DNA from: Zoogloea oleivorans
Lineage (GTDB): Bacteria > Pseudomonadota > Gammaproteobacteria > Burkholderiales > Rhodocyclaceae
Length of the DNA stretch: 64,000 nt
Assembly: GCF_008107625.1 (NCBI RefSeq)
Contig: NZ_SDKK01000011.1
Coordinates: 62,001-126,000 of the forward strand
Reading direction: 5' to 3'
The notes beneath the pieces were generated by a model. It worked only from the letters and a program-made list of their open reading frames with translations. It ran no database searches and was not told where the DNA came from. Below, one piece after another: positions 1 through 64,000 of this stretch (positions are counted from its first letter, which is position 1; every line of letters starts with the position of its first letter). Position numbers and translations under genes: made by a program.

Positions 1-287
1 GAGAGATTCGCCCTCAGAACGGAGGGGCGGGCACAAATGAAAAGCAGAAAATCCAGCTCAGCAAGAATGTCTGACTGGTGTGAGTGGATGAGCCTTCGGG
101 GCGGCTTGGTGTTCTTTGCTTCTAACGCGGCAAGCTTCTCGGATAGTTCTTTGACCTTCGTCCTAAATAGGCTCTTACTGCCCGAGACAAGATTGTCTAA
201 ACAGTACGAATCTTCCATATCCGGACCTGCCCATTCATTTTCGAGCGAGTCAAAGACATGCTCGCGCTCTCCAAAATCATCGAACAC
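1..287 (-). CDS. Hypothetical protein, cut by the window edge (island cargo)
   Basis: An open frame runs on the minus strand from a GTG at 287 to base 1 without a stop, about 95 codons; an in-frame TAG lies upstream near 370. The product begins VFDDFGEREHVFDSLENEW and has an acidic N-terminal part followed by a Lys/Glu-rich helical stretch (TKVKELSEKLAALEAK) that could form a coiled coil. I recognise no family. It lies downstream of the integrase on the same strand, on the island side of the tRNA, so it is probably island cargo. Lower GC than the neighbouring chromosome fits this. The start is uncertain: an in-frame TTG exists about 25 codons upstream and an ATG further inside. The plus-strand frame 37-369 covers the same DNA but has a low-complexity Ser-rich composition typical of antisense frames. 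Confidence 0.35.
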   Translation of the reverse strand, partial: MFDDFGEREHVFDSLENEWAGPDMEDSYCLDNLVSGSKSLFRTKVKELSEKLAALEAKNTKPPRRLIHSHQSDILAELDFLLFICARPSVLRANL

Positions 288-399
288 ACTTGCGCCCCTT
301 CGTGCGCCCTTCAAAAAGGTGCCGCGCCAGCGGGGCGAAGGTTTCCCCGTTTTCGGTTGGCCGACCTAGGCGCGGCGTACTGCTCGGATGATCTTCAAG

Positions 400-1644
400 T
401 CATGCAGCGGTGTGCCCGTGTAACGGGATGACGTTCCCCCGTCCCACCTGGTCGAGGTAGTCGGCCCACTGCTGCATCATCTTGCGGCGCTCGGCCAAGT
501 ATTCAGCCTGGTGCGAGTAGGCCCCGAAAACTTCCTTCCGCTCCCGGTGCGCCAACTGACGGTCGATCACCTCTGGCCGCCATCCCAATTCGAGTAGTGC
601 CCCCGTCGCGGTTGTCCGGAAGCCGGCCCCGGTGACTTCGTCGCCGGCATAACCCATTGCCCGCAAGGCGGTGTTGATTGTGCCGTCGCTCATCGGGCGT
701 CTCGGGTCGTTACGGTTGGGAAAGACAAGGTCACGTTGGCCCGTCATCTCGTGAAGCTCCTTGAGCAAATCGACGGCCTGCGTCGAGAGCGCAACCGTGT
801 GGGCCTCTTTCATCTTCATACCGACAAGCCCCCTACTCCGGTCCCGTTCCGCCGGCACAACCCATACGCCAGCTTGCAGATCAATTTCACTCCAGCTGGC
901 GCCCCGCAGCTCACCAGGACGGAGGAAGGTCAGAGCGAGCAGGCGAATGGCGTTCTTGACCATCAGCGTGATGCGCACCGCGTCCAGACGGATGAAGAAC
1001 TCCCGCAGCCCTGTTGGGTACAACGCGGCCCGGTGCTCTACCGAAGCAACCTTGAGGGCCTTGTGGAGACCCGTTACCGGATTGTTCTCGGCACGGCCGG
1101 TGGCAATGGCGTAGAGGAAGATATCGCCGGCCCGCTGCCGGACACGCTTCAAGGTTTCCAGGGCACCCCGGGCTTCAACCTTGCGGAGAACCGCCAGCAT
1201 CTCGGCGGCACTGATCTCGGAGACCGGGCGATGCCCGAGAGCGGGAAACAGATCCTGCTCCAGGGAGGTGAGTACCTTGGCCGCGTAGGTGTCCAACCAC
1301 TCTCCCCGCTTCTTCTCGTGCCACTCCCTGGCCACGATCTCAAACGACGCATCGGCGGCGACCTTCCGGGCGATCTTCTCTGCTCGACGGGTCTCACTGG
1401 GATCTTTCCCCGCATCCAGAAGCCGGCGAGCATCGTCCCGCTTCTGACGAGCCACCTTCAGGGGCACTTCTGGATAGACCCCGAGTGCCAGCAGTTTCTC
1501 CTTGCCGGCGAAACGGTATTTCAAGCGCCAGTAAAGGGCGCCGGGCTTGATTCCGACCAGCAGGAAGAGGCCCTTTTCATCTGCCAGCTTGTAGGGCTTT
1601 TCACCGGGCCGGGCCTTGCGAATCGCAGTATCTGTAAGGGCCAT
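400..1644 (-). CDS. P4-type tyrosine recombinase / island integrase
   Basis: Site-specific integrase of 414 residues. The N-terminus (MALTDTAIRKARPGEKPYKL) is the usual arm-DNA-binding domain (DUF4102), followed by a SAM-like core-binding domain (about 100-190) and the catalytic domain. Visible catalytic residues are Arg242 (LRPGEL), Arg343, His366 (QLAHRER) and nucleophile Tyr376 (GAYSHQAEY); the C-terminal AERRKMMQQWADYLD is typical of the family. The His of the usual HGFR box is replaced by Ala (TGAGFRTT, Ala340), which may weaken catalysis. I chose ATG 1644 over the in-frame TTG at 1674 because family members start at MALTD. The gene begins about 195 bp from the 3' end of tRNA-Arg and reads away from it, the standard layout of a tRNA-targeted genomic island. 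Confidence 0.93.
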   Translation of the reverse strand: MALTDTAIRKARPGEKPYKLADEKGLFLLVGIKPGALYWRLKYRFAGKEKLLALGVYPEVPLKVARQKRDDARRLLDAGKDPSETRRAEKIARKVAADASFEIVAREWHEKKRGEWLDTYAAKVLTSLEQDLFPALGHRPVSEISAAEMLAVLRKVEARGALETLKRVRQRAGDIFLYAIATGRAENNPVTGLHKALKVASVEHRAALYPTGLREFFIRLDAVRITLMVKNAIRLLALTFLRPGELRGASWSEIDLQAGVWVVPAERDRSRGLVGMKMKEAHTVALSTQAVDLLKELHEMTGQRDLVFPNRNDPRRPMSDGTINTALRAMGYAGDEVTGAGFRTTATGALLELGWRPEVIDRQLAHRERKEVFGAYSHQAEYLAERRKMMQQWADYLDQVGRGNVIPLHGHTAA

Positions 1645-1654
1645 GGGGGAATTC

Positions 1655-1738
1655 GGGGGTATCTGTTTGGCCAAAAATCGGGGGTATCAAGAAAGCCCCC
1701 CGGATATACCCCCACAAACGATGCGATTGGAGGGTATC
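1655..1738. repeat. Short GGGGGTATC repeats at the integrase promoter / att region
   Basis: GGGGGTATC occurs at 1655-1663 and 1680-1688, a near copy GAGGGTATC at 1730-1738, and an inverted variant (GATATACCCCC) at 1703-1713. They lie between the integrase start and the tRNA 3' end, where arm-type integrase sites and the integrase promoter are expected. Function as recombinase or excisionase arm sites is inference. Confidence 0.5.
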
Positions 1739-1761
1739 GCCTGATGCACGATGATACGCCC

Positions 1762-1792
1762 CAAAAACAAAAAAGCCCGCAATCGCGGGCTT
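1762..1792 (-). terminator. Factor-independent terminator downstream of tRNA-Arg
   Basis: Stem GCCCGC (1775-1780) / GCGGGC (1785-1790), extended by AA/TT, with loop AATC. Read on the minus strand it is followed by a T-rich run (complement of 1762-1774). It sits about 47 nt beyond the tRNA 3' end and would end tRNA transcription before the integrase. Confidence 0.75.
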
Positions 1793-1838
1793 CTTCGTAT
1801 TCCTCTGCTACTTCCTGATACTGCTTGAGACCATAATT

Positions 1839-1913
1839 TGGTCCCCCCGACAGGAATCGAACCTGTATCTGGCGCTTAGGAGGCGCCCGTTCTATCCATT
1901 GAACTACGGAGAG
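1839..1913 (-). tRNA. tRNA-Arg (anticodon CCT), island attachment site
   Basis: The 75-nt cloverleaf folds completely on the minus strand: acceptor CTCTCCG (1913-1907) with CGGGGGG (1849-1843), D arm GTTC/GAAC, anticodon arm GGCGC-CTCCTAA-GCGCC giving anticodon CCT, T arm ACAGG-TTCGATT-CCTGT, discriminator A and encoded CCA (1841-1839). It decodes AGG. Two of the seven acceptor pairs are G-U wobbles caused by the G-run in the 3' strand. The integrase gene starts just beyond the 3' end, so this tRNA is the likely integration target; the 3' part would then be island-supplied. Confidence 0.95.
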
Positions 1914-1975
1914 AGGAAGCGCCGCATTCTATCCCGGCGGGGCCTGAAAATGCCATGTCCGATAGAGCCGAAGAC

Positions 1976-2006
1976 GAAGAAAAAGCCGGCAAACCGCGCC
2001 GGCTCC
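1976..2006 (-). terminator. lon terminator
   Basis: Inverted repeat AGCCGGC (1984-1990) / GCCGGCT (1998-2004) with a 7-nt loop, followed on the minus strand by a TTTTTC tract. It lies 26 nt after the lon stop codon and ends the tig-clpP-clpX-lon run. Confidence 0.8.
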
Positions 2007-2031
2007 TTCTTTATGCGAAGACTGCAGTGAA

Positions 2032-4452
2032 TCAGTGCTTCACCACTTCGCCATTCTCGGCAACCTCTGCCGGCTTGGCGACGGCAGCGACTTCAGCGGC
2101 CGGCGTTTCGGGCAGGGCTTCGGGCATGCGCTCGAGGGCATGTTCAAGCACCTGGTCGATCCACTTGACCGGGATGATCTCCAGTGCGTTCTTCACGTTG
2201 TCCGGAATCTCGGTGAGATCCTTGACGTTCTCCTGGGGAATCAGCGCCCGCGTGATGCCACCGCGTACGGCGGCGAGCAGCTTTTCCTTCAGGCCGCCAA
2301 TCGGCAACACTTCGCCGCGCAGGGTGATTTCGCCCGTCATGGCCACGTCGCAACGCACCGGAATGCCGGTCAGCACAGACACCAGACCCGTGCAGATGGC
2401 GATACCGGCGGACGGACCGTCCTTGGGAATCGCGCCTTCCGGCAAGTGGATGTGGATGTCGGCCTTCTGGTAGAAGTCCTCCGGAATGCCCAACGACTTG
2501 GAGCGGCGACGCACCACCGACAGCGCAGCCTGGATGGACTCCTGCATCACCTCGCCGAGCTTGCCGGTGGTGATGATCTTGCCCTTGCCCGGCAGCGAGA
2601 CGGCCTCGACGGTGAGCAGTTCGCCACCGACTTCGGTCCACGCCAGACCAGTCACCTGACCAATCTGGTTTTCCTTCTCGGCCACACCGAACATGTACTT
2701 GCGCACGCCCAGGTACTTGTCGATGTTTTTGGCGTTCACCACCACCTTGGCGCGACGCTTGCCAAGGACGATGGCCTTCACCACCTTGCGGCAAACCTTC
2801 GACACTTCACGCTCGAGCCCGCGCACACCGGCTTCGCGGGTGTAGTAACGGACGATCTCGCGCAGCGCATCTTCGGTAACCGACAGCTCCTCGCGCTTGA
2901 TTCCGTTGTTCTTCATCTGCTTGGTGACGAGGTAGCGCTGGGCGATGTTCACCTTCTCGTCTTCCGTGTAGCCCGACAGGCGGATGAGTTCCATCCGGTC
3001 CAGCAGCGGCGCAGGAATGTTGAGGGTGTTGGCCGTCGCCACGAACATCACGTCCGACAGGTCGTATTCCACTTCGATGTAGTGGTCGACGAAGGTCGAG
3101 TTCTGTTCCGGATCCAGCACTTCGAGCAGGGCCGACGACGGATCGCCGCGGAAGTCCTGACCCATCTTGTCCACCTCGTCGAGGAGGAACAAGGGGTTGC
3201 GCACGCCCACCTTGGACATGTTCTGCAGGATCTTGCCCGGCATGGAACCGATGTAGGTACGACGGTGGCCGCGAATCTCGGCTTCGTCACGCACACCACC
3301 AAGGCTCATGCGCACAAACTTGCGGTTCGTGGCACGCGCCACGGACTGGCCGAGGGAGGTCTTGCCGACACCCGGGGGGCCGACGAGGCACAGGATCGGC
3401 GCCTTCAGCTTGTCCACACGTTGTTGCACGGCAAGATATTCAAGGATGCGTTCCTTGACCTTCTCGAGACCGTAGTGCTCCTTGTCGAGGACCTTTTCGG
3501 CTTCGGCCAGGTCCTTGCTGATGCGCGACTTCTTCTTCCAGGGCAGGCCGACCAGAGTTTCGATGTAGTTACGCACCACGGTGGCTTCGGCGGACATGGG
3601 CGACATCAGGCGCAGCTTCTTCAGCTCGGCCTGGGCCTTGACCATGGCTTCCTTGGGCATGCCGGCAGCCTTGATCTTCTTGTCCATTTCCTCGAGGTCG
3701 GCGCCGTCTTCACCCTCGCCGAGTTCCTTCTGGATGGCCTTGACCTGCTCGTTGAGATAGTACTCGCGCTGGCTCTTCTCCATCTGGCGCTTGACGCGGC
3801 CACGGATACGCTTTTCCACCTGCAGGATGTCGAGTTCGGTTTCGAGCTGGTTGAGCAGGCGCTCAAGGCGCTCGCCCGGATCGAACATTTCGAGGATTTC
3901 CTGCTTTTGTTCGAGCTTCAGGGGCAGGTGGGCGGCAATGGTGTCGGCCAGCCGACCCGGCTCCTCGATGCCCGACAGGGAGCTGAGGATTTCCGGCGGG
4001 ATCTTCTTGTTGAGCTTAACGTACTGGTCGAACTGGCTGATGATCGCCCGGCGCATGGCCTCGACTTCATTGTTCGGTGCTTCGACCGGCGGCAGCGGCT
4101 GGGCCTTGGCAACAAACAGGGTACGCAGGTCTTCGACCGACACCACACGGGCACGCTGTACGCCTTCGACCAGCACCTTGACGGTGCCATCGGGGAGCTT
4201 GAGCATCTGCAGGATGTTGGCGATACAACCGAGGTCGTAGAGGTCTTCCGCCGAAGGTTCGTCCTTGGCGGCAGACTTCTGGGCCACCAGCAGGATGCTC
4301 TTGCCGGCCTCCATGGCATTCTCGAGCGCCTTGATGGATTTCGGGCGACCCACAAACAGCGGGATCACCATGTGCGGGAACACCACCACGTCGCGCAGCG
4401 GCAGCAGCGGGAGTTCGATCTGTTCTTCGGGGAGGTCAAGCGTGCTCGACAT
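2032..4452 (-). CDS. lon: ATP-dependent protease La (Lon)
   Basis: Cytosolic AAA+ serine protease that degrades misfolded proteins and selected regulators. The 806-residue protein has the N-terminal substrate-binding domain (LPLLPLRDVVVFPHMVIPLF), a coiled middle region, the AAA+ module with Walker A GPPGVGKTS and Walker B LFLLDEVDKM, and the C-terminal protease with the catalytic Ser in KDGPSAGIA and a downstream Lys in the GGLKEKLLAA region. Length is normal for the family. Start is ATG 4452 with an AAGG ribosome site. It is the last gene of the tig-clpP-clpX-lon group and has its own heat-shock type promoter (4482-4510). The C-terminus has an Ala/Val/Glu-rich tail beyond the conserved core. 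Confidence 0.98.
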   Translation of the reverse strand: MSSTLDLPEEQIELPLLPLRDVVVFPHMVIPLFVGRPKSIKALENAMEAGKSILLVAQKSAAKDEPSAEDLYDLGCIANILQMLKLPDGTVKVLVEGVQRARVVSVEDLRTLFVAKAQPLPPVEAPNNEVEAMRRAIISQFDQYVKLNKKIPPEILSSLSGIEEPGRLADTIAAHLPLKLEQKQEILEMFDPGERLERLLNQLETELDILQVEKRIRGRVKRQMEKSQREYYLNEQVKAIQKELGEGEDGADLEEMDKKIKAAGMPKEAMVKAQAELKKLRLMSPMSAEATVVRNYIETLVGLPWKKKSRISKDLAEAEKVLDKEHYGLEKVKERILEYLAVQQRVDKLKAPILCLVGPPGVGKTSLGQSVARATNRKFVRMSLGGVRDEAEIRGHRRTYIGSMPGKILQNMSKVGVRNPLFLLDEVDKMGQDFRGDPSSALLEVLDPEQNSTFVDHYIEVEYDLSDVMFVATANTLNIPAPLLDRMELIRLSGYTEDEKVNIAQRYLVTKQMKNNGIKREELSVTEDALREIVRYYTREAGVRGLEREVSKVCRKVVKAIVLGKRRAKVVVNAKNIDKYLGVRKYMFGVAEKENQIGQVTGLAWTEVGGELLTVEAVSLPGKGKIITTGKLGEVMQESIQAALSVVRRRSKSLGIPEDFYQKADIHIHLPEGAIPKDGPSAGIAICTGLVSVLTGIPVRCDVAMTGEITLRGEVLPIGGLKEKLLAAVRGGITRALIPQENVKDLTEIPDNVKNALEIIPVKWIDQVLEHALERMPEALPETPAAEVAAVAKPAEVAENGEVVKH

Positions 4453-4481
4453 GATTTTTCCTTTTAAGGCACTAAGGCCCC

Positions 4482-4510
4482 ATATGGGGCCCTAGCGACA
4501 TCAATTCAAG
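4482..4510 (-). promoter_or_regulatory. Sigma-32 (heat-shock) promoter of lon
   Basis: On the minus strand CTTGAAT (4510-4504) is followed after 14 nt by CCCCATAT (4489-4482). This matches the RpoH consensus CTTGAAA-N13/14-CCCCATNT with one mismatch. The -10 element lies inside a perfect 16-bp palindrome (GGCCCC-ATAT-GGGGCC, 4476-4491), about 30 nt before the lon start. Lon is an established RpoH target in other proteobacteria. Confidence 0.85.
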
Positions 4511-4538
4511 CAGTCCTGCGAAAAACTTCTGCTTGATG

Positions 4539-5810
4539 TCAGTTGGAGCCGGAGACCTTGGGCTGATCGGCGTAGATCAGGATCGGTTTGGTGCCGCCTT
4601 CGATCATGCCTTCGTCGATCACTACCTTGGACACATTTTCCATGGAAGGCAGTTCGTACATCGTATCCAGCAGCGTGCTTTCAAGAATCGAACGCAGGCC
4701 GCGGGCACCCGTCTTGCGCTTCAGGGCCTTGCGGGCAATTGCCTGCATGGCCGCCGGGCGCACTTCGAGTTCGACGCCTTCCATCGAAAACAGTTTCTGG
4801 TATTGCTTGATAAGTGCGTTTTTCGGCTCCACGAGGATCTGAATCAGCGCTTCCTCGTCGAGTTCCTGCAGCGTGGCGACCACCGGCAGACGACCGATGA
4901 GTTCGGGGATGAGACCGAACTTGATCAGATCACCCGGCTCCACTTCGCGCAGGGCTTCGGAAACATCCTTGTTCTCGCGGCTCTTCACCTCGGCGCCAAA
5001 ACCAATGCCGAACTTCTCGGTACGGTTGCGGATCACCTTGTCGAGACCGTCGAATGCGCCGCCGCACACAAACAGGATGTTGGTGGTATCCACCTGCACG
5101 AAATCCTGGTTCGGGTGCTTGCGCCCGCCTTGCGGCGGCACCGATGCGATGGTGCCTTCGATGAGCTTCAGCAGCGCCTGCTGAACGCCTTCGCCAGACA
5201 CGTCGCGGGTGATCGAAGGGTTGTCGGACTTGCGGGAAATCTTGTCGATTTCGTCGATGTACACAATCCCCTGCTGCGCCTTGTCGACGTCGTAGTCGCA
5301 TTTCTGGAGCAGCTTCTGGATGATGTTCTCGACGTCCTCGCCCACGTAGCCAGCCTCGGTGAGGGTCGTTGCATCAGCCATCACGAAGGGCACATTGAGA
5401 AGGCGCGCCAGGGTCTGGGCCAGCAGCGTCTTGCCGGAGCCGGTGGGGCCGACCAGCAGGATGTTGCTCTTCGACAGCTCGACGTCGTCGTGGGTCTTCG
5501 ACAGGTGACGCAGCCGCTTGTAGTGGTTGTACACCGCCACGGAGAGGATGCGCTTGGCCGGAGACTGACCGATTACGTACTGGTCGAGGATCGCACTGAT
5601 TTCCTTGGGAGACGGCAGCTCGCCCTTGACGCCCTTGGCGCCACCGGTATCAGCAGTAATCTCATCGCGAATGATGTCGTTGCAAAGCTCGATGCACTCG
5701 TCGCAGATGAACACGGACGGACCCGCGATAAGCTTGCGGACCTCGTGTTGGCTCTTGCCGCAGAACGAGCAATACAGGAGCTTCTCTCCGCTCGTTTTTT
5801 TGTCCGCCAT
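4539..5810 (-). CDS. clpX: ClpX, ATPase and unfoldase subunit of ClpXP
   Basis: Hexameric AAA+ unfoldase that recognises tagged substrates and feeds them to ClpP. The 423 residues begin with the zinc-binding dimerisation domain, ligands Cys14, Cys17, Cys36 and Cys39 ([18 protein letters not shown]). The AAA+ core shows Walker A GPTGSGKT (about 120), the pore loop GYVGEDVEN, Walker [10 protein letters not shown], and the ClpP-docking IGF loop ([11 protein letters not shown]). Length is normal. It follows clpP by 38 nt on the same strand and precedes lon. Confidence 0.98.
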
Positions 5811-5848
5811 TACTGCCCTTTCTCTCTGTACTTGTCGCTAGCGAATGA

Positions 5849-6493
5849 TCAAACCGTATCGGCGCGGCTGGTCAGGACCTTGTCGATCAGACCGTAACGG
5901 ACGGCTTCTTCCGCAGACATGAAGTTGTCCCGGTCGGTATCCCGCTCGATGCTCTCGACCGGCTGGCCGGTATGCTTGGCCAGCATGCCGTTGAGCTTGG
6001 CGCGCAGGGAAAGGATTTCCCGGGCGTGGATCTCGATGTCCGAGGCCTGGCCCTGGAAACCACCCAGCGGCTGATGAATCATGACCCGGGAGTTGGGCAG
6101 GGAGAAGCGCTTGCCCTTCTCGCCCGCCGCCAGCAGGAAGGCGCCCATGCTGGCCGCCTGCCCGATGCACAGGGTGCTGACGTTCGGCTTGATGAACTGC
6201 ATGGTGTCGTAGATCGCCATGCCGGCCGTCACCGAACCACCCGGGGAGTTGATGTAGAAGAAAATGTCCTTGTCCGGGTTCTCCGACTCAAGGAACAGGA
6301 ACTGGGCGACGATCAAATTGGCGGTCACGTCATTGACGGGACCGACCAAAAACACCACCCGCTCCTTGAGCAGGCGCGAGTAGATGTCATAGGACCGCTC
6401 GCCGCGACCGCTCTGCTCGACCACCATCGGAATGAGGCCGAGGCCGACCGGATTCCAGTCACTTTGCGAATACGGGGGTGTCATGGGATTCAT
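5849..6493 (-). CDS. clpP: ClpP, proteolytic subunit
   Basis: Serine protease that forms the tetradecameric chamber of ClpXP/ClpAP. The catalytic triad is visible as Ser115 (GQAASMGAF), His140 (VMIHQP) and Asp189 (DTDRDNF); the INSPGGSV substrate-binding loop is intact. The 214 residues include an N-terminal propeptide of the usual length before GLIPMVVEQ. It lies 21 nt after tig and 38 nt before clpX on the same strand, the common proteobacterial order. Confidence 0.98.
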
Positions 6494-6514
6494 TTAACGT
6501 CGCTCTCCGCGGAA

Positions 6515-7816
6515 TTAAGCCGCATTGCCCATCAGGTCGTCAAAAGAAGTGGGCTTGTCGGTCGTCTTGGCATTGCCAACAACCCACTCCACCACGTTGT
6601 CCTCGATCACCAGCGCTTCGGCCTGGGCCAGACGCTGGGGCTGCGAGTAGTACCAGCTCACGACTTCGCTCGGATCTTCGTAGCTTGCGGCGAAGTCTTC
6701 AATGATGGCGCGAATCTGCTCGGGCTTGGCGTGCAGCTCCTTGCCCTTCACCAGCTCGGACATGATCAGGCCGAGCTTGACGCGACGCACGGCCTGCTCG
6801 CCGAACCAGGCGGCCTCGATCGGCATGTCCTTGGTCTTCATGCCGCGTGCTTCGAAATCCTTCTTGGCGTTTTCGGCCAGTTGCTGCGATTCCTGCTCGA
6901 CCAGCGCCTTCGGCACTTCGATCGGGTGGGCTTCGATCAGCACGTTCATGACGCGTTCCTTGACCTTGGCCTGAATGCGACGCTTCACTTCGCGTTCCAG
7001 GTTGGCCTTCACTTCTTCACGCATCTTTTCCACGTCGCCATCGGCAATGCCGAGGGTCTTGGCGAATTCGGCGTCGATTTCCGGCAGTTTGGGCTCTTCA
7101 ACAGTCTTCAGGACCACGTCGAACTGGACGGTCTGGCCAGCCAGGTGACCCGCATGGTAATCAGCCGGGAAGGTCATGTCGAAAGTCTTGCTTTCGCCCA
7201 CGTTCAGGCCCAGCACAGCGGTTTCGAAATCCTTGAGCATCTGGCCGCCGCCGATCACGAAGGCGAAGTCGGTTGCCTTGCCGCCGTCAAACTCGACACC
7301 GTCCTTGCGGCCGGTGAAGTCTACCGTCACGCGATCGCCATCCTGGACGGCGTGTTCGGCAGGCACAAAAGTGGTGCGTTGCTTGCGCAGCACGTCGAGG
7401 GTCTTGGCCACTTCGGCTTCGCCGACTTCCAGCTGGGGACGCTCGACTTCCTGGGCGCTCACGTCGGAAATCACGACTTCGGGGTAGACCTCGAAAACGG
7501 CGGTAAATTCCAGCACGTCGGTGCCGGTGGGCTCCTTCGGCTCGATGCTGGGGTAGCCAGCCACGCGCAGGTTCTGTGCACGGATCTGCTCACCAAGGGT
7601 CTTTTCGACGGCGGCGCCGATCGCTTCGGAACGGGCCTGCGGGCCATACGACTGGGCCACCATGCGGAACGGGACCTTGCCCGGGCGGAATCCCGGCATC
7701 TTGACGGTGCGAGCCATCTGCTTGAGACGAGCCTCAACGTCCTTGTCGATATCGGCCAGCGGCACGGACATGTCGATACGGCGCTCAAGCGCGCTCACGG
7801 TTACCTGGTTGCTCAT
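6515..7816 (-). CDS. tig: Trigger factor (ribosome-associated chaperone and prolyl isomerase)
   Basis: Binds the ribosomal exit tunnel and shields nascent chains. The 433 residues show the ribosome-docking signature GFRPGKVP near residue 43, an FKBP-type isomerase domain (about 150-240, DRVTVDFTGRKDGVEFDGG) and a long helical C-terminal chaperone domain ending in FDDLMGNAA. Ribosome site AGGGA lies before ATG 7816. It is the first gene of the tig-clpP-clpX-lon run, so its promoter must lie in 7817-8000; I see no convincing hexamers there. Confidence 0.97.
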   Translation of the reverse strand: MSNQVTVSALERRIDMSVPLADIDKDVEARLKQMARTVKMPGFRPGKVPFRMVAQSYGPQARSEAIGAAVEKTLGEQIRAQNLRVAGYPSIEPKEPTGTDVLEFTAVFEVYPEVVISDVSAQEVERPQLEVGEAEVAKTLDVLRKQRTTFVPAEHAVQDGDRVTVDFTGRKDGVEFDGGKATDFAFVIGGGQMLKDFETAVLGLNVGESKTFDMTFPADYHAGHLAGQTVQFDVVLKTVEEPKLPEIDAEFAKTLGIADGDVEKMREEVKANLEREVKRRIQAKVKERVMNVLIEAHPIEVPKALVEQESQQLAENAKKDFEARGMKTKDMPIEAAWFGEQAVRRVKLGLIMSELVKGKELHAKPEQIRAIIEDFAASYEDPSEVVSWYYSQPQRLAQAEALVIEDNVVEWVVGNAKTTDKPTSFDDLMGNAA

Positions 7817-8174
7817 GAAAATTCCCTGATCGGTCTTAACAAAAACGCCTCACAAACAGGACAGAAAACACAGAGCAAAACCTGTGCCTTCCCACTGCAT
7901 CCGTCCATGAAGTCGTCGGAAAAACCTTTAGTCTAACACAGCCCCCGAATCCACTAGCAGAGCCCGCGCCAGCGCTAGGCTTTAAGCCCACAAGTGTGAA
8001 AAACTCCGCTCGTAACTGTGGAACTCCGCTCGCCTTTTAGCTATCACATGGAATGAAATAGCGTTACCTCCCTGCCTTCCCGACAAGGCAGCAGGCGTTA
8101 CAAGCCTTTTGTACCCGCACAGACGATGGCGAACCCGGCGCCCGGCCCGGGTGCCCTGCCCCAGGAGAGATCAG
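7817..8174. promoter_or_regulatory. Divergent intergenic region tig / prkA with direct repeats and hairpins
   Basis: The 358 nt hold no gene I can support. Seen directly: AACTCCGCTCG twice, at 8002-8012 and 8022-8032, exactly 20 nt apart (two helical turns); GCGTTAC twice (8061-8067 and 8095-8101) flanking a hairpin CTGCCTT/AAGGCAG (8072-8091); and a stable hairpin GGCGCCCG/CGGGTGCC (8137-8155) just before the prkA ribosome site AGGAGA (8163-8168). The phased repeats look like a regulator site for prkA or tig; that is inference. Confidence 0.45.
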
Positions 8175-10097
8175 ATGAGTATCTTCACCAGCTTCCAGGC
8201 ACGTTTCGAGTCGGCTCGGGAGGAGGAGATGTCAGTCCAGGAATATCTGGACCTGTGCAAGTCCGACCCCATCGCCTACGCCACTTCGGCCGAACGCATG
8301 CTGCAGGCCATCGGCGAGCCGGAACTCGTCGACACCCGCCTTGATCCGCGCCTGTCGCGCATTTTTTCCAACAAGATGATCAAGATCTATCCCGCCTTCC
8401 GGGATTTCTACGGAATGGAGGAAGCCATCGAGAACATCGTGTCGTATTTCCGACACGCCGCGCAGGGACTGGAGGAAAAGAAACAAATCCTCTACCTGCT
8501 CGGGCCGGTCGGCGGCGGCAAGAGTTCGCTGGCCGAGAAGCTGAAGACCCTGGTCGAGAAGATTCCGTTCTACGCCATCAAGGATTCACCGGTACACGAG
8601 TCGCCACTGGGCCTGTTCAGCGCGCTCGAGGACGGGGCCATTCTTGAAGACGACTACGGTATTCCCCAGCGCTACCTCAACACCATCATGAGCCCGTGGG
8701 CGGTCAAGCGCCTGCATGAATTCAACGGCGACATCACCAAGTTCCGCGTCGTCAAGCTGCGCCCGTCGGTGCTGCGCCAGATTGCCGTCGCCAAGACCGA
8801 ACCGGGCGACGAGAACAACCAGGACATCTCCTCGCTGGTCGGCAAGATCGACATCCGCAAGCTCGAACAGTATTCGCAGGACGATCCGGACGCCTATTCC
8901 TACTCGGGCGGCCTGTGCCTGGCCAACCGGGGCCTGCTGGAGTTCGTCGAGATGTTCAAGGCGCCGATCAAGGTGCTCCACCCGTTGCTGACGGCTACCC
9001 AGGAAGGCAACTACAAGGGCACCGAAGGTTTCGGCGCAATCCCCTTCGATGGCATCGTGATGGCCCACTCCAACGAATCGGAATGGACCGCCTTCAAGAA
9101 CAACCGCAACAACGAGGCCTTCCTCGACCGCATCTACACCGTCAAGGTGCCCTACTGCCTGCGCGTGTCGGACGAAGTGCGCATCTACGACAAGCTCCTC
9201 GCCCACAGCTCCCTGTCGCAGGCGCCCTGCGCCCCCGACACCCTGAAGATGATGGCCCAGTTCGCCGTGCTGTCGCGGGTCAAGGAGCCCGAGAACTCGA
9301 GCATCTTCTCGAAGATGCGTGTCTACGACGGCGAGAACCTGAAGGACACTGACCCGAAGGCCAAGAGCTACCAGGAATACCGCGACTACGCGGGCGTCGA
9401 TGAAGGCATGACCGGGCTATCAACCCGCTTCGCCTTCAAGGTGCTGTCCAAGGTCTTCAACTTCGACCACCGGGAAGTGGCTGCCAATCCGGTGCACCTG
9501 ATGTACGTGCTCGAGCAGCAGATTGCCCAGGAGCAATACCCGCCCGAGAACGAAGCCAGATACCTCGCCTTCATCAAGGAGTTCCTCGCCCCGCGTTACG
9601 CCGAGTTCATCGGCAAGGAAATCCAGACAGCCTACCTCGAGAGCTACAGCGAATACGGCCAGAACATCTTCGACCGTTACGTCACCTACGCCGACTTCTG
9701 GATCCAGGACCAGGAATACCGCGACCAGAACACCGGCGAAATCCTCGACCGCAACGCGCTCAACGACGAGCTCGAGAAGATCGAGAAGCCGGCCGGCATC
9801 AGCAACCCGAAGGATTTCCGCAACGAGGTGGTGAACTTCGTGCTGCGCGCCCGGGCCAAGAACAGCGGCAAGAACCCGAGCTGGACCAGCTACGAAAAAC
9901 TGCGCGCGGTGATCGAGAAGAAGATGTTCTCCAACACCGAAGACCTGCTGCCGGTCATCAGCTTCAACGCCAAGGCCAGCGGCGACGACCAGAAGAAACA
10001 CCAGAACTTCGTCAATCGCATGATCGAAAAGGGCTACACCGAGAAGCAGGTCCGCTTGCTGTGCGAGTGGTATTTGCGCGTTCGCAAGTCGTCATGA
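8175..10097 (+). CDS. prkA: PrkA/YeaG-family AAA+ serine protein kinase
   Basis: Stress and starvation-linked cytosolic kinase/AAA+ protein. The 640 residues match the family length. The N-terminal PrkA AAA domain carries Walker A LLGPVGGGKSSLAEK (about residue 105-119); the C-terminal part holds the kinase-like region. The in-frame upstream ATG at 8109 gives an Arg/Pro-rich extension without homology character, while ATG 8175 has AGGAGA 6 nt upstream, so I chose 8175. It is followed 65 bp later by yeaH and then spoVR, the conserved three-gene set (yeaGH-ycgB in enterics). Enteric yeaGH is controlled by RpoS and nitrogen status; here I see no clear sigma-54 site. Confidence 0.95.
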   Translation: MSIFTSFQARFESAREEEMSVQEYLDLCKSDPIAYATSAERMLQAIGEPELVDTRLDPRLSRIFSNKMIKIYPAFRDFYGMEEAIENIVSYFRHAAQGLEEKKQILYLLGPVGGGKSSLAEKLKTLVEKIPFYAIKDSPVHESPLGLFSALEDGAILEDDYGIPQRYLNTIMSPWAVKRLHEFNGDITKFRVVKLRPSVLRQIAVAKTEPGDENNQDISSLVGKIDIRKLEQYSQDDPDAYSYSGGLCLANRGLLEFVEMFKAPIKVLHPLLTATQEGNYKGTEGFGAIPFDGIVMAHSNESEWTAFKNNRNNEAFLDRIYTVKVPYCLRVSDEVRIYDKLLAHSSLSQAPCAPDTLKMMAQFAVLSRVKEPENSSIFSKMRVYDGENLKDTDPKAKSYQEYRDYAGVDEGMTGLSTRFAFKVLSKVFNFDHREVAANPVHLMYVLEQQIAQEQYPPENEARYLAFIKEFLAPRYAEFIGKEIQTAYLESYSEYGQNIFDRYVTYADFWIQDQEYRDQNTGEILDRNALNDELEKIEKPAGISNPKDFRNEVVNFVLRARAKNSGKNPSWTSYEKLRAVIEKKMFSNTEDLLPVISFNAKASGDDQKKHQNFVNRMIEKGYTEKQVRLLCEWYLRVRKSS

Positions 10098-10162
10098 GCC
10101 TCTGCCGACCGGCCTGCCGCGCGGCAGGCCGATAGCGCACGCCATTATTTCGGGAGGCTCGC

Positions 10163-11428
10163 ATGGTTCGTATCATCGACCGCCGCTTCGACAGCAAGAA
10201 CAAGAGCACCGTCAACCGGCAGCGCTTCATGCGCCGCTTCAAGAACCAGATCCGCGAAGCGGTGGCCGACGCCATTTCCGGTCGCTCCATCAAGGATCTG
10301 GATAACGGCGAAAGCGTCTCCATTCCGTCAAAGGATTTATCGGAACCACAGTTTCATCATGGCAAGGGTGGCATCTGGGAAAACGTCTTCACCGGCAACG
10401 ACCAGTTTTCATCCGGCGACCAGATCAACCGCCCTCCGGGCGGTGGAGGCAGTGGCTCGGGCAAAGGCAAGGCCAGCAAGGATGGCGAAGGTGAAGATGA
10501 CTTCGTCTTCAACTTGTCCCGCGAGGAATTTCTCGACGTCTTTTTCGACGACCTGGCGCTGCCCAACCTGGTCAAGACGCAACTCGCCCGCATCCACGAG
10601 TACAAAAGTCAGCGCGCCGGCTTCACCAACGACGGCACGCCCGCCAACATCAACGTGGTGCGCTCCCTGCGCGGTGCGCTGGGACGTCGTCTGGCCCTGG
10701 CTTCGCCCTACAGCGGCAAGCTGCGCGAACTGCAAAAGCAGCTCGAGGAACTCCTCGAAACCCGCCCCAACGACGATCCGGAAGTACTCAAGCTGAAGGA
10801 CGAGATCGGCATCCTGCGCGCCAAGATCGACGCCATCCCCTTCATCGACACTTTCGATCTGCGCTTCAACAACCGCATCAAGGTGCCCAAGCCGACCACC
10901 CAGGCCGTGATGTTCTGCATCATGGACGTCTCCGGCTCCATGGACGAGGGCAAGAAAGCCACCGCCAAGCGCTTCTTCATGCTGCTTTATCTCTTCCTGA
11001 CCCGTACCTACGAGCACATCGAGGTGGTCTTCATCCGCCACCACACGGTAGCCAAGGAAGTGAACGAAGAGGATTTCTTCCATTCCCGGGAGTCCGGCGG
11101 CACGGTGGTATCGAGCGCCCTGGACCTGATGAAGGAGGTCCTTCAGCAGCGCTACCTCAATGGCGCCTGGAACATCTACGGCGCCCAGGCCTCCGACGGT
11201 GACAACTGGGAGAACGACTCCCCCCACTGCCGCGAGCTGCTCGCCGAATCGATCCTGCCCTTCCTGCAATATTTCGCCTACATCGAGATCACCCCGGGCG
11301 AACCCCAGAACCTGTGGCGCGAGTACGAAAAGCTGCTCGGCGCCCACGCCAACTTCGCCATGCAACACATTGAAGGCCTGCCGGATATCTACCCGGTGTT
11401 CCGGGAACTCTTTAAAAAGAGGCTCTGA
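10163..11428 (+). CDS. yeaH: YeaH/DUF444 von Willebrand A-like protein
   Basis: Partner of PrkA in the stress operon; biochemical role unknown. The 421 residues begin [20 protein letters not shown], have a Gly-rich low-complexity linker ([17 protein letters not shown], about 92-108), and a C-terminal VWA-like domain with the metal-ion motif [12 protein letters not shown] (DxSxS). It starts at ATG 10163 after GGGAGG, 65 bp behind prkA, and its stop overlaps the spoVR start (TGATG). The combination of an AAA+ ATPase with a VWA protein resembles MoxR/VWA pairs; that functional parallel is inference. Confidence 0.93.
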
Positions 11429-12963
11429 TGAGCGCGAAAAGACCAAAGCGGAAACAGCCTCTGCCCTCCCCCGGCGAATGGACATTCGAGTTGATCGAGG
11501 CCTACCACCTCGAAATCGACAGAGTGGCCCGCGAGTACGGGCTGGACACCTACCCCAACCAGATCGAGCTGATTACTTCCGAGCAGATGATGGACGCCTA
11601 CTCCTCGGTAGGCATGCCGGTGAACTACCACCACTGGTCGTTCGGCAAGAGCTTCATGCACACCGAAAAGGGCTACCGCCGCGGCCAGATGGGCCTCGCC
11701 TACGAGATCGTCATCAACTCCAACCCCTGCATCGCTTACCTCATGGAAGAAAACACCATGACGATGCAGGCCCTGGTGATCGCCCACGCGGCCTACGGCC
11801 ACAACAGCTTCTTCAAGGGCAACTACCTCTTCAAGCAATGGACCAACGCCGACGCCATCGTCGACTACCTGATCTTTGCCCGTAACTACCTGAGCGAATG
11901 CGAGGAGCGCTACGGCGAAGAAGAAGTCGAGTTGCTGCTCGACTCCTGTCACGCCCTGATGAACGTCGGTGTCGACCGCTACAAGCGCCCGGCCAAGCTG
12001 TCCCTCAACAAGGAACTGACCCGCCAGCGGGAACGCGCCGAATACCTGCAGAGCCAGGTCAACGACCTGTGGCGCACCCTGCCCGCCCATCAGGCAAAGA
12101 CCCAAACCTTTGAAGAGAAGCGCTTTCCGTCCGAGCCCCAGGAGAACCTGCTCTACTTCATCGAGAAAAATGCCCCGTTGCTGGAACCCTGGCAACGCGA
12201 AGTCGTGCGCATCGTCCGCAAGATCGGTCAGTATTTCTTCCCCCAGCGCCAGACCCAGGTCATGAACGAAGGCTGGGCCACCTACTGGCACTACACCCTC
12301 CTCAACACGCTCTACGACGAGGGCTTACTCACCGACAGCTTCATGATGGAGTTCCTGCACTCCCACACCAATGTCGTCTACCAGCCCAGCTACAACGAGC
12401 CCTGGTACCGCGGCCTCAACCCCTACGCGCTGGGCTTCGCCATGTGGCAGGACATCCGCCGCATCTGCGAGCACCCCACCGACGAAGACCGCCACTGGTT
12501 TCCCGACATCGCCGGCAGCAACTGGCGGGAAACCTTCGACTTCGCCATGCGCAACTTCAAGGACGAAAGCTTCGTCGCCCAGTTCCTGTCACCCAAGGTG
12601 ATGCGCGATTTCCGTCTCTTCGCCATCCTCGACGACGACAAGGAATCAAAGCTCAAAGTCTCGGCGATCCATGACGAAGCCGGCTATCGCCGGGTACGCG
12701 AGATTCTCTCCGACAACTACAACCTGGGCAGCCGGGAGCCCAACCTGCAAGTCTGGAATGTAGACCTGCGCGGCGACCGTTCCCTCACGCTGCGCCACCA
12801 GGCTTACCTGCGCCGTCCACTGAACGGCGATGCGGAAGAAGTCGTCAAGCACGTGGCGCGTTTGTGGGGCTTTGTCGTACGGATGGAAGTCGCCCACGAA
12901 GATGGTCGCGTCGAAGTGCTGCACGAATGCCGACGCGACCGACGCAAAAGCGACGGCCACTAG
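11428..12963 (+). CDS. SpoVR family protein
   Basis: The 511 residues belong to the SpoVR/YcgB family, named for a spore-cortex phenotype in Bacillus but common in non-sporing bacteria, where the role is stress-linked and not defined biochemically. Seen: WTFELIEAYHLEIDRVAREYGLDTYPNQ near the N-terminus (given here only as the family landmark region 13-40), and conserved His-rich stretches such as NYHHWSFGKSF and NEGWATYWHY that could bind metal. ATG 11428 overlaps the yeaH stop, so translation is probably coupled. The three genes prkA-yeaH-spoVR form one operon. Confidence 0.93.
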   Translation: MSAKRPKRKQPLPSPGEWTFELIEAYHLEIDRVAREYGLDTYPNQIELITSEQMMDAYSSVGMPVNYHHWSFGKSFMHTEKGYRRGQMGLAYEIVINSNPCIAYLMEENTMTMQALVIAHAAYGHNSFFKGNYLFKQWTNADAIVDYLIFARNYLSECEERYGEEEVELLLDSCHALMNVGVDRYKRPAKLSLNKELTRQRERAEYLQSQVNDLWRTLPAHQAKTQTFEEKRFPSEPQENLLYFIEKNAPLLEPWQREVVRIVRKIGQYFFPQRQTQVMNEGWATYWHYTLLNTLYDEGLLTDSFMMEFLHSHTNVVYQPSYNEPWYRGLNPYALGFAMWQDIRRICEHPTDEDRHWFPDIAGSNWRETFDFAMRNFKDESFVAQFLSPKVMRDFRLFAILDDDKESKLKVSAIHDEAGYRRVREILSDNYNLGSREPNLQVWNVDLRGDRSLTLRHQAYLRRPLNGDAEEVVKHVARLWGFVVRMEVAHEDGRVEVLHECRRDRRKSDGH

Positions 12964-13139
12964 GGCAGGCATCTGAACGATGCTCATGGGGGAACCCGGC
13001 CGTGCAGGAGGAGCATGGAGCCGGCTTCCGAAACAGCCAACGGCAGAAAACCCTGCCAAATCGCGCCAGACTCACTGCCAAAATCCTGCCAAACCGCTGC
13101 CACTCATTGAGCCCCAGAGAATTTTTATCTTCGCGAAAA

Positions 13140-13152
13140 AATCAAACCATTG
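13140..13152 (+). promoter_or_regulatory. IHF consensus site
   Basis: AATCAA-ACCA-TTG matches the IHF core WATCAANNNNTTR at every defined position and is preceded by an A-run. It lies about 35 bp upstream of the sigma-54-like promoter, where an IHF bend usually brings the activator to the polymerase. The site overlaps the palindrome at 13144-13167. Confidence 0.55.
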
Positions 13153-13184
13153 ATATTTAAATGGTTTTTAACAACCTCTCCGAC

Positions 13185-13200
13185 TGGCATGAATATTGAT
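13185..13200 (+). promoter_or_regulatory. Sigma-54-like promoter for petA-like/pdo-like/ccoG
   Basis: TGGCATG-AATA-TTGAT matches TGGCACG-N4-TTGCW with two changes (C to T in the -24 block, C to A in the -12 block). The GG doublet and the G of the -12 block have the exact spacing. The predicted transcription start is near 13211, about 42 nt before the Rieske ATG. The downstream sigma-54 activator gene at 16193 supports it. Confidence 0.55.
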
Positions 13201-13252
13201 ACAGGTCTACTGATATTCCGCCAAACAAATTGGCCCAGATCAGGAGAACCTC

Positions 13253-13885
13253 ATGACCAGCACGACCTCGCCCCCTGTCTTTTGCGGCGCATCGGACGCC
13301 CCCTGCAATCCTTCCCGGCGTCAGTTGCTGATTGCCACCGCAGGTGTGGGTGGTGCGCTCGTGGTGGGCACGGCAGTACCCTTCGTGGCCAGCCTGACCC
13401 CGTCCGAACGGGCAATGGCGGCCGGCGCGCCGGTGGAAGTCGATATCGACAAGCTGGCTCCCGGCGACCTGATGGTCGTCGAATGGCGCGGCAAGCCTGT
13501 ATGGATACTGCACCGCACGCCGCAGATGCTTGCGGCGCTGGCAAAGTCTGAACCTGACCTGGCGGATCCGGGTTCGGCGGTCGAATCCCAGCAGCCAGAC
13601 TACGCACGCAACCCCCACCGTTCGGTAAAACCCGACTACCTGGTCGCGGTAGGGATATGTACCCATCTCGGCTGCTCCCCGTCCAGTGCGTTCGAGCCCG
13701 GCAAAGCGGAGATGGGGGCAGATTGGCCGGGCGGCTTCCTGTGCCCCTGTCACGGCTCCACCTTCGACTTTGCCGGACGGGTTTTCAAGAACAAGCCAGC
13801 CCCCACCAACCTCGAAATACCTCCCCACAAATACCTGAGCGACGCCCGCCTGCTGATCGGCGCGGATGACTCGGCACGCGGCTGA
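13253..13885 (+). CDS. Orphan Rieske iron-sulfur protein (bc1-type, PetA-like)
   Basis: The 210-residue protein has a twin-arginine leader and anchor (SRRQLLIATAGVGGALVVG, residues about 22-40) and a C-terminal Rieske fold with the 2Fe-2S ligand boxes CTHLGC and CPCHGS; both disulfide Cys are present. In the cytochrome bc1 complex such a subunit passes electrons from quinol to cytochrome c1 on the periplasmic face. Unlike a normal petABC operon, no cytochrome b or c1 gene follows; a PDO-like gene and ccoG follow instead. Extra petA copies that can exchange into bc1 are known in other betaproteobacteria (Rubrivivax). Here it may be an alternative subunit made under sulfur stress; that is inference from the FisR-type gene nearby. 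Confidence 0.9.
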   Translation: MTSTTSPPVFCGASDAPCNPSRRQLLIATAGVGGALVVGTAVPFVASLTPSERAMAAGAPVEVDIDKLAPGDLMVVEWRGKPVWILHRTPQMLAALAKSEPDLADPGSAVESQQPDYARNPHRSVKPDYLVAVGICTHLGCSPSSAFEPGKAEMGADWPGGFLCPCHGSTFDFAGRVFKNKPAPTNLEIPPHKYLSDARLLIGADDSARG

Positions 13886-13921
13886 CGCAGACGACAAGCA
13901 TGGAATGCACAGGACTAAGGC

Positions 13922-14578
13922 ATGTATTTCCGTCAGTTTTTTGACTCGGCCAATGCGGCGATGAGTTACCTGCTTGCCGATCTGCCCACTGGACAGGCGG
14001 TAGCGATTGATCCGAGTCCTGATCCTTGTCAGACCCTCGTTCTCAAATCTCTCCTGGCCGAACGTGGCCTCGCCCTGGAATTCATCATGCTCACCCACAC
14101 TCACGGACAGGCGGCGGACGATCTTTCCGATCACTATCCGGGCGCCGAAATCCTGGTCGGAAAACGGACACGCTCAAAGACGGGCGATCGGTTCGTGGAG
14201 CATGGCGAGATGCTCCATTGCGGCAACCAAAGCATTCAAGTCATCGCAACGCCTGGCCATACAGCCGACAGCCTGAGTTTCCTGTGGCTCGATCGACTGT
14301 TTTGTGGAGACGCGCTGGAACTCGGTGGCTGTGCCCGAAATGCGGATGAGGATTGCGATCCGGGCAGTCTTTATGACTCGGTGGTCAGACGGCTTTTCGA
14401 GCTGCCAGATGAAATCCTGGTCTTTCCCGGACATGATTTCCACGGACGGACCGTCTCGACCATCGGCGAAGAGCGGACACGCAATCCATTCTTCCTTTCA
14501 CGATCACGGGATGAATTCATCACCGCCTTCAGTAGCTACCAGCATGGACAGGCATGCTTCCCGGCTTCCGGACTTTAA
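13922..14578 (+). CDS. ETHE1/persulfide dioxygenase-like metallo-beta-lactamase protein
   Basis: The 218-residue protein aligns in layout with ETHE1-type persulfide dioxygenases, which oxidise glutathione persulfide to sulfite. Candidate mononuclear iron ligands are present: His59 (THTH), His113 (TPGHT) and Asp130 (FCGDA). The C-terminal signature PGHDFHGRTVSTIGEE is typical of ETHE1 enzymes, and Arg139 fits the glutathione-binding Arg. The usual HxHxDH box is changed to HTHGQA, losing the residues of the second metal position, which ETHE1 iron enzymes do not use. The GRTDFQ loop is also altered. It starts 36 bp after the Rieske gene and ends 18 bp before ccoG, so the three are probably co-transcribed. 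Activity is likely but not certain. Confidence 0.75.
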   Translation: MYFRQFFDSANAAMSYLLADLPTGQAVAIDPSPDPCQTLVLKSLLAERGLALEFIMLTHTHGQAADDLSDHYPGAEILVGKRTRSKTGDRFVEHGEMLHCGNQSIQVIATPGHTADSLSFLWLDRLFCGDALELGGCARNADEDCDPGSLYDSVVRRLFELPDEILVFPGHDFHGRTVSTIGEERTRNPFFLSRSRDEFITAFSSYQHGQACFPASGL

Positions 14579-14596
14579 TATTTATACAGTGCAATC

Positions 14597-16036
14597 ATGA
14601 GCCAGCCAGACACCCACGCGGCAAAGAAACCCGATGCCCACCCCAAGGCCGGAGAGAATGCGGAAGACACCTTATATGCTGTGCGACAAAAGGTTTACCC
14701 CCGCGCAGTAACAGGTCTGTTTGCGACCTGGCGGTGGATTCTCGTATGGGCCACCCAGCTGATTTTCTATGGTCTTTGCTGGCTACCCTGGAATGGGCGA
14801 CAAGCTGTACTGCTGGACGTTGTTGAACGCAAGTTCTACATTTTTGGCTGGATATTCTGGCCGCAGGACATATTCTTTTTGGCAATCCTGCTGATCATCA
14901 GTGCCTATTCGCTCTTTTTCTTTACTGCGGTCGCTGGTCGCCTGTGGTGCGGCTATGCATGTCCGCAAACGGTTTATACCGAAATCTTCATGTGGATCGA
15001 AGAGAAGATCGAGGGGAATCGCAGCCAGCGGATGAAACTGGACCAATCGCCGATGAGTGCCCGAAAGGTGGCCCTCAAGGCTGCCAAGTTTGGGGCCTGG
15101 GGCGCACTGTCCTTATGGACAGGCTTTACCTTGGTGGGCTATTTCACGCCGATCCAGGACTTGCTCCATGAAGCGGTGACATTCAGTTTCGGGCCGTGGG
15201 AGCTCTTCTGGATATCCTTTTACGGTGGCTTTACCTACCTCTTTGCGGGCGTCATGCGCGAACAGGTCTGCAAATACATGTGCCCGTATGCCCGCTTTCA
15301 GGGGGTCATGTTCGATGCGGATACCCTGGTCATTACCTATGACCCGGAGCGCGGCGAGCCACGTGGGGCACGCAAAAAAGGGGCTGATCCAAAAACAGTT
15401 GGCAAGGGCGATTGTGTTGATTGCGGGATCTGTGTTCAGGTCTGTCCGACGGGCATCGACATTCGCAACGGAATGCAATATGAATGCATCGGCTGTGCCG
15501 CCTGTATCGACGCCTGCGATCAAGTGATGGAGAAAATGAATTACCCGAAGGGGCTTATCCGTTACACCACCGAGAATGCAATGAAGCGGCAGTGGGGGCG
15601 AAAGGAAATACTCGCCCATGTAATGCGGCCGCGCATCCTGATTTACGCCGGCGTTCTGATGGCGATTTGCGCAGCCTTTATGTGGGGTCTGGCAACACGC
15701 TCGACCTTGCGTGTTGATGTGATCAAGGATCGTTCGACCCTCAGTCGTGAAGTGGAAGGTGGATTGATCGCCAACGTCTACAACCTGCAAGTCATGAACA
15801 TGACCGAAAAACCGCGTCGCTTTGCATTGTCCGCAAGTGGCCTGGATGGCGTCCGGGTCAGCCCTGCCGAGCCTTTCGAAGTTGATGCGGCGGGTCTCAA
15901 GGCCGTAACCATCGAGGTGGCTGTGCCTCCGGAATCGGGCAAGCCTGGCTCCAATACTGTCTATATCGAAATCAAGGCGCTAGATGATGAAACCGTGTCT
16001 GTTCGTGAGAAGACGGCGTTCTTGATACCGCGATAA
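14597..16036 (+). CDS. ccoG: CcoG (FixG/RdxA) membrane ferredoxin-like protein
   Basis: The 479-residue inner-membrane protein has about five transmembrane segments, a polyferredoxin core and a C-terminal Ig-like domain. Cys boxes seen: RLWCGYACPQTVY, VCKYMCPYARFQG, CVDCGICVQVCPTGID and CIGCAACIDACD. CcoG is known as an accessory factor for cbb3 oxidase and has been described as a Cu(II) reductase. No ccoNOQP, ccoI or ccoS gene is nearby, so this copy is detached from the usual oxidase locus and sits in the Rieske/PDO-like operon. Third codon positions look less GC-rich than in flanking genes, which could mean acquisition by transfer. Confidence 0.92.
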   Translation: MSQPDTHAAKKPDAHPKAGENAEDTLYAVRQKVYPRAVTGLFATWRWILVWATQLIFYGLCWLPWNGRQAVLLDVVERKFYIFGWIFWPQDIFFLAILLIISAYSLFFFTAVAGRLWCGYACPQTVYTEIFMWIEEKIEGNRSQRMKLDQSPMSARKVALKAAKFGAWGALSLWTGFTLVGYFTPIQDLLHEAVTFSFGPWELFWISFYGGFTYLFAGVMREQVCKYMCPYARFQGVMFDADTLVITYDPERGEPRGARKKGADPKTVGKGDCVDCGICVQVCPTGIDIRNGMQYECIGCAACIDACDQVMEKMNYPKGLIRYTTENAMKRQWGRKEILAHVMRPRILIYAGVLMAICAAFMWGLATRSTLRVDVIKDRSTLSREVEGGLIANVYNLQVMNMTEKPRRFALSASGLDGVRVSPAEPFEVDAAGLKAVTIEVAVPPESGKPGSNTVYIEIKALDDETVSVREKTAFLIPR

Positions 16037-16132
16037 AGGATTAAAAGCACGGATCACGTAGTCATCGCCACCATCGATAAAAGGGGGCTGGCACAATCAG
16101 GATTGCTGTTGCATGCGACAGGCTGCATGACA

Positions 16133-16180
16133 TTGACCAGGGTGAACTGCCATGTCAGCATCTGACAGTACATCTGGCAG
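16133..16180 (+). promoter_or_regulatory. fisR promoter with nested palindromic operator
   Basis: A perfect 15-bp dyad TGTCAG-CAT-CTGACA (16153-16167) lies within a wider inverted repeat CTGCCA (16147-16152) / TGGCAG (16175-16180). A sigma-70-like -35 TTGACC (16133-16138) is followed after 17 nt by a weak -10 (CAGCAT, 16156-16161) that overlaps the dyad. It lies 26 nt before the fisR ATG, so autoregulation is plausible. Confidence 0.45.
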
Positions 16181-16192
16181 ACATCGGACCCC

Positions 16193-17497
16193 ATGACAGC
16201 CAAGCCCCACCCCTTGCCCGAACTGGTCTCGTTCCTCGAGTCCCTGCCCGAACCGCACATCCTGTGCGACCGCAGCTACCGGATACTGGCCGCCAACGCG
16301 GCCTACCGCGCCAACTGTAGTCGCCCCGACGATCTCATCGGCCGCAAGTGTTTCGAGGTGTCCCACCACTATCCCGTCCCATGTGACCAGGCCGGCGAAT
16401 CCTGCCCGCTCGCCCGCAGTCTCAAATCCGGCCAGCGGGAGCGTGTTGTGCATTTGCACCACACCTCGACGGGAGAAAGTTACGAAAACATCGAGCTGTC
16501 GCCGATCAGGGACAGCACCGGCGAGATTGCCTACTTCATCGAAAAGCTGGAGCCGCTGCCGGTAGCCCGCGGCCTCGCCAGCGCCCAAGGTCTGATCGGG
16601 CGATCGCCGACGTTCCGGGCCATGCTGGAACTGCTGGCCCGGGTCGCGCCATCGGATGCCACTGTCCTGCTGCAGGGCGAATCAGGAACGGGCAAAGAAC
16701 TGGTGGCCCAGGCCATCCACGAAGGCAGCCGGCGCGCAGGGCGCCCCTTTATTGGCGTCGATTGCTCCGGCCTCACCGAAACTCTGTTCGAGAGCGAGCT
16801 TTTTGGTCATGAACGTGGCGCCTTTACTGGCGCGACCGCACGCAAGGTCGGTCTCGTCGAGGCCGCCAGCGGTGGCACCCTGTTCCTCGATGAACTGGGC
16901 GACATTCCGCTGACCATGCAGGTCAAGCTTCTCCGCCTGCTCGAAACCGGCACCTATCGCCGGGTAGGCAGTACCGAACTGGTTCGCTCCGACATCCGCC
17001 TGATTTCCGCAACCCATCAGCCACTCAAAACCCTCGTGGCAAAGGGAAAATTCCGCCAGGATCTTTTCTACCGGGTCAATGCCTTTCCGATCAGCCTGCC
17101 GCCTTTAAGTGCTCGCCGGGAAGACATCCCGCTTCTGGCCGAGGCGCTGCTCGCACGCGTTGCCCCCGAGCGCGCACTGAAGATTGCCCCTGATGCACTC
17201 GCCTGCCTGCTGGCGTACGACTATCCCGGCAATGTGCGGGAGCTGCGCAACATCCTGGAGCGTGCAAGCCTGCTCTGCGATGGCGACACGCTGCAATTTC
17301 ACCATCTCCCCGAAGAACTGCAGTCGCCTGAAGGAGACGGGCCCATCGAAGCCCCCCTGACGCAAACCACGGACACAAGGACTGACGCAGATCTGGCCGT
17401 GGCGCTGCAAGCTCACAAGGGCTCCCGCAAGGCGCTGGCGATCAAACTCGGGATGAGCGAACGAACGCTTTATCGGCGGCTCAAGAGCATCCCGTAA
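16193..17497 (+). CDS. fisR: FisR-type sigma-54-dependent activator, sulfane-sulfur sensor
   Basis: The 434-residue enhancer-binding protein has an N-terminal PAS-like sensor (1-125), the sigma-54 AAA+ domain (about 135-365: Walker [15 protein letters not shown] loop, Walker [12 protein letters not shown]) and a C-terminal Fis-type helix-turn-helix ([16 protein letters not shown]). The sensor has Cys53, Cys64 and Cys71 in [20 protein letters not shown]. These are exactly the three positions I recall for FisR of Cupriavidus pinatubonensis, which senses sulfane sulfur and activates pdo and sqr. The adjacent PDO-like gene and sigma-54-like promoter fit that role. No sqr is in the window. Its 3' end overlaps the convergent hydrolase gene by 17 bp. 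Confidence 0.85.
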
Positions 17498-18401
17498 GAC
17501 ACGACGGCACCGGTGGGGCAACCGAGTGATCAGGCACGACCTGCATCGCGCCGTTCAAAAACGCGATCATTGCCTCCATCGCCTTTGCCAGTTCGACGTA
17601 CTCGTCGTGACTGCCCGGCACCAGCAGTAAACGCACCCGCCCGTCCTCCCGATTGGCGTAGATAAGTTCGGCGTCGCTCACCGGCACGGTGTCATCCTCG
17701 GTACCGTGTGCCAGCAGCACCGGGCAACTCGCCCGGCGAATGGTGTTGCAGGGGGCAATGGCGTCGAAGCGGTGGCCGATAACCCGTTGCACATAAAACA
17801 GGATGTAGGCGCCCAGCGGCCGGTAGGGAATGCCTTTCCACGCCAGCCAGCGGCGCATCATCGTAGCCGGATGGGCGAAGGCTGCGAGGCTGACCACAGC
17901 GGCCAGATCGCGGCGGCGGGAAGCTGCCAGCAATGCCGCACCGGCACCAACCGAATGCCCGATCACGCCAACCCGGCTGGCGTCCACTCCGGGCTGCCGC
18001 TTCAGCCAGCACACGGCTTGTTCCAGATCCTCGGCAAAGCGCGGGAGCGACGCAAAAGTGTCACCGTCGCTGCGACCATGGCTGCGCGCGTCAAAGAACA
18101 GCAGCGCATAGCCGGCCGCGTGCAGCGGCCCGGCAAGGGGCAGCATCACCTCCGCGTTGCCACCCCATCCGTGCAAAATCGCCAGCGCCGGGGTGGTGTC
18201 ACCCTCATCTCTGCCAGCCGGAATGAACCAGCCGAACAGGGTCTTGCCACGCATCGCCGGAATCCATACTTCGCGCCAGGGCAAACCGTCCGGCACCCCG
18301 CGTTCCGGCACCCGCGGCGCGGCCAGGCCAGTGCGGATCAGGCGATTGAGGCCCAGCACAGCAATGGCCACGAGCACCACGAACAGGGTCACCAGGCTCA
18401 C
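17481..18401 (-). CDS. Membrane-anchored alpha/beta hydrolase
   Basis: The 306-residue protein starts with one hydrophobic segment ([16 protein letters not shown], residues 3-18), probably a membrane anchor, followed by an alpha/beta hydrolase fold. Seen: oxyanion region [10 protein letters not shown], nucleophile elbow GHSVGAG (Ser), acid in GTEDDTVP and His in GSHDEYVEL near the C-terminus, so the triad looks complete. Substrate is unknown; a lipid or ester is likely given the export operon. The GTG start at 18401 overlaps the ABC ATPase stop (GTGA), giving translational coupling. It is the last gene of the tetR-led operon and overlaps fisR at the 3' ends. Confidence 0.82.
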
Positions 18402-19105
18402 AGCGCCCGCCCTTCCCCGGCCTCCTCGACGGTTCGTCCGTCGCGGATGTGGTAGATACGCTTGAAGGTCGGGATGATCTTCTCGTCGTGGGTGACGACG
18501 ATGATCGCCGTGCGGTACTGGCGTGCCATGTCTTCGAGGATGCGCATGACCCCGAGCGCCCTTTCGCTGTCGAGGGGCGCCGTCGGCTCATCGGCGAGAA
18601 TCACCGGCGGCCGGTTGGCCAGCGCACGGGCGATCGCCACCCGCTGCTGTTCGCCCCCGGACAGCAACGACGGCCGGGCCGCCGCCCGATGCGCCACACC
18701 CAGCGCCGCCAGCAGCTCGGCGGCGCGCTGGCGGGCCACGGCGTTCGGCTGCCCCGCCAGCATCGGCAGCAAGGCCACGTTGTCGGTCACGTCGAGAAAG
18801 GGGATCAGGTAAGGCGCCTGGAACACGAAACCGATACGGTCGCGGCGCAGGGCGCGCAGGTCCGAAGTTTTCCACGCGCCGTCGTAGATCAGCTCATCGC
18901 CCAGCCACATGCGCCCGGCGGTCGGCTCGATGACGGCACCAAGACATTTGAGCAGCGTGCTCTTGCCTGAACCCGACGGGCCGACCAACCCGACCACCTC
19001 GCCGGGCGCCACCGTCAGATTCACATCCTTGAGCGCATCGACAGCGGCCTCGCCTTCGCCGTAGCGCTTTTGCAGACCTTCGATGCGGATGCCGGATTCG
19101 CTCAT
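18398..19105 (-). CDS. ABC transporter ATP-binding protein (MacB/LolD/DevA type)
   Basis: The 235-residue ATPase has Walker A GPSGSGKST, Q-loop FVFQAPYLIP, signature LLSGGEQQRVAIARAL and Walker B VILADEPTAPLD, typical of the MacB/LolD/DevA class that works with FtsX-type permeases. I chose ATG 19105 (MSESGIRIEGLQKRYGEG); the longer in-frame start at 19177 adds an Arg-rich stretch that overlaps the permease gene. It starts 1 nt after the permease stop. With the permease and adaptor it should form a tripartite exporter powered by ATP. Confidence 0.92.
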   Translation of the reverse strand: MSESGIRIEGLQKRYGEGEAAVDALKDVNLTVAPGEVVGLVGPSGSGKSTLLKCLGAVIEPTAGRMWLGDELIYDGAWKTSDLRALRRDRIGFVFQAPYLIPFLDVTDNVALLPMLAGQPNAVARQRAAELLAALGVAHRAAARPSLLSGGEQQRVAIARALANRPPVILADEPTAPLDSERALGVMRILEDMARQYRTAIIVVTHDEKIIPTFKRIYHIRDGRTVEEAGEGRAL

Positions 19106-19106
19106 C

Positions 19107-20300
19107 TCAACCGCCGATCGCCGTGGCCGGGTCAACCCGCAGCGCCGCACGAATAGCCAGCGTGCTGGCGACGGCACAGATCAGCATCACGATCACGAAA
19201 CCGCGCAGGGCATCGCCGGGTTCGAGCAATACGTATTTCGGGAAGAACGGTGCCCACAACGTCGCCACGGTTTTGCCGACCACAAAACCGATCAGCCCGA
19301 GGCCGAGGGCCTGCTGCAGAATCATCCCGGCGATGGTCCGGTCGCGGGTGCCGATGAGCTTGAGCACAGCGATCTCGCGGATCTTGCCGAGCGTCATGGT
19401 GTAGATGATGAAGGCCACGATGGCTGCACTGACCACAGCCAGAATGACCAGAAACATGGCGATCTGGCGCGCCGAAGTGGCGATCAGCTTGACCACCAGG
19501 ATTTCCTCCATCTGCCCGCGGGTGTAGGCCTGCAGGTGCTTCCAGCGCTGGATACCGGCAGCGGCGACTGCAGGCTCGACGCCCTCCTTCACCTGCACCA
19601 GCACCGCATTGACGTTGTGGCTGCTGGCCTGGGAAGCCTGGATCGCATCGAGCAGACCGGGTACGCCGGGGCGATTGAGCTGCGGGTTGGCCGCGGTGCG
19701 GGCGCGCTCGTTTACGATGGCGTCGTTATCCTTGAGAAACTGGACCTCCTGGGCGTCCTTGAGGGGCACGAAGAGCATCGGGTCGCCGCCGGACGACACC
19801 ATCCGCCGCGTGAGGCCGACCACCGTGTAGTCGTGCCGCCGTATCCGGATGCGCTCTCCGAGGTGAAAACCGGTCTTCACATCGGCCACCGCCTCGTAAT
19901 GGTTGCGGGTGATCTGGCGCCCGGCTACCAGATAGCCCGGTTCGCCGGGCTGCCCGGCTTCAAAGCCGACCAGCATCACCCGCACATCCGCCTCCCCGCG
20001 CTTCACCTGCATGTTCAGATAGACCACGTTGGCAGCACGGGCCACGCCGGACATCCCGAGCAGGCTGCGATAGACGTCGTCGCGAAGGCTGGACGATTCC
20101 GCGTAGGGGCCGAGCGTCTCCTGCTGCACCACCCACAAGTCAGCGCCACTGTTGTGGAGCAGCGCCTTGGCGTCATCGACCATGCCCCGATAGATGCCGG
20201 CCATCGACAGGGTAAGGCCGACCAGCAGGCCCAGACCGATACCGGTGAACACAAAGCGCCCCCACGCATGCCGGATGTCGCGACCGGCAAGGTTGATCAC
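19107..20300 (-). CDS. FtsX-family ABC permease (DevC/MacB-like)
   Basis: The 397-residue inner-membrane protein has an N-terminal transmembrane segment (residues about 15-35), a large periplasmic domain and three C-terminal segments (around 285-310, 330-350 and 365-385), the FtsX/MacB fold. GTG start at 20300 overlaps the stop of the adaptor gene (GTGA). The arrangement adaptor-permease-ATPase resembles devBCA of cyanobacteria and macAB. Substrate is unknown. No outer-membrane TolC gene is adjacent. Confidence 0.88.
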   Translation of the reverse strand: MINLAGRDIRHAWGRFVFTGIGLGLLVGLTLSMAGIYRGMVDDAKALLHNSGADLWVVQQETLGPYAESSSLRDDVYRSLLGMSGVARAANVVYLNMQVKRGEADVRVMLVGFEAGQPGEPGYLVAGRQITRNHYEAVADVKTGFHLGERIRIRRHDYTVVGLTRRMVSSGGDPMLFVPLKDAQEVQFLKDNDAIVNERARTAANPQLNRPGVPGLLDAIQASQASSHNVNAVLVQVKEGVEPAVAAAGIQRWKHLQAYTRGQMEEILVVKLIATSARQIAMFLVILAVVSAAIVAFIIYTMTLGKIREIAVLKLIGTRDRTIAGMILQQALGLGLIGFVVGKTVATLWAPFFPKYVLLEPGDALRGFVIVMLICAVASTLAIRAALRVDPATAIGG

Positions 20301-21487
20301 GATCCCTCCCCAACGAGGCGCTCGACCACCCGGATGCGACTGCTGGCACCGATTTCCTTCTCGCTGTGCACAATGACGCTATCGCCGCGGCGCAGCCCTC
20401 CGCTCACCCGCACCCGACCGTCCAGCCCCGCACTTTCGGGGCGCACCGGCACAAAGCGCAGGCCATCCGCAGCACTCAGCCACACTCCGGTCGTCTCACC
20501 CTGGTGCTTGATGCTCGCGCTGGGCAGCAGCAGACCGGATGGACTGGCCGGCAGGGTCAGCGTGACTTCGGCGAGTTCGCCCACCCCCAGGCCCGCTGGC
20601 ACGGCGTCGAAGGCCACCAGCGCCACACGCTCCTCGGTGACGCTGTCGCTCACCGGCTCGACGCGCACCACCTTGCCCGGCACAGCTTGCGCCGGGTGCG
20701 AGCGCAACACGACCTGCGCCGGCAAACCCACCGTCAGCCCGCCGGAACGCCCCTGGTCAATACGCACGCGCACCCACAGGCTGGCCGGCTCAATCAGCCG
20801 GACAACCGCCTGCCCGGCAATCACCGTGCTGCCTGGCTCGGCGTCCCGCGTGGTAACAACGCCACTCGCCGGCGCCACCAGGCGCAGGGTCTCCTTTTGC
20901 CGCCGCAGCGCGTCCCGCTCGGCGCTGAGGCGCGCGGTATCCTGCCGGGCGCCGGCCAGACTGGCCTCGGCAGCACGCCGACTCGCCTCGGCGGATACCC
21001 GCTCCTGCTGCTTCGCCTCAACGACGCTGGGGCTGACAAAGTTGCTGCCACCCAACTCGACGTAACGCCGGGCGTTGATCATCGCCAGTGCCTCGCGGGC
21101 CCGGGCGTCGCGCAACTGGGCATCGGCACCGGCAACGAGGCTGCCGGCCCGCGCCACAGAAGCGTCCAGCGCGGCGCGCCGTTCGTCCAGATCCACCGGG
21201 TCCATCTCCGCCAGAACCTGACCGACAGCGACCGTGTCGCCCACATCCACCAGCACGCGGCGCACGCGCCCGGCCACTATCGGGCCGATCAGATAGCTGC
21301 GGCGGGCTTCTACCGTGCCGATGCCAAAGAGCGCCGGCGCCAACACGCCCTCCTCCACGGCCACCGTCGTCACGCGAATCGGCGCCAGCGGACCCGTGCG
21401 GGCCACCACCCAGCCGAAGGCCCCGAGCAGACCCAGTAGCAGCACCGAAAGACCGACGCGACGGAAACGACTGGCGGCGAGCTTCAT
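20297..21487 (-). CDS. Periplasmic adaptor (HlyD/MFP family) of the ABC exporter
   Basis: The 396-residue membrane fusion protein has an uncleaved N-terminal anchor (VGLSVLLLGLLGAFGWVV, about 11-28), a barrel-sandwich (lipoyl-like) domain (GRVRRVLVDVGDTVAVGQVL), an Ala/Arg/Glu-rich coiled-coil hairpin (about 105-200) and a C-terminal beta barrel. It should bridge the inner-membrane transporter to an outer-membrane channel. ATG 21487 overlaps the tetR stop (ATGA). Confidence 0.9.
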   Translation of the reverse strand: MKLAASRFRRVGLSVLLLGLLGAFGWVVARTGPLAPIRVTTVAVEEGVLAPALFGIGTVEARRSYLIGPIVAGRVRRVLVDVGDTVAVGQVLAEMDPVDLDERRAALDASVARAGSLVAGADAQLRDARAREALAMINARRYVELGGSNFVSPSVVEAKQQERVSAEASRRAAEASLAGARQDTARLSAERDALRRQKETLRLVAPASGVVTTRDAEPGSTVIAGQAVVRLIEPASLWVRVRIDQGRSGGLTVGLPAQVVLRSHPAQAVPGKVVRVEPVSDSVTEERVALVAFDAVPAGLGVGELAEVTLTLPASPSGLLLPSASIKHQGETTGVWLSAADGLRFVPVRPESAGLDGRVRVSGGLRRGDSVIVHSEKEIGASSRIRVVERLVGEGS

Positions 21488-22092
21488 GATGGTTCCTGGA
21501 TGGCACGCAGATAGAGAACAAGGACACGGCGGGCTTCGTCCTCAACGCCAGAAGGGCTGGCAGCCAGCATGGACTGCATGACCAGCCCCTGGATGGTACC
21601 GATGAAGAGCGTGGCGGCAGCGTGGGTATCGAGTCCGCCACCAACCTGCCCCTGCCGCGCGGCCGCATCGAACAGACGGGCCAGAATCTGCCGGTAACGG
21701 CCCAGCAACTGGCGCACGCGCTGCTTGAGCGGCGTATCGTCGGGACGCTGGAGGTCGTGGAAAAGGATGCGCGGCACGCCTGGCCAAGCCATGACGAAGC
21801 GAATGTGGGCCATGAAAACCCGCTCCAGCCCATCCAGCGGCGTGCGGCCTTCCTGTGCCGCCCGCTCGAGGGCGGCAATAAGTTCAGCGTCGACCCACGC
21901 CAGCACCGCCAGCCAGATCGCGTCCTTGCTCGGAAAGTGTCGGAACACCGCCCCCTGGGTGAAACCCAGCTCCCCGGCGATGTCACCAGTGGTGATGTGG
22001 GCCGGGCTCTGCGTCGCAGCAAGATGCAGCACCGCGGCAACAATTTCAGCCCGACGGGCTTCGGTGGGCAGACGGGACTGGGGCGTATCCAT
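21484..22092 (-). CDS. TetR-family repressor of the export operon
   Basis: The 202-residue regulator has the N-terminal TetR helix-turn-helix (ITTGDIAGELGFTQGAVFRHFPSKD region, residues about 33-57) and an all-helical ligand domain. It is the first gene of the operon tetR-adaptor-permease-ATPase-hydrolase, all linked by overlaps or 1-nt gaps. A near-perfect 28-bp palindrome ends 4 bp upstream of its start codon, so it very likely represses its own operon and is released by an unknown ligand, perhaps the exported compound. Confidence 0.93.
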   Translation of the reverse strand: MDTPQSRLPTEARRAEIVAAVLHLAATQSPAHITTGDIAGELGFTQGAVFRHFPSKDAIWLAVLAWVDAELIAALERAAQEGRTPLDGLERVFMAHIRFVMAWPGVPRILFHDLQRPDDTPLKQRVRQLLGRYRQILARLFDAAARQGQVGGGLDTHAAATLFIGTIQGLVMQSMLAASPSGVEDEARRVLVLYLRAIQEPS

Positions 22093-22096
22093 TTTG

Positions 22097-22124
22097 TGGA
22101 AAGTAATTAATCAATTACTTTCCA
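22097..22124. promoter_or_regulatory. Palindromic TetR operator
   Basis: Arms TGGAAAGTAATT (22097-22108) and AATTACTTTCCA (22113-22124) are perfect inverted repeats around AATC. The site begins 5 bp upstream of the tetR ATG, and a -10-like TACAAT on the minus strand (22129-22124) abuts it. Binding would block transcription of the export operon. Confidence 0.8.
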
Positions 22125-22166
22125 TTGTAGATCAAATATTAGAATTTTTTAATATTCAAACATACC

Positions 22167-23387
22167 CTAAGGTCCGAAGGCTCCCACAAGCGCAGATCGC
22201 GCCGCACCGTCCACCGCTCGCGAACCGGCGCGGTGGGTGTATTCCCGCCCGGGCACCAGCGACACGCCAAAGGCGCTGCCAGGTGCAACCGGCGCCACCG
22301 GCCACTTCGTCCCCGCCACCGGACGAAAATCATTCGCCTCCAGACGCGCCCGCCAGGCAGCATCGCTCACATGCACGTTACCGGCCTCGGCAGGGAAAAG
22401 GGCATCAGTCCATGGCACGCGTCCAGCCTGCGGCCGCTCGGCGCTGCGTTTGATGGCCTCCTCGACACAGGCCCGCCCGACACAGCCTCCCACCAGCAGG
22501 TTGTTATAGGTCGTCACACTGACCTGCGCAGGCGACCATACACGCACGAACTCGCCGCCCGCAGGCAAATCATCCACCAGCGTATTGCTGGCCATGACGA
22601 GCACGTTGTCCGCGCTCTTCAGCCCTTCCGCGCCAAAGGCAATCATCCGGTTGTTCTCGGTACCGACCGACTGACGAATCAGATTGCCGATCAGCAACAC
22701 CACGCCCCCGTCGGGGAAATCCATCTCGTAACTGGCCTGGCCACCCACCTCGTCGGTCAGGCGGTTGTACTCGACAAGGTTGAAGCGAGCCCGGCTTTTC
22801 AGCAGATGCCCGACCTTGCCATGGTGAAAATAGCTTCCACGAACCTCCAGGCGACTGATCTGCCCGGCATACAGCAGATGGCTCACCCGCGGCGTGACGA
22901 GCACCCCGTGGGCAAACTCCGAGTTCTCGACAAACAGGCTCAGCGATTGACGATTCGCCGTCAGAATGCCCATTTCGTTGTCCTCGAACAGGCAGTTGCG
23001 CACGGTCAGACGCCCCTCCTCGTGGCGGATGCCCGACCCATTGAGATTCGGCCCCCTTGCCCCCCTGAACACTATGTTCTCGACCAGGAAATCCTCACCG
23101 CGAATCACCCAGATGCCCTTCTCCTCCGCGATCCGTCCGCCTGCCTCCAGCACTGCACGACCACCAATACCGCGAATCGTCAGGCGCTTCTGGGACCACA
23201 CGGCCACGTCACCCACGTAGGTGCCGGCCACGATTTCCACCGTATCTCCATCCTGGGCGCGGGCAGCCGCCATCGCGATCGTGCGGATGGCCTCCTGCGG
23301 ACCAACGCGCAAAGTCGCCGCCGAAGCGCCCGCCGACATCAGCAGCGCCAGCGCTGCCAACCACCATTTCGCACTCCAATTCATCAT
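22167..23387 (-). CDS. Secreted right-handed beta-helix protein
   Basis: The 406-residue protein has a cleavable signal peptide (WWLAALALLMSAGASA, cleavage after about residue 23) and repeating short strands with Asn/Gly turns (VENIVFRGARG, VRNCLFEDNEMG, VENSEFAHG, VRGSYFHHGK), the pattern of pectate-lyase-like parallel beta-helix proteins. Such folds bind or cleave polysaccharides; no catalytic residues can be assigned. It is likely periplasmic or exported. It reads toward tetR and shares the strand, but the 74-bp gap with the TetR operator separates the units. Confidence 0.75.
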   Translation of the reverse strand: MMNWSAKWWLAALALLMSAGASAATLRVGPQEAIRTIAMAAARAQDGDTVEIVAGTYVGDVAVWSQKRLTIRGIGGRAVLEAGGRIAEEKGIWVIRGEDFLVENIVFRGARGPNLNGSGIRHEEGRLTVRNCLFEDNEMGILTANRQSLSLFVENSEFAHGVLVTPRVSHLLYAGQISRLEVRGSYFHHGKVGHLLKSRARFNLVEYNRLTDEVGGQASYEMDFPDGGVVLLIGNLIRQSVGTENNRMIAFGAEGLKSADNVLVMASNTLVDDLPAGGEFVRVWSPAQVSVTTYNNLLVGGCVGRACVEEAIKRSAERPQAGRVPWTDALFPAEAGNVHVSDAAWRARLEANDFRPVAGTKWPVAPVAPGSAFGVSLVPGREYTHRAGSRAVDGAARSALVGAFGP

Positions 23388-23437
23388 CTTCCACCCGTTT
23401 CAGCCATGAATCGACTCTCGCCGATTAGAATACAGAA

Positions 23438-24418
23438 ATGTCAGCCGTCGATTTCCACCAGATCCTGGGTCTCACCCCCGATGCCAGCGCCGCCGAGATC
23501 AAGCGCGCCTACAAGCGCCTTGCCATGCGCTGGCACCCCGACCGCAATCCGGATCCGCAAGCCCATGTCCAGTTCCGCCTCGTCCGCGAGGCCTTCGAAC
23601 GCCTCAGCCGCGTGCCGGACCAGGCGCCCGAAGCCCCACCCCGGCGGCACACGCCGAAGGGCGCAGACCGCCGCATGGACATCGAGGTGGACTTGCACGA
23701 AGCCGCCCGCGGCGCCACCGTTACCGTCACCATCGAAGGCCGGGAGGCCTGCGACGAATGTGACGGAACCGGCCAGCGCAGCTATGGCCGAACCACCATG
23801 TGCGGCACCTGCTACGGCAGCGGCCGGGTCCGTGACGAGGGCGGTCTCACACCCTGTACGGCCTGCAATGGCAAGGGGTTCACCACCGACAACCACTGCC
23901 CCGCCTGTACCGGCCGGGGCTGGAACCCGGCCGATCGCCAGCTCGCCATCAACATTCCCGCCGCCATGCTGCCCGGTGAAGAGCTGCGCGTCGCCGGCCA
24001 GGGCGGCCCCGCCCCCGAAAACGGCGAACCCGGCGACCTCTATCTGACCCTGCGCGCCAAACCCCACCCGATTTTCCGCCTCAATGGCCACGACCTCCAC
24101 GTGACGGTACCGGTCAGCATCTTCCGTACCCTCGCCGGTGGCCTCATCGAAGTGCCGACCCTCGACGGCATTCGCGAGGTGCTGCTGTCCGAAGCCTCCG
24201 CCGGCACCGAAATCCGGGTCCCCAAAGCCGGCTTCCCCGGCCGCGGCCGACGCCCGGCCGGTGACCTGCAGGTGCACCTCGAAACCCAGTACCCCCAGTT
24301 TCTCAGCAAAGAACAAAAGGCCATGCTCGAAATGGCCGAACAGGTCCTGCTGCACCAGCTCGAAGCCCAGAGTCCGTCCCTGGCGAACTGGAACGCAGCA
24401 CTCGAGGCCTACCGCTGA
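23438..24418 (+). CDS. DnaJ-like co-chaperone with zinc domain but no Gly/Phe linker
   Basis: The 326-residue protein has an N-terminal J-domain (residues 4-60) with the HPD motif (RWHPDRNPD), then all four CxxCxGxG zinc motifs (CDECDGTG, CGTCYGSG, CTACNGKG, CPACTGRG, about 104-165) and the C-terminal substrate-binding domains. A Gly/Phe-rich region is absent; the linker is a short Pro/Ala/Arg stretch (PDQAPEAPPRRHTPKG). It is about 50 residues shorter than housekeeping DnaJ, and no dnaK is adjacent. It should stimulate an Hsp70, perhaps with narrow specificity. It is followed 42 bp later by trhP. Confidence 0.88.
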   Translation: MSAVDFHQILGLTPDASAAEIKRAYKRLAMRWHPDRNPDPQAHVQFRLVREAFERLSRVPDQAPEAPPRRHTPKGADRRMDIEVDLHEAARGATVTVTIEGREACDECDGTGQRSYGRTTMCGTCYGSGRVRDEGGLTPCTACNGKGFTTDNHCPACTGRGWNPADRQLAINIPAAMLPGEELRVAGQGGPAPENGEPGDLYLTLRAKPHPIFRLNGHDLHVTVPVSIFRTLAGGLIEVPTLDGIREVLLSEASAGTEIRVPKAGFPGRGRRPAGDLQVHLETQYPQFLSKEQKAMLEMAEQVLLHQLEAQSPSLANWNAALEAYR

Positions 24419-24460
24419 TCCGCACGCCTAGTGCGTGTTCCCCAACCTTCCGTCGTACCC

Positions 24461-25723
24461 ATGCTCCTGAAAACACCCGAACTCCTCGCCCCGGCCGGCT
24501 CCCTGGCCATGCTCGACACCGCCTTCGGCTTTGGCGCCACCGCCATCTACGCCGGCCAGCCGCGCTACTCACTGCGCGTACGCAATAATGATTTCGGCGA
24601 TCTGCCGGTTCTCGCCGACGGCATCCAGCGCGCCCGCGCGCAGGGCAAACGCTTTTACGTGGTCGCCAACATCTTTCCCCACGGCGCCAAGATCAAGACC
24701 TTCCTGAAAGATATCGCCCCGGTCATCGCCCTCCAGCCGGACGCCCTGATCATGTCCGACCCGGGCCTGATCCTGATGGTCCGCGAAAACTGGCCCGACA
24801 TGCCGATCCACCTGTCGGTACAGGCCAACACCGTGAATGCCGCGGCCGTGCGCTTCTGGAAGATGGCCGGTGTGTCCCGCGTGATCCTGTCCCGCGAATT
24901 GTCTCTCGACGAGATCGCCAGCGTCCGCCAGGACTGCCCCGACATGGAGCTGGAGGTCTTCATCCACGGCGCCCTGTGCATTGCCTATTCGGGCCGCTGC
25001 CTGCTGTCCGGCTACTTCAATCACCGGGACCCCAACCAGGGCAGTTGCACCAACTCGTGCCGCTGGGACTTCAAGACCCACGAAGCCAAGACCTGCGGCG
25101 CCGGTGACGTGCATCTGATCGAAGAGCCGCACAAGCGCCCCGGCGAGTACATGCCCATCGAAGAGGACGAGCACGGCACCTACATCCTCAACTCCAAGGA
25201 TCTGCGCGCCATCGAGCACATCCAGCGGCTCACCGAAATCGGCATCGACTCCTTCAAGATCGAAGGCCGCACCAAGAGCCCGTATTACGTCGCCCGTACC
25301 TGCCAGGCCTACCGCCAGGCCATCGACGATGCAGTCGCCGGCCGTTCGCTCGACCCGGCGCTGCTCGGCCAGCTCGAAGGCCTCGCCAATCGCGGCTATA
25401 CCGACGGCTTTCTGCAGCGCCACACGCCCCACGAAACCCAGAACTACCTGCGTGGCCACTCCGAATCCAATCGCAGCCTGTACGTGGGTGACGTGGTGGG
25501 CTTCGACAGCGTGCGCGGCCTGGCCGAAATCGCCTCGAAGAACGCTTTTTCCGTGGGCGACCGGATTGAGCTCGTCCACCCTGCCGGCAACCGGGAAATC
25601 CTCATAGATCGGATCGTCAACGCCGCCGGCGACGAGATCCAGCGCGTGCCGGGCAGCGATCACCGGGCCTGGCTACCCCTCCCGCCTGACAGCGTCGGCG
25701 CCTTCGTCGCACGTTTTCTGTAG
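24461..25723 (+). CDS. trhP: Peptidase U32-family tRNA hydroxylation protein TrhP (YegQ)
   Basis: The 420-residue protein matches YegQ/TrhP, needed for 5-hydroxyuridine at tRNA position 34 with prephenate as the likely oxygen donor pathway in E. coli. Seen: PELLAPAGSLAMLDTAF, IYAGQPRYSLRVRNNDF (family hallmark), and the Cys set in LCIAYSGRCLLSGYFNHRD and GSCTNSCRWDF that probably binds an iron-sulfur cluster. ATG 24461 is preferred to GTG 24431 because relatives begin just before PELLAPAG. Confidence 0.9.
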   Translation: MLLKTPELLAPAGSLAMLDTAFGFGATAIYAGQPRYSLRVRNNDFGDLPVLADGIQRARAQGKRFYVVANIFPHGAKIKTFLKDIAPVIALQPDALIMSDPGLILMVRENWPDMPIHLSVQANTVNAAAVRFWKMAGVSRVILSRELSLDEIASVRQDCPDMELEVFIHGALCIAYSGRCLLSGYFNHRDPNQGSCTNSCRWDFKTHEAKTCGAGDVHLIEEPHKRPGEYMPIEEDEHGTYILNSKDLRAIEHIQRLTEIGIDSFKIEGRTKSPYYVARTCQAYRQAIDDAVAGRSLDPALLGQLEGLANRGYTDGFLQRHTPHETQNYLRGHSESNRSLYVGDVVGFDSVRGLAEIASKNAFSVGDRIELVHPAGNREILIDRIVNAAGDEIQRVPGSDHRAWLPLPPDSVGAFVARFL

Positions 25724-25737
25724 CAGGCGCGAGAATC

Positions 25738-25766
25738 TTGCATAAGGCGCTGAACTAGTTCAAAAT
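25738..25766 (+). promoter_or_regulatory. Possible rpmE promoter
   Basis: TTGCAT (25738-25743), 17-nt spacer, CAAAAT (25761-25766). Both hexamers are imperfect sigma-70 matches but the spacing is ideal and the position is 57 nt before the rpmE start. Confidence 0.35.
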
Positions 25767-25822
25767 ACCGCGTTCCCGGGTGGCCAAATTCACCACCCAC
25801 TTGTAACTCAAAGGACCCTGCG

Positions 25823-26041
25823 ATGAAAGCCGATATCCATCCGAAATACGAAGCAGTGGCAGTGACCTGCTCCTGCGGCAACGCCTTCACGACCCGCTCC
25901 ACCATGAGCAAGTCGCAACTGCACGTTGAAGTCTGCTCCGCCTGCCACCCGTTCTACACCGGCAAGCAGAAGATTGTGGACACCGCCGGTCGCGTCGAGC
26001 GCTTCCGTCAGAAGTACGGTTCCGTGCAGCGTCTGGGCTGA
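25823..26041 (+). CDS. rpmE: 50S ribosomal protein L31, zinc-binding form
   Basis: The 72-residue protein begins [20 protein letters not shown] and has the zinc ligands Cys16, Cys18, Cys38 and Cys41 of the C+ type L31. It joins the two ribosomal subunits in the central protuberance region. Ribosome site AAAGGA precedes ATG 25823. A strong terminator follows 31 bp after the stop, so it is probably monocistronic. Confidence 0.98.
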
Positions 26042-26067
26042 TTACCGCGCATTACCGGTATCGTCCG

Positions 26068-26094
26068 AAAAAGGCAGCCACGGCTGCCTTTTTT
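26068..26094 (+). terminator. rpmE terminator
   Basis: Stem GGCAGC (26073-26078) / GCTGCC (26083-26088) with loop CACG, flanked by an A-run and followed by TTTTTT. Works on the plus strand; the A-run would give a T-run on the other strand too. Confidence 0.9.
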
Positions 26095-26129
26095 ATTGCC
26101 CGAAGAGCCCCCACGCATTGCCAAAGCCC

Positions 26130-27758
26130 ATGCCCAACGCCGCACCACGCTTCGCCCTGCCGGCCCCGCTGGAAGGCTGGCCGCTGGCCCTGCTTCTCGC
26201 CATCTACCTGCTTGTCGGCACCACCGGACACCTTCCGTGGCGCGGCGATGACCTCACCCATCTGGGGCCGATCCATTCCATCCTGACGAATGGCAGCTGG
26301 CTGCTTCCCCAGATCGCCGGTGAAAGCTACCTGGGCAATCCACCCCTCTATTACTGGCTGGGCGCCTTGCTGGCCAAACTGCTGGACTGGCTGATTCCCG
26401 TCCACGACGCCGCCCGCCTTGCCAGCAGCGTGTTCACCGCGGCCACCCTCTACTGGACCGGTCTCGCCGCCCGCCGCCTGTACGGAGACAAAGCCTTTAC
26501 GCCAGCCATCCTGCTTGGCATGGGCTCCCTCGGGCTGGTCGTCCATGCCCACGAAACGCAACCCATACTGGCCCAGCTGGCAGGCATGGCCCTGTGCTAC
26601 GCCGGTCTTGGCGAGCTGGCCGAAAAGCCTTATCGCGGCGGTATCCAGGCCGGCATCGGAACCGGCATGGCCTTCCTCGCCAGCGGGCTCTCCGGCCTGG
26701 TGCTGACCCTCCCGGTGCTCATCATTGCCCCCCTGCTTTGCCCCAACTGCCGATCCCGGGCAGTGATTTCCGGCATTGCCCTCGGCATCGCCGTGGCTGC
26801 CCTCATCAGCCTTAGCTGGCTCGGTAGCGTAGCCGCCAGCCAGCCCGGTGAAGTCACCCGGTGGTGGCGCGAAGAACTCCTCAGCATAGTGCCACCCCAG
26901 TCCGGCCTACCCTCCTTCGGCAAACTCATCCAGCTCCTCGGCTGGTTCGCCTGGCCCCTGTGGCCGATAGCCGGATGGGCCATCTGGCGCAACCACAAAA
27001 AACTCGCCACGCCGCAGCTCGCGCTGCCGATCATCGCCAGCATGCTGGCCATTCTTCTCGTCGCGACCACCGGTGGTCTGCGCGCCGCCAGCACGCTGCC
27101 GATCATTCCACCCCTGTGCCTGCTGGCCGCCCTGGGCGTCGAAAGCCTGCGCCGCGGCGCCGCCAACGCCTTCGACTGGTTCGGCGTGATGGCCTTCATC
27201 TTCTTCGGACTGCTCGTCTGGCTTGGCTGGAGTGCGCTGCATTTTGGCTGGCCGCCAGGCCTCGCCCGCAGCGTTGCCAAGATGGCGCCTGACTTCCAGG
27301 CGGGCAATATCGCCTGGGGCGCCACGATCGGGGCGCTCCTCAGTGCGGCCATGCTGCTTGTCCCGACGCTGATTCAGCGCACGCCCTTGCGCGGTGCCAC
27401 CAACTGGGCAGTCGGCATGACTCTCCTGTGGTGCCTGGCAGTCACCCTCTGGCAACCATGGTTCGCCCACACCAAGAACTATCAGCCGGTAGCGGCAGAG
27501 TTGCGCACCCTCCTCGCCGATCAAGCCCCTGGCTGTATCAAGCGCAAAGGGCTCGGCGACACCCAGCGGGCGGCGCTCGATTACTTCGCCGATATTCGCA
27601 CCGTTCAGTATCAGGACGCGGCGGACTGCCGGCTGCTCCTCACCTATTCAAGCGGATCCAATTCACAACGAGTTCCAGCGGAGTGGAACATGCTGAAGGA
27701 GCGCCGCCTGGGAGCTGGCCGCAAAGCAGAAACATTCAGACTGTATCGCCGCGACTAA
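26130..27758 (+). CDS. GT-C (PMT/ArnT-like, GT39/83) membrane glycosyltransferase
   Basis: The 542-residue protein has about 11 hydrophobic segments and a C-terminal soluble part. The first periplasmic loop (WRGDDLTHLGPIHSILTNG) has an Asp-Asp in place of the usual Asp-Glu catalytic pair, followed by GNPPLYYWLGALL, a typical ArnT/PMT_2 signature. It would move a sugar from a polyprenyl phosphate to a lipid or protein. It is not adjacent to a donor synthase; a second set of such genes lies at 44736-48820. ATG 26130 follows the rpmE terminator by 36 nt. Confidence 0.8.
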   Translation: MPNAAPRFALPAPLEGWPLALLLAIYLLVGTTGHLPWRGDDLTHLGPIHSILTNGSWLLPQIAGESYLGNPPLYYWLGALLAKLLDWLIPVHDAARLASSVFTAATLYWTGLAARRLYGDKAFTPAILLGMGSLGLVVHAHETQPILAQLAGMALCYAGLGELAEKPYRGGIQAGIGTGMAFLASGLSGLVLTLPVLIIAPLLCPNCRSRAVISGIALGIAVAALISLSWLGSVAASQPGEVTRWWREELLSIVPPQSGLPSFGKLIQLLGWFAWPLWPIAGWAIWRNHKKLATPQLALPIIASMLAILLVATTGGLRAASTLPIIPPLCLLAALGVESLRRGAANAFDWFGVMAFIFFGLLVWLGWSALHFGWPPGLARSVAKMAPDFQAGNIAWGATIGALLSAAMLLVPTLIQRTPLRGATNWAVGMTLLWCLAVTLWQPWFAHTKNYQPVAAELRTLLADQAPGCIKRKGLGDTQRAALDYFADIRTVQYQDAADCRLLLTYSSGSNSQRVPAEWNMLKERRLGAGRKAETFRLYRRD

Positions 27759-27950
27759 GACCCCGCCTCATCAGCACAGCCGCATTACACACCCGACCCC
27801 TGATGGCCCTGGCGAGCGACTGCGCAGCGTGAGCCGGCTGCCATCAAAAACCTGTCGAAAACATCCTGAACGTTTTGGAAGTGCCGGCCAATGGCCGACT
27901 CCGTACTGACGGACGTCAGGCGCGGAAAGTACAGCAAGCCCGGAGAGGGC
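27759..27950. other. Convergent intergenic region GT-C / ftsB
   Basis: Nothing coding is seen in these 192 nt. It contains two short dyads, CGGCC-AAT-GGCCG (near 27886-27898) and CTGACG-GA-CGTCAG (27906-27919), which may help to end transcription from both sides, but neither is followed by a T-run. Confidence 0.3.
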
Positions 27951-28226
27951 CTACTTTTGCTGGGGAGTCTGGACGAAGACCTCGTCCGGCTTGGTGAGCC
28001 CAAGCTCGAAGCGGGCGCGTTCTTCCACCGCTTCGTAACCAGTCTTGAGGTCGCGAACTTCCGCTTCCAGACCGGTATTGCGTTGCTCCAGCTTGCGGTT
28101 TCCGTCTTTCTGGGCCGCCAGCTGCTTTTCCACTTCCCATACGCGCAGCCATCCACCCTTGCCGATCCACAAGGGATACTGCAAGGCGACAGCAAGAAGG
28201 GCTATGACGAGAACTGGCCAGCGCAT
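27951..28226 (-). CDS. ftsB: Cell division protein FtsB
   Basis: The 91-residue bitopic protein of the divisome (FtsQLB) has a short cytosolic start, one transmembrane helix (WPVLVIALLAVALQYPLWI) and a periplasmic coiled coil (about 30-70, VWEVEKQLAAQKDGNRKLEQ region). ATG 28226 gives the usual family start MRW; an in-frame ATG at 28271 that overlaps the eno stop (TGATG) would add 15 residues and cannot be excluded. It is the last gene of pyrG-kdsA-eno-ftsB, a conserved order in betaproteobacteria. Confidence 0.93.
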   Translation of the reverse strand: MRWPVLVIALLAVALQYPLWIGKGGWLRVWEVEKQLAAQKDGNRKLEQRNTGLEAEVRDLKTGYEAVEERARFELGLTKPDEVFVQTPQQK

Positions 28227-28270
28227 AAGAAGCGGACCAGCCGGCACAAGGCCGGCCGGTCCGGCCTGCA

Positions 28271-29578
<1,308 letters not shown>

Positions 29579-29654
29579 CTAAATTGAAACCGGCGACCAT
29601 GAAATCGCCTTGAACTCGTAATCGGAAAACGGCCGCCCATGGCAGCCGGGCAGA

Positions 29655-30494
29655 TCAGGCGCGCAGCTCCTCGAAGCCCTGGCCCTTGACCAGTGCGTCA
29701 ATCCCCTTGAGGGTTGCCAGCAGCGCCTTCATCTTGTCCAGCGGCCACGCGTTGGGGCCATCGGAGAAAGCCTTGGCGGGATCCGGATGGGTTTCCATGA
29801 ACAGGCCGGAGATACCGACCGCCATCGCCGCCCGTGCCAACACCGGCACGAACTCGCGCTGACCACCGGAGACGGTGCCCTGCCCGCCGGGCAACTGGAC
29901 CGAATGGGTGGCATCGAACACCACCGGACAACCGGTTTCCCGCATGATCGCCAAGGAGCGCATGTCGGAAACCAGATTGTTGTAGCCGAAAGACGCTCCA
30001 CGTTCGCAGACCATGATGGTGTCCGCGCCCCCATTGGCTTCGCGGGCCTTGTCCACCACGTTCTTCATGTCGCCCGGGGCCAGAAACTGACCCTTCTTGA
30101 TGTTCACCGGCTTGCCGGAAGCGGCCACCGCATGGATGAAATCCGTCTGGCGGCACAGGAAGGCCGGCGTCTGCAGCACATCGACGGCCGCGGCCACATC
30201 GGCAACTTCATGCTCGGCATGCACGTCGGTAAGAACCGGCACACCCAGTTTCTCGCGGACTTCGGCGAGAATCGCCAGGCCCTTCTCCATGCCCATCCCG
30301 CGATAGGACTTGCCGGAGCTCCGGTTGGCCTTGTCGTAACTGGACTTGTAGATGAAGGGAATGGCCAGTTCGGCACAGATCTCCTTCAGCTGCTCGGCAG
30401 TTTCCAGGGCCATTTCCCGGGACTCGATGACGCAAGGTCCGGCGATCAGGAAGAAAGGCTTGTCGAGACCGACGTCGAAGCCGCAAAGTTTCAT
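29655..30494 (-). CDS. kdsA: KDO-8-phosphate synthase
   Basis: Condenses phosphoenolpyruvate with arabinose-5-phosphate, the first step of KDO formation for lipopolysaccharide. The 279 residues show [43 protein letters not shown] and [20 protein letters not shown]-type landmarks of the family (the last near residue 190). The Asn in [11 protein letters not shown]-type surroundings suggests the metal-independent class, but I cannot confirm this. It begins 11 nt after pyrG. Confidence 0.98.
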
Positions 30495-30505
30495 GGGTTT
30501 TCCTT

Positions 30506-32840
<2,335 letters not shown>

Positions 32841-32851
32841 GGTGCGTCTCC

Positions 32852-34831
<1,980 letters not shown>

Positions 34832-34902
34832 CGATCCATCTCCTCTAACCATTCTCTTTGCGCCGGATCTGCGTCCGGCCTCTTTTCAGGTGCTGCCTGC
34901 GA

Positions 34903-35331
34903 CTAGCTTACCTTGGCACGCAACTCGTCGGGGATAGGCACCGACTTGCCGGTGCGGGGATCCATCCACACCACCTTGGCGGCCCCCTCGGCAAAGACTC
35001 GATCATCCCCCTCAACCCCCAGTTCATACCAGGTCATCACACTGCTGCGACCCGGCTCACCGGCATACAGCCGCACCACCACCGTCGCCGGGTAGTTCAC
35101 CGGAATCATGAAGGTGCAACTGGCATTGATGATCACCGCCCCGCTTTCCGACTGAGGGCTGACAACGTAACCATACGCCTCCAGCCATTCGACCCGGGCC
35201 TGCTCGAAGTAGCGGAAATAAATCGTGTTGTTCACATGCCCGTAAAAATCCATGTCACCCCAGCGAACGGGGATTTTCGTGGTCAGCAGCAGCTTGCGGG
35301 TCGGGGTCTGGTCGGATACGGCCGTGCTCAT
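34903..35331 (-). CDS. Hotdog-fold acyl-CoA thioesterase (4-hydroxybenzoyl-CoA thioesterase/YbgC type)
   Basis: The 142-residue single-domain hotdog protein has the family motif WGDMDFYGHVNN with the catalytic Asp. It hydrolyses acyl-CoA thioesters; the substrate is unknown. AGGAGA precedes ATG 35331. It lies 71 bp before the AACS gene on the same strand and is divergent from ETF-QO, with a shared upstream region containing a strong palindrome. Context suggests a role in acyl-CoA turnover. Confidence 0.87.
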   Translation of the reverse strand: MSTAVSDQTPTRKLLLTTKIPVRWGDMDFYGHVNNTIYFRYFEQARVEWLEAYGYVVSPQSESGAVIINASCTFMIPVNYPATVVVRLYAGEPGRSSVMTWYELGVEGDDRVFAEGAAKVVWMDPRTGKSVPIPDELRAKVS

Positions 35332-35420
35332 GATTCATGCTCTCCTGGGTTGATTATTATTCGCTTGACAAAGGGCTGAACAAGGGCGCTTTAGCACCCC
35401 GTACGCTTTCAAGCCAATGT

Positions 35421-35440
35421 AACATACGCCTGCGTATGTT
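35421..35440. promoter_or_regulatory. Palindromic operator candidate between thioesterase and ETF-QO genes
   Basis: Perfect 9-bp arms AACATACGC (35421-35429) and GCGTATGTT (35432-35440) around CT. It lies 90 bp from the thioesterase start and 121 bp from the ETF-QO start. The form fits a TetR-type regulator; the regulator is not in the adjacent DNA. A possible thioesterase promoter (TTGTTC-N16-AATAAT on the minus strand, near 35360-35390) lies between it and the gene. Confidence 0.6.
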
Positions 35441-35560
35441 GATCAAGGCCAGCGGCTTAAGCCCTTTTCGGGATTGCCCTGAGTCGGGCTCGGGGTTACG
35501 CTTCGATAGTTACGGTTTAAGCAAAAAAACAAATCCAATAGATTTCAGGAGGAGGCAGCA

Positions 35561-37204
35561 ATGGAACGTGATTCCATGGAATTTGACGTCCTGATCGTGG
35601 GCGGAGGCCCGGCGGGTCTTTCCGCAGCGATCCGGCTCAAGCAACTTGCAGCAGAAAAGGGCCAGGATTTCACCGTCTGCCTGATTGAAAAGGCCGCCGA
35701 AGTCGGCTCCCATATCTTGTCTGGCGCGGTGCTTGATCCCCGCGCCCTCAACGAACTCTTTCCCGACTGGAAGGAACGCGGTGCACCGCTCAACACCCCG
35801 GTCACCGAAGACCGCGTGATCTTCCTGTCGGAAACCGGCGGCAAACAGATCCCCAACGGCCTGCTCCCCGACGCCTTCCACAACGAGGGCAACTACATCG
35901 TGCGCCTCGGCAACATCGCCAAGTGGCTGGGCGAACAGGCCGAAGCGATGGGCGTGGAGGTCTATCCGGGCTTCTCCGGCTCCCAGCTGCTGTTCGATGA
36001 AAACGGCGCCGTGGCCGGCGTGATCACCGGCGACATGGGCGTATTGAAGGATGGCACCCAGGGCCCCAACTTCCAGCCGGGCATGGAACTGCGCGCCAAG
36101 TACACGCTGTTCGCCGAAGGCTGTCGCGGCCACCTGGGCAAGCAGCTCGAAGCGCGCTACAACTTGCGTGAAGGCGTCGATCCGCAAACCTACGGACTCG
36201 GCATCAAGGAACTGTGGGAAATCCCCGCCGCCCAGCACCAGCAGGGCCTGGTGGTGCATACCGCCGGCTGGCCGATGGACACAGCCACTTACGGCGGCGG
36301 CTTCGCCTATCACCTCGAAGACAACCTGGTGTCGGTCGGCTACGTGGTCGGTCTTAACTACACCAACCCCTACCTGTCGCCCTTTGAAGAATTCCAGCGT
36401 TACAAGACGCACCCGGAAATCAGCAAGTTCCTTGAAGGTGGCAAGCGCATCGCCTACGGTGCCCGTGCCATTGCAGCCGGCGGCCTGCAGAGCCAGCCCA
36501 AGCTGGTCTTTCCGGGTGGTGCGCTGATCGGTGACGATGCCGGCTTCCTCAACGCCGCCCGCATCAAGGGCAGCCACGCGGCCATGAAGTCCGGCATGCT
36601 GGCCGCCGAAGCCGCCTACAACGCCCTCGTCGCCGAGCGCGCCCAGGACGAGCTGAGCGCCTTCCCGGAAGCTTTCAAGGCCAGCTGGCTGCACGCCGAA
36701 CTGCACAAGACCCGCAACTTCAAGCCCTACATGAAAAAGGGCCTGTGGCTCGGCTCGCTGCTCTTTGGCATCGACCAGAAACTGTTCGGTGGCAATGTTC
36801 CCTGGACGCTGCACAACTCGGCAGACCACACGACGCTCAAGCCCGCCGCCGAGTGCGCCCCAATCTCCTACCCGAAGCCGGACGGCAAGCTCACCTTCGA
36901 CCGCCTGTCGTCAGTCTTCCTGTCCAACACGAACCACGAAGAAGACGAGCCCTGCCACCTGCAGCTCAAGGATGCGTCGGTGCCGATCTCGATCAACCTG
37001 GCGAAGTACGACGCTCCCGAGCAGCGCTACTGCCCGGCTGGCGTGTATGAAATCGTGCGCAGCCCGGAAGGCGACAATCCGCGCCTGCAGATCAATGCCC
37101 AGAACTGCGTGCACTGCAAGACCTGCGACATCAAGGACCCGACCCAGAACATCAACTGGGTAACGCCGCAAGGCGGCGAAGGGCCGATCTACCAGGGGAT
37201 GTAA
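35561..37204 (+). CDS. etfD: Electron transfer flavoprotein-ubiquinone oxidoreductase
   Basis: Inner-membrane flavoprotein that passes electrons from ETF (fatty acid and amino acid oxidation) to ubiquinone. The 547 residues have the FAD-binding VLIVGGGPAGLSAAI at the N-terminus, the quinone-site region around residue 250 (AGWPMDTATYGGGFAYH) and a C-terminal 4Fe-4S cluster with Cys in RYCPAGVYE and NCVHCKTCDIKDP. GGAGGAGGC precedes ATG 35561. No etfAB genes are in the window. Expression may be governed by the palindrome 121 bp upstream. Confidence 0.96.
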   Translation: MERDSMEFDVLIVGGGPAGLSAAIRLKQLAAEKGQDFTVCLIEKAAEVGSHILSGAVLDPRALNELFPDWKERGAPLNTPVTEDRVIFLSETGGKQIPNGLLPDAFHNEGNYIVRLGNIAKWLGEQAEAMGVEVYPGFSGSQLLFDENGAVAGVITGDMGVLKDGTQGPNFQPGMELRAKYTLFAEGCRGHLGKQLEARYNLREGVDPQTYGLGIKELWEIPAAQHQQGLVVHTAGWPMDTATYGGGFAYHLEDNLVSVGYVVGLNYTNPYLSPFEEFQRYKTHPEISKFLEGGKRIAYGARAIAAGGLQSQPKLVFPGGALIGDDAGFLNAARIKGSHAAMKSGMLAAEAAYNALVAERAQDELSAFPEAFKASWLHAELHKTRNFKPYMKKGLWLGSLLFGIDQKLFGGNVPWTLHNSADHTTLKPAAECAPISYPKPDGKLTFDRLSSVFLSNTNHEEDEPCHLQLKDASVPISINLAKYDAPEQRYCPAGVYEIVRSPEGDNPRLQINAQNCVHCKTCDIKDPTQNINWVTPQGGEGPIYQGM

Positions 37205-37220
37205 GCACTCCGCCGGTGTT

Positions 37221-37242
37221 GTCGGACTCAAGTCCGATCCAC
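37221..37242 (-). repeat. Single REP element
   Basis: A 22-nt unit read on the minus strand as GTGG followed by the palindrome ATCGGACT-TG-AGTCCGAC. It is a diverged copy of the REP units at 50574 and 57424 and lies just after the etfD stop, between convergent genes. Confidence 0.75.
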
Positions 37243-37246
37243 AAAA

Positions 37247-37277
37247 AAACGGCCGTCGCGCAATGCGACGGCCGTTT
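37247..37277. terminator. Bidirectional terminator between etfD and purL
   Basis: Thirteen-bp perfect stem AAACGGCCGTCGC (37247-37259) / GCGACGGCCGTTT (37265-37277) with loop GCAAT. A-rich on the left and T-rich on the right, so it can serve etfD on the plus strand and purL on the minus strand. Confidence 0.92.
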
Positions 37278-37297
37278 CTGTTTGGGGCTTTCGATTA

Positions 37298-40200
37298 TCA
37301 GCCGACCCACTTCCGCGCGTTGCGGAACATGCGCAGCCACGGCGAATCCTCACCCAGATCGGCCGGATGCCAGCTCATCTGCACGGTACGGGCCGTGCGC
37401 TCGGGGTGCGGCATCATGATCGTGAAGCGGCCGTCCGGCGTGGTCAGGCCAGTGATGCCGGCGGGCGAGCCGTTCGGGTTGAACGGATAGCGCTCGGCGA
37501 CGGCACCGCTGTTGTCCACGTAGCGCAGGGCGATCTTCGCGTTGTCCTGGGCATCGACGCCCTGGAACACCGCGCGGCCTTCGCCATGGGAGACGACGAT
37601 CGGCATGCGGCTGCCAGCCATGCCGGCCAGCAGGATCGACGGGCTTTCCTGCACCTCCACCATCACGAAGCGGGCCTCGAACTGCTCGCTGCGGTTGCGC
37701 TGGAAGCGCGGCCAGGTTTCGGCACCGGGAATGATCTCGGCCAGGTTGGACATCATCTGGCAGCCGTTGCAGACGCCCAGCGCGAAGGTGTCGGTACGCT
37801 GGAAGAAGGCTTCGAACTGTTCGCGCAGCATCGGGTTGAACAGGATCGACTTGGCCCAGCCCTGCCCCGCCCCGAGCACGTCGCCATACGAGAAGCCGCC
37901 ACAGGCCGCGAGGCCCGTGAAGTCGGACAGGTGCACGCGACCGGCCTGCAGGTCGGACATATGCACATCAAAGGGAGCGAAGCCGGCACGCTCGAAAGCG
38001 GCCGCCATTTCGGCCTGGGAGTTGACGCCCTGCTCGCGCAGGATGGCCACCTTCGGACGGACACCAGTGGCGATGAAGGGGGCAGCGATGTCTTCGGCGG
38101 CGTCATAGCTCAGGGCCACCGACAAACCGGGGTTGGCGACATCGGCCAGCGCGTCGAATTCTTCCTTGGCGCACTCGGCATCGTCACGCAGGCGGGCGAT
38201 CCGGTAGCTGGTCTCGGACCACAGCTGCAGCAACTCGGCGCGGGGTGCCTGGAAGACCAGCTTGGCGTTGCGCCAGAAGCGCATCTCGTCCCGGTCATTG
38301 GGCTCGCCGACGAAATGGTAGGACAAACGCGCTTGACGCAGGGCTTCGGTGAAGCGGCTGCGGTCGGCCCGGCGAATCTGGATCACGGCGCCCAGTTCTT
38401 CGGCAAACAGCGCCTTGAAGAGCATGTCGTTGAAACGGCCCTTGAGCGAATCCGGACGCTTGTCGAGACCATCGACGTCGTTCATGTACTGATCGTAGGC
38501 GACGGTATCGAGCATCACCGACAGGCCGCACTTGGAGGCAAAGGCCATTTCGCACAGGGTGGCGAAGAGGCCGCCGTCGGAGCGGTCGTGGTAGGCGAGG
38601 ATCAGGTCATCCTGACGCCACTTCTGGATCAGTTCGAAGAAGGCCTTGAGCTGGGCGGCATCCACATCCGGCGCGTGTTCGGCGACGGAATTGTAGGCCT
38701 GGGCCAGCACCGAACCGCCAAGGCGGTTCTGGTTGTTGCCGAGATCGATGAGCAGCAACTCGGTTTCGACGCCTTCCGGGAACTGCAGTTGCGGTGTAAG
38801 GGTGCGGCGCACGTCCTGCACGGCCGCAAAGCCGGTGACGATCAGCGACAGCGGCGACACGACCTGCTTGTCCTCGCCCGCGTCATTCCAGGCGGTGCGC
38901 ATGGACAGGGAGTCCTTGCCGACCGGAATCGAAATGCCGGCGGCCTGGCAGAAGTGCGACACGGCCTCGACCGTCTTGAACAGCTTGACGTCCTCGCCCC
39001 GGTGACCGGCAGCAGCCATCCAGTTGGCGGAGAGCTTCACGTCGCCCAGCGAACGGATATCGGCGGCGGCGATGTTGGTGATCGCCTCGCCGATCGCCAT
39101 GCGGCCGGAAGCCGGGGCGTCGATGGTGGCCAGCGGCGTGCGCTCACCCATGGCGAAGGCTTCGCCCAGGTAGCCGTGGTAGCTCATGGTGGTCACGGCC
39201 ACGTCGGCCACCGGGATCTGCCACGGGCCGACCATCTGGTCGCGGGCGGTCATGCCGCCGACGGAACGGTCGCCGATGGTGATCAGGAAGTTCTTGCTGG
39301 CCACGGCCGGCATGCACAGCACGCGCTTGCAGGCGTCGGCCAGATAGATATCGGTGACATCGAAGGGCGGCACGAAAACCTGACGGGTGGATACATTGCG
39401 GGTCATCTTCGGCGGCTTGCCGAGGAGAACCTGCATTTCCATGTCCACGGCGTCGTTGCCGAAGTGACGGTCGGAGACCACCAGGCGGCCGTCGTCGGAC
39501 GCGGTGCCGACCACCGCAAACGGGCAGCGCTCGCGCTCGCACAGGGCACGGAAGACTTCGAGGTTTTCCGGGGCGATGGCGATGACGTAGCGTTCTTGCG
39601 ATTCGTTGGACCAGATTTCCCGCGGGCTCATGCCCGGCTCTTCGATGTGCACTTCACGCAATTCAAAGTGCGCGCCGAGGCTGGCGGAATCGGCCAGCTC
39701 GGGGAAGGCATTGGAGAGGCCACCGGCGCCCACGTCGTGGATGGCGAGAATGGGGTTGTCGGCGCCCTTCTGCCAGCAGGCGTCGATGACCTCCTGGCAG
39801 CGGCGTTCGATTTCCGGGTTGCCGCGCTGTACGGAAGCGAAGTCCAGATCAGCGGTATTGGTGCCGGTCGCCATGGACGACGCGGCGCCACCGCCAAGGC
39901 CGATCAGCATGCCCGGCCCGCCCAGTTGAATCAGCAGGGTGCCGGGGCCGAACTTGACCTTGAAGGACTGCTCGGCCTGGATGCTGCCGAGGCCGCCGGC
40001 GATCATGATCGGCTTGTGATAGCCGCGCACTTCATCCTGCACGCTCTGCTGGAAGGTACGGAAATAACCGGTCAGGTTGGGACGGCCGAATTCGTTGTTG
40101 AAGGCCGCCGCACCCAGCGGGCCTTCGATCATGATGTCGAGGGCCGAGGCAATGCGCTCGGGCTTGCCGTAGTGTTCCTCCCAGGCCTGCTCGAAGCCGG

Positions 40201-41227
40201 GGATCTCGAGGTTGGACACCGAGAAACCGGACAGGCCGGCCTTGGGCTTGGAGCCGCGGCCGGTGGCACCTTCATCGCGAATCTCGCCGCCGGAGCCGGT
40301 GGAGGCCCCCGGGAAGGGCGAGATGGCGGTCGGGTGGTTGTGGGTTTCAACCTTGGCGAGGATGTGGGTCAGCTCTTCACGGTACTTCCAGGCGCCAGTG
40401 GCGTCCGGGTAGAGCTTGTCGACCGTTGCACCTTCGATCACCGAGGCGTTGTCGGAATAGGCGACAACGGTGCCTTCCGGGTGGGCCTTGTGGGTGTCGC
40501 GGATCATGCCGAAGAGGGTTTTCTCTTCCGGGCGGCCGTCGATGACCCAGTCGGCATTGAAGATCTTGTGGCGGCAGTGCTCGGAGTTCGCCTGGGCGAA
40601 CATCATCAACTCGACGTCGGTCGGGTTGCGCCCGACGCGGGTGAAGTTGTCCACCAAATAGTCGATTTCGTCGTCCGACAGGGCCAGGCCCAGCTCGCTG
40701 TTGGCCATCACCAGCGCGTCACGACCGCGGGCAAGGATGTCCACGGTGGTCAGGGGCTGCGGGGCGTAGTGCTGGAACAGGGCATGGGAAGCGTCGGGGT
40801 TATCGAGCACCGACTCGGTCATGCGGTCGTGGATCGCCGGCAGGACGGCTTCGCGGTCGCGGGCATCGAGGCCGCCGCGCAGATCGAAGCTGAGGGCGGT
40901 GCCGCGCTCGACACGAACGATCTTGTCGAAGCCGCACTGGTGGGCGATGTCGGTGGCCTTGGAGGACCAGGGCGAGATCGTGCCCAGGCGCGGCGTCACC
41001 ATTAGCAGGCTGCCGGCCGGCGCAGCGCCTTCCGGGTGGGCACCCAGCAGGTCCACCAGGCGGGCCAACTCGTCGGCGGACAGCGGAGCGGTGATTTCCG
41101 CGAAATACCAGTGCTCGACAGCCAGGCCCTTCAGACGGGGCAGGACTGTCTTGACCGAGTCGGTCAGCCGGGCAAGACGGGAACTGGAGAGGGCGGGCGC
41201 ACCGCGCAGCTTGAGGATTTCGGACAT
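37298..41227 (-). CDS. purL: Phosphoribosylformylglycinamidine synthase (large single-chain form)
   Basis: Fourth step of purine synthesis: FGAR plus glutamine and ATP to FGAM. The 1309 residues contain the N-terminal PurS-like part, the two-part synthase domain (for example [25 protein letters not shown]-type glycine-rich regions) and the C-terminal glutaminase with nucleophile Cys in [15 protein letters not shown] and a Gly-rich loop in [12 protein letters not shown]. The length fits the gammaproteobacterial/betaproteobacterial fused enzyme. ATG 41227 (MSEILKLRG) is the family start; an in-frame extension to 41326 is not conserved. Confidence 0.98.
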
Positions 41228-41426
41228 GGCAGGGATGGGCGTCGAGGGTGGCAAAACCCGGGTCGGACACGAAAAGGACTCAGGATTATACCCGAGCACA
41301 AACCCTGCTCCGACCACCCTTTGCAAGTCGACGGACCCGCAAGTCGACCGGCATGCAATCCGGCCGTGCCACTGTCATTGGACGTGTGAGAGAATTCAGC
41401 CCTTCCCGCGTCTGCACACAGCCCCA

Positions 41427-42878
41427 ATGGCATCCCGTCGAGCCTCTTCCACGTCTCCACTCTGGTCGCGCATTTTCTGGGTGATCACGGTGATCTTCTG
41501 CGCCGCCGAGGTCGCGATTCTGGTCCAGGCTTACGGACACAACCAGGTCCAGAACGACCTGGCCAGACAAGTCGCACTGGTCCAGCAGGGCACGGCGGTC
41601 ACCTGGCAGATGGCGGCCGACATCGAGTCAGCCCCGCACGCTGATGAACCCGCCGGCCTGGTGCCCCAGGATCCCCGCGAGCGCTGGCTCAACGCAGCCC
41701 TGCAAGCCCTGCGCGCCGGTGGCACCGTTCATACCCTCGAGAACACGCAGATTGACATCCTGCCGGTGGAAGGCAGCGAAGCCCGGCTGGTGCTGATGGA
41801 CATCCTCGCCCGCTGGCGCAGCGTCACCCGACTCAACACCCTTAGCCCGGGCTCGGCAGCGGCGAAGGGCGAGCTGCGGGCACTCGGCCCGGCCATGGCC
41901 GAACTCGCCGCCCATCTGACGAAACAAAAGGACGACGCCACCCACGCCACCACAACCCTGACGGCCCTCGCCCTCGGCACCGGCCTGGCCGGCCTCATCG
42001 CCATCGGCACCCTGCACCTGCGCCAGGCACGCCAGTCGGAACGCTCCGGTCGCCTGATGCGCTCGATGATGAACCAGATCGGCGCCGGCGTTTGCATCCT
42101 CGGCAGCACCGACAAGATCGCCGACGCCAATCGTGCCGCCTGCCGCATGCTCGGCCGCCCGCGCAAAAGCCTGCGCGGCAAGCGCCTCGACGAAATTCTC
42201 AGCGAGAACGACGGCGTATGGACCGGCGAGCGGCCGGACGGCATGCCCATCGCTGTCGAACGCATTCCAGGCACCATCGAAGGCTACAAGGGCCCCCTGC
42301 GCATCGTGACCCTCCTCGACGTCACCGCCCGCCACCTGACCGCCGAATGCCTGCAGCACCTGGCGCACCACGATGCCCTCACCGGCCTGCCGAACCGCAG
42401 CTTCCTTGAGGGGCACTTCAAAAAGGAACTCGCCCGCAGCAAGGACACCGGCACGGTCCTCGGCGTGGCGGTCATCGATCTGGACGGCTTCAAGCCGGTC
42501 AATGACACCTACGGCCACGCCGTCGGCGACGCCCTCCTCGTGCAGATCGGCCAGCGCCTGGGCACCGCCCTGCGCATCAGCGACGTGATCGCCCGCACCG
42601 GTGGCGACGAATTCGTCGGCGTCTTTCCTGACGTCAACAACCGCGACAGCCTGTCCTTCCTGGGCGAACGCCTGCTCGGCGTCTTCACCCATCCCTTCGA
42701 GGTGATGGGACACACGCTTGCCATGAGCGGCAGCATCGGCCTCGCCATTGCTCCCGACGATGGCGCCGACCAGGACAGCATCCTGCGTGCCGCCGATGCG
42801 GCCATGTATAGGGCCAAGCAGGCCGGCAAGCGCGGCATGCAGTTGTCGGCCGTCAACACCAGCGGACGGGCAGCCTGA
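41427..42878 (+). CDS. Membrane diguanylate cyclase with PAS domain
   Basis: The 483-residue protein has transmembrane segments at about 14-34 and 178-196 enclosing a periplasmic sensor, then a PAS domain (about 205-300, NQIGAGVCILGSTDKIADAN) and a GGDEF domain with intact ARTGGDEFVG active site. An RxxD inhibitory I-site (RISD) lies five residues before it. It should make c-di-GMP in response to a periplasmic signal, with product feedback. ATG 41427 starts an open frame that continues far upstream only as antisense of purL. It precedes the PAP2 gene by 26 bp, so it may be cotranscribed with the lipid glycosylation genes. Confidence 0.92.
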   Translation: MASRRASSTSPLWSRIFWVITVIFCAAEVAILVQAYGHNQVQNDLARQVALVQQGTAVTWQMAADIESAPHADEPAGLVPQDPRERWLNAALQALRAGGTVHTLENTQIDILPVEGSEARLVLMDILARWRSVTRLNTLSPGSAAAKGELRALGPAMAELAAHLTKQKDDATHATTTLTALALGTGLAGLIAIGTLHLRQARQSERSGRLMRSMMNQIGAGVCILGSTDKIADANRAACRMLGRPRKSLRGKRLDEILSENDGVWTGERPDGMPIAVERIPGTIEGYKGPLRIVTLLDVTARHLTAECLQHLAHHDALTGLPNRSFLEGHFKKELARSKDTGTVLGVAVIDLDGFKPVNDTYGHAVGDALLVQIGQRLGTALRISDVIARTGGDEFVGVFPDVNNRDSLSFLGERLLGVFTHPFEVMGHTLAMSGSIGLAIAPDDGADQDSILRAADAAMYRAKQAGKRGMQLSAVNTSGRAA

Positions 42879-42904
42879 GGCCGGCAGGCAGTCAATCGGT
42901 TAAA

Positions 42905-43762
42905 ATGGCGGGCTTTGTCGCATCAGGCCCACTTTTGCCTCCTTCCGCCCTGCCCGATTCCCCCCCCTCGCCGGAGCCTTCAGCCTCCACGGCATTGCCG
43001 CGCCTGTGGGCCGTGCTGCCCGCGCTGCTGCTGGCGGCGCTGGCGATGGCGGTCGCCCTCGACGGTTCGAACCAGCAGATATTCCTCGCCCTGAATGCAG
43101 CAGCCAGCGGCTGGCTCCCGCCGACGGCGTGGTCAGCCATTACGCTGGGCGGCTCGGCCATCGGAACGATCGCCCTCCTCGCCCCGACCCTCAAGACACA
43201 ACCCCGCTGGCTGGCGTCAGCCTTCCTTGCCGCGCCCCTTGCCATCCTTTTCAGCAACGGGGCCAAGCGCTACTTCGACGTCATGCGTCCGGCCGGCGTG
43301 CTGCAAGCGGAAAGCTTCACCCTCATCGGCCAGAAGCTCTACGTACATTCCTTCCCGTCCGGCCATGCCACAACCGCTTTCCTCGCGGCGGCGGTAATCA
43401 TTCTGGCCTGGCCGAAGGCCGCCACCCGCTGGTGGGCCGCACCGGCGATCTGCGCGGCCGCTGCGCTGGTGGCCTTGTCGCGCATCGCGGTGGGCGCTCA
43501 CTGGCCCCTCGACGTGCTCACCGGCGCCGCCGGCGGCTGGCTGGCCGGCGTGCTCGGCACCTGGCTGTCAGGGCGTGTACGCTTCTGGCAGAAACCCGGG
43601 GGGGTTCGCAGCATGGCCGCCATCGCCCTCGCGACAAGCCTGGCCCTGCTGTTTGTGGATCTCGGCTACCCCCTCGCCCGCCTCTACCAGATCGGTCTGG
43701 CCGCCTGGGGAATCGGCGGCGCAGCAGCGGCCCTCATGAACAACCCGGAACGCGGCCCATGA
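42905..43762 (+). CDS. PAP2-family membrane phosphatase
   Basis: The 285-residue integral membrane protein has all three phosphatase motifs: KRYFDVMRP (KX6RP), FPSGH and SRIAVGAHWPLD (SRX5HX3D). Members act on undecaprenyl pyrophosphate, phosphatidic acid or lipid A phosphates. Its stop overlaps the next start (ATGA), and the following genes make and use polyprenyl-phosphate sugars, so recycling of the lipid carrier or dephosphorylation of the acceptor lipid is the likely job; this is inference. Confidence 0.9.
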   Translation: MAGFVASGPLLPPSALPDSPPSPEPSASTALPRLWAVLPALLLAALAMAVALDGSNQQIFLALNAAASGWLPPTAWSAITLGGSAIGTIALLAPTLKTQPRWLASAFLAAPLAILFSNGAKRYFDVMRPAGVLQAESFTLIGQKLYVHSFPSGHATTAFLAAAVIILAWPKAATRWWAAPAICAAAALVALSRIAVGAHWPLDVLTGAAGGWLAGVLGTWLSGRVRFWQKPGGVRSMAAIALATSLALLFVDLGYPLARLYQIGLAAWGIGGAAAALMNNPERGP

Positions 43763-44730
43763 ACTTCAAACGCCTGCTCGCCCTTGCCGTATCAGCCGGC
43801 CTGCTCGCCTGGCTGATGGCCGACGGACGCTGGCGCGGCCTCGGCGACGTGTTCGCCCGGCTCGACGCCCTCACGCTCGGCCTGTCGGCAGCCGGCTTCG
43901 CGCTGTCGTACGGGCTGCGCGCCCTGCGCGTCTTCGACGAATTCCGCGCCCAGGCCGGGCGGCGCTTCGGCACCTGCCTGCGCATCGTGCTGATCCACAA
44001 TGCGATGATCAACGTGGTGCCCTTCCGGGGTGGCGAAGCGGCCTTCCCGCTGCTGCTGCGCCAGAACTTCGGCATTCCCCTCCCACGCGCCATCGCCTCC
44101 CTGTTCTGGTTTCGCCTGCAGGATGCCTTCGTGGTGATGGCGCTCGCGGCCATCGTGTGGCCGGGCGTCCATCCGGGCCTCAAGGCAATCGCCGTCATCG
44201 GCGTCATCGTCACCGCCTGGTGGCTGCCGCGCTGGGCGCGGGCGCCGCACGACTGGGCCGACGGCAAGGCCTTCACCGCCAAGCTCGCCAAGGTGCGCGA
44301 CGCCTTCGCCGAAAGCACCCGTCACGCCCGCTACGGCTGGGTATGGACCATCGCCAACTGGACGGTGAAACTCGCCGCCCAGGCCTGCCTGCTGGCCGCG
44401 CTGATCCCCGCCGCCCTGGCTGTCGGTGCGGCCGGCGCCCTGGGAGCCGAACTGGCTGCCATCCTGCCCATCCAGGGCGTTGCCGGTTTCGGCACCTACG
44501 AAGCCGGCGCTGCCGCCGCACTGCTGCCCAGCGGCATTCCGCTGGCGGTCGGCCTGCAAGTGGCCTTGGCGCTGCACCTTTTCGTGATTGCCTGCTCGGT
44601 CACGTCCGGCGCCATTGCCTGGCTTTTCCCGGCCGCCCGGGTGCAGGAAACGACCGATCACGCATCGTCCGACATACAATCCGCCTCGTCCGCCGTCGAC
44701 GGGGCGCAAACCAGATCCACAGCCGAATAG
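43759..44730 (+). CDS. Lysylphosphatidylglycerol synthase-like transmembrane protein (UPF0104)
   Basis: The 323-residue protein has about seven to eight hydrophobic segments and the family hallmark NVVPFRGGEAAFPLLLR, with a second region PIQGVAGFGTYEAG near the C-terminus. It lacks the cytosolic aminoacyl transferase domain of MprF, so it resembles the flippase half only. Position between a PAP2 phosphatase and a GT2 enzyme suggests movement of a lipid or lipid-linked sugar across the membrane. ATG 43759 overlaps the PAP2 stop. Confidence 0.82.
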   Translation: MNFKRLLALAVSAGLLAWLMADGRWRGLGDVFARLDALTLGLSAAGFALSYGLRALRVFDEFRAQAGRRFGTCLRIVLIHNAMINVVPFRGGEAAFPLLLRQNFGIPLPRAIASLFWFRLQDAFVVMALAAIVWPGVHPGLKAIAVIGVIVTAWWLPRWARAPHDWADGKAFTAKLAKVRDAFAESTRHARYGWVWTIANWTVKLAAQACLLAALIPAALAVGAAGALGAELAAILPIQGVAGFGTYEAGAAAALLPSGIPLAVGLQVALALHLFVIACSVTSGAIAWLFPAARVQETTDHASSDIQSASSAVDGAQTRSTAE

Positions 44731-44735
44731 CCATC

Positions 44736-45794
44736 ATGACCGAATCCACCCAGCTCTCATCGCTTCCCCCGGCCACGCCGGACATTCCGGCCGATCTGCC
44801 TCCCCACCGCCTGTCGCTGGTCGTCCCGCTGTACAACGAGGAAGACAACGTGGACCCGCTTCTCGAACGCGTCCACCTGGCCCTCAATCCCTACCCCTAC
44901 CCGTGGGAAGTGGTGATCGTCGATGACGGCTCGTCCGACAACACCGTGCCCAATCTCGAGAAGGCCGCCAAGCGCTACGGCCCCCACGTGCGCATCGTGG
45001 CGCTGATGCGCAATTTCAAGCAGACCGCCGCCATGCAGGCCGGCCTCGACGCCGCCCGCGGCGACGTGATCGTTACCATGGACGGTGACCTGCAGAACGA
45101 CCCCATCGACATCCCGCGCATGGTCGGCCGCCTGCTCCGCGAAGACCTCGACCTGGTCGCCGGTTGGCGCAAGAACCGCAAGGACGGCATGATCCTGCGC
45201 AAGATCCCGTCGAAGATCGCCAACCGCCTGATCGCCCGCATCACCGGCGTGCACCTGCAGGACTACGGCTGCTCACTCAAGGCCTTCCGCGCCAGCGCCA
45301 TCAAGAACGTGCGCCTGTACGGCGAAATGCACCGCTTCATCCCGGCCTGGCTGGCTACCGTCACCACGCCGCGCAAGATCGCCCAGGAAGAAGTCACTCA
45401 CCACGCGCGCATGTTCGGCGAATCCAAGTACGGCATCTCGCGCACCTTCCGGGTCATTCTCGACCTGATCTTCGTCTACTTCTTCATGCGCTTCCGCACC
45501 CGCCCGGGCCACTTTTTCGGTGGTATCGGCCTCGGCCTCGGGGCGCTGGGCATGCTGATCCTGACCTACCTGACCGGCCTCAAAATCTTCACCGGCGCCT
45601 CCATCGGCACCCGGCCGCTGTTCTTCGGCGGCTTCTTCCTGATCATCGCCGGCGTCCAGATGGTCACCTCCGGCGTGCTCGCCGAACTGCTGACCCGCGT
45701 GTATTTCGAATCCGGCAACAGCCAGGCCTACGTGGCCCGCGAAACCGCGGCGCTGGACGACGGCCAGGGCTGGCACGCCGGCGACGGCAAGTAA
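44736..45794 (+). CDS. GT2 polyprenyl-phosphate glycosyltransferase (DPM/ArnC-like)
   Basis: The 352-residue enzyme has an N-terminal GT-A fold (LSLVVPLYNEEDNV, VVIVDDGSSDNT, the metal-binding MDGDLQNDP) and two C-terminal transmembrane helices (about 240-300). It would transfer a sugar from a nucleotide donor to undecaprenyl phosphate on the cytosolic face. It starts 5 nt after the LPG-like gene and is followed 12 nt later by an ArnT-like transferase, which likely uses its product. Confidence 0.9.
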   Translation: MTESTQLSSLPPATPDIPADLPPHRLSLVVPLYNEEDNVDPLLERVHLALNPYPYPWEVVIVDDGSSDNTVPNLEKAAKRYGPHVRIVALMRNFKQTAAMQAGLDAARGDVIVTMDGDLQNDPIDIPRMVGRLLREDLDLVAGWRKNRKDGMILRKIPSKIANRLIARITGVHLQDYGCSLKAFRASAIKNVRLYGEMHRFIPAWLATVTTPRKIAQEEVTHHARMFGESKYGISRTFRVILDLIFVYFFMRFRTRPGHFFGGIGLGLGALGMLILTYLTGLKIFTGASIGTRPLFFGGFFLIIAGVQMVTSGVLAELLTRVYFESGNSQAYVARETAALDDGQGWHAGDGK

Positions 45795-45806
45795 ATCGGG
45801 CGCCTC

Positions 45807-47369
45807 ATGAACGGATTTCAGTCTGCCGACGGGCGGCTCGCAGGAACGCTCCTCGGCCGCCTGATCCTCGTCCTGCCCCTCTTCGCCTTTTTGCTCCGAC
45901 TGGGCGGCGCGCCGCTTTTCGACGTGGACGAGGGCGCCTTCTCCGAAGCCACCCGCGAGATGTTCGAGCGCGGCGACTTCCTGTTCACCTACCTCAACGG
46001 CGCACCACGCTTCGACAAGCCGATCCTGATCTACTGGCTGCAATCGGTCGGCTACCTGATCTTCGGCCCCACCGAGTGGGCTTTCCGCCTGCCCTCGGCG
46101 CTGGCCGCCATCGTGTGGAGCTACGCCACCTACTTCTTCGCCCGCAAGCGCGTCGGTGAAGATGCGGCGCTGATCGCCCTGGCTGTTGCCTGCACGGCGC
46201 TCGGTCCCTTCGCCATCGGCCGCGCCGCCACCGCCGACGGACTTCTCAACTGCCTGCTCGCCCTCACCTTGTTCGACGTTTGGCGCCACCTCGAAAGCGG
46301 CCGTCGCGCGCCGCTGCTGCGCGCCTTCGTGTGGATCGGACTCGGTGCCCTGACCAAGGGCCCGGTGGCGCTGATCGTGCCGGGCACCGTCAGCCTGCTG
46401 TACTGCGCCAGCCGCGGCGAATGGAAAACCTGGCTGCGAACGGTCTTCAACCCGCTCGGCCTGCTCATCCTGATCGCCCTCGTCACCCCCTGGTACGCCT
46501 ACGCCTACCACCTTCACGGCCAGGACTTCATCAACGGCTTCATCATGAAGCACAACGTCCAGCGCTTCTCGGGTTCGCTCGAAGGCCACGGCGGCAGCGC
46601 CTTTTATTACCTGATCGCCGTGCCGCTGCTGCTGCTGCCGTGGAGCGGTCTGTTCGTCGTTGCACTAACCAAACTCCGCGCCGGCCTGAATGACCCACTG
46701 CAGCGCTTCCTGTGGATCTGGTTCGGCTTCGTGCTGGCCTTCTTCTCGCTGTCCGGCACCAAGCTGCCGCACTACGTGCTGTATGGCTGCACGCCGCTGT
46801 TCATCCTGATCGGCGTACACGCCGGCAACGCCCGCCGGGCCTGGCCGCATCTGGTCCTGCCGGGGCTGCTGTTCGTGCTGTTCGCGCTGCTCCCCAACCT
46901 GTTTGATGTACTGGCCCACAGCACGCTGGGCGACGGTTTTTACCGCGCCCAGCTCGGACGCGCCCTCGAAGTGGCCGACAGCATCTACATTGGCGCCACC
47001 GTCGGCGGGCTGATGGTGTGGCTGGCTTACGTGTTCTTCCCGAAGGTGTCGCTGATCAAGCGGCTCATCGTGACGGCGATCATTCAGGTCGGCCTGCTGG
47101 CCGGCATCGTTGTGCCTTACGCCGGTGAATTGGCCCAGGGCCCGGTGAAACGCGCTGGCCTCAAGGCCGCCGAAACCGGCGGTGAGGTACTGTTCTGGCG
47201 CTTCACCACCGCACCGAGCTTCAGTGTCTATCGTCAGGCGGTCACCCAGAAGGGTGATCCGCAAGCGGGCCAGGTGGCCCTGACCCGCACCGACCGCCTG
47301 CCGGTCGACGCGCCCGTCGACTACCTGTTCCGCGAAGGCGGCGTCGCATTGGTAAAAGTGAAACCGTGA
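45807..47369 (+). CDS. ArnT-like GT-C glycosyltransferase, first of two
   Basis: The 520-residue membrane enzyme has about 12 hydrophobic segments. The first periplasmic loop holds FDVDEGAFSEATREMFERGD, with the catalytic acidic pair of the PMT_2/ArnT family, followed by FDKPILIYWLQ. The family transfers sugars from polyprenyl phosphate to lipid A or other envelope acceptors. Its 3' end overlaps the next gene (GTGA), so both are made together. Sugar and acceptor are not known; there are no arnA/arnB homologues here, so aminoarabinose is not implied. Confidence 0.88.
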   Translation: MNGFQSADGRLAGTLLGRLILVLPLFAFLLRLGGAPLFDVDEGAFSEATREMFERGDFLFTYLNGAPRFDKPILIYWLQSVGYLIFGPTEWAFRLPSALAAIVWSYATYFFARKRVGEDAALIALAVACTALGPFAIGRAATADGLLNCLLALTLFDVWRHLESGRRAPLLRAFVWIGLGALTKGPVALIVPGTVSLLYCASRGEWKTWLRTVFNPLGLLILIALVTPWYAYAYHLHGQDFINGFIMKHNVQRFSGSLEGHGGSAFYYLIAVPLLLLPWSGLFVVALTKLRAGLNDPLQRFLWIWFGFVLAFFSLSGTKLPHYVLYGCTPLFILIGVHAGNARRAWPHLVLPGLLFVLFALLPNLFDVLAHSTLGDGFYRAQLGRALEVADSIYIGATVGGLMVWLAYVFFPKVSLIKRLIVTAIIQVGLLAGIVVPYAGELAQGPVKRAGLKAAETGGEVLFWRFTTAPSFSVYRQAVTQKGDPQAGQVALTRTDRLPVDAPVDYLFREGGVALVKVKP

Positions 47370-48820
47370 CCGACAACCGCTCCTGCGCCACAACGCTGGC
47401 CGTCATTGCGGCCATCCTGACCGCCTACCGGCTGTGGGTCATCAACCACCTCGGCATTGATCTCTACGTGGACGAGGCCTACTACTGGGGCTGGTCGCAG
47501 CACCTCGACTGGGGCTATTTCTCCAAGCCACCGGTCATTGCCGCGCTGATTGCCGCCAGCACCGCCATCTTCGGCAACGGCATCATCGCCATCAAGCTGC
47601 CGTCCCTGCTCATCTACCCGGCCACTGCTGCCGTGCTGTACGTCCTCGGCAAGCGTCTGTATTCGGTGCGGGTTGGTTTCTGGGCCGGGCTGGGCTTCAT
47701 GTCGATGCCGCTGGTGTCGGCCCTCGGGCTGTTCGTATCCACCGATGCGCCGCTGCTGCTGTGCTGGTCGCTGGCGCTGCTTTTTTTGCTGCGGGCACTC
47801 GAGCGCGACGGCTGGCGCGACTGGCTGGCCTGCGGCGCAGCCATCGGCGTTGGCCTGATGTCGAAATACACCATGGCCGCCTTCCTGCCCTCGGCCCTGC
47901 TGCTGCTCGCCCTCGACCCACAGCAGCGGCGCTGGCTGGCCCGGCCGCAGCCGTGGGTGGCCGTGTTGCTGGCCTGCGCCATCCTCGCCCCCAACCTGTA
48001 CTGGAACTGGACCCACGACTTCCCGACCTTCCGCCACACCGCCGACATCACGCGGGTCGGCCACGGTGAGCGCGGCTGGCATCCGGCCCAGCTGGGTGAG
48101 TTCATCGGCGCCCAGTGGCTGTCCCTCGGCCCGGTGCTCGGCATCCTGCTCATCTGGGCGCTGCTCAAGGCCCCCAAACTGTGGCGCCAGCCGGCCCATC
48201 GCACCCTGCTGATCTTCATCGTGCCACTACTCGCGCTGGTCAGTGCCCAGGCCCTCACCGGCCGGGCCAACGGCAACTGGGCGGCACCCATTTTTGTGGC
48301 TGCCTGCCTGCTGGTGCCGGCGGTATTCGTGGCCGAACGGCGGCGCTGGCTCGTCGCCGGCGTGGCGGTCAACCTGGTCGCCTCGGTGGGCGCCTACCAC
48401 TGGCCGGACATCGCCCACGCCACCGGCATCGAACTCACCGCCAAAAACGACCCCTACAAGCGCGCCCGCGGCTGGCTCCACCTCGCCGACGGCGTCCGCC
48501 CCTTCGTGGACGAGCACCCCGGCAGCATCCTGGTTGCCGAAGACCGGGAGCTCATCGCCCACCTGGTGTACCGCCTGCACCCGGCCGAATATGCCGCCTG
48601 GCATCCGGGCGGCACCCCCATCGACCACTACGAATTAGTCACCACCCTCGCCGACAAGCGCGGCCGCGACGTGCTTTACGTGAGCCGCAAGCCCGACATC
48701 CCCGCCATCGCCGAATGCTTCGCCAGCAGCGAAAAACTCGGCAAGGTCGTCGTGCCGATCCACAAAGACTTCAAGCGCGAGGTTTACGTCTTCCTGCTTA
48801 AGGACTTCAAGGGCTACTGA
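47366..48820 (+). CDS. ArnT-like GT-C glycosyltransferase, second of two
   Basis: The 484-residue membrane protein has about 10-12 hydrophobic segments and the loop YVDEAYYWGWSQHLDWGYF with the acidic pair of PMT_2 enzymes, followed by SKPPVIAALI. Its C-terminal soluble domain is shorter than that of the upstream paralogue. GTG start at 47366 overlaps the previous stop. It is the last gene of the run from 42905. Two transferases behind one donor synthase suggest two acceptors or two successive additions; this is inference. Confidence 0.86.
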   Translation: MTDNRSCATTLAVIAAILTAYRLWVINHLGIDLYVDEAYYWGWSQHLDWGYFSKPPVIAALIAASTAIFGNGIIAIKLPSLLIYPATAAVLYVLGKRLYSVRVGFWAGLGFMSMPLVSALGLFVSTDAPLLLCWSLALLFLLRALERDGWRDWLACGAAIGVGLMSKYTMAAFLPSALLLLALDPQQRRWLARPQPWVAVLLACAILAPNLYWNWTHDFPTFRHTADITRVGHGERGWHPAQLGEFIGAQWLSLGPVLGILLIWALLKAPKLWRQPAHRTLLIFIVPLLALVSAQALTGRANGNWAAPIFVAACLLVPAVFVAERRRWLVAGVAVNLVASVGAYHWPDIAHATGIELTAKNDPYKRARGWLHLADGVRPFVDEHPGSILVAEDRELIAHLVYRLHPAEYAAWHPGGTPIDHYELVTTLADKRGRDVLYVSRKPDIPAIAECFASSEKLGKVVVPIHKDFKREVYVFLLKDFKGY

Positions 48821-49121
48821 GTCGCGCTTGCTCACCCGCGGTTCTGCTTTGCCCACGCACCAAACGGGTTTGGACGCACAACACAGCGGCTTGCAAACGA
48901 AGCGTTTTGCTTCGCGCGCAAGCCGCCGGGCTTCGACCACAAGGCAATTTTCCTCGCACACGCCAGCACGCCGGTGCGTGCGCAAGCTGCCAGCGCAGAC
49001 TTGCGAGCCCTGGCGCCTCGCGCCCAAACCATTCCGCCTTGCACGCACCCCAAAAAGGGGCATCGCCACAGCCTGAAATCTTGCTCGCAAGACGCCAGCA
49101 CTTGCGCGCCCACCTCCGCGC
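48821..49121. repeat. Palindrome-rich 300-nt non-coding region
   Basis: No gene is supported. Dyads seen directly: CCAAAC-GG-GTTTGG (48860-48873); a long stem-loop with outer arms GCGGCTTGC / GCAAGCCGC and inner arms CGAAGC / GCTTCG (48886-48926); and CCCC-AAAAA-GGGG (near 49049-49061). The sequence also repeats variants of CTTGC and GCAAG throughout. The minus-strand frame that crosses the area is an extension of antisense frame over the glycosyltransferase and is rejected. The region may be a dispersed structured repeat or encode a structured RNA; its end at 49122 coincides with the rmuC stop. Confidence 0.55.
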
Positions 49122-50552
49122 CTAGTCACCACCCGGCAGGGCCACCGGCAGATCGTCCAGCTGGGCGGCTTCGATCTTCTGGAAGTGGGCGGTGATCTTG
49201 CGTGACGAGGTTTGCACCTCGGCGACGTCTTCGCCGGCCTGGCGGATGTGCACGGCGAGCTTCTGCATGCGCTCGTCGAAGCGGGTGAAGTCCTTGGCGA
49301 GCTTGCCCAGGGCGTCCTTGATGACGTGGATCTGCTTGCGGGTTTCCACGTCCTTGAGCACGGCGCGGGCGGTGTTGAGCACGGCCATCAGCGTGGTCGG
49401 CGAGACGATCCACACCCGGCGGCCCATGGCGTATTCGACCACCTCCGGGTGATAGGCGTGGATTTCGGCGAACACGGCTTCCGCCGGCACGAACATCACC
49501 GCCCCGTCCGACGTCACCCCCGGCAGGATGTACTTGTTGGCGATGGCATCCACGTGCCGCTTCACGTCGCCGCGAAAAGCCCCCTGCGCAGCGCGGCGCT
49601 CCAGATCGCCGCTGTCGGCCACGAACATGCGATGATAGTTTTCCAGTGGAAACTTGGAATCCACCACCACCATGCCGGTCGGCTCGGGCAGGCGCAGCAC
49701 GCAGTCGGCGCGGGTGCCGTTGGGCAGGGTGAACTGGAAGTCGAAAGCCTCCGGCGGCAAGGCGTTGCGGATCAGTGCTTCGAGCTGCACTTCGCCAAAA
49801 GCGCCGCGCGCCCGCTTGTCGCCGAGCAGCTCCTGCAGGCTCACCACGTTGGTGGTCAGGTCACCTATCTTCTTCTGCGCTTCGTCGATGGTGGCCAGGC
49901 GCGCCATCACGTTGGCGAAGGTCTCGTTGGTCTTGCGGAAGCCCTCGTCGAGGCGCTGGTTCACGTGGCCGGTGATCGCCTCCAGGCGCTCATTCACCGT
50001 GCGGCTGAGGGTTTCGATGCTCAGGGTGAGTTGCTCGGAGGCGGCGCGCAGGCCGTTCTGCAGCAGCTCGCGGTCGGCCCGGGCGTGTTCTGAGAGGGTC
50101 TTGAGCGTCTCGGCCACCATCTCGCTGCGCAGCTTTTCCTGGGCGCTGGCGATGGCATTGGCCAGGCCCGACAGGCGCAACGCGGTTTCTTCCTTCTGGC
50201 TGCCCAATTGCCCGACCAGTGCCAGCTGGAGTTGCTGGAGGGCATGGCGGGAAGTGACCTGCTCGGCGTCAAGACGGTCACGCAGACGGTCCACTTCGCC
50301 GCCGACCATCTCCATGACCCGGTCGCTGCTGGCCGTCGTGGCGGCCTGCAGTTCCTTCACAAAGTGGAGCTGCTGGCCGCCAAAAAGACTCGCCAGGCGG
50401 GCCTCCACGCGCGCTGCCAGTTCGTCGGCGAGTCCATCCTGCGCGCGGGCCAGACTGTTCACCCGCAGCACGAGCCAGGCAACAAGAAAAACGCACAGAA
50501 CGAGGACAGCAAAAAGCCAGGGGAACAGGGCCGCAGCGGATTCAGGATTCAT
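49122..50552 (-). CDS. rmuC: DNA recombination protein RmuC
   Basis: The 476-residue protein has an N-terminal membrane anchor (LFPWLFAVLVLCVFLVAWLV, residues 9-28), a long coiled-coil region (about 35-230) and a C-terminal nuclease-like domain with RGAFGEVQLEALI and VVDSKFPLENY (PD-(D/E)xK-type Asp and Lys). RmuC limits inversions at short repeats and affects DNA recombination in E. coli. Length is normal. The REP pair at 50574 lies directly upstream. Confidence 0.94.
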   Translation of the reverse strand: MNPESAAALFPWLFAVLVLCVFLVAWLVLRVNSLARAQDGLADELAARVEARLASLFGGQQLHFVKELQAATTASSDRVMEMVGGEVDRLRDRLDAEQVTSRHALQQLQLALVGQLGSQKEETALRLSGLANAIASAQEKLRSEMVAETLKTLSEHARADRELLQNGLRAASEQLTLSIETLSRTVNERLEAITGHVNQRLDEGFRKTNETFANVMARLATIDEAQKKIGDLTTNVVSLQELLGDKRARGAFGEVQLEALIRNALPPEAFDFQFTLPNGTRADCVLRLPEPTGMVVVDSKFPLENYHRMFVADSGDLERRAAQGAFRGDVKRHVDAIANKYILPGVTSDGAVMFVPAEAVFAEIHAYHPEVVEYAMGRRVWIVSPTTLMAVLNTARAVLKDVETRKQIHVIKDALGKLAKDFTRFDERMQKLAVHIRQAGEDVAEVQTSSRKITAHFQKIEAAQLDDLPVALPGGD

Positions 50553-50573
50553 GGTCGAAGTATACCGGTGCCA

Positions 50574-50638
50574 GTGGGTCGGACTTCAGTCCGACGTCAC
50601 GTGCTGAACGGGGGGACTCGGACTGAAGTCCGACCCAC
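50574..50638. repeat. Inverted REP pair (BIME-like)
   Basis: First REP at 50574-50595 reads GTGG then TCGGACT-TC-AGTCCGA; its inverse copy is at 50618-50638. The spacer is 22 nt. Each unit is itself a palindrome and has the GTGG head found in REPs tied to RAYT transposases. It lies between the permease stop and the rmuC start. Confidence 0.85.
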
Positions 50639-50643
50639 TCAAC

Positions 50644-53130
50644 TCAGCTCAGCGCCCGCAGACTCGCCAGCGGCGGTTGCGACAGCAGGTGCCGGGTGCC
50701 GAACCAGCCAGCCAGCACCACCACCGCGCAGCCGGCCACCGCCCCCACCAGCAAAGGCAGCACGCTCGGCGCGTAGGGAAGCTTGAAGACGAAGTGCGCC
50801 AGCGCCCAGCCAATGGCTGTCGCCCCCACGCCGGCCAGCACGCCGGCCACCAGCCCGAGCACCGCAAACTCGGCGAGCAGCGCCGACCGCAGCTGGGCGT
50901 TGCGCGCCCCCAGCGTGCGCAGGATGGCCATCTCCTTCTCGCGCTCGTCGTGGGTCGCCTGGAGGGCGCCAAAGAGCACGATCACCCCGGCCACCACCGC
51001 AAAGCCGAAAACAAACTGCACCGCCGCAATCAACTGCTCGACCATGCCCTGGATCTGGCCGATCACCGCTGCGACGTCGATCACCGTGAAGTTGGGAAAG
51101 GCGGCCACCATCCGGTTGGCAAAATCCATTTGCGTCGCGGGCAGGTAGAAGCTGGTGATGTAGCTGGCCGGAAAGCTCTCGAGCATGCCCGGCCCCGCAA
51201 CGACGAAGAAGTTCACCCGCATCGAATCCCAGTCGAGCTTGCGCAGGCTGGTGACCCGCGCCTCGCTGCGATTACCGGCGATCTCGAAAGTCAGCAAGTC
51301 GCCCATCGCCAGCCCGAGGGTCTGGGCCAGGCCCTGCTCCACCGAGAAAGCCGGCGTCTTGCTGTCACCGTGCCACTGCCCCGCCACCACGCTGTTGCCG
51401 CTGGGCAGGCGGGTGTCGAAGGACAGGTTGAAGTCGCGGTCGACCAGGCGCTTGGCCCGGTCGTCGGTGTAGTCATCGGCGCTCACCGGACGCCCGTTCA
51501 CCGCCACCAGGCGGCCGCGGATCATCGGCTGCAGGTTCGGCGCCGGCCGGCCTTCGTCTTTGAAAAACTTGCGCAGCGGGTCGAGCTGATCGGGCTGGAT
51601 GTTGATCACGAAACGGTTCGGCGCATCGGCCGGCGTGGCCTGCTTCCAGTTGTCGAGCAGATCGCCGCGCACCAGCGTCAGGAGCAGCAGCGCGGTCAGC
51701 CCCATGCCCAGGGCCAGCACCTGCACCAGGCTGGCCACCGGCCGCCGGCGCAGCGACGCCAGCCCGTAGCGCCAGCCGCTGCTGGCCACCGCCCGCACCC
51801 GGCCCAACGCGCCCAGCACCAGCCAGCCGACCAGCCCGTACACCGTAAAAGCCAGCGCAAAACCGCCCACCACCCACAAACCGAGCAGCCAGTCGCGAGC
51901 AATGCCGACCAGCAACCCCGCCAGCACCAGTGCGCCAACCGCCCATGCCAGCCCTTCCCGTGCGGCAAGACCGTCCCATTCACGACGCAGCACGCGCAGG
52001 GTCGACACCCGCCCAAGGCGGATCAGCGGCGGCAGCGCAAAGCCCATCAAGAGCAGCAGCGACACCGCCAGCCCGTGGGCCACCGGCCACCAGCCAGGCG
52101 CCGGCAGCGGAAAGCCCACCAACTCACCCAGCAAGCCGTTGAGCACGAACTGCACACCAAAACCCAGCACGCAGCCGACCACCCCGGCAGCCAGCCCGAG
52201 CAGCGCAAACTCGCCCAGAAAGAGCCGCAAAAGCTGCGACTGGCTGGCGCCAACACAGCGCATCACCGCGCAGCCATCCAGGTGCCGATCGACAAAACGC
52301 CGTGTCGCCAGGCCCACCGCCACCGCCGCCAGCACCACCGCCAGCATCGCCGCAAAGCGCAGGAAGCGCTCGGTGCGGTCGAGGGTCGAGCGGACTTCCG
52401 GACGGGCGTTGTCCACGTTCTCGAGGGTTTCGCCGCGCTGCAGCTTGGGCTTGGCCCAGGCTTCAAAACCGGCCACGTCGGCTATCTCGCCGGCTACATG
52501 AAGGCGATAGAAAACCCGGCTGCCCGGCTGGATCAGACTGGTTGCCGGCAGGTCGGCCGCGTTCATCACCAGACGCGGCAGCAGGCTGAAAAAATTTGCG
52601 CCCCGGTCGGATTCAAAGGACAGCACCGCCGCCATCCTGAGGCGCGAGGCGCCCAGGCCGATCATGTCGCCCGGCCTGGCCCCCAGCGCGCTGGCCAGAC
52701 GCTCGTCCAGCCACAGCTCGCCCGGCGCCGGAATGCCCTTCGCGGGCGCGTCCGGCTGGTTGAGCCCCGGCGCGATGCGGATCGCCCCGCGCAGCGGGTG
52801 GCCACCCTCGACCACCTTGACACCGGCCAGCTGGGCACCCTCGCCAAAGCTCGCCATGCTGGTAAAGGTACTCGACACCACCGACTTCAAACCACGCCGG
52901 CCCGCTTCGTCCCGAAAGACCGGATTCAGCGGATGGTCGGACACCACCACCAGATCGCCGCCGAGGAGCTGGTTGGCCTCCCGCGTGAGCGCCTGGGCGA
53001 CGCGGTCAGTGAAGAAGCCGACGCTGGTCAGACTGGTGACGGCAATCACCAGGGCAATCAGGAGCAGGCCAAGTTCGCCGGCACGCAGATCGCGGCGCAG
53101 CATACGTAAAGACAGGGAAAATGCGTTCAT
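50644..53130 (-). CDS. FtsX-family ABC permease (YbbP-like), orphan
   Basis: The 828-residue inner-membrane protein has the duplicated MacB/FtsX layout: an N-terminal segment (GLLLIALVIAVTSLTSVGFF), a large periplasmic part, groups of helices near 260-500 and three C-terminal helices (about 700-825). In E. coli ybbP is paired with ATPase ybbA next to tesA. No ATPase gene is adjacent here, so either a distant ATPase serves it or the pair was split. Substrate is unknown; a lipoprotein or lipid is possible. Confidence 0.88.
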   Translation of the reverse strand: MNAFSLSLRMLRRDLRAGELGLLLIALVIAVTSLTSVGFFTDRVAQALTREANQLLGGDLVVVSDHPLNPVFRDEAGRRGLKSVVSSTFTSMASFGEGAQLAGVKVVEGGHPLRGAIRIAPGLNQPDAPAKGIPAPGELWLDERLASALGARPGDMIGLGASRLRMAAVLSFESDRGANFFSLLPRLVMNAADLPATSLIQPGSRVFYRLHVAGEIADVAGFEAWAKPKLQRGETLENVDNARPEVRSTLDRTERFLRFAAMLAVVLAAVAVGLATRRFVDRHLDGCAVMRCVGASQSQLLRLFLGEFALLGLAAGVVGCVLGFGVQFVLNGLLGELVGFPLPAPGWWPVAHGLAVSLLLLMGFALPPLIRLGRVSTLRVLRREWDGLAAREGLAWAVGALVLAGLLVGIARDWLLGLWVVGGFALAFTVYGLVGWLVLGALGRVRAVASSGWRYGLASLRRRPVASLVQVLALGMGLTALLLLTLVRGDLLDNWKQATPADAPNRFVINIQPDQLDPLRKFFKDEGRPAPNLQPMIRGRLVAVNGRPVSADDYTDDRAKRLVDRDFNLSFDTRLPSGNSVVAGQWHGDSKTPAFSVEQGLAQTLGLAMGDLLTFEIAGNRSEARVTSLRKLDWDSMRVNFFVVAGPGMLESFPASYITSFYLPATQMDFANRMVAAFPNFTVIDVAAVIGQIQGMVEQLIAAVQFVFGFAVVAGVIVLFGALQATHDEREKEMAILRTLGARNAQLRSALLAEFAVLGLVAGVLAGVGATAIGWALAHFVFKLPYAPSVLPLLVGAVAGCAVVVLAGWFGTRHLLSQPPLASLRALS

Positions 53131-53173
53131 GGGGTGTCAGGCAACGGGCAGGCAGAAAGATTCCTGCCGGCCC

Positions 53174-54343
53174 TCATGCAACTGACAACCAGCGCTGGGC
53201 CAGACGCACCCAGTAGGCCACACCGAAGGGAATCGCCTCGTCATTGAAGTCGTAGTGCGGGTTGTGCAGCGTGCAGCCACCCTCCCCCGGGCCGTTGCCA
53301 AGCCAGATGTAGCAGCCGGGCTTTTCCTGCAGGAAGTAGGCAAAATCCTCGGCCCCCATGCTCGGCTTCGGGTCGATGGACACATTCGTGCTACCGCACA
53401 CCTCGGCCGCCACCGCGGCACAAAACTCCGCCTCGGCCACGGTGTTGATGGTCGGCGGATAACCGCGCCGGTAGTCGAAATTCACGTTGGCACCAAAAGC
53501 CGCGCCCACCCCGGCGCAGATACGCTGCATGGTGTCCTCCACCTGCGACTCGATCTCCGGCCGGAAGGCCCGCACCGTGCCGCCGATGCGGGCGATGTCG
53601 GGAATCACGTTGTAGGCGTCGCCCGCATGGAACTGGGTCACCGACAGCACGGCGGCGTCCAGCGGGTCTTTATTGCGGCTGACCACCGACTGCAAGGCCT
53701 GCACCAGCGCCGAGCCGGCCAGCACCGGGTCGATGCCCTGGTGCGGCATCGCCGCGTGGGCGCCGTGGCCCTTGATCTCGATGTCGAAACGGTCGGCGCA
53801 GGCCATCACCGGCCCGCGATGCACGGCGATCTGCCCCAGCGGCAAACCCGGCCAGTTGTGCAGGCCGAACACCGCGTCCATCGGGAAGCGTTCAAAGAGT
53901 CCGTCGGCGATCATCGCCGGTGCGCCGCCCTCACCCTCTTCGGCCGGCTGGAACAAAAAGTACACTGTGCCGTCGAACGCCGGGTTGCGGGCAAGGTGCG
54001 CCGCCGCGCCAAGCAGCATCGCCGTGTGCCCGTCGTGGCCGCAGGCGTGCATCCGGCCGGGGTGACGGGAATGGTGGTTGAAATCGTTCTTCTCCTGGAT
54101 CGGCAGCGCGTCCATATCGGCGCGCAGGCCGATGGCCCGGGTACTCGTACCAGCCCGCAGCACACCAACCACGCCGGTCTTGCCGACGCCCCGGTGGGTT
54201 TCGATGCCCAGCGCCTCGAGGCGATCGGCGACGATGGCCGCAGTACGATGCTCTTCGAAGGCCAGTTCCGGGTGGGCGTGGATGTCGCGACGGATCGCCG
54301 TGATCTCGGCGTGCTCGGCCCGCAGATTATCTAGAAGGTGCAT
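53174..54343 (-). CDS. M20D amidohydrolase (hippurate hydrolase-like)
   Basis: The 389-residue cytosolic metallo-amidohydrolase has the metal ligands Cys101 and His103 in MHACGHDGHTAMLLGAA, catalytic Glu135-Glu136 in FQPAEEGEGG, a ligand His in FGLHNWPG and a C-terminal His in LHNPHYDF. The family cleaves N-acyl amino acids such as hippurate or indole-acetyl amino acids; the substrate cannot be told from sequence. It is divergent from the HDAC-family gene with a 92-bp gap. Confidence 0.93.
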   Translation of the reverse strand: MHLLDNLRAEHAEITAIRRDIHAHPELAFEEHRTAAIVADRLEALGIETHRGVGKTGVVGVLRAGTSTRAIGLRADMDALPIQEKNDFNHHSRHPGRMHACGHDGHTAMLLGAAAHLARNPAFDGTVYFLFQPAEEGEGGAPAMIADGLFERFPMDAVFGLHNWPGLPLGQIAVHRGPVMACADRFDIEIKGHGAHAAMPHQGIDPVLAGSALVQALQSVVSRNKDPLDAAVLSVTQFHAGDAYNVIPDIARIGGTVRAFRPEIESQVEDTMQRICAGVGAAFGANVNFDYRRGYPPTINTVAEAEFCAAVAAEVCGSTNVSIDPKPSMGAEDFAYFLQEKPGCYIWLGNGPGEGGCTLHNPHYDFNDEAIPFGVAYWVRLAQRWLSVA

Positions 54344-54435
54344 GATGCGTCCCGATGATCGGCCCCGTGGCCGCTTGGGGAAATGATAGCAGCGGCGGGC
54401 TTCCCCGCTCTACCGCCAGTAACCGACGACTTACG

Positions 54436-55356
54436 ATGAAACTCTTCTACGCCGACCATTTTGTTCTGCCACTGCCCGAGGGGCACCGCTTTCCGATGGA
54501 AAAATACGCCCGTCTGCGGGAGCGCCTGATGGCCTCCGGCCAGTTCGCGGCCGATGACTTCCATATACCGACCGCGGCCAGCGACACTGAAATCCTGCGC
54601 GCCCACGACGCCGGCTACCTGCAGCGCGTCGTCCGCGGCACGCTCGGCAAGGACGAAATCCGGCGCATCGGTTTTCCGTGGTCCGAAGCCATGGTCGAAC
54701 GCTCGCGGCGCTCGGCCGGCGCCACCCTGGCCGCCTGCCGGGCCGCGCTGGAAGACGGCTGCGCGGCCAACCTGGCCGGTGGCACCCACCACGCCTTCCG
54801 TGACCGGGGCGAGGGCTTCTGTGTCTTCAACGACGCCGCCATCGCCGCCCTGGCCATGCGCGCCGAAGGCCGCGTCGAGCGGGTGGCGATCATCGATTGC
54901 GACGTGCATCAGGGCAACGGCACCGCCGCCATCCTTGCCAGCCAGCCCGACTGTTTCACCTTCAGCATCCACGGCGCCCGCAACTACCCCTTCGACAAGG
55001 AACGCAGCGATCTGGACCTGGAAATGCCCGACGGCACGACCGACGACGCTTACCTCACCGGCCTGCAGGCAGCCCTCGGCGTCGTCTTCGCCCGCGGCCG
55101 GCCGGATCTGGTGATCTACCTGGCTGGCGCCGACCCTTATGAGGACGACCGTCTCGGCCGACTCAAGCTGACCAAGGCCGGCCTCGCCGAACGAGACGAA
55201 CTGGTCTTCGAGAAAGTGAAGAAACGCGGCCTGCCCATTGCCGTTGCCATGGCCGGCGGCTACGCCCGGCAGATCGACGACACGGTAAGCATCCACGCAG
55301 AAACCATAAGCACGGCTGCACGCATCTTCCGTGCACGTAAGCCGGCATCGCTATAA
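54436..55356 (+). CDS. Histone deacetylase superfamily (class II-like) deacetylase
   Basis: The 306-residue zinc hydrolase has the double His charge-relay GGTHHAFRDRGEGFCVFND, zinc ligands in IDCDVHQGNGT and a final ligand Asp in YLAGADPYEDDRLG. Bacterial members deacetylate acetyl-lysine proteins (AcuC-like) or acetylated polyamines and small amides. ATG 54436 (MKLFYADHFVLPLP) is the family start. It precedes the MoxR/VWA pair by 30 bp on the same strand and could be cotranscribed. Confidence 0.92.
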   Translation: MKLFYADHFVLPLPEGHRFPMEKYARLRERLMASGQFAADDFHIPTAASDTEILRAHDAGYLQRVVRGTLGKDEIRRIGFPWSEAMVERSRRSAGATLAACRAALEDGCAANLAGGTHHAFRDRGEGFCVFNDAAIAALAMRAEGRVERVAIIDCDVHQGNGTAAILASQPDCFTFSIHGARNYPFDKERSDLDLEMPDGTTDDAYLTGLQAALGVVFARGRPDLVIYLAGADPYEDDRLGRLKLTKAGLAERDELVFEKVKKRGLPIAVAMAGGYARQIDDTVSIHAETISTAARIFRARKPASL

Positions 55357-55386
55357 TCAGGAACACCCCCTCAGAGGAATCACCCC

Positions 55387-56229
55387 ATGCGTTTCGAAGG
55401 CTCCGACGACTACGTCACCACCCCCGACCTGAAGCTGGCGGTGAATGCCGCCATCCGCCTGCAGCGCCCGCTCCTCATCAAGGGCGAGCCCGGCACCGGC
55501 AAGACCATGCTCGCCGAGGAAGTCGCCGCCGCCCTGGGCATGCCGCTCATGCAATGGCACATCAAGTCCACCACCAAGGCCCAGCAGGGCCTGTACGAAT
55601 ACGATGCGGTATCGCGCCTGCGCGACTCCCAGCTCGGTGACGACAAGGTCAAGGACATCGGCAACTACATCGTCAAGGGCACCCTGTGGCAAGCCTTCGA
55701 GGCCGACGAGCCGACCGTGGTGCTGATCGACGAGATCGACAAGGCCGACATCGAATTCCCCAACGACCTGCTGCGCGAACTCGACCGCATGGAGTTCTAC
55801 GTTTACGAGACGCGCCAGCTCGTCAAAGCCAGACACCGTCCCATCGTCTTCATCACCTCCAACAACGAAAAAGAGCTGCCCGACGCCTTCCTGCGCCGCT
55901 GCTTCTTCCACTACATCAAGTTTCCCGACCGGGACACGATGCAGAAGATCGTCGATGTGCATTTCCCGGGCATCAAGCAGGCTCTGCTGAAGGAAGCGCT
56001 GGAAGTGTTTTTCGGCCTGCGCGACGTGCCCGGCCTGAAGAAGAAGCCGTCCACCTCCGAACTGATCGACTGGCTCAAGCTGCTGGTCGCCGAGGAAATC
56101 CCCGTCGAAGCCCTGCGCTCGCCGGACCAGAAGGCCAGCATCCCGCCGCTGCATGGCGCGTTGCTGAAGAACGAGCAGGACATGCACCTCTTCGAGCGGC
56201 TGGTTTTCATGGCCCAGCGCAACCGGTAG
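55387..56229 (+). CDS. MoxR-family AAA+ ATPase
   Basis: The 280-residue ATPase has Walker A GEPGTGKTMLAEE, Walker B VVLIDEIDKADIEFPNDLL, sensor FITSNNEKELPDAFLRRC with the Arg finger, and a helical C-terminal domain. MoxR ATPases act with VWA proteins in metal insertion or protein maturation. AGAGG precedes ATG 55387, and the VWA gene follows 7 bp later. Confidence 0.94.
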   Translation: MRFEGSDDYVTTPDLKLAVNAAIRLQRPLLIKGEPGTGKTMLAEEVAAALGMPLMQWHIKSTTKAQQGLYEYDAVSRLRDSQLGDDKVKDIGNYIVKGTLWQAFEADEPTVVLIDEIDKADIEFPNDLLRELDRMEFYVYETRQLVKARHRPIVFITSNNEKELPDAFLRRCFFHYIKFPDRDTMQKIVDVHFPGIKQALLKEALEVFFGLRDVPGLKKKPSTSELIDWLKLLVAEEIPVEALRSPDQKASIPPLHGALLKNEQDMHLFERLVFMAQRNR

Positions 56230-56236
56230 GCAGGCC

Positions 56237-57415
56237 ATGCTCATCGACTTCTTCCTCCACCTCAAGGCCCGCAAACTGCCGGTGTCGACGAAGGAATTCC
56301 TCACTCTGCTCGAAGGCCTGCAGGCGGGCCTTGGCGAGCACAGCATGGAAGATTTCTACTTCCTCGCCCGCACCAGCCTGGTCAAGGACGAAACCCATTT
56401 CGACCGCTTCGACCAGGCCTTTGGGGAGTACTTCAAGGGCATCGAGCAGATTCCCGGGCTGGAGGTCGACCTGCCCGAGGAATGGCTGAAGGCGATGATG
56501 CACAAGCACCTCAGCCCCGAAGAAAAAGCCAAGCTCGACAAGCTCGGCTGGGACACGCTGATGGAAGAGTTCAAGAAGCGCCTGCAGGAGCAAAAGGGCC
56601 GCCACCAGGGTGGTTCCAAGTGGGTTGGCACCGGCGGCACCTCGCCCTTCGGCAACAACGGCTACAACCCGGAAGGCATCCGCGTCGGCGGCGAATCCAG
56701 TGGCAACCGCACGGCGGTGAAGGTGTGGGACCAGCGCGAATACCGCAACCTCGACGACAGCGTCGAGCTGGGCACGCGCAACATCAAGGTGGCCCTGCGC
56801 CGCCTGCGCCGCTTTGCCCGCCTCGGCGCACCGGACGAACTGGATCTGGACGGCACCATCGCCGCCACCGCCCGCAATGCCGGCTATCTGGACCTGCTGA
56901 TGCGGCCGGAACGCCACAACGCCGTGAAGGTGCTGATCTTCTTCGATGTGGGTGGCTCGATGGATGACCACGTCAAAGTGTGCGAAGAACTGTTCTCGGC
57001 CTGCCGTACCGAGTTCAAGCACATGGAGTATTTCTACTTCCACAACTGTGTGTACGACAACGTGTGGCGCGACAGCAGCCGGCGCCATTCCGACCGCACG
57101 CCGCTGGTGGACGTGATGCACAAGTACGGGCCCGACTACAAACTGATCTTCGTCGGCGATGCGACCATGAGCCCCTACGAAATCCTGCAGCCCAACGGTT
57201 CCATCGAATACAGCAACAACGAGGCCGGCGCCGTATGGCTACGCCGCCTGGCCGACGCCTACCCGTCGATGGCCTGGCTCAACCCGGAACCGGAGCGGAT
57301 GTGGGACTACCGCCAATCCATCGGCATCATCCGGCAAATACTGGGAGAACAGATGTTCCCCCTGACACTCGACGGACTGACCCGGGCTATTACGCACTTG
57401 TCACGAAAACGCTGA
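56237..57415 (+). CDS. VWA domain protein (CoxE-like), MoxR partner
   Basis: The 392-residue protein has an N-terminal helical region (MLIDFFLHLKARKLPVSTKEF, given as position 1-20 landmark), a Gly-rich linker (HQGGSKWVGTGGTSPFGNNG) and a VWA domain with the metal site variant FFDVGGSMDDH (DxGxS instead of DxSxS). CoxE-like members work with CoxD-type MoxR ATPases in cofactor insertion, but no molybdenum or CO dehydrogenase genes are near, so the client is unknown. Just beyond its stop lies a REP pair. Confidence 0.9.
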   Translation: MLIDFFLHLKARKLPVSTKEFLTLLEGLQAGLGEHSMEDFYFLARTSLVKDETHFDRFDQAFGEYFKGIEQIPGLEVDLPEEWLKAMMHKHLSPEEKAKLDKLGWDTLMEEFKKRLQEQKGRHQGGSKWVGTGGTSPFGNNGYNPEGIRVGGESSGNRTAVKVWDQREYRNLDDSVELGTRNIKVALRRLRRFARLGAPDELDLDGTIAATARNAGYLDLLMRPERHNAVKVLIFFDVGGSMDDHVKVCEELFSACRTEFKHMEYFYFHNCVYDNVWRDSSRRHSDRTPLVDVMHKYGPDYKLIFVGDATMSPYEILQPNGSIEYSNNEAGAVWLRRLADAYPSMAWLNPEPERMWDYRQSIGIIRQILGEQMFPLTLDGLTRAITHLSRKR

Positions 57416-57423
57416 CGCCCCCT

Positions 57424-57488
57424 GTGGGTCGGACTTCAGTCCGACAACATGCGCTGAACCCGTAGAGTCGGACTGAAGTCCGACCCAC
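57424..57488. repeat. Inverted REP pair (BIME-like)
   Basis: REP unit at 57424-57445 and its inverse at 57467-57488, both identical in their 22-nt core to the first unit at 50574, with a 21-nt spacer. It fills the space between the convergent VWA and ODP genes, the usual place for REP clusters. Could form a long cruciform and help to end transcription. Confidence 0.88.
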
Positions 57489-57497
57489 AAAAATGCA

Positions 57498-58268
57498 TCA
57501 CGGCACCCGGTAGTTTTCCTGAGTCATGATGTCGATGCCGCACTGGAGGTTTTCGATCCAGTCGAGGAAGCGATTGACCATCACCTTGCCCTCGAAGCGG
57601 CAACCATGCTGGGGCACGATCATCTCCACGTCGAGCTGGCGAACCATGTTTACCCAGTAGCGGCAGATCTTGTTGGAGATCATGTAGCGACGGTGAAAAC
57701 CGGCCATGGTGATCACGTGATCGTCGAAATCCTTCACCGGCTCGGCGGCCTGCTCGTGATTCACCAACGAGGCGCCCATGTCGCCGGAGAACAGGATCTT
57801 CGACACCGGGTCATAAAACTGGAAGTTGCCTTCCGAATGCATGAAATGCGCGGGCACGGCCTTGATCTTGTTATCGCCAAGGGTAATGTTCATGCCCTCG
57901 TCAGGGATACCGAGTATGCGGGCGGTGTAATCCTTGCCGGTCGTGAAGTGGGGAATGAAACGGGTCCACAACCGCGAAATCATCACCTTGCAGTGGGTAG
58001 ACACCATCCACTTGTTCAGCGAGGCAATGATGTCCGGGTCAGCATGGGTGGCGAAGATATAATCCAGCCCGCGGGACGGGAAGAAACGCTGCATGGACAT
58101 CAGCAAACCGTTGTAGGTCATGTTCCCACCCGGATCGATCAGCGCCCCGTGTTCGCCATCGACGATCAGGAACTGATTGCACTGGACGGCGTGGTCAACC
58201 TCCTCGTCTACCAGATCGTAGAAGGCCAGACAGGCGTGCTTGCCGTTGTTGAAAAGTTCGACAGCCAT
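57498..58268 (-). CDS. Standalone ODP-type di-iron metallo-beta-lactamase protein
   Basis: The 256-residue protein has the fold of the oxygen-binding di-iron (ODP) and flavodiiron families but no flavodoxin domain. Putative ligands: His75, Asp77 and Asp79 in THADPDI, His in HFMHSEGNF, Asp in FSGDMGA, and His in VPQHGCRF. The box differs from the HxExDH of flavodiiron proteins (Glu to Asp, last His to Ile), as in other ODP homologues. Characterised ODPs bind or sense oxygen and partner chemotaxis proteins; none is here. A box TTGAT-CATG-GTCAA upstream suggests FNR-type control. Confidence 0.82.
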   Translation of the reverse strand: MAVELFNNGKHACLAFYDLVDEEVDHAVQCNQFLIVDGEHGALIDPGGNMTYNGLLMSMQRFFPSRGLDYIFATHADPDIIASLNKWMVSTHCKVMISRLWTRFIPHFTTGKDYTARILGIPDEGMNITLGDNKIKAVPAHFMHSEGNFQFYDPVSKILFSGDMGASLVNHEQAAEPVKDFDDHVITMAGFHRRYMISNKICRYWVNMVRQLDVEMIVPQHGCRFEGKVMVNRFLDWIENLQCGIDIMTQENYRVP

Positions 58269-58347
58269 GGAGATCGTGTGCGGGAAATCAGTCGGACCGC
58301 CACTTTAGCCGACATGCAGGATGTCGAACAGATGACAATGATTAGCA

Positions 58348-58361
58348 TTGATCATGGTCAA
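58348..58361. promoter_or_regulatory. FNR/ANR-type box
   Basis: TTGAT-CATG-GTCAA matches the FNR consensus TTGAT-N4-ATCAA with one change, a form common in ANR sites. It lies 80 bp from the ODP start and 72 bp from the small secreted protein start, so it could act on either divergent gene. Confidence 0.6.
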
Positions 58362-58432
58362 ACTATTGCCTCGTCAGCCCCCTGTCTTTTGGGGTATGTT
58401 GATTCTTTGCCTAGCTCGAAAGAGGTTCTGCC

Positions 58433-58987
58433 TTGAGAAAATCCGTGTTGTTGCTGTCGATGCTGGGAAGCCTTCTGATCAGTCAGTCGGCGAACGTGCT
58501 TGCGCTGGAGAGCAGCCTTGCGGGCAATACGTCCATGAAGCGGGGCGCAGGCTCTGCCGTACCCTTTGGTGGCGCATACTCGCCATCCCGACATGGCACA
58601 CGCCCCGAAGCCTTGCGCCGTCCCACCGCAACCCTGTGCGGCCTGCAGGGCCAGACACAGGGCCGTGCAGCGACAACCCGCCAGGACGCCTCGGGAAAAG
58701 TGCATCTGTTCAACGATCCAGGCTCCCTCAAGAACCGGAATGGCAACATCTATGGCAACTGTGGCGGCACCTCGGCCCCCGGCATCCGCCGGGGAAGCGG
58801 CACCGGCAAAATAACGTCTGCCTACAATGCCCGCACCAACACCTTGAAGGCCGCCACCGATGGTTACGTAAACCGCTCGGCAAGCAACGCACTGATGCCC
58901 AAGAAAGTACCGTCGATGTACGACCCGGCCACCGGCGCCCTCAAGCCCTCGAAGAGTCTCAACGCCTACCAGATCTACCAGCGCTAA
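58433..58987 (+). CDS. Small secreted protein of unknown function
   Basis: The 184-residue protein has a signal peptide (MRKSVLLLSMLGSLLISQSANVLA region, cleavage near residue 25) and a basic, Gly/Ser/Asn-rich mature part with only two Cys (LCGLQG and GNCGG), which may form a disulfide. I do not recognise a family. Start is TTG 58433: AAGAGG lies 7-8 nt upstream and no ATG fits the signal peptide. It is divergent from the ODP gene and next to the FNR-type box. Confidence 0.65.
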   Translation: MRKSVLLLSMLGSLLISQSANVLALESSLAGNTSMKRGAGSAVPFGGAYSPSRHGTRPEALRRPTATLCGLQGQTQGRAATTRQDASGKVHLFNDPGSLKNRNGNIYGNCGGTSAPGIRRGSGTGKITSAYNARTNTLKAATDGYVNRSASNALMPKKVPSMYDPATGALKPSKSLNAYQIYQR

Positions 58988-59021
58988 ATAAAACGGGGAC
59001 GAACCCGAAAGTCCGTCCCCG
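58988..59021 (-). terminator. htpG terminator
   Basis: Stem CGGGGACG (58994-59001) / CGTCCCCG (59014-59021) with a 12-nt loop. On the minus strand it is followed by TTTTATTTA, so it ends htpG transcription; it may also act weakly on the plus strand. Confidence 0.8.
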
Positions 59022-59033
59022 CGGTCAGAACGA

Positions 59034-60956
59034 TCAGTTGCCGTTCATCGCCAGCATCAACTGGTTGATGCGCTTCACGAAGCTCGCCGGATCGTCCAGC
59101 GTGCCGCCTTCAGCCAGCAGGGCCTGATCGAACAACACAGCCGCCCAGTCTTCAAACTGCTTGTCTTCGTACTTGAGGCGCAGCACCACCGGGTGGGCCG
59201 GATTGATCTCGAGAATCGGCTTCGACAGGGGCATGTTCTGTCCGGCGGCCTTCATCATGCGGGCCAGATTCATCCCCATGTCGTGCTCGTCGGCCACCAG
59301 GCAGGCGGGCGAATCGGTCAGGCGATGGGTGACGCGCACGTCCTTCACCTTGTCGCCGAGGCTGCCCTTCATCTTGTCGAGCAGATCCTTCAGCTCGCCG
59401 GTTTCCTTCTCGATGGAAGCCTTTTCGGCTTCATCTTCCAGCGTGCCCAGATCCAGGCCACCCTTGGCGACAGAAGCCAGCTGCTTGCCGTCGAACTCGG
59501 TCAGGTTGCCCACCACCCACTCATCCACGCGATTGGAGAGCAGCAGCACTTCGATGCCCTTCTTGCGGAAGATTTCGAGATGCGGGCTGTTCTTGGCGGC
59601 GTTGAAGGTGTCGGCAGTGACGTAGTAGATCTTGTCCTGCCCTTCCTTCATGCGGCCGATGTAGTCCGCCAGCGACACCGTTTCCTCGGTGGTATCGGCA
59701 AGCGTGGAGGCAAAGCGCAGCAGGCCGGCAATCTTGTCCTTGTTGGAATGATCCTCGCCGACGCCTTCCTTCAGCACCTGCCCGAACTCCTTCCAGAAGG
59801 TCGTGTATTTGTCCTTCTGATTCTCGGCGAGGTCTTCCAGCAGGCCCAGCACCTTCTTCGTGCAACCGGCGCGCAGGGTGTCGATGTCCTTGGATTCCTG
59901 GAGGATTTCGCGGGACACGTTGAGCGGCAGATCGCTGGAATCGACGATACCGCGCACGAAGCGCAGGTACAGCGGCATCAGCTTCTCGGCATCGTCCATG
60001 ATGAAGACGCGGCGCACATACAGCTTCACGCCATGGCGTGCCTGGCGGTCCCACATGTCGAAAGGCGCGTGGCCCGGCACGTAGAGCAGCTGGGTGTATT
60101 CGTGGCGACCTTCGACCTTCGAATGGGTCCAGGCCAGCGGCTCTTCGTAGTCGTGGCCGACGTGCTTGTAGAACTCGGTGTATTCCTCGTCGCTGATGTC
60201 CGACTTGGCACGCGCCCACAAGGCATTGGCCTTGTTGATGGTCTCGTCTTCGTCGCTGACGACCTGTGCCTGCTTCTCCTCGTCCCACTGCTCCTTCTTC
60301 ATCACGATGGGCTGAAGAATGTGGTCGGAATATTTCTGAATGATCGAACGCAGCTTCCAGCTGGCCAGCAGATCGTCCTGGTCATCGCGCAGGTGCAGCG
60401 TGATCTCGGTGCCGCGACCGGCCTTGTCGATGGGCTCGACGGTGTATTCGCCGGCCGATTCGCCGGTCATCGAGCATTCCCACTTCACGCCTTCGGCTGC
60501 CGCCAGGCCGGCGCGACGGGTGCGCACCGTGACCTTGTCGGCAACGATGAAGGCCGAGTAGAAACCGACGCCGAACTGGCCGATCAGGTGGGCGTCCTTC
60601 TTCTGGTCGCCGGTCAGCTTGCCGAAAAATTCCTTGGTCCCCGACTTGGCGATGGTGCCCAGATTGGTCACCACCTCATCGCGATTCATGCCGATGCCGT
60701 TGTCGGCAATCGTCAGCGTCCGGGCGGCCTTGTCGTAGGCCACGCGGATCTTCAACTCGGCGTCGTCCTCGAACAGCCCACCGTTCTCCAGGGCTTCGAA
60801 ACGCAGCTTGTCGCAGGCATCGGAGGCATTCGAAACCAGCTCACGCAGGAAGATCTCGCGGTTCGAATACAGCGAGTGAATCATGAGGTGCAGCAGTTGC
60901 TTGACCTCAGCCTGAAAGTTCAAGGTTTGCGCGGACGACATTTGCTCGACAGTCAT
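59034..60956 (-). CDS. htpG: Chaperone protein HtpG (Hsp90)
   Basis: ATP-dependent dimeric Hsp90 chaperone of the cytosol. The 640 residues show the GHKL ATP site ([40 protein letters not shown]) in the N-terminal domain, the middle domain and the C-terminal dimerisation domain. ATG 60956 has GGAG 8 nt upstream; the longer frame to 60992 runs into the heat-shock promoter, and an inner ATG lies at 60941. A sigma-32 promoter precedes it. Confidence 0.97.
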
Positions 60957-60990
60957 AAAGCTTGCTCCATAAGAACCGTTAACGATGCTC

Positions 60991-61018
60991 ATATGGGTGC
61001 GCCTGTCTCACTTTCAAG
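60991..61018 (-). promoter_or_regulatory. Sigma-32 (heat-shock) promoter of htpG
   Basis: On the minus strand CTTGAAA (61018-61012), 13-nt spacer, ACCCATAT (60998-60991). Only one base differs from the RpoH consensus. It lies about 35 nt before the htpG start and within the divergent gap to the histidine kinase gene. Confidence 0.85.
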
Positions 61019-61035
61019 CCCCATGCCTCCAACAG

Positions 61036-62850
61036 ATGGAACGACTTCGCCGCCCTCCTGCTCTCCTTGCCTCGCCGGCCCTCTCCGCCGAGGCGCCGGA
61101 ACCTGCCACAAATGCCCACCCGTCCCTGCGGCGTTTGCGCGTGGCCATCTGGCTTGCCTTCACGCTGCTCGCCGCCCTGATCGTCGGCGTCGCCATCTCC
61201 CTGATCCGCTTCGACCGGGAACAGGCCCTGCAGCGGGCCGAATCCGAACTGCTGAGCCTGACCCGCGCTCTTGAAGAACACGTGGCACGCAGCTTCGGCG
61301 AGACGGAAGGCGCTGTCGCCGAAGTCGCCGGCATTCTGGCCGCCCGCGCCAGCGTCGAAGCCTTCGACGACAATGAGCTTCAAAGACTGCTGCGCCAACG
61401 CGCCATCCATCTGCCCGAGGCCGACTACCTCTTCGTCGAACGGGAGGACGGCAGCCTGGCCGCCGACTCCAGCGATCCCTCCCCGACCGAAAAAAGCACC
61501 GAACCAGCGCCCAAACGTGCCATTCCCCATCTCCTGAAGGAAGAAATCGAAATCGGCAGCCCGACCCGCAGCCCAGTCACCGGGCACTGGATCACGCCGC
61601 TGACGCGCCAGGTCTTCGATCCCGCCGGAAAATACCTGGGTACCGCAGGCGCAGCCATGAGCCACTCCTATTTCGAGGGCGTCTACCGCGACCTGCAACT
61701 GGCCCCGCGGGACACCATCCTGATTCTCCACGCCACCCGAGCCATCACCCTGATCCGCCATCCCCAGGTCGAAGAGCTGATCGGCAGCAGCGTGGCGGAT
61801 TCCCCCGCCATCGGCGCAGAACACGATCAGCGCAGCATGGTCGTCACCGGCTCGACAGACAATGACCCCGCCGAGCGCATCACCGCCTACCGGCGCCTGG
61901 CCGACCGGCCACTGATCGTCGGCACCAGCCGCCCGATGGAAGACGCCCTCGCCAATTTCTACGAGCACCGTCGGCGCATTGCAGCTGGTACCAGCCTGCT
62001 GCTGACCCTCGTCGGCGCCCTGGCCCTCCTGCTCCACCGGGATGCCAGCCGACGCGACGAGGAGCGACTGGCCCTGGCCGAACTGAATGCCACCCTGGAA
62101 GAGCGGGTCCGCCTGCGCACCGAGGAGCTGGAGCAATCCAACCGGGAGCTGCTGAGCTTCAGCTACTCCGTCTCCCACGACCTGCGGGCACCGCTGCGGG
62201 CCATCAACGGCTTCTCCCATGCCCTCGCAGAAGACTACGGCGAACGCCTGGACGACACCGGCCGCAACTATCTGGAACGCCTGCGCAAGGCCAGCCTGCG
62301 CATGGGCGAGTTGATCGACGAGCTGCAAAAGCTGGCCGGTGTGTCCCGCCACACCCTGCGCATAGAGCACACCGACGTCACCGCCATCGCCCGGGAAATC
62401 CTCGACGACCTGAGCACCACGGCACCGGAGCGGGTGGTCCATACCCATGTAGACTCCGACCTGAACGCCGATGCCGACCCTACCCTGATCCGCACCGCCC
62501 TCGAAAACCTGCTTGGCAACGCCTGGAAGTTCTCCCGCGACAGCCACCCGACACTGATCCAGGTCGGCGGGCGCGCGCATGGGGCAGAAAAACTCTTCTA
62601 CGTGACGGACAACGGCATCGGCTTCGACATGGCCCACGCCGGCAAGCTCTTCGAGCCCTTCCAGCAGCTCCACAAACGAGATGGTTTCGAAGGATCGGGA
62701 ATCGGCCTCGCCAGCGTGCGCCGCATCGTCGAGCGCCACGGCGGTTCGGTGTGGGCAGAGTCGTCTCCGGGAAGCGGCACGACGGTGTTCTTTACGCTGC
62801 CGCGCAGCCCGGCCATGGTCCGCCGGCCGCGGGAAAGGCTGCAGGGCTGA
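61036..62850 (+). CDS. Membrane sensor histidine kinase
   Basis: The 604-residue kinase has transmembrane helices at about 36-55 (AIWLAFTLLAALIVGVAISL) and about 335-350, flanking a large periplasmic sensor of double-PAS/Cache type, then a short coiled coil, a HisKA domain with phospho-acceptor His in SYSVSHDLRAPLRAINGF, and a HATPase domain (ENLLGNAWKFS, DNGIGFDM, GSGIGLASVRRI). The H-box type is the bacteriophytochrome-like class. No response regulator is adjacent, so it is an orphan kinase. ATG 61036 was chosen; the in-frame start at 60985 falls inside the htpG promoter. The signal is unknown. Confidence 0.9.
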   Translation: MERLRRPPALLASPALSAEAPEPATNAHPSLRRLRVAIWLAFTLLAALIVGVAISLIRFDREQALQRAESELLSLTRALEEHVARSFGETEGAVAEVAGILAARASVEAFDDNELQRLLRQRAIHLPEADYLFVEREDGSLAADSSDPSPTEKSTEPAPKRAIPHLLKEEIEIGSPTRSPVTGHWITPLTRQVFDPAGKYLGTAGAAMSHSYFEGVYRDLQLAPRDTILILHATRAITLIRHPQVEELIGSSVADSPAIGAEHDQRSMVVTGSTDNDPAERITAYRRLADRPLIVGTSRPMEDALANFYEHRRRIAAGTSLLLTLVGALALLLHRDASRRDEERLALAELNATLEERVRLRTEELEQSNRELLSFSYSVSHDLRAPLRAINGFSHALAEDYGERLDDTGRNYLERLRKASLRMGELIDELQKLAGVSRHTLRIEHTDVTAIAREILDDLSTTAPERVVHTHVDSDLNADADPTLIRTALENLLGNAWKFSRDSHPTLIQVGGRAHGAEKLFYVTDNGIGFDMAHAGKLFEPFQQLHKRDGFEGSGIGLASVRRIVERHGGSVWAESSPGSGTTVFFTLPRSPAMVRRPRERLQG

Positions 62851-62872
62851 AGCCTGCAGCCTGCAGCCTGCA
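62837..62872. repeat. Hairpin and GCCTGCA tandem repeat at the histidine kinase / greB junction
   Basis: Arms GGCTGCAGG (62837-62845) and CCTGCAGCC (62853-62861) form a 9-bp stem across the kinase stop codon. GCCTGCA is repeated three times in tandem at 62852-62872. The hairpin may separate transcription of the convergent genes; it lacks a T-run. Confidence 0.5.
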
Positions 62873-62882
62873 GCCACATGAT

Positions 62883-63437
62883 TCATTCGTAGCGGATTTC
62901 CACCACTTCGATTTCACGCATGCCGGCCGGGCTGGCAAAACGGATCACGTCGCCCTCCCGCGCCTTCAAGAGCGCCCGTGACAGCGGCGCGATCCAGCTG
63001 ATCCGCCCTTCCGAGGCATTCGCTTCGTCCACGCCGACGATCTGGTAAGTCTGCTCCAGTTCGCCGTCCACATCGCAGACGGTCACCGTCGCGCCAAAAA
63101 AGACCTGTTCGGTGTTCTCCTGCTCGGCGGGCGCTATCACCGTCGAACTCTCCAGGCGCTTGAGCAGGAAGCGGATGCGCCGGTCGATCTCGCGCAGGCG
63201 CTTCTTGCCGTAGATGTAATCGCCATTTTCCGAACGGTCGCCGTTTGACGCCGCCCAGCGGATGGTTTCGACCAGCACCGGACGCTCCTCGCGCACCAGT
63301 TGATCGAGTTCGGCCTTGAGTTTCTCGTAGCCCTTGCGGGTCATGTAGTTGTGCGTACCTGGCGGCAAGCCCGGCACGCTGGCGGCCAACTCTTCGTCCT
63401 CATCCTGATCACTTTCTTTGACGAAGGCTTTATTCAC
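62883..63437 (-). CDS. greB: Transcription elongation factor GreB
   Basis: Rescues backtracked RNA polymerase by stimulating transcript cleavage. The 184-residue protein has the N-terminal coiled coil (YEKLKAELDQLVREERP) with acidic tip region ASNGDRSENGDY and a C-terminal FKBP-like domain (ALLKAREGDVIRFASPAG). RREIDRRIRFLLKRLE-type basic helix (KKRLREIDRRIRFLLKRLE) fits GreB more than GreA. GTG 63437 has GGAG 9 nt upstream and is preferred to TTG 63458. A 25-residue acidic N-terminal extension precedes the core. Confidence 0.92.
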   Translation of the reverse strand: MNKAFVKESDQDEDEELAASVPGLPPGTHNYMTRKGYEKLKAELDQLVREERPVLVETIRWAASNGDRSENGDYIYGKKRLREIDRRIRFLLKRLESSTVIAPAEQENTEQVFFGATVTVCDVDGELEQTYQIVGVDEANASEGRISWIAPLSRALLKAREGDVIRFASPAGMREIEVVEIRYE

Positions 63438-63518
63438 CCTGACACACTCCGGAAACAAGAAACGGGAGGCGAATGGTAGGAGTCGCCCGCCAGACTGGCA
63501 AGCGACTCCGCAAACGCG

Positions 63519-63752
63519 TCAGTGATAAACCGCCGGCTGCGTCATCAAGGTGCCGTAGTCTGCGATCCAGATTTCAAAATCGTCCATCTCGGTGGCCGCC
63601 GAGGCCACGTCACGCAATTCCCTGAGGAAGCGCTGAGCTGCCTCATCCCGGAAGAGCACCCCGACTCCACGCCGCTTGTCGATCACTTCCACCGCATCGA
63701 CATTGGGATAATCAACCACGTAAAGCACCGGATTATTGAGTACCACGTTCAT
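63519..63752 (-). CDS. DUF3567-family small protein
   Basis: The 77-residue protein (MNVVLNNPVLYVVDYPNVD at its start) resembles the DUF3567 family of short proteins found mainly in betaproteobacteria. Function is unknown; no signal peptide, membrane segment or Cys is present. AGGAGAC lies upstream of ATG 63752. The gene sits 60 bp beyond greB on the same strand. Confidence 0.75.
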   Translation of the reverse strand: MNVVLNNPVLYVVDYPNVDAVEVIDKRRGVGVLFRDEAAQRFLRELRDVASAATEMDDFEIWIADYGTLMTQPAVYH

Positions 63753-63922
63753 GACAGGTCTCCTGGATAACGGGGTTTTGCCTTTTGGGCATTGGTGCTA
63801 CCTCAGATGGGAACACACAGAAGCACTTCAAGTTCCCGGACGCCGTTGTATTTCCTTGGCCCCGCGCCTAAGATTCAGCACAACCCGCCGACAGCTGCGC
63901 CCAACCTCAGTCCCGACCAGGC

Positions 63923-64000
63923 ATGAACGACAGCAACGAACCCAGCGCCGATGTCACCAGCCTTTCTTCACGGCTGGCCACCCTTGCCACCGAGCATCGG
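63923..64000 (+). CDS. Start of a gene cut by the window end (possible YdcH/DUF465-like)
   Basis: An ATG at 63923 opens a frame of 26 codons to the window edge (MNDSNEPSADVTSLSSRLAT...). The run SSRLATLATEHR resembles the start of the YdcH/DUF465 helix, but too little is visible to be sure. No strong ribosome site is seen upstream. The 170 nt between this and the DUF3567 gene hold divergent promoters at most. Confidence 0.35.
   Translation, partial: MNDSNEPSADVTSLSSRLATLATEHR

Follow-up and report, generated by a model that had tools for sequence, protein, structure and literature searches.

Known links between sulfide and respiration, and the locus

A known system close to this one is FisR-pdo-sqr of Cupriavidus pinatubonensis; FisR carries three conserved cysteines (PMC9774590). 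The locus analysed here resembles it in the regulator family, the three sensor cysteines, CTGCCA-type sites and a TGGCACG-N4-TTGA core. However, its targets are respiratory (cydAB, Rieske, ccoG) together with a degenerate homologue of persulfide dioxygenase (PDO), and its operon is without SQR.

YgaV of E. coli belongs to a winged-helix repressor family. This SqrR/BigR-type protein is sulfide-responsive and, in the cited part of its description, affects cydAB and katG transcripts among about 150 targets (PMC9774250). The likeness lies in a sulfide-responsive regulator acting on cydAB and katG, the latter adjoining cydA in our genome too; unlike the regulator here, YgaV is not a sigma-54 activator, and that part of the description mentions no Rieske/MBL/ccoG operon. 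In Acinetobacter baumannii, sulfide induces both the FisR operon and cydAB, according to the section cited (PMC7315123). Its FisR differs in being without the three cysteines, yet controls the sulfide-induced pdo1-sqr-tauE, and the same section does not assign cydAB induction to FisR. Finally, Alishewanella has cytochrome bd tied to sulfide resistance under a dedicated regulator, but in the cited portion of the account this GbsR-type CydE is a repressor relieved by sulfate and not a sigma-54 activator (PMC6096048).

The window, a 64-kb stretch of Zoogloea oleivorans DNA, contains the following features:

13053..13102, + strand: upstream activating region with four CTGCCA half-sites, at 13053, 13075, 13086 and 13097 (candidate FisR sites)
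13140..13155, no strand assigned: two overlapping IHF-consensus matches, WATCAANNNNTTR, between half-sites and core (sequence match)
13185..13200, + strand: sigma-54-type -24/-12 core, TGGCATGAATATTGAT, 53 bp upstream of the Rieske start codon (pattern match)
13253-13885, + strand: Rieske ORF, a second, orphan petA-like gene (family profile and ORF list)
13922-14578, + strand: MBL ORF, PDO/ETHE1-derived with a metallo-beta-lactamase fold, after a 36-bp gap
14597-16036, + strand: CcoG ORF, after an 18-bp gap
16193-17497, + strand: FisR-type sigma-54 activator ORF, 156 bp after ccoG

The first-pass annotation had placed petA-like, ETHE1-like MBL and ccoG genes in tandem, with gaps of 36 and 18 bp, ahead of the activator, and the ORFs confirm these coordinates. 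It had also set conservation of the neighbourhood in relatives as a check. We compared 23 Zoogloea genomes, 14 of them with the MBL (window genome included). In all 13 others with an MBL orthologue the Rieske gene lies 168-371 bp upstream of it, so this row is not due to chance; in 11 of the 13 the activator is found within the same fetched stretch. A YbgE-type gene sits between Rieske and MBL in 11 of the 13 genomes and is absent from the window. As to the claimed co-occurrence of four genes, Rieske, MBL and activator recur, but ccoG is variable and there is no fixed four-gene unit. Overall, the earlier interpretation is partly supported.

Promoter sites and extent of the proposed regulon

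The core at 13185-13200 is the sole strict match in the window, is conserved in relatives and, taken alone, scores at the 99th percentile when the region is shuffled 1000 times. Upstream of it, the last three CTGCCA half-sites follow each other in 11-bp steps. A sigma-54-type promoter with a repeated upstream site, conserved in relatives, is present before the Rieske operon, in support of the first reading, and C. pinatubonensis has the same half-sites and core between fisR and pdo-sqr. Judged by sequence, the operon carries the putative sigma-54 promoter and upstream sites of a FisR target, and the CTGCCA half-sites are candidate FisR binding sites.

At least two half-sites occur within 200 bp in 37 of 38 examined module promoters, the hexamer having been identified in these same promoters, versus 1.9% of random stretches. 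An exact match to the IHF consensus is present in six of the 38 promoters, five times at -41 and in the window at -42 and -45; the background is 0.06% per 100 bp. The -12 element TTGAT deviates from the consensus TTGC. We rejected the idea that the TTGAT core is FisR-specific by itself: it also precedes other genes at 12 of the 48 genus sites described below, and 11 of these 12 non-module sites are without half-sites. At locus L088, too, the core is present and half-sites are absent. For an FNR/Anr box overlapping TTGAT, inspected by eye in the window only, the partner half finds no match.

The genome (5.68 Mb) contains two strict-core matches, one before the Rieske operon and the other before the single cydA gene present; a reversed-pattern control gives 0. 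The sensor-to-respiratory-chain link proposed by the first-pass annotation is therefore borne out, and more strongly than it saw, since the genome's sole cydA carries the second strict copy of the promoter. Among the 23 genus genomes we counted 48 strict-core sites versus 2 in the control. Module genes follow 36 of these (cydA 16, Rieske 15, C5/SLAC1-linked 3, ccoG 2), including two sites, G017 Rieske and G019 cydA, outside the 38-promoter set. A combined half-site and core pattern gives 48 matches (overlapping starts counted) versus 0 in the control across the 23 genomes; 24 of its 31 promoter positions (30 loci kept) stand before module genes, including four more ccoG. It misses the cydA promoter of this genome and also matches one unrelated place, G000:C1:49491, with one half-site.

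FisR is divergent from cydAB in many relatives, and the linkage extends to Parazoarcus, Azoarcus and one gammaproteobacterial strain. We inspected 29 FisR loci order-wide, out of 73 matching genomes: FisR adjoins cydA/B in 15 and any module-type gene in 23, while none of the module genes is found at the other 6 (a 46-bit Rieske piece in L217 was left out of these counts). The promoter code weakens at this scale, because at least two half-sites lie in the 500 bp before FisR at only 12 of the 29 loci, with none at 8, and a loose core is seen at 19, mostly with TTGC.

Expectations about sulfide oxidation fared differently. The statement that no sqr is present holds within the window. Genome-wide, one type of SQR query (from the Cupriavidus fisR locus) returned one 28% match, which PDB comparison identifies as the flavoprotein of flavocytochrome c sulfide dehydrogenase (FCSD). 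Neither half-site nor core precedes canonical PDO, petA, ccoN or the other, cco-linked ccoG of the genome, and the FCSD gene has no core and one half-site in 700 bp. Because canonical PDO and FCSD are without the core, the regulon of this genome does not visibly include classical sulfide oxidation; pdo and sqr do not emerge as FisR targets, as strict cores stand before Rieske-MBL-ccoG and cydA and nowhere else. The MBL gene of Parazoarcus is followed by one for an SQR/FCSD-like flavoprotein that scores under the family cut-off.

The regulator and the operon proteins

A profile scan of the activator gives PAS_4, Sigma54_activat and HTH_8, with GAFTGA seen in the AAA+ domain, which is the FisR architecture of PAS-type sensor, sigma-54 AAA+ and Fis HTH. 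Cys53, Cys64 and Cys71, numbered as in the first-pass annotation, are invariant in all 22 aligned rows (L086 and L155 among them being one gene), in agreement with the earlier assignment to the FisR type.

The Rieske protein scores 207.7 bits against TIGR01416 (cut-off 97.4) and has a Tat/UCR anchor and intact CTHLGC and CPCHGS boxes, as expected for the bc1 Rieske family. It was rightly called an orphan: the other Rieske gene of the genome, whose product is 65% identical, lies on another contig with two ORFs behind it that we take to be cytochrome b and c1. A redox-tuned spare Rieske was considered and rejected, as both copies share the CTHLGCSP and CPCHGSTFD boxes; with boxes identical in both, nothing sets the spare apart.

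CcoG matches TIGR02745 at 522 bits (cut-off 316.7) and has FixG_C, placing it in the cupric-reductase family with ferredoxin-type [4Fe-4S] domains. The CcoG of cbb3 oxidase clusters is described as a cupric reductase in the part of PMC7558416 cited. The window protein is of the same family, 88% identical to the genome's other copy after cco-type ORFs, but is encoded outside such a cluster, in a FisR-type operon. We rejected CcoG as an essential member of the unit, since a full copy adjoins MBL in only two of the 14 genus genomes with MBL (G000 and G002). Six further genus genomes (G003, G015, G016, G019, G020, G021) have ccoG with its own FisR-type promoter, a ccoG end adjoins FisR at the contig edge in L075-L077, and a further two genomes (L235, L236) have ccoG next to FisR. 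CcoG is a member that varies between genomes but recurs.

The MBL has a family match at superfamily level only (PF00753), and its best PDB relatives are ETHE1/PDO. Its model (mean pLDDT 81.8, 15 sequences; applied to the fold only) is closest to M. xanthus ETHE1/PDO 4ysb, with a TM of 0.82. It belongs to a separate clade of 21 sequences (support 0.993). Fold and Fe-triad positions are common to this clade and the ETHE1/persulfide dioxygenase family. His59, His113 and Asp130, presumably the iron ligands of PDO, are kept in 20, 20 and 19 of the 21 sequences and all in the window MBL. In contrast, all 21 lack the final His of HxHxDH, which every one of 61 canonical PDO has, and the Arg of GCGRTDF, likewise 61/61 in canonical proteins, is kept by five, the window MBL included. 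Cys128 stands beside the metal site in 20 of 21. The genus homologue L078 is without the Asp and the late His, and L085, from a MAG, without most ligands. Values of dN/dS between 0.10 and 0.24 in seven pairs indicate purifying selection; for FisR the window/L066 pair was excluded, the L066 contig having no FisR and hence no orthologue pair. A plasmid search with the MBL returned 619 records, all below 60% identity. The view of the MBL as an ordinary PDO-like enzyme is not supported: with HxHxDH lost and a Cys gained beside the metal site, we do not class this protein among the persulfide dioxygenases.

Proposed mechanism and meaning

We propose, with a probability of roughly 60%, that a FisR/sigma-54 regulon protects respiration under sulfide or persulfide stress. 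On comparative grounds, the regulator, a relative of a known persulfide sensor, seems to switch on bd oxidase, Rieske, CcoG and MBL. Sulfane sulfur, for example from flavocytochrome c sulfide dehydrogenase, would modify Cys53/64/71, as in C. pinatubonensis FisR, and FisR bound at CTGCCA may then activate sigma-54 polymerase at 13185 (Rieske-MBL-ccoG) and at the unlinked cydAB. Cytochrome bd, sulfide-insensitive as published for E. coli, would take over electron flow. The spare Rieske might replace a damaged one in the bc1 complex, and CcoG might supply the Cu(I) with which heme-copper oxidases are (re)assembled when sulfide binds copper. In what is the weakest step, the MBL would be a repurposed PDO fold, perhaps handling persulfide through its changed active site or Cys128.

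The same regulon could instead answer NO, cyanide, another oxidase poison or a redox change. Two genus genomes have a globin gene in their cydAB stretch, and cytochrome bd is useful against several oxidase poisons, bd oxidases being far less sensitive to cyanide and sulfide in the cited part of PMC4815019; the window FisR, at 54% identity to its C. pinatubonensis homologue, may have drifted in ligand. Yet all three cysteines are invariant, half-sites and core match those at pdo-sqr of C. pinatubonensis, and PDO-type or sulfide-oxidation genes recur beside FisR, and we regard a different signal as distinctly unlikely. That the row arose by chance or plain vertical inheritance, with no shared control, is highly improbable: although promoter evidence comes mostly from one genus, and ccoG and linked genes vary, the same promoter and upstream sites recur at cydA and ccoG loci elsewhere in the genomes, promoters persist while gene order varies among species, and FisR-cydAB also occurs in Parazoarcus, Azoarcus and the gammaproteobacterial strain.

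The MBL might still function as a persulfide dioxygenase whose second-sphere residues have changed or which acts on another persulfide. The facial-triad positions kept in most of the clade, the fold near 4ysb, purifying selection and the GCGRTDF Arg of the window protein agree with this. Complete loss of the last HxHxDH His, an Arg in only 5 of 21 and ligand loss in L078 and L085 make it rather doubtful.

More tentatively, FisR could serve in many members of this betaproteobacterial order mainly to switch respiration, cytochrome bd being the core target, and not to control sulfide oxidation. The regulon would then include a new PDO-derived family, with HxHxDH lost and Cys128 beside the former metal site, that is not a dioxygenase but serves persulfide handling or repair of membrane respiratory complexes. 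We found no published study of this PDO-like clade in a literature search, and the analysis flags it as one in which HxHxDH is lost. Sulfide induction of cytochrome bd is known in several bacteria, and sulfide-responsive control by YgaV is published, as far as the part cited goes (PMC9774250). The regulon, with its promoter code of CTGCCA repeats and TGGCAYG-N4-TTGAT, is testable in tractable activated-sludge bacteria. Our results suggest that in Zoogloea and some relatives sulfur stress rewires respiration via one sensor; if true, the FisR/sigma-54 regulon would connect persulfide sensing with the respiratory chain by a second route, unrelated to that through YgaV.

Gene set and its conservation

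The four genes proposed in the first-pass annotation are borne out, with positions and strand right and gaps of 36, 18 and 156 bp between them (G numbers below denote genomes, L numbers fetched loci):

13185-13200: core, a sigma-54-type -24/-12 site
13253-13885, + strand: Rieske protein
13922-14578, + strand: MBL protein
14597-16036, + strand: CcoG
16193-17497, + strand: FisR-type sigma-54 activator

Pfam and NCBIfam confirmed the Rieske, CcoG and PAS/AAA+/Fis-HTH sigma-54 activator families; the MBL is assigned at superfamily level only, its nearest solved structures being ETHE1/PDO. PrkA, DUF444 and SpoVR genes stand in a row directly 5' of the Rieske operon (8175-12963), which looks like a common stress-related cluster.

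Among 60 genomes searched, own included, an MBL of at least 50% identity was found in 13 other genomes of the betaproteobacterial genus Zoogloea and in one family genome (G030), where FisR is present at the locus and Rieske absent. The expected co-occurrence of all four genes holds for the Rieske-MBL pair (Rieske 168-371 bp 5' of MBL in 13/13 genus genomes) and for FisR (within the fetched stretch in 11/13); it fails for CcoG, complete at the locus in 1/13 (G002). In three more loci (L075-L077) the ccoG end adjoins FisR at a contig edge. A YbgE-type gene separates Rieske and MBL in 11/13; the 36-bp gap of the window holds none. Recurrent additional genes are cydA/cydB (five loci), KatG (three loci), YbgE, a SLAC1/TehA-type transporter, C5 and, in two loci, globin, a Blh-type MBL and SulP. 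C5, a secreted protein of ~165 aa, recurs with cydAB/Rieske/FisR, in some genomes lies behind a FisR-type promoter of its own and gave no family match (Pfam; NCBIfam on one copy):

L159:6334-6774: C5 copy
L045:6041-6535: C5 copy
L042:10498-11055: C5 copy

The window corresponds to positions 62001-126000 of contig C63 in its own genome (G000). This genome has two Rieske proteins above the family cut-off, and the other Rieske gene is followed by two ORFs that we take to be cytochrome b and c1. Across the 23 genus genomes, a first Rieske (>224 bits) occurs in 21 and a second (202-213 bits) in 19. Four CcoG proteins of the own genome pass the cut-off; the closest to the window copy (88% identity) is placed after cco-type ORFs, presumably ccoN/ccoO/ccoP. 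The same genome carries an HxHxDH-bearing MBL (G000:C69:47150; 44% identical to the window MBL), one activator matching FisR over its full length, PAS region included, and a single cydA. Its sole SQR-like match to the query used is a flavoprotein of flavocytochrome c sulfide dehydrogenase (FCSD; G000:C35:246778-247722, L237).

A PDO-derived MBL associated with FisR

The MBL alignment scan kept 80 named loci, the best 80 of 180. Twenty of these encode a degenerate MBL, without HxHxDH, and FisR lies within the fetched DNA at 17 of the 20 versus 0/60 canonical loci. In the tree, these 20 and the window protein group as one clade (21 sequences, support 0.993), apart from the 61 canonical ones. None of the 21 retains the final His of HxHxDH, 8 retain the Asp and 5 the Arg of GCGRTDF (among them the window protein, with Arg139). 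The residues of the putative Fe triad persist in 19-20 of 21, and 20/21 carry a Cys two positions ahead of its Asp, where all 61 canonical sequences have Thr. Seven pairs gave dN/dS values of 0.10-0.24, and the window MBL model resembles M. xanthus ETHE1/PDO (TM 0.82). We therefore class the protein, previously annotated as a persulfide dioxygenase-like enzyme, as PDO-derived rather than as a PDO.

Within the same 80 loci but outside the genus, the order FisR-cydA-cydB-MBL occurs in Parazoarcus communis, a strain of the gammaproteobacterial family Granulosicoccaceae, a Rhodocyclaceae MAG and a soil MAG; another MAG (L088) has FisR-Rieske-MBL-CcoG, with CcoG at 35%. Two Azoarcus genomes show Rieske-FisR-cydAB. 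In P. communis, an SQR/FCSD-like flavoprotein gene with a Tat signal, as judged by eye, lies 3' of cydAB and the degenerate MBL (L086:10781-12130).

A shared promoter code

We scanned for promoters with our own weights, taking the top site 5' of the first gene in 20 regions. It reads TGGCAYG-N4-TTGAT in 17, with a variant in three (L079, L081, L082). The window core ranks at the 99th percentile against shuffled sequence and is the sole such site in 64 kb. In the own genome TGGCAYGNNNNTTGAT occurs twice (reversed control 0), before Rieske and ~225 bp before cydA. The genus holds 48 core sites in 21/23 genomes (reversed control 2), preceding cydA (16), Rieske (15), C5-linked genes (3), ccoG (2) and other genes (12). 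Because of these 12, the core by itself is not FisR-specific. Five of them precede a 331-aa ORF (one cut at 255), which we take to be a phenol-hydroxylase subunit. In these five genus genomes the core, without CTGCCA, lies ~365 bp 5' of the ORF, at L189, L192 (where the ORF is cut), L193, L199 and L206, and perhaps also at L167.

In the 200 bp 5' of 38 module promoters (34 of 36 genus sites plus four others; module genes being cydA, Rieske, ccoG and linked genes), the two most enriched hexamers are ACTGCC and CTGCCA. The candidate FisR half-site CTGCCA or its complement is present in 37/38 (expected 4.9), and at least two half-sites occur in 37/38, compared with 1.9% of random stretches; L088 has none in its 200 bp. 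Half-sites lie mostly 70-145 bp 5' of the -24 element, and in six promoters, the window's among them, an exact match to the IHF consensus is found near -41. Since these 38 promoters are also the discovery set and its members are related, the weight rests on non-module sites, the combined pattern, the own genome and Cupriavidus.

Non-module core sites have no half-site in 11/12 cases and one in 1/12. Half-site and core combined give 48 matches (overlapping starts counted) versus 0 for the control in 23 genomes; 24 of 31 promoter positions (30 loci kept) precede module genes and 7 do not, and the pattern lies 5' of ccoG in G016, G019, G020 and G021. Its hits in the own genome are the window promoter and a second position that has just one half-site; the cydA promoter is not among them. 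At the own canonical PDO, petA, ccoN and cco-linked ccoG, 400-500 bp were searched and gave no half-site and no core; 700 bp at the FCSD gene gave a single half-site, again with no core. In one genus genome, half-site and sigma-54 core precede an ORF that is pilin-like by eye (L273, G006:C4), with a similar site in a second (G022:C144:37146).

In the C. pinatubonensis HN-2 record, a FisR homologue (54%) faces genes for a Blh-type PDO and a BLH-phosphatase/SQR-like fusion, with the same half-sites and TGGCACGAGTTTTGAG in between. The Cupriavidus pdo-sqr genes have the promoter code of the genus's FisR-type promoters. We take this locus to correspond to the published fisR locus of strain JMP134.

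FisR across the order and its likely regulon

An order-wide draw found FisR at E<=1e-100 in 73/399 genomes and 33/159 genera. Among 29 matches listed from these 73 genomes, own locus not counted, cydA or cydB stands beside FisR in 15, Rieske in three (one also with cydA), and PDO, CcoG and SLAC1 in two each; six have none of these genes. Among the same 29, the 500 bp 5' of FisR hold at least two half-sites in 12, one in nine and none in eight, and a loose core, mostly TTGC, in 19. The upstream promoter code is weaker in these order-wide matches.

In the excerpts consulted, E. coli cytochrome bd is sulfide-resistant (PMC4815019), sulfide induces cydAB in A. baumannii, an induction not ascribed to FisR (PMC7315123), E. 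coli YgaV affects cydAB and katG (PMC9774250), and CcoG is a cupric reductase supporting cbb3 assembly (PMC7558416). The excerpts of PMC7315123, PMC8148161 and PMC9774590 do not describe the present FisR regulon. Literature searches joining cytochrome bd, PDO, operon and Rieske, or cydAB, sigma-54, sulfide and betaproteobacteria, found none; as most subscription journals lay outside their scope, this is no proof that the regulon is unpublished.

Altogether, common control by FisR is likely in this genus (probability about 0.85): it is backed by the promoter code, by targets at unlinked cydAB and ccoG genes and by the code common with Cupriavidus pdo-sqr. What the spare Rieske protein and the MBL do is inferred. 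The signal is probably sulfane sulfur, as the invariant cysteines of the FisR sensor and the code common with Cupriavidus pdo-sqr suggest.
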